A model generated the notes under the pieces. The model saw only the letters and a program-made list of their open reading frames with translations. It was not told the DNA's origin and ran no database searches. From Odontesthes bonariensis (Eukaryota > Chordata > Actinopteri > Atheriniformes > Atherinopsidae): DNA of 64,000 bases. Where the stretch lies: assembly GCF_027942865.1 (NCBI RefSeq), contig NC_134510.1:26901209-26965208 (forward strand). Direction: 5' to 3'. Numbering within the stretch: position 1 is the first letter of the stretch; each line of letters begins with the position of its first letter. A program made the translations under genes and the position numbers. Positions 1 to 64,000 of the stretch are shown in pieces.

Positions 1-24
1 GTTGAAACTGGTGAGAACTGCATC

Positions 25-2851
25 TTATAGAGAGGGGTTAAAGATCTTAAGTGGTGCTGTGTTCATTCCATCATCTGTATCACATGGGTTATGGAAGGGG
101 AACAGGGGACCCATGACGGTTTCCATGGAGAAGGTATAAATTGGCGCCATGGTAATGGCATTATAGAAAGTCACCTCCTCCTTTTCACAGTCCAAGAATA
201 CACCGATGCGGACAAGGCGGAGGGACACGGTGATTTTGGTGGGCTTTGGATCAGTGCAGGCTAAGATAGATCCGCCCTTCATGGCCAGCGTCCAGAGGCC
301 GCTGGAGGTGCCCGTCGTTGCCATCTCACCTCTCGGAACATCTTCTCGTGCCACACCCACCCTCCATGCCGTCTTACTGCCCACCTCCACCTCCCAGTAG
401 TGTCGGCCGGTGGTGAAGCCCCGCTGGCCCAACACGCAGTAATAATAGTGGAACCGACGTTGGTTGGCCTGGATGTCTGAAGTGTCTTTATTCTCATCAA
501 ACCAAACTGAAGTGCAGGACTGGGACAGGGACAGATTAGGGTGGGCTGTCTCAGGGTCAAAGGTGATTGATGTAATATCTACAGGAAGAAACATAATGAG
601 TTATACTGCTGATTTGCATGTTCTGGTATCAAAGGACATACATGAACATACTTGGGTAGAGGCAGCTTTTCATGTGCTTCCATATCCTGTATTGGATGGG
701 GCCCACAAACTGACCAGAGCGCACCTCTGTGTCCACCTCCGCTGGAAGAACAAAGCTGACCTGAGACCTGATCAAACAAAGTGACAAGAGAGAAGGGCTG
801 AAAGAGGGGTGGTAGAACATCAGTCTGTTCGGCACGCCACAGATATGAGATATTTGAGATAGACTGATGCTAAAATGCACTCCCAAAAATGAAGAAATGT
901 TAGTTTTGATAAAACCTGCCTTTTTACGAGATCTTGAATTTCCTGCAATGAGAGAAACAGAAGAGAAGTTCATTATCCCAGGTATTCTGTTTGCTGACTA
1001 ATGTGTTAACTGCCTTTTGTCCCCTCGCTTTTAAATGAGAAATTGATTTGAACTCGCAGAACAAGGCAACTGTTGAGATGATCAATGTTTACAATTGATC
1101 AAGCACCAATGCAACGCTGCAGAATAGGTTCCTTAGATGTAAAGCTGCAGTCAGGTGATTTCTTTACAGCTCTATAGATTCTAAGGAGTTACTCTCACAA
1201 ATGAAAAGTAAGGTCAGTTTTATCAAAGATGCAGGGCAGATGAGTGGAAGTTCATTGCTCACATGTTAAATCAATTTATATCCTCCTTTGTGTAGCAGCA
1301 GTAATCTAAAGCCTGTCATAAGCCAAACTTCAGTAATAATTAGATGTAACCTCACTTTGAGCAGCTTGGGACTGTCGTCCTCGGCCAGTTTGCTGTTGAG
1401 GACTGTGATTGCACTCTCCAGGTCTCTTGCTTGCGCTGCTATCTTCTTCTCCCTCTCCTTCAGCTGCTTCAGTTGTTTTTGTCTCTCCCTCCTCAGCCGC
1501 TCCAGGTCATTATACTCCTCCTCATCCAGGAAGCGATGGAGATTCTGAAACTCAGATCTGATTTCTCGTTCCAGATCATTAAACCTGGCCTGAAAGGTGT
1601 GGAGGAATTGTTATTCAGTGAACATCTTAGCAGTAACTTTGTTCATGCAGACTGAATAATATTCCTTCCATTTAGTTACATGTACAGACAAAAAGGTCTG
1701 TAAAGGTTTGGACACTGGCACCATTATTCTAATTTTAGCTTTATCTCAAAACAAGTGTACGTTATAGGTATGAAATAAATATGGGCTTAAAGTGCAGGCT
1801 CAGCTTTAATGCCGAGGGTAGTTATTATTATCCAAGTTGGGTAAAGTGTTTAGATAATTCTTTGATATGTCCAAGCCTCCTTTTCAGGTACTCAAACGTA
1901 GATAGAAAAAGAGTCATTTCTGAAACCGCTTTGATTTGATAGATGAAACTAACATGCTGCTGAAGGACAGGGAGAAAAGAGCATTAAGGATGCTTGGAAT
2001 GGTTCATGATTTAAAGAATAAAACATGGGCAGACAGTGTGACTACACAACACAAATGGCTTCCTGTGGGACTACGTCAGAAGTGTTTATTGATGATGTCA
2101 CAGAGGGCCAGGCCCAGCTGGATGAAATCTAAAGCCTATAATGTTTGCTCAGACTATGTCAAAGGCTGTGAAGCTGAGTGGACAGTGCTTCACAGTTCAG
2201 GTGGACAATCACTCAAAGGGAAATCTTCTGCAATGGGGGAAACATTTCAGTAGCTGAAGATAAAAACTAAAGGGAGGAGGATCCATAAAGCAGCAACATC
2301 TGAAGACAGCTATAGTAAAGAACTCGCAAAACGCCACAAAAGAGGAAATGCAGTCTTTGGTAATGTCCATTAGGTTCCAGACTTCAGTTGGAGTTGTCTG
2401 CCAAGGTTTCACAGTGAAGAATTTAAAAAGAACACTTTTTGGGTTTTGTCCAATTTCCTATTAGAGTTGAGCCCCTGAAAAGAGGGTTCTATAAATTTAA
2501 TGAATCTGAGTCCTGAACACTTCCTCAAATGTAAAGCTGATCGTCTGCACTTTAAGCTCAGCTCACATGTCTGATACAACTGTAATTGTGATATGCTTTC
2601 TAAAACAGCAAAAAGAAGATTTTTTTTTAGAGATAAGTGTATGATGAAATGGATCATTGTATCTAAAATAGCTCAAATAATTTTTTTTACTTAAAATGTG
2701 TCTGAAATAAGTATCAATTTGAAAAGGAAAAGAGTTGATAATGCAGCAACGGTACCTCTACTTCCACAGAGTCTATGTACGTCTCTCTTTCTGCCTCTCT
2801 GCATTCATCTACCTCATGCTTGATTCTTTTAATAGCCTGGATAAGCTTTTC
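25..2851 (-). CDS. TRIM-family protein, 3' part (coiled coil + PRY-SPRY)
   Basis: Five exons on the minus strand can be joined in frame: 2756-2851 (96 bp), 1356-1589 (234 bp), 920-942 (23 bp), 652-767 (116 bp) and 25-578 (last, with stop). The 96-234-23-116 size series is the usual exon structure of class-IV TRIM genes. The first two encode a heptad-rich coiled coil (starting EKLIQAIKRIKHEVDE, then ARFNDLEREI). The last encodes a PRY-SPRY (B30.2) domain with FDPETAHPNL, GRHYWEVEV and GVFLDCEKEEVTFYN. B30.2 domains bind ligands, and TRIM proteins are usually E3 ubiquitin ligases; that activity is inferred, because no RING or B-box exon was found upstream. The donor after the 23-bp exon is GC rather than GT. 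The symbol cannot be fixed among the many fish TRIM paralogues. The domain call is secure; the 5' end is missing or unrecognised. Confidence 0.85.
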
Positions 2852-3065
2852 CTGTAACACACACACATGCACATGTACATACAGGTGACAGAAAATTGGA
2901 GAAAATACACAGGGACAGAGATATTACGGATTTAATATCCTGCAAACTGAATCTGTTTGCTTATCAGATATTGACTTTTATATATATAGTCACATTATGA
3001 AAATAATTCAACTTCTGTTCTAATAAAAGAAGCAGCAGGTGAAAAATGTAAAACATGAAGCTTAC

Positions 3066-3182
3066 CTTGTGATCACAGAGAAGACTTTTATGGCAGTTGT
3101 TGTTGGTGTCTTTGTTGTGGTTTTTGTACATTCCAGTTTTTTGCGTATACAACAAAACGGAAACAAAAAGATCTCTGAGAGA
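3066..3182 (-). other. Possible upstream exon of the TRIM gene
   Basis: A 39-codon open segment, flanked by a plausible acceptor (TTTTAG) and a strong donor (AAG/GTAAGC), sits 5' of the 96-bp coiled-coil exon and joins it in phase 0. Its translation is Cys/His containing near the end (NNNCHKSLLCDHK) but does not show a proper B-box spacing. It could be a degenerate B-box exon, an alternative first exon or chance. Confidence 0.3.
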
Positions 3183-4299
3183 CTAAAATAAAAGTTATAG
3201 GGGCAGTGAGAAGGGGAGACAAAGCGAAGGACATTGAAACACATCAATACAGGGAGGGACAGTAGACATTGAGACAGAGAAAAACACACATAACAGCACG
3301 ATGAAAACAGCAGTCAGACAAGGACATAGATCCAAGCAGAAAATTAACAAGAAGAAACGCATTGACAAGCACTGGTGATCAGGAGCAACAGCCTGACTTG
3401 AGAATATATGGATCCATTAAAAGTGGGAAAAGGAGGGGTGGGAAAGAGGCAGATGACTGGAGCTGCCAGGAGGGCTTGCTGACTGGCAGCAGCGATTTAT
3501 GGCAGTAGACACAGATGAATCTATTTCTGTATCGCAATGTCTTTGGAAAAAACAAGAGAGACGCCAGTAAGTCAGATATTGTGTTTCATATCAGCAGTTG
3601 TTTTGCCCAGAAGGGAAACAATCCATGTTTATTTTTGCAAGGTGGTTCTCTAATGGGTGAGGGATTAAAGGATCCGGTGCTTACTTTGAAAGCTGCCTGG
3701 AATGATACTGTTTCACTATCCGTGCCTTGCTGTTTTTCATACTGTCTTGGAGAGGAGCAATAAATATATTTGTACACTTTATAGTTGCCCACCCTTCGAG
3801 GAGTGCTATCTGTATGGCACTATTCTGCGGTAATGCTCCTCTATTTTTCAATTCACCACTGGTTTATCCACTTATATAAACTTTTTATATCTTTCCCAAC
3901 CCCCCATCAAACTCACACACAGGGGTGTCTGGCTATGGTCTATGGTTATGTGCACTGAAGCAGTGTCTCTGCAAATGTTCTTCATCTATAATTCATGGTA
4001 CCCAGCCCTGGCAAGAGACTGTGCTGAGCTAAGGTTAAGAAGCAAACTCGGTGCACTACAGTATGCGGTAGGCGGGAGGACACCGACAAGGTGATTCAGG
4101 GAAGCACTCGGTCTTGCTGCATGAAGTAATGGAAGTATTTCTTGACTGATAATAAAAAGAAACAGTATGATTTTATCATGCAAATATCTTATAATCGCAT
4201 GTCTATTGAAATTTTGATGATTTATTCTCACAACATTTAATCCATGAGTCCTATTATCAAGGATATTTTCAAAAATATATTCACAATTACAATCTTATA

Positions 4300-4582
4300 T
4301 GCAGGCCAGTGGACCAGTAGATCCCATCCTAGAGCTGACACAAATGAGTCAAACAACCATCTCTACACATTCTCTCATTCCTCGGGTCAAACAAGAGACA
4401 CTAATTAACCTGACATGCATGTTTTTGGGTGGTAGAAGGAAGCTAGAGTACCTGAAGAGACCCCACACATACACTGGGAGAACATGCAAACTCCACACAG
4501 AAAGACCCCAGCCGGGATTCAAACCAGGGACCCTCTTGCTGTGAGGCGACGGTGCTAACCAGCACACTAATGTGCAGCCCAG
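4300..4582 (-). mobile_element. L2/Maui-type LINE 3' fragment, antisense
   Basis: Read on the minus strand this has the well-known teleost LINE tail wording: rules for gaining 'GGTTTGAATCCCGGCTGGGG', 'GTGTGGAGTTTGCATGTTCT' and 'CCAAAAACATGCATGT' all appear in order, with point differences. Non-coding and old. Confidence 0.75.
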
Positions 4583-4679
4583 TTTGTTTATCCCCAAATG
4601 AAAATCATAATGTTGACTGGATTATTGATTATGTAAGAAAATGAGAATTAATAGGAACTCATTGTATAAGGCTAATTCT

Positions 4680-4903
4680 GTGGGTAGGAATGGCATCCAG
4701 CACCAACCCTTATTGCAGAGGAGCCGGAGAAGTCTCTGAAGATGGATCCCATTGTTGTCTCTATGTGGCCCTCTGATGGACTGGAGACCTCTGGATGTAC
4801 CCTCCCTCTCACCCAATGACAGCTGGGATAGGCTCCAGCCCCCAAGTGACCCTGAGTTAGATTAAGCGGGTATAGAAAATCAATGGATGGATGGATCAAT
4901 AAA
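4680..4903 (+). mobile_element. L2/Maui-type LINE 3' end, sense
   Basis: This contains the final part of the same element family (GGGATAGGCTCCAGCCCCC, then GCGGGTATAGAAAAT) and closes with the ATGGATGGATGG microsatellite that marks these LINE ends. It lies inverted relative to the fragment 100 bp to its left. Confidence 0.75.
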
Positions 4904-6189
4904 CTTCTATTCTGCCAAATTCTATTCAATGGCTCCGTTCGTCTGTGGTTTGGTCAGACGTGGGATGTCAGAAGGGTTTTTGGATTTCTGTGGTCATTTT
5001 AATACCCACACCAATGGTTGAAGTTTTCAGACTATTTGTTGACTCACTTGAAGACTTGGTGCTGCTCAAGTTTGGATAAAATTGATTGATTTCTGCTGCA
5101 AGTCACTAAAGCAGAGAGGGAGAAACTGCCATCTAATTTCTTAGGCTGGTGGTTCATGCAGGAAAAACAGCAGCCAAATTAAAACTCAAATGGCTGGATA
5201 GAAATTGGCTAAAGCACAGGGAATAAGGTCTTCCATACAACTCCGATCCCAGCTTTACAGTTAGAAATGGGAGGAACACCACTGTTAGTTAGGCAAGCAA
5301 AACTGGCAATGCAATACATAATTAAACTAAAGGGACATTAAGGTGCTTCAAGCAAAAGTAGTGTAGGCAAAATTAGGACAGGGGCAAAAGTGGTGGAACA
5401 GCTGAGAGTGAGAGAGGCAGGGCAGTCCCTGAAATATACTGGCTATTCATACCACCGTGGATCCCTCATACACAAGAAACATAGTAGCTTTTGGTATCAT
5501 TAGAAAGCATAAAACAAGTTGATAATTTTGCATATCCAGGTATGATACAGAAGAAAGTCATGCTGATGGCACTCGTAGACTCACACTCGGCTTCAGTTCT
5601 AATGACACTGAGGACAACAAAATTTAGGGGCCTGAAGAGATGGAGATAAAGACGGAGTTATTGTTTTTTTATGCAAAACTGAACAGATGAGGTTCTGTTG
5701 TAGCAGGAGGGAATGAGGCGGCTCAACTGCACTGAACTGACACATTACACTGAGTGAGTCCATAAGGGTGTCTGACTATTAATCTGTTATGGTAAAACAT
5801 TAATAGTTGTGTGACAGAAGCAACAAAAAATAAAAGAGGGATCACACAACTCCTCAATACAAAGAAGAATAAAGTCAAAGCTGCACTGTCTTAGCAGTCC
5901 AAGATGGTGCTATTACTAAATGACAAGAATACTATGGAATTAATACGGTATCAAAACTATGACAAACCTGCAGAAAATAACAGGCTGTTAAACTTCTTGT
6001 CATTCTGTGCAACCTAAATGGTTAACAGAGAGCACAATTCATAACATCATCTCATATGAGAGATGAGGATATTACTCACTTAGACCTCGACATACAGTGA
6101 AGGCAGTCAAAAAAAATGATAGAAACAAAAGAATATGCACCCTCGAACTTCAACCACCTGACCTGCGAGTGGCAGCACTGTGCTGTAAG

Positions 6190-6284
6190 ACATCGAGTCT
6201 GCCAAAAATACAGGAGAAGAAGAAGACGACGACGACGTCACAACAGTAAACAAGAGCATGTCGCACAGACAGAATCAAACAAGA
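6190..6284 (+). promoter_or_regulatory. ino80e: ino80e promoter and untranslated first exon
   Basis: A GAC/GAA-repeat rich stretch carries a CRE-like GACGTCA at 6234-6240. It is followed by a good donor (AAGAG/GTAAAA at about 6284), which suits a non-coding exon 1. The coding part starts two bases into the next exon at 6573-6575. The transcription start itself cannot be read from sequence. Confidence 0.5.
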
Positions 6285-6574
6285 GGTAAAAGCGGCTTCT
6301 AAAAGGGGATTTTAGCTTAGGAGTCTCTCAAAGTCATATTTGCATATTTCAACAGTCTTTGGATGTGTGTTTTCTGCGGTCTACAGAGACCCACGTCTCT
6401 GTGTCTTTAATAAGTTAGGTATGAAATATTAACATTTCCAGCTAGCATAGCTAGCTGAGCTCCTCATCATGTTAGTCACAAACTGATGTAAAAAAACTCA
6501 CTGTTTCACAGACATGAAATGACCATGATGTGTGCTACAGCAGACAGCTGGTTTGCTTTGTTTGTGTTTCAGAA

Positions 6575-8088
6575 ATGAACGGTCAAGCGGACGTCGAAGT
6601 GGACTACAAGCGGAAATACAAAAACCTCAAACGAAAATTAAAATTCCTTGTTTATGTGAGTGTGTTCATTTTAAGCAGCCGTGTTTTCCAGAGACACGTG
6701 TGGCTCCGTACTTAAGCTGATTTCGAGTTTGATTTAATTTTACAGGAGCAGGAATGTTTCCAGGAGGAGCTGAGGAGAGCACAGAGAAAGCTTCTGAAGG
6801 TTTCCAGGGACAAAAGGTTTGATTATTTCTCCATTAAAATGTTCAGGCGTTGTGGAGTGCCGTAAATAATTAAAGTCACCTGTTTCCTAGCTTTTTACTG
6901 GACAGATTGCTACAGTATGAGAGGGTGGATGAAGACTCAACAGGTATATATGAAACATCATGCTGTTGATACATGGTGTTGTGCTCACTGTGCTAATGGA
7001 TTAGGATTTTTTTGTCCTCTCCTCCAGATTCAGATGCAACAGTTTCCTCTGACAACAGTGAAGTGGAAGGACTCAGGGAGAAGGAAAGAGAACGTGATGG
7101 AGCAAAGAAGTAAGTTGGCTTTTTAAAAGGGAATTTAAAATTGAAATCTGGATCATCTAGGTTAAGGTAATCTGCAACCTATCTCAGTGGGTCACAAAAT
7201 GCAACTTTTTTTGGAACTGCTCATACAAACTTACCTGTACATTCACACCTGTTTATAGATTAAAACTTCCTGCTTTAAAGATAATCCTTATTTATGAGAT
7301 ACCTGCCACAACTGGCAAATTAAAAAGTGAATGTTCAGATGAGCCACATCATTAAAACCATGTGGCTCCTGTCCAGCTCTCCATTGTGCCGCCAAAAGCT
7401 ATTTCCTGTTAGGTTATCGTCACGCAACCTTTGTGGATGTCCTATTGTGCTTGGCTCTGGGACATTAACTGTTGATCCTTTGGGTCCTGACAGTTATTCA
7501 GGGGGTACCTGGATGGATCTGGTTTGTTTGTGGGTTCTGGATGGGACTGCCATCAGGATGAGTGGCTTGCTCCATTATTTGGGCTCTTTGTGGTGTTCGC
7601 TGCGGTGTTCCTGGATAGTTTTGTTGTGGAACGGGTGCGTTGTCCTACGGGAAGTAAGCTGCAAATCACGGACTGCTGTTGGTGTCGGAGTGGTGGGGGT
7701 TTTGTCTAAAACCACGCCTGGCACATGTCAAAGTAACAACCAGATGAATACCAGGGCCCGAAGTTTCCCAGCAGACCGTAACTTCACCTCTCAGTAGTTT
7801 TAATGCGATGGCTAAAAAGTGTCTTTTTACTTTTTCACAAATTAAGTTGCTCTGTTTCGAGGAAAAATGGAAACCGAGGAAAAGGTCCAAAAACGGTGAA
7901 GGATGCACTTAAAAGTTGCTCTCAGAATTTAGCCCTTATACGTCAGATCAGCTAGGTGGGACTATTTTGTAAAATATTTTGGGGGGGTCTTAATTCTCTT
8001 TATACTTAATCTGATGTGCCTGATAGTTTTTTTACACAGACTTCTGGGAATTCCTCAAGTTAGTGTGGATATGAGCCAAATGCTTGAC

Positions 8089-8129
<41 letters not shown>

Positions 8130-8768
8130 CTAACATGCTAAGATGAAGCATCTATCTGTCACAGTCTATTACAAGCTAACATCAACAAATCAGATCAATG
8201 AGGTGCCATGAGCAGAGCTGCTCAGTGACAGTCATCATTATTGACTGTCATCGTACCTAAAAGCTGCTGTTGCTCCAAACTTTTGTTTGGATAGGCTCCA
8301 GCCCCCAGTTTGGAGCTTCACAAATGTAGATACGCCTGTGATGTGATTTTATAAATATCATGAAAATCCCGCTGCCTTGCAAAGGAAGTTTACACTTGGC
8401 ATATTTGGAGTTTCTCAAACTTTTATTTTAAACTCTTTTCAGGAGAAAAAGTAGTCCCGGGGCGTGCCTTTCCTCATCATCATCTCCTCATATGTCCCTG
8501 CTGTCCCGTCCTGGAGTAAATCCCCTGCAGCCATCTGGTGCTGGACCCTACCTCAACACTGTGAGTTCCCATCTTTCCATCCTGTATCTAAGCAGCAGTA
8601 GCATTTCTGCCATTGTCACCTTCTCATTGGCAAACAAATCCCTGTTTTTATTTAGCATTATTTGATTGTTTTTATCATTTTATTCACCTGTCTGTTTAAT
8701 TTCTTTCTTTTTTGTTTGAGATTTATAATGACATCACTGTCTTTGTATCGTTCATTCCTCTGTGTTTG

Positions 8769-8822
<54 letters not shown>

Positions 8823-9709
8823 TTCTTTGTACACTGCTCATGACTGTGCATGCGTGGTCATGTGATCATTTGGGAATTTGGCGCCTGCGTGTGTTGGGCA
8901 GATGCCCTTCCCACCAGAGTATTTGGCACTACCAGCTGAGCGGATGAAGAAAGAGAGAAAAACAAAGGCGCCTAAAAACAAGAAAGAGACCATGGGGAAG
9001 GTGAGAAGGGAAAATGAGATGTTCAGAGATGGTAATAATAACAATGATAATACTAGTGATAATGTAATGGACACAATATTAACATCACACAACCTGCATA
9101 TGAATGTGCTATTTAGAGTTCAGGCCACAGAAGGCATAGCCAGTTGAATGATATGTCACTGTGTCTATGCGCAAGTACAGAGAGTAAAAACTCAAAATTT
9201 ATATTTTTAAATGAATCTGTCTCAGAATATTTATAACTTAATATAATGACTAATAATGAAATTTCAGGACACAGTTGTTTTAGTAGATTCAGCCCCTCAA
9301 GTAATTTAAGGTTTGGCACCACACTGAGGTGACTCTCTTTTCATTATGTCTATAGGATCATACATGTATCACATGTTTTGTCTTTATTTAATTTACACAT
9401 CTGTGATGTAGCCATCCACGTGCACTCCTTGTTCCTTCATCATGTCTCCCTCCCTGCCTCTTAACATTTCTAACATTTTTTGCTTCATGCTGATCTCCTC
9501 AGGTTGTTGCTCCAATGGCAGCCAACTACTCATCAGCCCCTGCGGCACCTCCAGCAGCCAGCAGCCCCTTCAGCTGGGTTCCTAGACAGATGCTGAGTGG
9601 AGATGCAGCTGAGGAGGAGGGGGACAGTGATGCAGACAGCGACAGGGGAGATGAAGACAGAGGGGAGGGAGATGAGGCCGAACTTGTCATTGACATCCCA
9701 AATGAGTGA
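6575..9709 (+). CDS. ino80e: INO80 complex subunit E
   Basis: Seven coding exons join without a frame break: 6575-6655, 6746-6816, 6891-6943, 7028-7109, 8443-8560, 8902-9000 and 9503-9709, giving 236 aa (human protein about 244). INO80E is an accessory subunit of the nuclear INO80 ATP-dependent nucleosome remodeller. The N-terminus is nearly invariant in the family and recognisable here: [20 protein letters not shown], followed by a coiled coil ([15 protein letters not shown]) and [11 protein letters not shown]. The acidic C-terminus ends in the family-typical LVIDIP motif. The middle is a low-complexity Ser/Pro/Lys-rich linker and is poorly conserved. The start is set by the family match and the acceptor three bases upstream. 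Intron 4 holds a Tc1 remnant and a poly(A) run; intron 5 holds a TG repeat near the exon 7902-type purine-rich acceptor at 8901. Confidence 0.95.
7330..7800 (-). mobile_element. Tc1-like DNA transposon remnant
   Basis: The plus strand starts with a Tc1 end (GCCACATCATTAAAACCATG) and the minus strand encodes a piece of Tc1-type transposase ([16 protein letters not shown] near 7730-7790). The body between is shortened and carries stops. It is a decayed copy in antisense orientation within ino80e intron 4. Confidence 0.75.
8093..8127. repeat. Poly(A) tract
   Basis: An uninterrupted run of A of about 35 bases in ino80e intron 4. It may be a retroposon tail, but no element could be assigned to it. 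Confidence 0.9.
8773..8821. repeat. (TG)n microsatellite
   Basis: About 24 perfect TG units lie 80 bp upstream of the 3' splice site of ino80e exon 8902-9000, whose own polypyrimidine tract is poor. Confidence 0.95.
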
Positions 9710-10259
9710 GCCTGAGCGTGTGGTTAGATGTATTTAATTGTAGGGCATGGATGGATTTACAACTATGTGTGTAGGGGGGTGTTAAAGACAGAACTTGAAT
9801 GAATGTGTTTCTGTACAGAGGCAAATTCCACAATTTAAAAGGAGAGCCCAGCTCCCCCCTGTGGACGAAGTCTTAACTGCGGTCTAACTGGCCAAAAAAG
9901 GTCAGTTGGACGAGAAAAGTCCAGGGCACGTTGGATCATTCGTACAACAGTTTCCAGCTGCTTACCAATCATTTTCCTCTGAACAGCTTTATCAATCTTC
10001 AGACAATGAATTTAACCACGTTTGTCCTTCACAGAGAGATTTTTGTTTTGTACTGTCCAACCGTCATCTCAGATTTTGGTGCTATAGCCCATTAAAACAG
10101 TTTTTGTTTTTAACGTTTAGATTTTTTTGTTTGTTTGTTTTCTTGCCACAGAAGGTTTTGACACCCTTAATATATACTGAAAAGTATGCTAAAAAGTATT
10201 ATCGATGTCAGAAATGCCTTTTTTTGTATTGCTTCTCGACCCATGAAGTTGTGCGTCAT

Positions 10260-10265
10260 AATAAA
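10260..10265 (+). terminator. ino80e: Candidate poly(A) signal of ino80e
   Basis: AATAAA lies about 550 bp past the stop codon, in AT-rich sequence. It is the first canonical signal I noticed downstream of the gene. Confidence 0.5.
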
Positions 10266-10289
10266 ATATGTCATTTCAGCTCACTAAAG

Positions 10290-11607
10290 GTTTTTATTTA
10301 AAAATAAGTGCTGTCTTGTGTTTTGTTCACAGATGCCATTGAGGCAGTTTTACAAAAAAATAAAAAACAGGATTTGTGCATTTATTCAAAATAAGTCTCT
10401 TTACACCGTTGTCTAAAAAGCTGTGAAGGTGTTACAGATATCTTACAGTATGGCTCGATGCCCCACCCAAAACATTTGCCACACCTGAAATCTATCATTC
10501 CTTTTGCAGAGTATCATCACTAAAAACCTTGTACAAACTTTGATTCTCTTTGCTTGCTTGACCTCTTTGCAGAGGAATATGACACTACTCTTAACAGAAG
10601 CACAGGGGTTCCTTTGGCTCATCTTAGTATTATTTCTCAACCAACACGAAGGTAGTCTGGCAGAATTCCACCTCTTCTTGATTTAAAAAATAATGCTTGA
10701 AGTTTTCTGTCTACTCTTACACATGCTTAGTCATAGATTATGAGATTACATCCCTATTTCTGGTTTTACTTCTTAATGGCTTCAGTAAAGACTAATCAGT
10801 GCCAAGATCATGTCTCAACAGGCATTCTTTTAATATTTGGAAAGAATTTGCTGCAATTTACAAGCCTTCAAAGTGTGTGTTTGGTCTGAGAAATCCGATT
10901 TCAGGAATTGTTGCGCTCTTGGTGAGACAATGACCCACAAATCTCTGACTGTCAGAGGATTGTGGTTTAATAAGGATTTTATAAACAGACCTTGTTAATT
11001 TTTAAGCTCATTCACTCGTGTGTTTACAGTTTCTAGTGAGAAGTTTTGCTTTATTTGGAAGCAGTAACCGACGTGAGTCAGCACTCTCAGGAATGTATGT
11101 TACCAAGAATAATGGATTTTAAAGGTTTGTTAGTTTAGCAACTTCTACAAATTCTATTGCATTGGGAATGCAGACTTACAGGTAAATAGTAGGTGTGGAC
11201 TTAGCCTGTGTACATAACAGCAGCGGGTGTTAAAGGTGTAACCATAGAGTATGAGAGGGAGGGGTGAAATGGAGGTACAGCCAGAGGGAGAGTCAGAGGG
11301 TGGAACTGACAGAGGGGGCGAGGCTGTCAGGGAAAGGCAAATGAAGGAGTAAGCAAGATTGTGCCTGCAAACACAGATCCACTCTCAGAGTACAGCTGAC
11401 ATTAAAAAGAAGGCAGGCATGGTTGCAGACGAGCTGGGGGACGAAACAAGGAGCGAGTGAGGAAAACAACAAGCCATCAGCAGCCATCCTTGCCAGCCTT
11501 TTCCATTTATACACGGAAAGCACTGGATAATTTATAAGCCTCTCCCTCTCACTCTTTGTGAATGTGCGTTTGTGAGTCTGGGGGGATTTGCTGAGCTCAC
11601 CACCATC
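10290..11607. other. Intergenic spacer and presumed 5' region of the ENDOD1-like gene
   Basis: No exon is recognisable. The last 350 bp are purine-rich on the plus strand and lead to the first coding exon at 11608, so the promoter and 5' UTR of that gene probably lie here. Confidence 0.45.
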
Positions 11608-14600
11608 ATGCTGTGTCCTGCCGCTGTCAGTGCAGCTGCTGCGGCTGTCTGGCTGCTGGCAGTGCTGGGCCCAGGCCTGTCTCTTCCAGCTGAGCTCAAC
11701 TCAGAGCCAGGCTTCACCCTCTGCAGCGACTGCTTCTACAAACAGATGCCTCCTCGGGGAGCCTCCGCAGGGCCGCTGCTGCGCCCACTCTGCCACAGAC
11801 TGCCCGGAGGACAGGCGTTTGCCACTCTGTCCAGGCCGACCTGTGACACAGCTGTCTACTCTGCCTTCCATCTCAGTCATGGATGGAGAGAGAGGGAGGA
11901 AGAGGAGGGGGGAGAGATTGTGGTAAGGACACATTTGTGACACTGTTTAAAGTAGTACTAATTTTGAAAGATCCACTCTGGGAAAAACCACAAAGACATG
12001 CCTAAAGTTACAGAATGTAAACAGAAGCTTTTTGTCAAAAGTAACGACATTGACTTAAGTGCTTAAGGTACATGAATTATATAAAATCACATTATTCCCT
12101 CTCCAGTGCACTTCAGAAGGAAACACTCTACTTTTAATCAAGCTACATTAATCTGATACCCAAAGTTACCGATGCCTTTTCAAATTCTGCATTGGAATAC
12201 AAATAATTTAACATATAGTATTGTTAAGATAGATGCTTAGCCGGTGGCTCCTCCAAATAAATGCAGTGTCCAGTAGGGGCCTGTGATGACCTTGCATCAT
12301 AGTAGCTTCACTGCTGTTTCAGGAGTCATTTCACCTCTAACATTTTCAGATGGTCACATTTAAATAACAGTTTGCTAAAAAATTGCTACAATTATCCAAC
12401 ATTTCACAATAAGCTAAAAGTAATATTCAGATTTGTGACTACCTATAAGTAAGTCACACAACTCCAGTTAAAAAAAACTGAACCGTCCCTTTAAGGCCTA
12501 CCTCTTGAAGGGTCCAGTCTGCTTTGATTGGTTAAAAGTCAGATGCTTAATGTTTGTTTGGAGATTTCATACTAGCTAATAGACAATCAAGATTATGCAA
12601 ATGTATTTATAGGGTGACAAAGATAAGCTGGGAAAGAAAAGTCTGGACAGCCGACAAAATATTTCAGGCATCTCAGGAACAGTATCTGCTGTTGGGAGGG
12701 AATAACTCCCATTGGTGTCAACTTTAGGTTTTCTAACTTTGCATGTATAAAAAGCTACTGTATTAAACAGTGAGGGATGAATAGGGGAAATCTCTGAAAA
12801 CATTTGATGTTATCTTAAACCGCTCATTTCTTCACAAAGCTATCAAACACTAATGCTGCATGAAGGGACAGGAATAATAATATGACTTTGGAAATATTGT
12901 TAAAATGTATTTATTCACATGTGAAAGTCTTAACTGGGGTAACAGGCATGCTAATATACATTAAACAGTTCATTTTACTATTTTGTCTGCCAGACAGAGG
13001 AAGAAGGGGCCAATGTGAAAGTCCCAGGACTTCTCAGAGAAGGCAGAGATCCATCTCATCCTGTCTCACCCACGGACTCCCCTCTTCATCACTGGGACTC
13101 AACAGTCACAGCACTGCTAAAGTCAAGCATAATTCCCCAATGCAGCACCTTAGAGGGCGATATCTACATCCTAACGGGGGCGGGAAGATTGGTGGCAGTT
13201 GAGGATGGAGACGAGGAGTGTCAGACGAAGCCGCTGTGGTCTGCAGTGTGCTGCGCTCTTGCAGAGGGGAAGGGGGGCTTCAGCATGGGGTTAATCAAAG
13301 AGGCAGGAGAAGGGGAGAGGCAAGTGAGCATGAAGGAGCTGGAGGAGATGCTCGGAGCGTCACAGCTGTTCTCTGAGGGCTGTGGAGGAGGAGAAGGGGA
13401 GACAGCTGCGATCAGAGTGAGTCTTCACAGTGAGGGGCTCCCTGGAAATACCAAAGAATTTGAGGCAGAGGCTGCAGACGTGGCTTCAGAAAGCACTGTT
13501 CCCGACGCATATGAAGCCATGACAGAGAAAAGAGAGGCGTCGACAGGCCATGAACAGGTGGCTGGTGTTGATGCTCAGGCAGAGGAGGCTGATGTTTCTG
13601 AACTTACACAAGAATCCATGGCAGATGAAGTGGCTTCACTGAGCAGCAGCGACAAGCAGCATTATGACCCAGTAACTGTTAGTGAAGAGGAGACCAATGC
13701 AAATTCCACCAGCTCTCTGGTCTTCATCCTGTCCACCATTTTGTCCATCCTCAAAGCTCCTCTGCGGCCTGTGTTCTCAACCATCACACAGTTACCTGGA
13801 CAGGTGAAACAACAGAATGAAACATTTCAACCTAATGTCATGTTGTTTAAACTCAAAGGGGCTCTCCAGCAATTTTGCATCACACTTTCATAAAGTCAAA
13901 ATAAGAGATTTAGAAAAAAGAAAAGAAAAATATTGCATCTTGATCTGACTTTTATGGTTAAAGACCTCATCTATAATGACATAATTGGTGTTAATTTAAA
14001 AGTCTTCAGAGATCCACAATTTATCCGGCGACACCTCCTCATCATGATGTATAAAGACAGATTTCTTCTGTTAAATGGACAGATTTCCCCTTTAATTTGA
14101 CCAGCCACAAGCAGTCCTTGGTCATTATAAAATTAAATAATAATAATGATAAATAAAACGAATTATAGAACGGTAACTACTTAATAGAGAGGGTAACAGC
14201 TAATTATAGAATGAGTAAAATGACAGAGTAACTCCAAAAGCAACTCCATTCATCTTGTCTCATTTCAGCCCTTGGTTAATAAAGATAGGCTATTCTTTTT
14301 AAGAGTTAACGTTGTTAGATTTAAATGTTGGTTTTGTGTCCTTAAGTAACATTTAAACCTGTCTAGGTTGAAAGTATTAAATAAATCTAATGAGCTGCTC
14401 CTCCTGTAGACTGTGTGTGGTCATAGGTTGACTCATCACTGGGTTAATTTTTAAAAATTCATCGTAAAACTGACACTCCTTTTCTCGATTCAGGTGACCT
14501 ACGTTCTTCAGGAGGATCTTGGAGTTCTCTCCACCCTACCTGGAGACACCTTCACCCTGCTCCACCTCCTCACCTCTGACCTCCTGTCCTGGGTGGGCTC

Positions 14601-15009
14601 AGGAGCAGAAATGCTGCTGGGTATTGGTGGGACATGCTTCTCCAACATTTACTTCTGCTCATCCTCAATGCTGGGTGCCCTGCTGAACAGCTGCCACACT
14701 GGATTTACAGGCATGGGCACCCTGGCAGGGGACACAATGGGGATATTTGGTGATGCGCTGGATAACACTTGGTCGGTGACAAAGTTCTTTGGAGGGCGGC
14801 TATATGAGCAGAGTGAGGGTTATGTGGGAACTGTGATGTCGGAGATGGGTGGTCAAGCACAAGCCGTAGGTGGAGGTTTGGGTAGGTTAGTTTGGAGAAG
14901 TGGAAGTGGAGTGGGCAATGGTTTCAGGTTTGGAGGGGGTTTAATAATGGGCATGGTAGATATGGTCATTGGTGCAGTCAGAGAGGCTTTTGGGCAGGAG
15001 TCAGAATGA
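11608..15009 (+). CDS. ENDOD1-like protein, catalytic segment apparently absent
   Basis: Three exons (11608-11922, 12994-13803, 14494-15009), all phase 0, encode 546 aa. The product has an N-terminal signal peptide (Ala/Leu-rich, residues 1-28). Next comes a stretch that fits the start of the ENDOD1-type DNA/RNA non-specific endonuclease domain: CFYKQMPPRG, then LCHRLPGGQAFATL and AVYSAFHL. Exon 2 resumes with the end of that domain (STLEGDIYILTGAG and PLWSAVCCAL). The 80 or so residues that should lie between, with the DRGH catalytic motif, are not there. An acidic Glu/Ser-rich spacer follows. From about residue 330 the rest is hydrophobic and Gly-rich with likely membrane-associating segments, as in ENDOD1. 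The start ATG follows ACCATC and opens the signal peptide. Family assignment rests on remembered fish ENDOD1-like sequences. The role is unknown; nuclease activity is unlikely. Confidence 0.72.
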
Positions 15010-15347
15010 AGGATGAAAGCAGCCACAACAGCCTCAACTACTTTCTTTTGTTTTGTGAATTTCTTCGGCACATGGGAGTTTAAAAAATGAACAAAATGTT
15101 TGAAGATGATGTCATTTGATATGCATTGGTTGTTAAAAAAGGATTTCCAGATGTTTTTACTGAGCTGTATTGAAATGTTGTCCACTGTAGTTCTACAGTT
15201 CACTGTGGAAAGCCGTCTGATCTGTGATCTATGATCTGCTGTACCTGAGAGCTGTGATTGAAAATGGAAAAAACACTGTGCACACTGCTTTTTGGATGTA
15301 ATTGCTAAAGACAAACTGTGTGATGATTTCTGCATCTTTACATTTGA

Positions 15348-15353
15348 AATAAA
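15348..15353 (+). terminator. Poly(A) signal of the ENDOD1-like gene
   Basis: AATAAA 340 bp after the stop codon, which fits a short 3' UTR. The next gene's promoter begins about 500 bp further on. Confidence 0.65.
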
Positions 15354-15817
15354 GAAAAATGCTGGCTTGTATCATGCATAATTTGGTTTCCTTCGCTTTT
15401 TTGTAGGCTATAGTCTTGTCATGGATTTGTAATAGTGGAACACAACATAATTATTGCACTTTAACTGCACTTTCATTATGGAGATTCCATTTTATTTCTC
15501 TACAGGCTGTGTTTCAAATTCAATCTGTGGTTACTTATTTCCTGATTAGTATTTCACACCAGCAGTGTATAAAACGTGATACTAACGAGACTCTTCACTA
15601 AAACGTAAAATATTTATTGATTACATTGTTGTAAATTAGTTAATTTAGCAGATAATACTTGAAACAGTTGAAATACAGAGGAATTACATTTATCTATCAA
15701 CACCGTCTTCACAACTTACAGGTGAAATTTCTTAGTAGCCACACATTATTTTGATTAAATAAACTAAAAAGTCAATAAGAAGAGTAAATTATGCTACAGC
15801 TTTATTATCATTATGCG

Positions 15818-15843
15818 TAATAATAATAATAATAATAATAATA
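15818..15843. repeat. (TAA)n microsatellite
   Basis: About eight TAA units, directly upstream of the vars1 promoter. Confidence 0.9.
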
Positions 15844-15884
15844 TTACAGAACTTTTACATTTTAAAAAATGAATCTCTTTCTGG

Positions 15885-16013
15885 CGGAAATGGCGGATTG
15901 AACCCGGAATACGTCACTTCATTGCATCAGACTGCGCATGCGCAGAGACATAGGTACTCATGTGGCTCTGTGTGTGCTAAATAAGCTGACGTCTCTTTCT
16001 ATTTCATTCAAAG
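15885..16013 (+). promoter_or_regulatory. vars1: vars1 promoter and untranslated exon 1
   Basis: A perfect palindromic NRF1-type site, TGCGCATGCGCA, lies at 15933-15944. Near it are a CRE-like ACGTCA (15911-15916), TGACGT (about 15988-15993) and a YY1-like AAATGGCGGA. Exon 1 ends at 16013 with the donor AAAG/GTACGT, and the ATG lies in exon 2. This set of sites is typical of TATA-less housekeeping promoters. The exact start of transcription is inferred to lie near 15940-15970. Confidence 0.65.
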
Positions 16014-16531
16014 GTACGTGTAACTAACTTACTACAAACATAGTTTGTGAAAGAGCCACAGTCTCCTCAAAGGCTAAACGAAGAACGAGTGTAAAGTGTC
16101 GGTAAAGCTTACCGTAAAAGAACAATAACTGCAGCTTTAGTTTGACTGATGAGCTAAAGCTAACTATCCTTCCTTACTGGACTTACTTCCAGCTGACAGG
16201 TGGTAAAGATCAGCTCTGTAGAAGAGATGCACACAGAACTAACCAGCTAAAAAAACAATCAAATGTTGACCTGTGTAATGTTTTATTAGGCTTTTTGAAC
16301 ACATGTTTTCATTTGTTTTGCTACACAACACTACCGACTTAACTTCACCATATATCCCAGAAAGACTGGAGTTGTGCTGCTTAACTGGGTTAACCAACTA
16401 AAACACCCACTTCCCTGTCAGTCCCACATGTTGATTGCAATCTGTGTGAAACTCTCCAATGATCTAGACAGAGCGTAAAAATGTCCTTAAACTAGCTCAC
16501 AATATACACCTGTCCCATGTCTCCTTCAGAG

Positions 16532-27192
<10,661 letters not shown>

Positions 27193-27283
27193 TTTCCCTC
27201 TCTGTGTTATGTAAATCAGGATTCACTCCCTCATTCTCAAGTCTTTGTTAATTTTCAATTTGACTGTAGTATGGAAAGAAAAC

Positions 27284-27289
27284 AATAAA
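27284..27289 (+). terminator. vars1: Poly(A) signal of vars1
   Basis: AATAAA 92 bp after the stop codon, giving a very short 3' UTR. Confidence 0.8.
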
Positions 27290-27309
27290 GCTATTATTAC
27301 TGACAATGG

Positions 27310-27891
27310 GAGCTGTTCTGGGTCAATCTATTAATCAAGGTCCCTTTATATCTCAAATTTTGCGAACACTTGTATGATGCGATTACCCAAAGAATGAAGT
27401 CCCTCATCTCAAATTTGTATTCAGCACATTTAATGGAACACTTAAGAGCATAATTTTAGAATACCGCACCCACAAAAAGGAAAACCTGAAAAGCTTCAAC
27501 ACTTTGGCTGCATTTTTAAAGAGGAAATTTTCTCTAAACTGACATTAGGATTTTTCTTTTATTCATTTAACTGTCGAAATGCATGTCTGCTTACATTAGC
27601 TTTACAAATACAGCCGAAGAAGGAACAGTGGAGGGAGTGAATAATGGCTCATGCATTTATTTAAAATGCATCCTTTTTTTTTTAATTTTTAAAAGAAACA
27701 CTGAACCAAATGACTTGACAGTAACCTTTAAAAGAAAGGGAGTTTTTGGCTGTGTGTCAGGGAAATCTGCAACAAAAGAAAGAAAAAAAAAAAAAAATCA
27801 CAATTGTACATTCACACCATGCCAGGAACACTGACCACAGGCTATCAACTATCCTGCTGTTCGTCTCCCCTCATCCATTCATCCTTTCTTT
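27310..27891. other. Shared 3' spacer between vars1 and abhd16a
   Basis: The two genes converge here with about 600 bp between the vars1 poly(A) signal and the abhd16a stop. The stretch is AT-rich and probably holds the abhd16a 3' UTR on the minus strand (TTTATT near 27558 and 27657 would read AATAAA). No exon is seen. Confidence 0.6.
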
Positions 27892-30800
27892 TTACAGTCT
27901 CCAGGGAGAATGGAACTCAGTGGCGGGGAGAGGGGTGCAGTGTGTCGATTCAAAGTTTCGCATGTACTTCCGTGCCTTGGAGAGGGAGGAGAAAAGACAG
28001 CGAGGATGGAGGAGGAATGGAGAATTAGATGTGTGGGAGGGCAACGAACAAAAAGTGCAGAGCTTGATTATATTAGGTTCAGTCTATCTGGCTCAGCGCC
28101 TTACAAATCTCTCCCATCTCTGAAGGGTTTACATGGGAGGTGAATAAAGCCTAATTTAGAAGGCATTATCAGGGGAGGAAAGCAGAGCATTAGCTGTAAT
28201 TGATGGCACTCCTCTTGTTTGATGTTAAATGACTTCAATAAGCTGAGCGTGGTGAAATATATTACACCAGTCAACCTGAGAGCACAGGTGAGCCGGTTAC
28301 TATGGCGACCGGAACAGTGTTCCTTGGTGGTAATGATGTTGGATTTCAATAGAAGGGGGAAGGTGAGCCAAAAAAAAAAAAAACTGGCTTATTGGAGAAA
28401 AAGAAATCAGAGACTGTCTGGGTGTGTAAAAACAAAAAAAAAAAAAAATCAGCTTGGAGGATGAGATAAAGACAAGTGCCTGCCCTATTAACCAGACAGA
28501 TGGGAGTACAACTGAGATCAGGGGTGTGGATAACAATAGATTACTTTCCTTACCAAGAAAAGAGCAAGCTGCCGCCTTCCCTCCAGAGTCATGTCCTCAC
28601 CTGGTGACATTAAACGTGTCAGTCCACCTCAGCACACCATGTTGCAAAACATGTTGATGGTGCAGCTAATTTGCCTGTAGTGAATGTGAAAGCAACCAGA
28701 GCTTACCAACGCTCCATGGAAACGAAACATCCCTGTCTGCCTGGTAGGACTGCAGCACAGACACACACCAGTCGTCATCCACTTCATAGCCGCTGTACAC
28801 AGATGCTGCAGGCAAAAAGCTTGCTGGCGTTACAAACGGTTTATAAGTTAAGTCAAACATTTTTTTAAGGCATGCAGACATGGATCCACTTGCCTTCTTC
28901 TAACGGACTGGAAGCTCCCAGCCATTGTCTGACAACTCTGATCCCTTCATCTGTCATTATTTTGGGATACCTGAAGAGGAAACTGTGGTCACCACTTATA
29001 CACAGTGAATACTGAGGCTAGATCTGTGAGAATGAGGAGACTGACCTGAACTGAAGCAGTCTGAGCAAGAGATTGTTCCCTCTGTTTGACATGATGTCCT
29101 CTGGACCACTGTAACATACGTGGACTTAATGAGGAGCCACACATTTGACATGACTTCCCTTCAAAAGAAAAATGTACTTGTCTGGCTAGTTAAATTGGAA
29201 AAATATATACGTTTACAAAATTCAGCATGACGGAGACTTTACTCTGTCATGCTGAATTTTGTGCCAATCCCAATTATTTTCCAGCTTTCCAATTTGTTTG
29301 CATCGGTCCAATAAAAATCAAATGTACGATGCAGAGAAATTTCAGCATGGGCTGTGGGGACTTACGTTGTGGTGATGATTTCATCTCTGGTCCTTCTGAT
29401 CAGCAGGACTGGTCCCTGGTATCTGAGGAGGAGAAGCAGTTGTGTTGATCGTTAACTGCATGATCACCAATGCCAACAAAAATCTAGTCTCAGTTTCGCT
29501 CTGTAATGCCTTGCATGATGTTTAGTGTTTCGTAGTCGCTTTAATCCGATCGACTCACTCACTTGAGCAGCTGCTCTGCGTTGTTGAGGTTCATATATTG
29601 CCTCACTGTGTGTTGTACCAACGGTCCTGGAAAAGAATAAAGACACTTAAATGACTGAAACAAAACTATCTGCAGAAAGAGTTTATGTAAGTTTGCGATT
29701 GGTACTCACTCCAGCTGTCAGGCATGACTTTGAGGGCCAAAGGCAGGAGGTCATCAAATGACGCATCCAATACTACTGATTGGATCTCTGGGTATGACAT
29801 CACTGCCCAACTGGCTAATAAAGAGAATTGGTGGTGAGAAGAATGAAGCGAAGAGACCTACAAATAATCATAAATAATTGTACTTAATGTACCTGTGAAT
29901 CCTCCTATGGACCAGGCATATATGACAATGTCGTTCAGCTGGAAACCAAGCTTGTGTACTGCAAACTGAATAACTACATCCATGGCATTGGCCTCATTCT
30001 GGGGGAAAGGAACTCCCTGGTAGAAAGATGCATATAAGAAATGCAATATTAACACCTCTTCAGTCTACAAAACTTTTAGCATTAAATGAGTTAAAAAGGC
30101 ACAACCTCCCCGCCCCCCCGACATCATCAGTCAATAGAGTGCCTGTGCTCGCTTGTGCAATAGTACCCAAGTGAAACCAGAATTTCCACATACTGTTTTT
30201 TTCCAATGGTCTGTGTGAAATACATAAAAGCAACTCAGGCTGGGTGTGCTTCAACTATGGCACTGGATATTACAACACTGCTTACCGTGCTGCCTCCAAA
30301 GCCAGGGTGGTTCCAGCCCAGTACAGAGTAGCCACCTACAGCACAACATTAACAACAACAACTATAGCTGAAATATAACAATTTTTAGATTAAAAAGAAT
30401 TCAGTGCTTCTATATGCCACTGTAAAATATTTGGACTGTTGTAGCATGTCAAAGCATTCCTCACCCTCCAGTGGAGTGTTCATGCAGCCCACCTCATAAA
30501 ATCCTGCATTCCCCTCACAGCAGATGACCTGTGGCACAATTCAAGAACCATCTGTAATGCGACAGAAGTTTTGTTGGGCCCTGGAACAAGCCCAGGGCAT
30601 AAAAACAACAAATCACTGCAGTCATTTACCAGAGTCTTTCCATTCTGGCTGCCATCTCTCCTTCGATCCACAAACATTGTGTCGATCTCATTACTGTCGC
30701 AGGCAACCAGCTTGTTCCTTTGGCCGTCAAACTGTGACAGAGTGGAGAAAAAGAAAAAGTGACTCGGCACGATGCATGCTTAGTATTTTAAAAGCAGAAT

Positions 30801-33800
30801 TGAGCAACAATGTTTGCTGTTGTACCTCTTCTATCAACTTAGCCTGGCCTTGCTGCAGCATGGGTCTCATGGCTTTCTGCAGCAAACCCACAGAGCCGGG
30901 ATACAGCATCCTCCTCCCAAAGGAGTGGGCAATAAGAAAACTGCAGAGAGGAAGAAAAGGACGAGGTGGTCAGAACTGTAGGGGGATGACACTAATAATA
31001 ACACTTTATTTAAAAAAAGGAATGTTTGGAAGTGTACTTTGAAGGAGACTTTTTGCATCTCATTACTGTGACACCATTGAAAAAAGCAGCAGCTTGCACT
31101 CGTGCAGTTTTATATTTACCCGATGATGTGGCATGGTAACGTGCGCACAGAGTTGAGCACACTGTCTGCAGCTCCTCTCAGTTTGGGCTCTGGCTTCAGC
31201 AATGAAACGCCCGCCTTGGACAGTTTCCTATGTCACAGACAAACAGTGAAACAAAGTGAGCAGTTGATGCGTTTATTCTGCGTACTTCAAACTACCTTGT
31301 AAACATAAAGAAGTGACAGGAGTAGAACAGCAGTGAATGAATGGTTATTTAAAGCAGAAATGAGGAATAAGAGCAAAAACCTACGGACTGCTGACTTCCA
31401 TCCAATTAAAATCCGCAGGCCAATGTGAAAAATCAAAGTCATAGCCCCTCAGTTTTTTCTAAAAGGAAAGCATAAAAAAAACATTTAATGAAAATAATTA
31501 CTTTTCCAGATGATTTCTTAAGCATTATAGTGTAACCACAGATGCTGAGCACTTGCCCCAAGCCTCAATGATCTCACCTTGTTTGCTGGCATGTGATTCT
31601 TCTTAGTTTCCTCAAGAATTGAGATAAACTGCATATATTCGGAGTTCTTCCATCTTCCCCACCCTTGGGGGGAAAACAGAGAGGGGAAATAAGGCGGGAG
31701 GAATGCCAAGAGAGACAGATAAGTAGGGTCCATGTAAGGCAAAGAAAAAAAAAAAAAAACACTAAAATATATCTTGCTGCAAAGCCTCAAGGGAGTGTTT
31801 AGTATGCTTTGTGGATATAGACCCAGCTTAAAAGTCTGAATGGTTATGAAATCTTATTGGTGTGCAGCATGCTCAGTATTTGCTGTGATATCTAGAGATG
31901 AACGAACTGAGTTTGTTATTGCCTTGCTGTAGGTTAAAATCAGTAGTCTCACCTCTCAGACAGGCCACTCCAAGAAGACAAACAATCACGGTTCCCACAT
32001 ACTGACTCACTGGAACTAACTTACTGCTGCAAATATAGCCTGAAAACAAACAAACAAAAAAAAAACAACTCAGAATAACAGACACAGACACAGACGAGGC
32101 TAAATAACAGGCGAATAACCAATAAACAGATTCACATTCTGGCTGCTAGCGTGCAACCATGTGCAGAAATCAATTTCAGAAGCTCAATCATACATTAAAG
32201 AGTCACACACAACCTCAAGCAATTAATTTCTACTGATGCAGTCTTATTGGATGAATCAGCTGATTAAGTTCATATTAATTCCACTTGTAGGAGAACAGCA
32301 ATTTACAAGCACAACTCCATTCGATTAAAATTGTCACCCAGGAAATAAAGACATTTTCACGTTTCTCTTTCAAAACTCCCAATAAAACACACTAAGGTCA
32401 TGATTTAGGAGTAAAAAGGTACTAGACCAAGAGGAGAAACATGTCCTGAGAGTGTTGTAGCCATTTGCTCCTCTAACAAAGTGGAGGGGGGTATAGAACA
32501 GGGCATTAAAGGAGAACTGCGGTATTTTCAACATTAAGCCTCTTTTATGAGTCGTCTGCAATGTTTTAGAACCCCCCCTCACCGCTTTTTTGATGTTTAC
32601 TGCTGTCTCCGGTATTTGCCTAATTTTGATTCTTCTCAACCTGCTTCAGAATGGCAAGTCATGTGCATGTCCCAAAAGGTCCGTAACAGCACCATAAACA
32701 TCCGTTTTCAAAATCATCAACTCACTGGAGTGGTTACTGGTGTGCACTGGTAATCCATATCAAATTTCGTTGTGAAAAGTTGCTTCTGTCGTGTTTTATT
32801 TGACATTTTGTACTGGATGTTTGTTGATATTACTCCGCCACCGCTAAGAAAATAGTGCGAGCATGAACGAGCTGCCAAATAAAACACGTCAGAAGCAACT
32901 TTTCGCAACGAAATTTGATATGGATTACCAGTGCACACCCGTAACCACTCCAGTGAGTTGATGATTTTGAAAACGGACGTTTATGGTGCTTTTACGGACC
33001 TTTTTGGACATGCACATGACTTGCCATTCTGAAGCAGGTTGAGAAGAATCAAAATTAGGCAAAAACAGCAGTAAACATCAAAAAAGCGGTGAGGGGGGTT
33101 CTAAAACATTGCAGACGACTCATAAAAGAGGCTTAATGTTGAAAATACCGCAGTTATCCTTTAATATAACCTTGTTATGTACAAATAATGCTAACACAAA
33201 ATCACACATAATAATCAAGCAGCTAAAAAGTATTTCATCAAACAAAATTATTTATCACACCTCTCTCAGACTTAGCATGGAATTTTGTGAAGATATAACA
33301 TAACTAAGACATTATATGATTGACATTTAATCACTGAGCCCCATGACTGGCTCCTTTTATAAAAAAAACACATCTCCCTGTTCTGAACATAAACTAAAAT
33401 GACTATTTGAGATAAACGAGGCTTCAAATTCATTATTACTTCAATTCTTTTCCCAAAGTCGAGGTAAACTCTCGACACCATTCGTTTACCAGCAACATTT
33501 TGAAGAACCTATCAAGTCAAATTTCATAAAGCTTGTTAAAGAGAAGACAAATAGAGACAAATATATGACTGTTTTCCTCTGTTAAAGAGCTTATATAAGA
33601 GCAACTGGACTTCTTTTCTTGGTCCCAGTTGCCCTTATTCAAGCTCTTATGACTACCTTGGCCTGGATGACAGAGACTCTACACCAACATGAACTAAGTG
33701 GTATACTAAGTGGTATAATACAGAAAATGAGGAAATTCTCAAAGTATAGACTTTTTTTTTTCTTTACAGTCATCTTGCTCATTTATTTTCAGGTGCAGTT

Positions 33801-34779
33801 TTCTAGCTGTGAACTGACTGATATTCCTGACAGTTTCAGCTTTGCGTCAGTTTAAAGTGGTGCTGAGATGGGCCTGCCACTGTTTTTGCACACCAAATGT
33901 ACAGCACACAGCCTACCTTTCCTGTAAAGATAGCAGAGGAGAAGAGGGGAGCTGTAGTAAGACAAGGACCACAGTGTCGAAGCCTGGGGGGAGAAAATAG
34001 ACACTTTAATCAAATAAGTCCCCTGCTTCTTTGAACATGATAACACAAAATGCAATACTGACCCAACCAAGAATGCTGCCAGTGTGCTTTTCCAGACTCC
34101 TGGGTTGGTAGTTCCATCCCTGGCGGCACAAATGGAGAAATATTGTTCACATGAAGAGCACTGCGGCTAACGTGTTTATCTGAACAAGTTTAGCTAACAT
34201 TAGCTTAGCTGATAGCACCGTCATCTAAAAAGATTGGGTCATACACAAACAGATCGTGTTCTGACGAAACACAGATTCTCAGCAGCTGGGTTTCACTTGA
34301 AAGGGTTTATAGTCATTATTCGTTTCTGTTCGTTTCCATTCGTTTTGCTTCTTCAAAGTTTTATCTCAACTGTTAGCAACATTACGCAGAACCGGTTTTA
34401 AAAAATGAAAAAACAACAAGCCATAGTACCAACAGTTAGACTGACAAACAGTTAAGACTTGTTGTTGTAGCGACGAGATAGAAAACACGAAAAGACACAG
34501 CCAAGCGTGTCGTTGTATGCCTGCCTGTCATTTCATTCAACCACTGACTAATTTCGGGCTATGCAGTGCAGTGACAGCAGCAGAGCTTCAATAACAGACA
34601 ACTAACACATCAATTACATGAAATTTCGCCCAGCTTTGGCATTCGGTGGTTCTTTGAAATCAACTACACATCCCTACCCTCCTGCCCGACCTGCCCTCGG
34701 GTCGAGACTGGTCCGGTGAACGGTGAATTCGCTGCAGATGAGGCCCTACAACACAGCGGAGCCACATCCAGACGGCCAT
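27892..34779 (-). CDS. abhd16a: Phosphatidylserine lipase ABHD16A (BAT5)
   Basis: 20 exons, 1632 nt, 543 aa (human 558): 34678-34779, 34063-34119, 33917-33983, 31953-32039, 31578-31663, 31385-31458, 31120-31227, 30826-30940, 30630-30731, 30465-30528, 30286-30335, 29893-30016, 29710-29814, 29563-29626, 29366-29422, 29046-29108, 28894-28970, 28707-28805, 28554-28600, 27892-27975. This is a membrane serine hydrolase of the ER that converts phosphatidylserine to lyso-phosphatidylserine. Two N-terminal hydrophobic segments (about residues 55-75 and 85-105) anchor it. The nucleophile elbow is AWSIGG with Ser340, and the acid is Asp415 in RRTRDE. The third reported residue, human His507, aligns with Arg here. 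The start MAVWMWLRCVVGP matches the CVLGP start of the human protein. The intron after exon 28894-28970 has a GC donor. Confidence 0.96.
32506..33164. mobile_element. Foldback element with ~300-bp inverted arms
   Basis: The left arm starts TTAAAGGAGAACTGCGGTAT; the right arm ends with its near-perfect complement, CCGCAGTTATCCTTTAA. The arms stay complementary to a loop of about 70 bp around 32800-32870. The element is non-coding and lies in abhd16a intron 3. Confidence 0.9.
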
Positions 34780-35385
34780 TCTTCCCCTATGATCTCTACG
34801 GAAGCCTGCGCTGGTCATAAATCTCAAAAGCGACAGCGCTCCGAAATTTTATTTTGGGGGGGAATGAGAAGCAACAACATAATGGCAACACCTTTATTTA
34901 AAATGATCTGTACTTATAAAGACATACATAATAGTGAACACAGGAAGGTATAATGTTAAGTGCTTGACAAAAATAAAACAAAACATCAGGCAGACCTTTG
35001 ATATGACAATTTCACATATTTTTAAAATTTTTTTTAAACCTATCTTTATTGCTTTTGGAAATTATACACGAAAAGCTTTGTACAGAAGCACGAAAGCGCC
35101 TTATAATACACAGAACGAGGTGAACAAGCAAACAAACAACCATACAACAGCAATTTCACATATTAACAGCCACACATTTAAGACTAGTTTAAAGGCTGTG
35201 CATCTTGTATAGGGCAATAGCTTACAAATAAAAACAATTGGATATCATTTCCCTCAAGCACTGAAGTTTTTCCTCAAGTCCCAAGTCTGACATTCTGTTG
35301 TTACTCCTGTTCATAAAGGCCTTTTGTTGCATCTGGGAACTGAGAGGATGTGACAGCTGGATGAGGATGAGATGTGGGTTGGTGA
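34780..35385. other. Spacer: abhd16a 5' region and receptor-gene 3' region
   Basis: About 600 bp separate the abhd16a start from the stop of the Ig receptor gene on the same strand. A minus-strand AATAAA (35045-35050) could end the receptor transcript. That would leave about 265 bp for the abhd16a promoter and 5' UTR. Confidence 0.5.
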
Positions 35386-38300
35386 TCAGCCCTGACACTG
35401 CTCGTATCTGGAAACAGAGCACAGAGCTAAACTCACTCAAAAATCTCCCGTGCCTCAGTCTCTTTCATTCTCCCTTAAACACAAACACAGGCAGCCCACG
35501 CAGCAACAACAACACACAGGTGAAGGAGCGCTGCCTGTCAGCGCATGGCGTGCTTTGATGCCACAGTGTCACAGTGATGTTCAGACCAATGTGACTGGTG
35601 AGTGTGAGAATAATGTGAGGGGCAGATAAGTGACACTGCAAACATACATGCACACATACAGCTCCATGTATAAAAGCACAAACAGGTGATGCACAACTTT
35701 TTGCTTACCGCTCCAGTTCCTTATAGACATCATCCTCTCCTCTTGGCTTCAAATCCTGGCATAAAGAAGGAAACAGGGAAGGGAGGTGCAGGAAGATGGT
35801 GTGGGACAGTTAAGAGAAGGATAAAGAGAGGTACTGAGGTCAGATTTATGTCCCTCTAGTGTGTAATGAGATTGATTTGTTAATACCACTAATGTAAGGG
35901 TGACTGCTGATAGGCAATGTGTTTATCTGAGAGAGGGCTGATAGATTGGAGGAGAGGACTGCAAGTGTGAAGGAAGACATATCTCCCGACAGCTCAGGGA
36001 GGAGGCAAAAGAGAAAATTAGACTTTGTATGCACTGGTGGATGTGTGTATTACAGCTCCTCATGCAGACACATATGCAAAATGTCTGTGTGCAGGAGCTG
36101 ACACAATAACTCACCATGTAGACTGAACCCTGGGGAGGAGCCTGTTGGGAAGAGTGGAGAAAACAGGTTTAATGAACAATAAGTGGCAGAGAGGGAGGGA
36201 CACTTGAAAAAAGGAAAAATAGAAACAGAGGAGAGAAGCAAAATGTAAAAAAAAAAAAAGAAAAAAAAGCACAACAGAGTCAGTAAAGGGGAAAGTGGAA
36301 TGAGTGGGAAAGGGCAAAAAGAGGAGGGAAATTCATTAAAGGACATTTAGTTATTGAGGAATTTATCACCTGTCTGATATCCTCAGGATTCTCATAGATG
36401 TTCTCTGTTTCACCCGAATGGACAGACAGAGACTGCTCAATACCTATGTACAGAGAGATAGAGTCTCACAGACAAATGCACACACACTTATCTGCTGAGG
36501 GAGGAAGGAGGAGGGGGCAGATTCATTACAACAACCCCAGAGGATGTCACGGCCAACATCACTCAGTGGCAGCCGACAGGGGCCGAAGATGGACGGAACA
36601 CGGAGAGATGTCAAAAAAGAAATCGCCGGAAGACTCACCGCGATCAGAAATGTGTTTCTGTCTCCATAGCAACACAGCGACAGCTGCAGCAACCAGGGGC
36701 ACCAGGAGTAATAAAGCAGAGAGAGAAGGGAGTGGCGAGGGGGTGGGACTGTCATCATCTACAAAAGGAAAAAAGTGGGAGAGGACAAAAGCATGAACAT
36801 TTCCAAGAACTGTGCTTAAATAAAACTCATAGTGTGTGTGGTTGAATAACATGAAGGCTGTTCAGGAACTTTTTCGAGTTTGTTCTCCAGTTTGCTCCTC
36901 AGTTCAGGTCAAGACGTTCCGCTTTTTCTACTGAACCCTTCAAAATGTATTGCAAGGCATGTTGCAGTTGCAGTTTCTTCAACATATTACATGCTTTTGC
37001 ATCATACAGCCTTCAGTCACAGAAAATGGGTACAGTGGAAGATAGAGAGGAAATCCAGCCTTTCTCAGGCAGAGTGAATAGCCTGTGGAAACACTGAGTA
37101 GGTTTGATCTGACACATCTTCAGTCTGGACTGTAAAGCCTGTCAATTTGAAACTTGGATGAGAGGAAGAATTTAATAGGTATCATGGACACCAAATATGG
37201 TATGATCATTGCACAAAACCTAAGCTGATGCCACTTCTTTACATATTAGATTTGAAAATGATAATCGTTCCATGACTCATTTTCAAAACATGTTTAGTCC
37301 AGAGTGTTGAACCGCCTTTGTGCTCCCTTGACATCCGATTCCAGCTCCAAAATGCCTCAAGGTAAACTCTCACTGTAAACACATCTCTCCCTCAGCCAAA
37401 TCCAGTCGATGAAGTATTGAAAAACAGGTGTGATCAGAAGCGTATGTCTCATTTTCACATAAATTATTTAAGCACACCCTTCGCTCACTGCTGTGCCTTT
37501 CAAATTCGGTGGGAATCGCACACACATGTGATCAAACTTGTTGGCATAATGAGGATGATAGCAGTCTTGCAAAGCACAGCCACAGGGCATCAAGGGAGGC
37601 AGGAGGGAGGTACCCGAATAAGTGCTCTGTCTCTGTCTGCTCACAGAGCACAAAGGGCTCAGATCTGTCAGACATCTTTGGATTACACAGGAGAGGTATG
37701 ATTAACAGAAAATTACTGCTAAACAACACATTTCGACTTATCATATAACAATTGTCATTTCTCAACAATCCAGTCATTTTATTTCTAAGCCATTTAAGGA
37801 CAGACACCTTACAAAAGTCCCCTCTCTAATCAACTTTCCACAAATTTTGTTTGAAAAAGGATTGACCCTCAGGTCTCACCTTAGCCCTGGAGTCACAGCT
37901 TTTACGCAGATTCAGAATAATCAATCATTATTTGCTGTGTGAGGTGTAATTGATTGGTGAGTGTGTGTAGAGGTTGCTAATAGAATATTGTGGTGAGAGC
38001 TGACCCCAGAATGGCCCTGCACTGTTCTTCAGGCCAGTTTTTATGCATGGATTATGTTAATTGAGTGCAGCAAAGTGAGGCATAAATACCCCACTTTCTC
38101 AGTACCATATCTCCTCTTTCTCTCTGTCTATCTCCCTCCACGATTTGCTCCTCCTCCCCACCTCGTCTATTTCATCTCAAATGAGTGAGGGGGTGATTTA
38201 TATCATTGTTATTGTAGAGCAGGGTGGCATACAGGAGGCAGACCAAAGAACTGCTTGAATGCTTTGCAAAGGATGGGCAAACCGAGGATAGCACATGACT

Positions 38301-41300
38301 GCAGAAAATCCCTGACATTTGAAGTGTTTTGTGTGCTGCTGAGCACAATGATTGCTTCAATTTTGCATTCTTTGTTCTGTGCCATCAGTAAAAGAAATTC
38401 TATTAAGCAGCGTTGTTTTAACTTCTGCAACTTGGGCTCGACTGTGAGATTTGTCTTACAGAGCGTTTGATATCCCAAAATGATAGACATGATTTATGGT
38501 TTCTGTTATTTGGCTTCATCAAAACTAATTTCTGCTCTCTTCCTGTGATAATCATGAAAAAAATAAAATAAAATCCCACCATCTCTGGAGAGCTTCCAGA
38601 AAAAATATTTCTAAACTGTCACTGCTTATTGTTCAATTTTTCATTACTAACCATGATTTTTATTTTGGCGTAATACGGCACATCTGCAGCGTTTGTGCAT
38701 CCTGACACTTTCCAACAGTGTTATGTAGGTCATCTTGCACTCACATTAATTGAACCTCCTACTCTGCTCAGTCTAAATTGTGCTGGAAATGTGCAACACT
38801 TGAAAATCACATGAAACACAACACATATATATTGGACCTGATCCAGCCTCTCGTAATCTTTATTTTTTACTCTCTCTCTCTTTCCTTTCCGTTTATTATT
38901 CTTATAGCTCTACCATGAATGGGCACCATGATTGACTCTGGGCCCCTCAGCTGGAGCGATAGGTTAGGGTATGGGGGGTAAACTCATTTCTGATCCATTC
39001 AACTGTCACAACCTGCTGTGCTCCCCCCTTAGCTATCAATACAATAAGCTTGAATAATTTAGTTTTTCTTAGGAGAGATGTCCTACGGTCCTCTTCTCTT
39101 ATATTCACATATTAGCTGGGTGAGGGTGATGAGAAAAATGGGAGCCTTTATATTAGGAGAGACTGTGCGTATCAGGACTGTGTGGGATTTTTATGAAAAT
39201 TTGGCACGTAAATGGAATGAGTTAAGCTGCTGGATATTATCAGAAGTTGTAACCTGTGACCCCCTGAGCTACATCACGTAAGTATAACATATGGTATCTG
39301 TCAGGGGCTTTCTCCTTTATGAACCACAGGATTTCTGGCAGATGAACTGACCTGAGATTGGCTTTAATACACCAGAGAACGCTTCATGGACCGCACATCC
39401 GTGAATTATCCATACTCACGGTTCATTATTTCCACCAAGTTGGCAGGAAGTCTGCCAAGAATACAGTGCTACTAATAGAATATTCTTGGTGTACCCACAA
39501 AAAAGAAAGAAAAAAAAAAAGATGCAGCTGCTCCCACCTTTAGGGGGCAGTGTGACAGCTTGATCTGCCCAGATGACCTGGCCATTTTTCAGCTGCAGGG
39601 TGCAGGTGTAGTTCCCTGTTACATTGGAGGTGATGGGTAATGGCAGAATGATGCTGATGCTGCCAGGGAAGGCGCTTGACATCTTCAGCTCGTGGCTCTT
39701 ACTGTGGTGTTTCCACTCGGCACTTTGAACCTGGGACCGCTCTGAATACTGGCACACCAACTCCAGCTTTGAGGGATAACGTTTAGTTTTAACTGTGGAA
39801 GTGAGAAAAGGAGGGGAAAATTTTAAAGGGCGATCAAACAAATGAAGAAAACCACGAAGAGGGATGACTTAGAGAAAAAGACAGTGAAGAGGAATGAAAA
39901 AGTGAGTTAAAGGGTAGTGTGTGAATACAGAAAAGGGCAAGGACAGATAGAGAGTAATGAGGTAAAGGGAAAGTGATATGAAAAACAAAGAACAATTCAG
40001 AGAAGGGTCAAAATAATATATATTCATTAAAGTGATTTGCTGCTAATGCATTGGTTGACTGTGACTGATGCTTGGTGTCTCATCAAACTGTAATGAGAAT
40101 CCATCTGGGTGTAATCAAGCTCCGCAGATCCACACCACACACACATGCAAAAAAAAAAAAAAACCCACTCACATTTCAGTCTTGATTAGTGTGATCAGCG
40201 TGGGCCACCCACAGCCTTGGTGGGAGGGCAGCAGGTATAATCAAACATAATGGTACTTATAATGAGGTGGGGTAAAAATATAAGCGTCATATGATTGGTA
40301 AGTGGGTGGATGTGTGTGAGTGTGTGTAATGGATGCAGATGTGTGAAGCAGGGTGACAGTGACAGTGACAGATCGACCGGTCATGTCTGGGCAGCTGTGA
40401 TGGATGCCAGTGGGACTGTGATTAGGAAAGCCTTCCAAGGCCACCATGACAGGCCTTTGAGTGTGTGTGTGTGTATATACTGGCATTTATGTGCGTGGAT
40501 GCTAAGGATGTGAGTGCCTCTGAAAGGGTGAAAACTCCCCAAGGCACACTCGTAAAAATCAACAGGTGCTCAGCTCAAATTTTTCTCTTTAGTTTTATGA
40601 ATCAAGTAAATGTTCTCTTTCAGGAGCAATATAGTAAATGTATTCATTTAATAATGTGACATTTTACCAATGGCTGTAGGAAATGTCCTCTTCATTTATT
40701 CTGCTCAGTCACAGTGGGTGAACAATGCACTGAGGCTGGTGAGAGTTTAATGTCTCATGTCAGGACAGCAGGGTAAAATAAAGTACCTCACGAGACGCGG
40801 ATGCTCAGATTATGGCAAGTCTCTCTAAACTGTGACTCGCATTACTCCTGTGGTTATTTTTCAATTTTCTTGCGCATAATTTATTCTAATGGATTAGATT
40901 CACATTTTAGAAAACACGTATTTTCCACCTTCTTGCAGTAAGTTAACCTGCTATGACCTGAACATCGTTTTGCCTTGGAGCCTGGAGCGACGCACATGTC
41001 GCATCAACATTTTCACGACACACTATTATTATATATTTAAAATTTTTTTTGATAAACATGAAGACAAAATGAGTAAATTACGATAAAAACTGAAGGTTCA
41101 ACCTCTCGAGTGGTTTTTATTTCACGTTTCTTTTTAAGATTCATGTTTGCAGAAAACTCTCAGGTTTTAGATGGCTGGTTTAGATTAAGCCATAGGTTTA
41201 AAAGGCTTTATTGAGGGGAACAGCACCACTCTGATGTGCACTATGTAATGACCTGGAGCAAGAAAGTGGTTACGTTAGGTTAGCTTAGCATAAAAACTTG

Positions 41301-44300
41301 AAGTGGACAAAAAAAAATCCAGCTTGGCTAATATGAAAATGTCCAAAGTTTAATAATCAGTACATTGCATTTATTTTGTTAGAAAAAAACCCAACTAATC
41401 ATAGTCTTTAAAAGTGTACTTTCATGGAAAATGAGAAGATGCTTTTTCACAGAAAAAGCAGTTCAAATGCTGATTACAGAATTATGCCAGCTTAATCATC
41501 TTGGCCGAACTTGAGTATGCTGAGTGTCCTGAAATAACAGTTGCGATCAAATTTGAAGCTTCAGTTACTACATAAAGAAATTGGAAATGTTGTTATCCTA
41601 TTGAATCATATGAAAAACATTTGAAGTGGGATATTTCAACAGAAACATTAAATTGAAGCATCATTATCTGATATCAAAGTGAGAAACCATGTTGTATTCT
41701 GAAACAGAGACAGCTAGAGTTTGGAATCTGAAGAGCTGAGGAGTGAAATGTGTGAATGAAAAGCATGTAAAACAATGGCATTGCTGAAGAGGCGAAAAGA
41801 CTGATATGTGAAGCATACGAGTTTGAACTGATGTGAGCTGATTTGTGTATGTGTGTTTTTCTTTGTGTGGATAGGATTGTGTGTGTGTTTGTGATCTTTT
41901 AATGTTATGCTTGGTTTTCTGCTTGGTCCATATGTTATTGGACAACAATGTGAAAGTCAGTGTGCTTAAAGGGATACTTTGCATCTTTTGACATGAAGCT
42001 GTATGACATCCCATACTAGCAATATCATTTATGAATATTTTCTTACCCCCTGCCCCTGTTGGCAGCACACAGTGATACGAAGGGAGAGAAAATAGCGCCC
42101 AGCGATTGTGAGGTCTGACTTTTTCCCGGACAACGATTTTGTGATGCAAATGTATTACTCTTTTGAACACATATTGTTTTGAGAAGCGAAACGCTTTATT
42201 TTTGTAGCCCCAGCCAACTAGCCGGACTGCTTTTGTCAACACCAAAATGAGGCCGGAACTCGGCTCACAGTACGCAGCAGGGGGTAAGAAAATATTCATA
42301 AATGATATTGCTAGTATGGGATGTCATAAAGCTTCATGTCAAAAGAGGCGAACTATCCCTTTAGCTCAAAAAATCTCCTGAAACTTGCTATAATCAAAAT
42401 CAGTACAAGAACTGAAAATGTCAGCAACTTTAATGATGTTATGAGAACAGACATGTTTGAGCCTTTGGCCTTTCTACTATATACACCATATGTGCTGCCA
42501 TGCATGGCCCGTGTGTGTGTGTGTGTGGCGTGTCCCTGAGTGTGTGTGCGCTTGTGTATTTGTGTGTTTCTATGTGTCATAGTACAAATAAACTGAGTTA
42601 GAGTTCACTATCTGAAAATACTGACAATAACTAACTGTGTAGTGATAGTATTTCCAGTGAGATTATTATAAATGGGTCTTAATTGGATTGGTTTTCAATG
42701 TACTGCAGCAAAATGTGTTGTAGCAGAGGTTTTAAATGTCATTAAAGTGTTTTAAAACATAACGCAGTTTGATGTACGAGAGGCTGTTTAATATAAACCT
42801 TATTTTGCATTTCCAATGTGTGTGCCAGTTGTTGCCAAGGTGATGGTAAGTGTAATCTTAAATCTGAAACAAAACAATGCTCTCAAACTTCTTCAATTTA
42901 GGGAAAATCTATTACTCTTACTGTTTGCCACCGTAGGAACAGCAACGCATTGCTGAACACAGCGGTGTGTGGTTTGTGTTTCTTGACATGAGTGTGAGTT
43001 TGAAATACCAAACAGAAACAGGGACTTCTGCTTGTTTTTTTCTGCAACAATTCTGCTCTGAGTTTGAATTTATTTCAACTGGGCAATTGGGTGGTACTTC
43101 TGTGATTCAAAGGCTTCAAGGACAAGAAGTCCAATAGCTATGAAAATAAATTTTTTAAAGGAGAGGACCAATTTTCCTACGTTGTGGTGGTAAAATGATG
43201 CCTGTAGCGTAAAACCTTGGACAGATTAAAGAGAATTTTCTCTGCTGAATTTGTTCAATCCCCTGCTCCATTGTCACTTAACAGCTCCTCTTTAGCTCCG
43301 AAAAATCCGGGCTGCACCACCCATTCCGACATCCCACCATTCTGACAAGCAAACGTTCCACAATTCTTGATAAGGCTTTCCATATAAGGAAATGTGCGTT
43401 ACTCAACAGATAACAGTCCCTTCTTTCTGTTCATGCATTTTACATGTTTTAAGACATGTGTACAGATGTGATACAGTCTTTAAAAGCGGAATTAAAGCCT
43501 CTCCCCCTCTCTGTCTGCCTGTTATTCTTCAACGCTTGTGATGTTTGAATGATATTAAATTGATACTGAATGATGACTTAAGGGTCAAATCTACAGTCAG
43601 AGGGGAGGATCAGGTGGATGTGGGCTTATTTCGGATCTGAGTCCAGACTCAGGATCCATCCACCGGATACCGTCAGATCCTGACAATGTCATGAGTCCGT
43701 GGTAATTTTCAAAACGCACTCCAAGAGCAAATTAATGATATTCAAATAGTTTATTACACACGTTTTGGGAAGCTTAATATATGAAATTGGTATCATTTGC
43801 AGCACAGGGACGTCCGACACAGGTGAGCTGTCATTGTTGTTTGTAATTGCAATTATTAATGTTGCATATGATGCCAGCGAACTCCCAGCTGGCAGCTTTC
43901 TGTGTGGAGTTTGCATGTTCTCCTTGTGTATGCGTGGGTTCTCTCCGGGTACTCCGGCTTCCTCCCACTGTCCAAAAACATGCATGTTAAGTTAATTGGT
44001 GTCTCTAAAAATTACCCTTAGGAGTGAGTGTGAGCGTGTATGGTTGTTTGTCTCGTTTGTCTCTGTGTGGCCCTGTGATGGACTGGTGGCCTGTCCAGGG
44101 TGTACCCCGCCTCTCGCCCATTGACCGCTGGGATAGGCTCCAGCCCCCCTGCGACCCGACCGACGGATTCAGCGGTATAGAAAATGGATGGATGGATGAT
44201 GCCAGCGTGCAAAAGACGCATGGACTCTGATCCAGCTGGCTGCTGTGACAGGTCACTGACACTGTATTTCTGCTTAATCCAACATGTTTCAGACTTGCCC

Positions 44301-44395
44301 GATTTACATTAATACCTGTATTTTGATGTTTGAAATTTCAGGGGATTTTGATAATAATTTATTATAGTTGGTTTTCCAGGTTGTGGCGTTCCTCT

Positions 44396-44426
<31 letters not shown>

Positions 44427-47400
44427 GGGCTTTAATAGGCTATTAAAGGAATTGTCAGAATGGCTGGATGTTTAAAAAAAATTAAATATTTTGGAATGGT
44501 GGAAAACCTTTCATAAACTCTGAACTTTGCTAAATGAGTGTGATTTCATCCAAACTGTTGAAAATATCAAAAAGAAGCCAAATGTACATTTTAAAAGTTT
44601 GATTGGTGACTCTAACAAAGTATGTGGCAGGAGGAACATTTTGTAGTTGAATTATGTTTGAAAAAGGATTTAAACATTATGTCTTTTAGGTAAAATGCAA
44701 AGAAGTGAGAAAAGAGGATCTCAGCAGTGTGAATGCTGATCAGCATCCACACTGCTGAGCGTTATATGCGTTAGCTATATTTTAGAGGACAATATCACAG
44801 TGCATTATCTTCAAGGAGTCACAGCGAGGTTGTCACATAATCACCAAAGATGCAGTGCAGAGAGAGGCTGGGGACTTTTTAGGACCATCTAAAGCGTTAT
44901 TCTGGTCTAAAATTGCCCCTTGAATAGTCTAATCCACATAAGCCAGTTTCTTATAAATTAAAACAAGTTTAAGACTTATTTGTATCAAGTGCTGTTTTTT
45001 TTTTTTAGGTCACATCTCTGAGGAAGCAATGAGAGGGGAAGTTACTTGTTAGAAACTGACTGTGGTTGCATTTTCTATTTATTTTTTGTACAATCTGCTT
45101 AATTTTTCTGGAACTTAGTCTTGTTGACCTTTTAAGAGACCACAGACAACTGTGGGCGTTCTTGTGACATGTCTAAGCGCTTGCTTTATCCCGCACGAGT
45201 TTGTGCTTCACCGACTGACAAATCATTGTTTTCTCACTTAGCATTGCTTTTGACACAGAAGTTTCATGTTTTCTTTCTTACTGTCTAATTAGGTTTAGTT
45301 AACACAATTACTTGTTTGAACATTGACATTATACATCCATATCCTTAGTTTCTAGAAATAACAAATTAACTTTTTACTGTATCTATATGAAAGTTTCTTC
45401 ATTTCTCTATATATTTTTTTTTCATTTATTTATTTAATCAATATTATCTGAAAGGCATTCCCAGGGGCAGGCATTGTTAAATATCAGCTACACCAACGTC
45501 AGCTGTATCAACCACAAGTGCTGAGATGTGTTGCATTGGATAACTGTTACTCAGTGCTCCAAGTTAAAGCATTGCAACCTATTAGATAAACAATAAGAAA
45601 CATGAAATATTAAAGTGGTAAAATAACTATTAATTGTCAATAAACTGTTATTTTCTTCAGGTTAGGCTACATTGAATGGAGCGTTCTGCTGCAGTCGTCT
45701 GGTTAGACAGGCTTTCTGGTTTGAAAACAAAATGGTTGATTTCGCCATGGATTAATAGTAAATTAGTTTTACTTAAAGTAGTCAAGAGCTAAACAATTTG
45801 AATATGCAAATTATGTGAGTGATTAATATGTCATGGCCTTTAGAGGGTTTCAAATCAACTGAACACCTGCTGCATACTTCATGATTTAAAAAAAAAGGCA
45901 AATTAACAGCTATGCTTTGGAATAATGTCATTTCATTCCTCCAGCAGATATAAAAAGTAGAATTGATAAATCGAAGAGCATCAAAACTTCATACTGATTT
46001 TCCCTTTTATCATATGTCTTTTGGGTAACAGCCTCCTCCACATTATGTAATACAAAAATAGATACGATTAAACCAACACTTTTTATATAAATCCATCCCT
46101 CTTAATCCACCTCCTACCAATACTTCTGCCTCTCGACCCTCATCTCTACCTTTCAGCACGCTGAGTGTTGTCCTCTGGCTGAAGACGTTGTCATTGAGAC
46201 ACACTTCACAGGCGTAGACGCCACCATCTTTCAACTCAGGGGTTAGCAGGAAGGAGAAGCTCCCAGCCTCTGCATTGTAGGGCGGGCCAGCCAACTGGAG
46301 TCTCTTGCTTTGCTCACTCTGTAAGGTGGAACCCCTCCAGCGGTCGTACTGGTGCACTAACTTCATATTACTCCCCTTCCTGACATCTGGGGGAAGCCAG
46401 AATAGTAGGACATAGTCGCCCTGGACATTGGGACAGGTCAGGAGGAAGGATGTCTGAGCTGGAATGGCAGTTGAGATCGTTGAGCCTGCAGGCATGAACA
46501 GAGGAAAACAGATATGAAGTTATTACAATGCAAGAAGACATACTGACAGGGAATTCTAGGCATAAAGAGGGTCAATGAAGAGTGAGCTTAAGACAGGAAC
46601 TAAACAGAAGCAATAGTGTAACGAAATGGGAGACAGGAGGAAATATTCCTACAACAATGGGGATAAGTTTTTATATGCTGAGTCACATTTTACCTTCTGC
46701 TCTGCCTGATCAGCAAGCTGCTGACACAGAAGTCTTAGACTGCTTGTATTAGAGTTACTTACCATGTGTTACATTAGTGAATGAGGCCACTTTGTCAGCT
46801 GTGGAAAGAAGAGAAGCAAAAAGGGAATGGGGGCAAAAAGCATATTATGAATAATACATAAATGTAGCAACTGTAATATTCACAGGAGGACAAGCAGACT
46901 TTTAGTGCAGATCTACAGTGTGCTTTTGAATCTGAAAACTGGTTTATAAAAGTAAATACTTTGAAGAACTGTAACCATAGGACTCCTGAATAAATAATGC
47001 TGCCGCTGAGTTTCTGGCTTTGATGGCCGCTCATAACATCAATAAAAGCAACAACAAATCTATTCTGTTCCTCAGTGCTTCTGCATATTTCCTCCTACTG
47101 TCAGTCTCACCGTCAACAGTCACTTCCACGTTTGTAGCCAAGACACTCGTGCTGTTACCCCAGGGGTAAACCGTACAGATATAGACCCCGCTATCACTGT
47201 TCTGGACCTGCGGTAGTTTAGCGACTGTGCCTGAGTTTGTCTTTTTCTCACTCTTCATGGGAATGCCGCCAGGTGCTGTCCACGTGATTTTGGTGATTGG
47301 ATTGTTAGGAGTAACTTTAGCAATCAGTCGCAAGCTGCTGTGCTGAGGGACGGGTGCAGCGGGGTAGATTTTGACTGGAGGTGAAGAAGGATAAACGAAG

Positions 47401-49485
47401 TCAGTAGCAGAATGAATATTTCAATATCAGTGTAAAATGACTAAACTCTAAGGAATGCATTTAATTTTATGGTCAAGTAAAAGTACATATGCATCATCAA
47501 AGATAAAAGATGTGTCGGATAAAAAAGAAAAAAAACATTCGATGGTTGCATTTTGTTCAGGTTTGGCTCAGTTAAAGTGGGTGGAAAATGTTTATATGCC
47601 AAGAGCTAATCTTAATAAAAAGTCGATGTTACATGAAAGTGAATTAGCAGTAAATATACAAGCACCCTGAAATGTTACAAAGGAGTACTGTTTGCCTACA
47701 TGTACATTTCAAATGAAGTATGCTTGTGCTAGAAATCATTTCTTGCAAAATCACACTTATATTGCATCAAGCAAATAATCAGTCAATAAATCATAAATCA
47801 TAAATTGTGTATATAAAGTGCCATCACATATGAATATGAGTGATCAAAAGTACTGAAGTAGAAGTACAAAAGTACCACCACTGATTGTATGGCAGGAAAA
47901 AGCTTCTGTATTTGATGGAGGCAGAGCTTAGTTAAATTCTTACATAAATATGCATAAAACAAGGGTTCAAAGTATAATATTTCTCTCTGAAGTTTTGTCA
48001 AGTAGAAGCTTGGAGCAGCAAAAACAGGAAAACCTGAATAAATGTGATGTATAATTACCATAAAATTGTACTCAAGCGCACAACTATACATGTGCTTGGT
48101 TAAGGAAAAACTTAATGAAGTGTGCTTGAGGTAAGGACTATTTATTATAGGTTCTCATTAAATCTGCAAAGCAAATAACAAGCTATTAGTTATGTAACAT
48201 TTTGTAAATGGAATACAAAATGGACAGAGTGAAAAGGGATTTGAAAGAAAAAAGAACAGTATGGAGGTTCAAAAGTACAAACACATGACTGAAATAAAAA
48301 TCTGCCCGTCCATCATCCTCTTAAGCTGTATTTGTTGTGTCTCGTGGTTGTTGTTCAGAGACACTCTCAGTGGATAGTTTCACTGAGCTAACCTAAAATG
48401 TGAGTTTAAGTGAATGTAATTTCACTGTTTTCTAAGCGGCAGATTCATTTTAGACATAAACGATCCTTCAAAAAGTTGAATAATTTTATACATCTTCAAA
48501 ATATCTATTGTTTTAAGGTGACAAATATTGTTCTAGAAGTGCTTGTATGCTTTATAAATCAGACCATCTCTGATGTATAAAATCTTTGGGTTTCTGTTGC
48601 TTGCAGCTGGTAAAGGTATTTCCACATGAAGCACAAACTGTTTTTCTTCTGTTCTCTTTTTTTTTTTTACCTGCAAGGACTGCTAAAAGAACAATCCTCT
48701 CCTTCACTTTTCTCTCATTTTGCTTTATTAAACAAGAGTAGAAACCATTGTCCTCCATTTTGGGGATGAAAAACAGAGAGAAATTCCCAGTGTCTTGAAA
48801 GTTACTGTCAGCCAATCGCATGGATGCCTTTGAGGCACTGCCAGAGAAGTTGTTCTTTTCACTGGCTGAGAGAACCAGTTTCCATTCATTGCCATGTAGC
48901 TTCTTCCAATTAATGGATATGTCACCTCTCATTGTTGTATCAGTACAGCCCAAAGTGGCAGGCGTGTTCTCCTCAACCACAACTGCATCATCCCAGCCTG
49001 AGGAAGAGAGGGTGGAAAGTTTGTCAGGGTGAAAGATGAATTCTTGGTGTGAGCCTGGAATGATGTCTTTACATTTTCAAAATTTGCAACAGTTTTGATG
49101 TCTGATTTTCATCCTGTGCTTCAGTTCTTTAAACACATTTTTCACATTTTTCACATTTTTCAACTTGGTCTTGGAATAATGCTCAGATACTTATTTTTCT
49201 GAAGACATTATGAACACAAATAACAAGTACAAGTTGTCCTTAACATAACACAATACAGGGAAATTTTATCAAATTGATCCACATGACTAAAGAACTTTCT
49301 TTATGCATAACTCATCATTTATGTGTATTAAGTGATGATACATAGATGTTTGTTGTTATAAAAGCAAGACGAGTTTTCGGTGTAGGAAAAATATGTTTAG
49401 AGAGAAGCATACCTTGCATGACAGTGTTGGAGGAATATACCACCACGGAAGAACCAAGAATGAAGGAGAGAAGAGCAGACTCCAT
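35386..49485 (-). CDS. Four-Ig-domain type I receptor with ITIM/ITAM-like tail
   Basis: Eleven exons join in frame to 526 aa: 49413-49485 (signal), 48671-48997 (D1), 47111-47374 (D2), 46763-46798 (hinge), 46150-46485 (D3), 39538-39792 (D4), 36639-36758 (membrane), 36370-36443, 36115-36141, 35709-35755 and 35386-35407. The extracellular and membrane exons are all phase 1, as is usual for Ig receptors. D1 and D3 look V-like (DNGFYSC, DGGVYAC), D2 and D4 C-like (DSGVYIC, GNYTC). D2 lacks the first Ig cysteine. The membrane helix is Leu/Val/Ala-rich (about residues 442-462). The tail has Tyr487 (IYENP, a Grb2-type YxN), Tyr503 (SVYMDL, ITIM-like) and Tyr515 (VYKEL); the last two form YxxL-x8-YxxL. 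The architecture recalls CD4/LAG3, but neither the Lck CxC nor the LAG3 KIEELE motif is present. It is inferred to be a leukocyte signalling receptor; I do not recognise the gene. Confidence 0.85.
41967..42363. mobile_element. Foldback/MITE element with ~80-bp inverted arms
   Basis: The left end is TAAAGGGATACTTTGCATCT; the right end is GGCGAACTATCCCTTTA. Inner parts such as CATCCCATACTAGCAATATC are repeated exactly in inverted order. GCT flanks both sides and may be a target duplication. It lies in the large intron between D3 and D4 of the receptor gene. Confidence 0.85.
43885..44200 (+). mobile_element. L2/Maui-type LINE 3' end
   Basis: A well-kept tail: TGTGTGGAGTTTGCATGTTC, CCGGCTTCCTCCCACTGTCC, GCTGGGATAGGCTCCAGCCC and AGAAAATGGATGGATGGATG at the end. 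Inserted in sense orientation relative to the window, antisense to the receptor gene. Confidence 0.85.
44396..44429. repeat. Poly(A) run joined to poly(G) run
   Basis: 23 A are followed directly by 11 G. Such junctions are unstable and error-prone in assembly. Confidence 0.85.
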
Positions 49486-49734
49486 CACACATTTAAAGAA
49501 AAAAACACCCGCACCGCACCAGCTGTCTCAACAAAACTGTGACCTTCTAAGTGTCCCTCTGAACACCAAGTATGATTCTGGATCCTGCTGTGTTACTGGT
49601 GTCCCTGACTGACATGTTAACAAATTTGCTGTACATCATTTAGCACAGCAGGATGTGGGGTAGCAAACACTGGTATAATCAACAGGAAAAGACTGTCATT
49701 ATTCCAGTGGTGCGTGTGTCTGTATGACACTGAT

Positions 49735-50660
49735 AAGCCACATTTCAAGTCAAAAGTTTACATGCAGTAAATATATACTGGAGGACTGTACAACATACAT
49801 ATTCAATTCAAAAAGCAGGAATTTGGTGCACACAATTTAGTTTATTCGGTTTGAATGTCTCCTGTTGGATGGAATGTCTTTGGCCAAGTTTCTTCTTTGA
49901 CAAATTCTTGATATTTCGGGATATTTGAGCACATTTTTACGCTAAATAGGGTTGAGGTCAGGATTTTGGGTAGGTCATTCAAAAAGCTTATTATCAACTT
50001 GTTTATCCGTTTCTTTTTCAACTTTTAAGTGTGTTTGAGGTTGTTATCCTATTGAAATACTCAACTATGTCCAAGTAGCAAATAAGCCCCATGTGATCCA
50101 TACATCATGGGCAAACTTAATCGTGCTCTCTAAAATTCCTCCTAGAGGGCTTTTTCTTTATTTCTATTCTTTTTCTTTTCATGTGGTCAGTTACTAACTA
50201 CTCAAAATGAAGAGAGCCAAAGCTTTTGGCCCTTTACTGGCCTCTAAGTCCATGGATGTGCAAAACGAAGTTGACATTAAACAATGTTCTTGCAACTTCC
50301 AGTTCAATGTCTTCTCACCTGAGGATGGTCTTCTTTCAGACCTTGACAAAGTGGCTATTCTCTTCCCATAACGTTATTCAGCTTACAGTTGTCTTGAAGT
50401 GATCTTGACCCTGTAGTCTTCAGCCATTTGGGGAAAAAAAAGATTTGTAATTAAAAAATGGAAGACTGGATCCAAAGATGAGAGTGTAATAAAAAGGTTT
50501 GATACAGATGGTTGGGCAGTAGAAACATACACAGAGGGTAGTGCAATAATGGTAGAAGTTTACAGTGTTTAGTTACTGGGCCCCTGAGAATTTTCACTCA
50601 TATTGTGTGTTGTCTAGTCTATCGAGTGCTGTCAAACAAATACTTTTGTGTTGACAAAAA
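49735..50660 (-). mobile_element. Degenerate Tc1-like transposon
   Basis: It opens with AGTCAAAAGTTTACATGCAG, like Tc1 ends. The antisense order of transposase-region phrases is kept (GGTTGAGGTCAGGATTTTGG, then GGTTGTTATCCTATTGAA). No open transposase remains. The right boundary is a guess. Confidence 0.55.
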
Positions 50661-53325
50661 AGAAAAAAGCTATGAACTGCAGTCAGTCATGATTTCTAAA
50701 GTTAAAGGGCCTTGGCAAGCTAAAAGACATTTTGCAACATTCATTGTCGTTGAATCAATAATTTAAGTGAGCTCACTGTGTATGTGAAATTTTGAACATG
50801 TTTTGATTTCAGAAAACCAAAACAAATGTGACCTTGTGCACGAAATTCTTGTTTCCTTTTTTCAAATGTTTTTTTTACGATTTATGTTGTCCACTCATCC
50901 ACATGTGCACATCCAACCGGAGAAAGACACGGACATTATGCTGGATCATAATGTTTTCCAACACTTTGAGGCTGAACTTTGAAGTTGAGCAAATCATGGC
51001 CGAAAAAGAACCTCTGACCCCCTTGAAAAAGCAATGAGCCATATCCTCATGTGTGCATCACAATGTGTGAAATAGAGAAAATGATAAATGCAACAGAGAG
51101 CAAGGAACTGATAGATGAAAAAGCAGAGAAATAAAGAGATTTTGGCTCGTGTGGGTGCACCGCAACCCCTAGGCTACATGTCTTTACATCCCATAAATGT
51201 CTTTAATTAAGCTAAAGGTATTATAAGCTCCTCTGAGCACTATTACAGATTTTTCCATAATTACCACTGGGTGATTGGGGGCGGTGAGGAGAGATAGAGA
51301 GAAAGTAGATGCGTATTGTGGATGTCTAATGACTGGGAAAGAGTAAAAAAAAAAAAAGGCAGAGCAGGAGGAAGGAAAAATGTGGAAGGAGAGGTGCTCA
51401 GGCAGAATGAGAAAACCCGCGGAGAAGAGAAGTGTGAGAGGCTGTTGCAGGGGAAGAGACACAGTGTGACTTCAAAGAAGCCTGTGGCTGCTGACACAGA
51501 GCGCGGTACTGATCTTGTGGCCCCTCCCCTATGGGTAAATAATCACCATAAGCCCTGGCTCTGTCTAATGAATCCACTGCCAATGAGCTAATATCTGTTA
51601 ACTATGCGCTTCATTATCACTGCCACAGACCCCCAGAGAGCATGAGGATGGATAACCAGCAGCAAGGAGTGAAGGACGAGTGGACGAGGGAAATTGAATG
51701 ACATGGAAAGAGGGAAAGGAAGAGGGCGGGAAGAAAGGACGTGTAAATGAAGTGAAGGTGTATGGGGTGTAATGTGAGGCACAGTATGGGTAAAATGGGT
51801 AGTAGCAGGAAAGTAGAAGATGTGAAGGTCGATTTGGTATGGGTATGAAAAATGGAGTGTGTGAAGAAAAGGGATTGAAATCCTCCATTTTGGTGGCAGC
51901 TTTCTTTAAAGCGCCTTATTCTACTATGAAGGCATACGGTTTAGTGGTAAAAAGTGGTAGGATGGGTGGTCCCTGCACACTTTTCTGTAAATGTGTTAGA
52001 CCTCAAGCAATTCAGCTGCAGTGCCAGAAGGCTGCAGTAAATTTAGATTTTCTCATTCAAAATGTGTTAGCCATTTCAAACACACAGCTGTTTAGTTTGA
52101 ATGGCAGCTGGCTCACAGTCTTTAAGTTTACATTGAGCAAGGAGTGGAAAGCAAACATTACCCTCCTTTCTCTTTGTCAAGCACAGAAGTCCAGAAAAAG
52201 AATATAACATGCTTTTTTTTTGGTGTGCAGAGCTTTGTGTGACCTCTAATTAATATCAGTCTTCAGAATTTACTCCTTAGAGATATGAAGTCAGGAAACA
52301 AGAGGCAGACACTGGAAGAGAATTGAGAAGGGGAACCGAACATAAGGAACAGACAGCATGGTTTAGACAGCACGACTTATGGAGATGTAATTACATTGGC
52401 TGTGAAACACTTGGGTATAGGGATTAGACCTAAACCAGATAATGCCTTTGCTATGCTAGTATGCATCCTGCTTCACAGAAAAATAGGGCAAAATGAATTG
52501 GAAGTTATACTGCAGGAGGAGAAGAAAGGAAGAAAAAAAAGATCTCATCAGCATCAGTTTGCTAGAGTCGGCAAATAGATGCATGAGAGAGAAGCTGTTT
52601 GCTTTTGATTTGCTTTTGCTGACTGCCCCTGGATTTGTTTTTTGAGATTCGATTATGAATGTTCATTGATTCTGGCATCTACTTTGCCGCAAATTACATG
52701 AGAAATCTGGCGCCTGTGTGCAGAAACAAACAGCAGGGGGCGCACGAATCATCCGCTTCCACGTACATCCACACCAATGTTGGATGTACTGTACAGGGGC
52801 CAATTCATGCTTTCTCCCAATGGTGAATGTCGTCCTTTTGTTTATAATATTTACATAACTGGTGTCTGTATGTGCCGCTTTGACTTAAAATGAGGCAAGG
52901 TGAAGTGAAGCAATGTCTATTATGGATGACTCCAGTGTTAAAACACGTCTGCATGTATATAATGAAAAATACATCTTCATGCTTATGCGTAATTTGGATT
53001 TCAAATGACAGTCAGAAAAGTTTCCTTCAAATCAAAGTGAATTTACTGCCCTGCACACACGAGCTCTACTTGTCTCCTGGTCTTGGAAGAGGGATCCCTC
53101 TTCTGCTGCGTTCTCTGTGGAGCTCATTCTCATCTGTTGTATGCTGAACAGATTGTAAAACCGCACGAGACCAATCTAAATCATATTTGGCTGCAAAAAT
53201 AATCGCAACTCTCCTTAATTTAACATCTGCTGTGCAGTTGAGGCGCTATCCAGGCGCAAGTTGTGTCATCTAGCTGGAGAAAAACAGAATGCTTGTTGTG
53301 ACTTCAACAAGTTGCTCCTGTGAGC
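50661..53325. other. Intergenic spacer between two divergent genes
   Basis: The receptor gene leaves to the left and the 53781 gene to the right. No coding exon is visible. Purine-rich low-complexity stretches lie at 51260-51760, and a CTCF-like site is at 52730-52744. Confidence 0.5.
52730..52744 (+). promoter_or_regulatory. CTCF-like core site
   Basis: ACAGCAGGGGGCGCA matches the vertebrate CTCF core (CC-A-G/C-C/T-AG-G/A-G/T-GGC-A/G) except at its first positions. It sits between the two divergent genes. Confidence 0.5.
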
Positions 53326-53326
53326 G

Positions 53327-53341
53327 CCCCCCCCCCCCCCC
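53327..53341. repeat. Poly(C) tract
   Basis: 15 consecutive C, just upstream of the inverted CCAAT box of the next gene. Confidence 0.9.
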
Positions 53342-53780
53342 GCTGCTCCTGCCTAATTGGTTTGTGGGACTGGAACGCCTCTCCCGATGACATCACAGAG
53401 ACAAGTCGCTCACAGCCGGACAGCCGCGCTCTCTCATACACGCAAAACTAGTTGGAGCAGAGAGACGGCGGGAGCACTTCATTACATCCAGAGCACCAGC
53501 TGGGGAAATATTCACCTGTGCGCTGGCCGGACGAATTCACGAGGATTTTTCATTAATTTAACCACAAATCGCCTTAAAAGCGAAACGAGGGACTCTTTAA
53601 AAACAACAATCTCTGTTGGACCCCCTCGTCTGTCCTGAAGCTGAACTAGTTTTTTATTTTAATTATTATATTTTTTTTTGCCTTGAATGAGTGACACTTT
53701 AAAAGGAATCTGAGTCGGTGTTGCTTCTATTTGTCATATAATTCGGAGAGACTGCGTCCCAGGTTTCACAGAGGAGCATA
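53342..53780 (+). promoter_or_regulatory. Promoter and 5' UTR of the gene starting at 53781
   Basis: A CG-richer stretch than its surroundings, with an inverted CCAAT (ATTGG, 53356-53360) and no TATA box. A long 5' UTR is suggested because no acceptor-like site is obvious before the ATG. Confidence 0.45.
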
Positions 53781-53868
53781 ATGGCGAGACATGACGCCCG
53801 AAATTGGTCCGACTACACAAAACTAACCGGACTACTCTGCCTTGTTGCGTCGATACTTCTCCAACACG
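53781..53868 (+). CDS. First coding exon (signal peptide) of an unidentified gene
   Basis: ATG follows GAGCATA and opens 29 codons that end, in phase 1, at the strong donor CACG/GTAAGA. The sequence MARHDARNWSDY is followed by a hydrophobic core (LTGLLCLVASILLQHG), which fits a signal peptide. A signal exon ending in phase 1 before a very long intron is typical of Ig-superfamily adhesion molecules and other ectodomain proteins, but no family can be named from this exon alone. The rest of the gene lies beyond the window. Confidence 0.65.
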
Positions 53869-56800
53869 GTAAGAAATCACGACTTCTTAAAGTGTTTTGT
53901 AGTGTCCACCTATTTTCCACCTCAACGTTACCTTTAGTTTCTTGTCGGAGCTGAAAAAAAAAAAGATATCATGGAAAACAAATTTAAACCTGACTATTAG
54001 GCTACTCGTCCGGGGGTTTACATTTCCAACCTCACTGTTCTTTTAGGCTTTTACCTTTTAGAATAAATGCAAAAGTTTTTATTTGCTTCACGTCAGATGA
54101 GGTGTAGAAACTTCATTCCCTTCCGGATTCTTCCTGAGTTTTCGGTCACCGCTCTTTGACCTGAGTTTCGGTGGTGATTCAACGCCATCTTTAGTTTCCC
54201 TAAGGTGTGGCTCTGGCAGCAGGTGTATCGATGACGTGCCTTTGAAAGCATTTAACTTGTAAGTTAGTCTTTTCTCTTTCCCAACCCATCTTCTCATCAG
54301 CACGCACCGTTCATTTTCTCCCCTCTTTCCGCACATCTATGAGTCGCAGCCCTGTTGTTTAAGAAGGAGACAGCCTAAATGTACACAGATGCAGTAACGA
54401 TAACAAACTTATGTTCGAGGTCTGTGTACTGAGGACAAATCCTTCAACCACAGCCTGGATTTGTTTAGAAACTTATGCGCAACATCGTTCAGTGATATAC
54501 TTCTGTAAATGTGTGACCATTACTTTAAAGTGTCAGAGCCCTCCTGCTCTTTGGCTTTACATGAATTATGTAGTTGTTTTCCTGTCTACTTGAGCTCAGG
54601 TAACCCACAGGTGCCGTGACCATAGCCCTGCACCCCCCTGTCCAAAAAGAGGGGAAATATTCCTGGCATGCTGTTAACCCATTAACATATTCGTGAATGG
54701 CATGAAACCAGTTCACCATTTTCTTTGCTTTGCCTCGCTAGGCCAGCTATTTGTTTTGTGCTGTAATTGGGGCAAGAATGTAGGACTAGATCTAACGTGC
54801 TGGCACAGCTACAGTACATTTGTTTCTCAGCAATGTGGTTGATTATGGTGTCGTTTTTAATCTGAACTCATGAGCACAGTCACTCTTGAGTTATTCATGC
54901 AATGCACAGGTTTAGTCCAATTTGATTTAACAGCACATGAAGTGCTCTTAGTGAAGAGAGGGAAGCGTGTGTGTAGGGGGAAACAAAACAAAAGGTTTAA
55001 CATATTTATGAGTTAGGAGGGACAGAAGGCTCAGCCAGGAAAGCTAAAGCGCTGTTTAAAAAAAAAAAATGCAATTTTTTTTTTTTTTTTTGGTTTGTTT
55101 TTCTTGTAAGTGAAACTATGACCTGGCTTTGAGGTTATTATTAAACTGTGCAACTTCAGCAGCAACAGCTCTGGAACTGAAACTTTTCATTTGTCTACCT
55201 TGCAATTTTCCTTTTTTTCCTCTTTAACTTTGACAATAACTGCTAACTTCAGTCTAAGTGGAGGAGAGATGATTTAATTCTCTGTGCAGTTTTCAGTTCA
55301 ATATGGCCCAGGTTTTAATGAAAAATCCAATATTGAGTTTGATGGGTTTTTAATTAAGGTTGGCTTCTGTAATAATTCTGTTTTATTTATATTTAATATA
55401 TGTATACCTTAATCAAAGCAGGCAGGTGGGCTGCCAGTTTAGGCTCTGTAATTACACTGTAATACCACCCCCCAGCCTCTACTCCCAAGGGTTTGAAGCG
55501 ACCGTGGATGCGGGTCAGAAAGGCTTGGCCCATTACCATGGCGATGTTTTTATTGGAAGAAGGGTGGGCTTGCATGGGGGGGGGGGGGGGGGTATGACGC
55601 TATGGCAGCATTGTCTTTATGGCTGAGTAAGCTGCATGTGTGCAGGGGGTGGCTGGCTGCCTGAGAAACTGGTGGACATGCAGGGTCAGAGTTGGGGGAA
55701 GAGGCTGCCTCCTTCTCTGCTCACATGTAAGCCAATGTTTTCTGTTGTGTACCTGAAAGCCCGCAGCAGAGCTCCTTCATATGCAGAGCGACCCTTGATG
55801 ACTCTCATCAGTTTTGAGGAAACAGGTGTCGTTTTTTCGGCAGCCTGCTGCTTTGCGTGAGGCTGTGGCTGAGTTTCTGGATTGGCTGGAAAACTCAACA
55901 GGCAGAAACTGATTAAGACAGGCGACGCCCCACCTCCCCTCCTTCTCACCCACTCCTTGAAACCTCCTCGTCTCCCGCCAACCCTTGCTCCCTCCCCCAC
56001 CATTGTGGAATACATACAAGGGCCTTGTTCTCCTCTTTTCTTTCTTTTCCTTTCTTGTTTATATGTCTTCAATTCTCTCCTGTCCGATGCCATTGTTTGA
56101 GTGATGGTAGTCATGGGGTCATTTGAAAAGCTTCCCTCCCCCTTTCTCTTTGGACTCAAGGCTGTCCAGTTTATGACGGGAGCAGCATGCGATGCAGACA
56201 GACAGGAGATATAAACCACATGTGACCTCCCTCTGCTCTGTCACCAGGGCTGTAGGATTTATCGTCGTTGTTGAAATTGTTTTTTTTCCATCCCACACGC
56301 ATAGCAGCTAATATTGCAAATCTTGAAAATGTTCTGAGAGTTCCACCATTTTCACAAGTCGTTTCAACATAACCTGCCCTCCCACACATGCATTTATGGC
56401 ATAGATACTCAGCGACTGTTACGCAGGGATGTTTCTTTTGGCAGTCTTTTGTGTGCCATAGCTCAAACTATTAGGTCTAACTATTTCCCTCCGAATGGTG
56501 TGAACAGTGTAGTCCTGCCAAGCCTGGGACCATTCATCACGGCAACAGAAAAAGAGCACTGCACTCTGTCCATTAAGGGGAATATAATTGATCGATCATG
56601 AGTTTATTTTTCTTGTCCCTAATAGAAAAAGGAAAAAGAAAGTCCTTAGTATCTCATTAGTCCCAGAGGAGCGAGGGGTCTCGGTCTCGGTTTGGATTTT
56701 TGAGTTAATGGCTGTCATGGTTTGGTTCTATCATTATGTAAATGAGCTGTCCTCGCCCCTTTGCACCAGCCCTGTAAATGTCAGGAGGATTTTGAAAAGG

Positions 56801-59800
56801 TCGGGAGTGTGTGTCTATACGTGTGTAAGAAAGTCTTGTTTCAGCCGTGATATGTGCTAGTACATACACTCACAGGTACTAAAGGGGCTTTCCTGTTAAA
56901 ATGAACATTAATAACATCCTTCTTCTCCTTATAATCACCATTAAAAGTCTGTTGATACAGATATAAAAGTGTGCTTGAATTTATGGCTTAATGGAGACGT
57001 GCGAGTGATGCTGAGCTTTTGTGTGTATCTTTCTGCGCGTGGAGGCTCTGTTGCAAATGTGGACCCATTAATTTTAAATAACAAAATTGTCACACCTTTG
57101 AATAAAATATTTAGCATTTCACCAAACGAGTCTATTGATTTGGACAGCTTTCTACTGTTCATCAGGTATGTTATTGTAAAATGGGATTTCAGCATAGTGG
57201 CAATATTAAGAAGAATCTCATTTAACAATAAACCAGTGATGGATGGAGAGCTTTTTAACTGAGGTGTGGAAAACATTTTACCACAAGGCCCTTTTCATTT
57301 TAAAGCCTTGTTACATAGAAGCTCTGTTCATTAATGTTGATATTCAGCATCTCAGAGGACTTCAGATGTATAGATATTTTGATAAATTAGTTTTAGTGAA
57401 GTTACTTTGTTCTGTAGACTATTCATTACCACTGACCAGAAACACAAAAGATCCATCAAGTTTATTGTTAACTTGGCAGATATTATTAGGTTGGATGGAT
57501 GAATCGGAAGAGAGGGAGGTCGATGAGCACGAGCCAGTGCATCTACTGCATTTTTAGCCATGTATTGGACCACAAATACAATTGCGTACACACACAGTTA
57601 CACATACAGCTGGTGATGAATAAGGGCAGTAACCTGAGGCTGTGCTATAAGTCAGCTGACATTCCAATAATAGGGAGGTGTCACATCGCAAGATGACAGC
57701 GCGCATTTGTGTTACCGTTGCTTTATTCAGGCTTAATATCTGAGGGCATTTTTTTCTTTTTTCTTTTTTACCATTCCCTGGTTATTCACTTGATTCCGAA
57801 AGGAGTGTCTTCTCCAACTTTTAATAATGAAAGGCTTTTCTGCCTTAAGAAAACCAAAGCCAGTGGCTCAGTGACAGATCTGTGTTCTTATCAGAGCGTC
57901 CCTCCCTCTTGCCCTCTGCCTGCCTGTACATGCTGGCTGGATGGTGACCTGTGTTGAGGTCACACTGAGAGCCCCCCACTGGGATGTTTGTGTTCGGCTT
58001 CCAGTGTTGCCAGACTGTTGGAGCTAGTCCCATCTGATACAAAAGAAAATTAGCAGAAATCCTCCTCTTAGAAGGAATGCCAAACAATAATATGAAGGGG
58101 GCAGCTGAGGGATTTCCAAAAAAATGTGACTGCGGTTGGGTTGATGCTTCTCTTGGCAGAGATTTGGGGTTAAACGGCTATCTACATCAAATGCGTACGC
58201 TCACACGCTGATAAAGGTTGACTGAAAGAGACCATTCCATAATGTACTCTCACCACCCACATCTTTGTAGATAATGCAGAGTTTTAAGACTGCATGGTTT
58301 GCCAGAGCTTATCTTACAGTGCTGTTATGTATGTGGCTCACTTTATTTTTCAGTCACACAAAAATTTCCACACTATTAGTCAAGAAGGCTTCTGCCAAGT
58401 CTGCATTTTGCTATCTACATGTTCCTAACTAACACCAGATGAAATTTAGGGAGATGCAGGTCAAACCTATTCCGACTCAGCCAATGTGGAGAATGAGCAG
58501 TAATTCCAAAATTGAAAGACCATTGAAAGGCAGCCAAACTCTTTAAAATAGAATCCGATGAATTAACTAGACTTGGGAGATGGGTGTCTCTGACCCAGCT
58601 GTAAAGTCACTGGCGAGTAGGGGTTGAGGATGTCGACATTTACAAATTCCTCACCGCAGTGTTTGGCAGGAGAACTCGAAGGAGGATTTCAGGAAACTGC
58701 GAGAGGGAGTGAACCATGGAGGGTAAGAATTATCAGCTCATTTGTAATTTAGTCGTACCTTCCTCCCCTCATTTTCTCTGTCACTTAAAGCATCTGACAC
58801 ACATTTAATTGGCAGAGAGGTTCCATTGCAGACAGGAAAAGACTGCTTGCACTAACCTTTTTCTTTTTATTACTGTTACTTGGCCTTTACCCTCTTTGTC
58901 ATCTTTCTTCTGTCTTTTCACATTCCTTTATTTCTGAAATCCTCCCTTCAGTGCAGTCAGCAGATTTCTGTTCAACTAAGCACTGAGGCCCTTGACTGTG
59001 TCCTCCTTGGTGTGTCCCCATACAGAGCTGCTCATTAGCAGTCACCTTAATGTATCTAAATGTAGTTTGCCAGGTGGAAGGTGGTTTGTGTTATTGATCT
59101 GGTCTCGAATGGTGGATGATGCAGTGCCCTTATGTGATATTGAAAACATTTAGGGCTTGCACCGTCGACGTGACAGCACCATGAAACGTCTCTCTTCCTC
59201 TCCTCCTCTACTAATCCCTCCCTGCGTCCTTTCTGCCTCCAGTTTGTGAAATGTTGAGCTAGTTTTGCCGTCACTGCGGCTCCCGTGGCTCTTTTCACAC
59301 ATTTCACTTCTGTCAGTACACCTTTGCACACCGCCATGAATACACACAAACACAAACGTGCTGCATCTTCATCAAATCTGACTTTGACAAGGTCATGTCC
59401 AATTCGCACTTACGTGAAGTAGTGGACAGGTAGGCTATGGGAGGAAATTGAATTTGGCGTGATAGGTCTTTCCAGGGTTTTGGGAGCTGGATAGAGACAA
59501 GTGCACCTCAAAAACCTCATGCACACAGACTACTTTCAATTTGGTCAGCTTTCCTGGTGATACCGGGAAACTTATCCGAGAAAAAGGGTGAAATTGCACA
59601 CTGTTATGTGAACATGTTTTTCTACACTGATACAATCTCAGGAATGTGAGATAAGAAAACTGATTATGTAATTGCTGAGATGGTGCATAACAGGTTTAAT
59701 TTATTATGAAGGCATGTAGGGAGTGTTCTTGAGTTTCGCAAGACGAGCAGTGTTGTTACGATCCTACTACTCCATCTTGGCATGATATCTTCTGTCACTT

Positions 59801-62800
59801 GCTGGTTTTAAGATTTGCTGTGAAGCTGATAAACGAGCAGCAGACTCGTCATTAGTCCCCAGAGCCTTGGAATGGCAGGAGCATTTAAAACATCCAAAGC
59901 ACATTAAGGTCAAATGGAGGTAGCAGGTTATTCAGTTATCAGCCTTGTGTTTTGTCAACATGGTGTGCCGGAGTTTGTTTGGTTGGGCTCCTCAGGGAGA
60001 GCAGGTCCTCCTTCATTGAAGTGATTTGTCTCATCTGCTCAACTGATTGCCTGCTCAGTAATGGGCCACTTGTTCTCCTCTGTCACTCTCCCCTTTGTCC
60101 CATTTGTGTCTTCACTTCCTCCATTTTTATTCATTCATTCCCTGTCTTCCTCTGTTTACATGCTCTGATAATGCACCAACTTCCTCCTCTGTAATTTTGT
60201 CCGCATAATTGATCCATCTGCTCAGTAAACTGCCGTGTTTCACTGTATCTCTTTTCCTCTTCTCATCCCGCTTCTTGTTCTCCTCCTTCGCTTTGTCATT
60301 AGTCCCTCGTTTCTTCCACTGTAATTGGAATGTCTGTTACTTTCTTCAAGCCTCTTATGCTTTCCATTCTCCTCTCCTTCCCCTTCTGCTGCTTTTACTC
60401 ATCTCTTTGTCCCTCTGTCCAATTCCCCAGTTGTCTCTCCCACCTATTTCAGTCCAAGAGTTTCTCCTTTAGCTCATCCACACTGCCTTTGCTGCTTTCT
60501 GTGTCCTCCTCAATTGCTTCCCCTGTCTTCTGGCTGTTAATATCTCCTCAACAGCCCCCATCCTCCCTATAGATATTTGGATTGCAGGCATCTGTACCTT
60601 CATAACGAGGTCTTCCATTTCTTTTTCTTCCACACATCAATCAGGCTTCCTCTTCATCTCTCCTTTTGTCTTCTGGCCAAAAGCACCTCCCATTTGACCA
60701 TGGCGGGCTTTATTTATTTATTTTTAATTTTTTTAAGGTTAACTTGCTGTGCCACTTCTACAGCGTCTCACCCCTCCCCTGATTATCTTCCCCTCCTCTC
60801 CCTCTGTGTCCCTCGATCTGTCCAGGTTGCAGAGCGACATACACCACCACAACCACCCCAATTACACGCAAGCACAACCACTGCACATGCTTGCATGCAG
60901 CACTGAGCGATGTTGGGCTGATCTGAGGGCTGAATCACTTGATTACTGTACATATGACTAGAAAGGAGAAATGGCATAACAAAGTCAAGTGACCCAGTGA
61001 GTTGAGGAAGTAGGTAGGGCAGGGAAATGGAAACAGATGCAGGATTTATTTCTTTTCGGCAGAGCTTAACTGTCATGCAGTGTTGAGATCAGGTTGACAG
61101 TGTCCACTCCCCTGCTGCTAGGTGCTGTCACACATTCTTGTTCCCCTTGCAGGCAGTGGTTGGGCTGTTAATATGGCCTGACTCATCAAACAAGACTCCC
61201 ACACTGAAGGTGAAATAGGATTACATTTGAAAAGTTAATTCCCCGTCTGAAGAGTAATACAAACAAGTGCTGTTTAAGAATTGAAATTTTTTTTTATTTT
61301 GTTCCATTTTGCTTCTTAAACATCTAAATGTTTGCACCTTCTAAAGATGTGTGATTCTTCTTTTAAAATAAACCTCATAATTAAACATTGACTATAGATC
61401 TTTCACATTTTTTCCTAAACTTAGACAGGTTAGAGGGCTTTCTCTCTCTCTGTAAGTTTAAATCGAAAAAAGAAAAAAAGCAGGTTTTTGCACAAATTAT
61501 GTGTAACTGAAAATAAATTACTGTATATCTTCCAAGTGTCTGTTGTGAAATTGATTGCTACTTTGGGTCAAAGAGGTTATATGTGGAATGAAACCAAATT
61601 AAACAATTCTGTTGATACAGCATCTGAGAAGAACCTCTTTGTCAGTATGACATATTTTTTTGGCTGAGATGGTGCAACAAATGCTTCGGCTTCTGAGAAT
61701 GGCTTGTCATCCATGTCTGAGTTCAATGATTTGTAATGGCTGTACTTCTCTGTGTTGCTGATCGTTTGGGGGAAAAAAATTCTGTTTTTCGTAGCCTGAC
61801 CTGCAGGTCACCAGCCATAGTCGGTAGAGCTGAAAATCCTCAGATTCTGGTCACCAGTCAAGCAATCAGGGCATGTCTATCTGTAACCAGAACTGTACAA
61901 AAGTCCAAAAATAGAACGATTACTTTCATTGGATAGTTAGACTCTCAATACCCAAGCTTTAATCTGGCATTTTAAATTTCTTGGTTATTTGGGATGAGTA
62001 GAACTTGATAAGCATAAAACAAGCATTACCTTTTGAAGAGAAGGTAGTTTAAAAAAATAAAAATAGAGCAGGTTCTGTTTTTAATAAAACCTTGCATCCT
62101 CGTAGGAAAATGTTGGTCTTAGGTTTGAAGTGATTCACTCGGTTGATGGAGTGATAGGAGCACAGTTGCATGCAGGAAATCTGAAATCTTAATTTTTTGC
62201 GTGTGAGCCATCCTTTCTTAAACCTGCATGCTTTGCAATTCATGTCAGTACACCAAACACAGTGAGCAGATTAGCGCTGTGGCTACTCTCCTGAAGTGAT
62301 TTTGGAAGAGGGAATTAGGTGGTTTATCTCACTGGCAGACTCCCTGTGACTGTGATACCGTTGCATTTGTATGATACTCTGCTATCAGTCCAGGCTAAAA
62401 TCAATGCTCTGACATGTTTTGCTTTGGAAAGCATTTAGATCTGGTTTTGAACTCGTCGGACTGTACATAGCTACTTTCAAACACATTAGTGCTGCCTAAT
62501 GTTGTGGCAACAATTCTTAAGCACTGACAAAACCTGTTCTTTGGTTTTCCCCTGTTCGTGACTCCTTTTGCTGTGCGCACGCAGAGTTTACTGGTCATTC
62601 TCAGCAGACTGCTTTTTTCTTTTTGATGAATATAAAGTAATCCTTTTTGCATATGCTTTGCAGCCCTGATAAATTACGCTTTCCAAAACATTCTCCCTCA
62701 GATAAACATAATGTTCAGTGTCCATGGCATTGAAGATATAATTGTCTGTACACCATATCAATACAGCCAGATTGTGTTGCTTTAAATGGCACAAACACAA

Positions 62801-64000
62801 AGTACACTTGTCAAACTAGAATGCTGTCTCACACCATCTCCCTTATAGTCCTTTGATTAAAGCACTTTCTCTTTTTATATATTTCACTCAATCCACAAGA
62901 TGTTAAAAAGCAGCAACTCTGATAAATAATGGATCAAGTTACTTTTAAACCAAAAGTACCAAATATTTGTAGGCATAATTCTCCTAATTGTTGCTTTCTG
63001 CTCTTTTTTTCTAACATCAGCGCACATTAAATGAGTCATAAAAAAAAACAATTTTTTCAGAGATAAACATTAGCTTGTGGAAAAATAAACCCTGATTTCA
63101 ATAGTCGGCGCATTTTATTCTGGGTTGAAAGTCTGTTAACCTCATAACAATGCATTTTGAATTGTATATTAACTTACACATGCATCAAAAGGGTTCATTG
63201 TTCAACAGCAGCAACCTTTAGGTGTTGTTTTAGTTCAGGCAGTCAGCTGGCTGCTACCGGACAGAATGATGCACTTGCTGTTACTGAAAACAGAGACATC
63301 ATTGTTCTCAGTCAAGCTTGGAGACCCTCCTCCTTCCTCCCCTCAGACTCTTTCTCCTCTTCTCCCTCTAGTCCAGGTGAAACGAGGGAGGCCATTGAAA
63401 AGGCTATCTATTGTCCTCTGTCCCCTTCCCGTTCTCCCCCTCGCACCACACCTGTATCAATGGACAGACCCGTCTTTGAGCAGTGACCCTAGAGGAAAGT
63501 GGCTCTGTAACAAGAGACGATTGGGTTGTTTCTCCTGAAATTGTAGCTTATGGAGGGGCTTTTTTGTTGTGAGGATGGATGGAAGTTTTCTTTGTTCTCC
63601 TCAAAGGGCATTTCTGTGCAGAAAGTGGTATATTTTCTCTTTGCTGTATACATATACATGTTTATGCTATGCAGTGATCATGCACTTGGCTGCCTGCTGT
63701 TTGAGCTTTATGTCTTGGCCTCTTTAGAAAAAGCCTGAAGGGAGGTGTTGAGTATCCTCTCTTCTGTGCTATTTCCGTGTCACCGGGACCCTCTGGATGT
63801 TTGCCTGCACCCCCATGTTGCTGACAGCAATCTTCCTCCCATTTTTAAAAGCTTTTAAAAGAAACACTTTAACCACATACCCCTGTCCTTTACCTCGATT
63901 TTCCACTTTACCTCTTCTTGCTAGAACCTTGCGGCTGATTCATGCGCCAGTGATTCATGAATTTTTCTCTAGCATGGCACAGTCATGCAGGGTGCATGCA
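53869..64000. other. First intron of the 53781 gene, running off the window
   Basis: More than 10 kb with no second exon that I can support. It holds a poly(G) run, pyrimidine-rich stretches (59200-60600 and 63320-63470) and no clear transposon. Confidence 0.5.
55576..55592. repeat. Poly(G) tract
   Basis: 17 consecutive G in the long intron; able to form a G-quadruplex on the plus strand. Confidence 0.9.

Follow-up and report, generated by a model that had tools for sequence, protein, structure and literature searches.

A four-immunoglobulin-domain receptor gene adjoining abhd16a in Odontesthes bonariensis is almost certainly teleost G6f-like

What is the receptor with four immunoglobulin (Ig) domains that lies beside abhd16a in the 64,000 nucleotides of Odontesthes bonariensis DNA analysed here (the window)? 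An initial annotation had called it unrecognised, and had suggested a fish-specific member of the CD4/LAG-3 group or an independent MHC-linked immune receptor. Another candidate is G6f-like (G6FL), a protein of teleost thrombocytes, and in the crucian carp of erythrocytes too, whose four Ig domains are accompanied by a transmembrane domain and by a tail that bears a YxN site for Grb2 as well as an ITAM (PMC3528668). The ITAM of G6FL is divided between two exons (Hughes et al. 2012, PMC3528668). The same paper names GU393012 as the zebrafish G6FL sequence, and it cites Ohashi et al. 2010 as the first description of G6f-like. In the excerpt of a review, LY6G6F is listed among the markers of fish thrombocytes (PMC8818700), and the excerpts of PMC4219347 and PMC6523485 (for G6F) and of PMC10845135 (for G6f-like) carry these names in their reference lists only. 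Here, we present evidence that the gene is almost certainly the O. bonariensis G6FL, predicted to encode a thrombocyte surface receptor with a collagen-sensing four-Ig ectodomain.

The gene model, drawn from the sequence alone, comprises 11 exons on the minus strand, from an ATG at 49485 to a stop at 35386, which join with the frame kept into 1581 coding bases (stop included) and a single intact protein of 526 amino acids. All 10 introns follow the GT-AG rule. The exon borders and the length agree with those of the initial annotation, whose description of an intact four-Ig receptor with a hinge was confirmed by the exon joining and, for the Ig domains, by Pfam. The protein has a leader and four Ig domains (D1 to D4), with a hinge of 12 aa encoded by an exon of its own between D2 and D3; a transmembrane stretch and a tail of 56 aa follow. 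The exons, and the neighbouring profile-matched exon, are as follows.

49413..49485, minus strand: exon 1, start codon and leader peptide (hydrophobic stretch at about residues 4-16)
48671..48997, minus strand: exon 2, Ig domain D1 (V-type), without an internal intron (V-set 3.1e-6)
47111..47374, minus strand: exon 3, Ig domain D2 (C-type), with a single cysteine ('ig' 4.2e-5)
46763..46798, minus strand: exon 4, 12-aa hinge at the D2-D3 junction (exon joining)
46150..46485, minus strand: exon 5, Ig domain D3 (V-type; V-set 0.0055, under cut-off)
39538..39792, minus strand: exon 6, Ig domain D4 (C-type; Ig_3 0.0051, under cut-off)
36639..36758, minus strand: exon 7, stalk and transmembrane segment (hydrophobic stretch at about 443-462)
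36370..36443, minus strand: exon 8, tail with the YxN site (Y487; motif as in PMC3528668)
36115..36141, minus strand: exon 9, start of the ITAM (Y503-M504; exon joining)
35709..35755, minus strand: exon 10, remainder of the ITAM (D505 to L518, including Y515; exon joining)
35386..35407, minus strand: exon 11, C-terminus and stop (exon joining)
31578..31724, minus strand: abhd16a, exon matching ABHD16_N (profile match over cut-off)

The longest intron of the gene (6.4 kb, 39793-46149) separates D3 from D4, the next longest being 2.8 kb. Three long frames within it and one upstream frame had no domain above cut-off in Pfam; a poxvirus model that scored 0.022 on one tested long frame, under cut-off, was treated as chance.

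When the joined protein was compared with Pfam, Ig_3 (5.6e-14) and V-set (6.2e-14) each matched over three stretches, well above chance. With exons taken singly, D1 and D2 passed the curated cut-off and D3 and D4 fell under it; the cysteine pair is retained in both D3 and D4. The V-C-V-C assignment proposed by the initial annotation is thus a fair one, which stands for D1 and D2 and is weakly supported for D3 and D4. The ectodomain has an unusual set of cysteines: D2 has one (C200) and D3 has three, the third being C329 in addition to C326, leaving two ectodomain cysteines without a canonical partner. It is unlikely, in our estimate, that the receptor in this lineage dimerises through disulphides or has an unusual bond between D2 and D3; if conserved, the odd cysteines could tune avidity for collagen.

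The cytoplasmic tail identifies the gene. It contains four tyrosines, at residues 487, 503, 515 and 521, and carries one ITAM, YMDL-x8-YKEL, at residues 503-518 (YMDLKPRGEDDVYKEL from 503), which the initial annotation had not named. A YxN site, YEN at 487, lies N-terminal of the ITAM, and the ITAM itself is spread over two exons, with the intron falling after residue 504. When the tail was shuffled 20000 times, an ITAM pattern arose 239 times, so that the pattern alone is suggestive and it is the residue-level match that carries the identity. That comparison covers the tail pieces of zebrafish G6FL deducible from primers printed in PMC3528668, and over these the window protein has the same residue at 32 of 39 positions. 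Furthermore, the tyrosines are spaced by 16 and 12 residues in both proteins (487/503/515 here and 499/515/527 in zebrafish). The tail identity and the equal tyrosine spacing are the grounds on which we assign the gene to G6FL.

The remaining anatomy is likewise that of teleost G6FL: four Ig domains, one transmembrane segment, and a short tail with a YxN site followed by an ITAM that is cut across two exons. The zebrafish protein is of similar length, 538 aa as deduced from Y527 and the reverse primer, compared with 526 here; its N-terminus, MRKNDQAF as read from a primer, differs from the leader of the O. bonariensis protein. The gene is intact and had been drawn correctly, but the receptor is an already known one, and the description 'unrecognised' does not hold.

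The order of the ectodomain domains invites a different reading, in which the gene is CD4 or LAG-3, or a fish-specific member of their group, and reads MHC class II on lymphocytes. The V-C2-V-C2 order and the hinge are shared with that group, as the initial annotation had pointed out. A search of the PDB with the protein placed contactin-5 first (5.2e-6, over D2) and CD4 next (7.1e-4 at best, co-linear over D1-D2), with LAG-3 weaker at 0.013 at best; D3 alone drew three chance-level matches (0.79 to 1.2), one of them a TCR alpha chain. These matches to CD4, LAG-3 and contactin-5 reflect a shared Ig layout. Ohashi 2010 reportedly compared G6F-like with CD4 and LAG-3, and it is said to resemble both in sequence.

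The marks by which CD4 and LAG-3 are recognised nevertheless argue against membership. As described in the excerpt of PMC10768021, these are an intron within D1 (in bony vertebrates of phase 1 in CD4 and phase 2 in LAG-3), WxC in the F strand of both D2 and D4, a CxC or CxH in the tail of CD4, and, for LAG-3, a tail on a single exon past the transmembrane exon that contains (F/Y)xxL(D/E). In the window gene D1 occupies one exon with no intron within, WxC is absent from the whole protein, CxC/H is absent from the tail, and the tail is encoded by four exons past the transmembrane exon and bears an ITAM. The LAG-3 pattern occurs once in the tail, as YKELE, which is the second half of the ITAM. 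Because the D1 intron, WxC, CxC/H and the single-exon tail are all missing, the gene is not filed under CD4/LAG-3, and we regard the CD4/LAG-3 reading, with its recognition of MHC class II, as highly improbable. The earlier remark that the tail motifs differ from those of CD4 and LAG-3 was therefore borne out, whereas the proposal of an immune receptor of that group fails, the tail being that of the G6f-like thrombocyte collagen receptor. A search of the whole genome with the CD4-extracel profile (PF09191) returned one match, at E 1.94 and under cut-off, at a locus with a transposon-like frame; neither CD4 nor LAG-3 of this fish was thereby located.

A whole-genome search with the window protein, which scores the best candidates only, gave 14 matches, of which eight are the gene's own exons and the other six lie elsewhere at E 0.2 to 6.11. 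None of the six was kept as a paralogue. Inspected by eye, two (L009 and L012) are what we take to be contactin-type Ig domains and two (L010 and L013) are presumably runs of siglec/CD22-type domains; those at 22.9 Mb on C6 and 0.9 Mb on C18 are low-complexity repeat. That the gene is present in a single copy is a strong conclusion, not an absolute one. The initial annotation had held that a one-to-one orthologue of a known adhesion receptor would speak against its reading; such a correspondence was found for the tail, together with a single copy by search.

An independent, undescribed MHC-linked receptor could in principle share nothing with G6FL except its tail, and the residue-level comparison with G6FL proteins indeed concerns tail pieces, not the ectodomain. 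We give this explanation scarcely any weight, as the extent of tail identity with zebrafish G6FL, the equal spacing and the equal exon split all stand against it, and the whole-genome search found no second candidate locus.

For G6FL, functional data come from zebrafish and trout (PMC3528668). Collagen drives an NFAT reporter in DT40 cells bearing zebrafish G6FL; both ITAM tyrosines are required for this signal, the YxN tyrosine is dispensable, and the Src inhibitor PP2 blocks it (PMC3528668). After morpholino knock-down in zebrafish, blood aggregates more slowly with collagen, occlusion of the vein is delayed, and that of the artery is prevented within the observed time (PMC3528668). We infer by orthology that the O. 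bonariensis protein would act as zebrafish G6FL does. Collagen at a wound would be sensed by the four-Ig ectodomain, leading to receptor clustering; Src-family kinases would then phosphorylate the ITAM tyrosines Y503 and Y515, and a Syk-type kinase would dock on the phosphorylated ITAM, with downstream signalling leading to thrombocyte activation. Y487 would be a Grb2-type site, of the kind dispensable for the zebrafish collagen signal. Collagen-related peptide is without effect on G6FL, so that G6FL and GPVI recognise different motifs in collagen, and other in vivo agonists were left possible by the authors (PMC3528668).

Mammalian G6f (LY6G6F), an MHC-encoded platelet protein, has the same YxN Grb2-binding site in its tail, but it possesses fewer Ig domains, has no ITAM, and is not a functional collagen receptor (PMC3528668). 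Orthology is therefore no guarantee of collagen as the ligand, and binding is not readable from sequence. GPVI with the FcR gamma-chain likewise links collagen, through an ITAM, to Src/Syk signalling in a clotting cell, but GPVI is the product of another gene, has two Ig domains, carries the ITAM on a separate chain, and recognises another collagen motif (PMC3528668). The likeness of G6FL and GPVI has been termed convergent evolution (PMC3528668).

The gene adds one more clean case to the known G6f-like genes, helpful for the annotation of fish genomes and usable as a thrombocyte marker, and it raises no new question of its own. It also shows G6f-like adjoining abhd16a in another fish. The neighbour, on the same strand, was named correctly by the initial annotation: among seven ABHD16_N matches in the genome only that at 31578-31724 is over cut-off, and a second ABHD16_N stretch of abhd16a, at 33894-33983, is just under it. 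In human, LY6G6F likewise adjoins ABHD16A.

Several other features lie in the window. On the plus strand a frame at 16496-17002 matches elongation factor 1-gamma (6.1e-9); from there to about 25500 the plus-strand frames resemble valyl-tRNA synthetase and are presumably vars1, a class III gene, of which a further exon gave no match. Human CSNK2B is a class III neighbour; two CK2-beta genes were found in this genome, on C23 and, at a distance of 5.4 Mb, on C6, the contig of the window. A search of the 64,000 nucleotides against Rfam gave no match. At 12955-15009 the plus strand holds a pair of long open frames, 312 and 184 aa in length, that resemble exons of a single conserved gene; neither matched Pfam at E values up to 0.01. 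Finally, a PRY-SPRY exon at 25-600 (SPRY 8e-22) and a coiled-coil-like frame at 1266-1610 without a Pfam match, both on the minus strand, probably belong to a TRIM-type gene.
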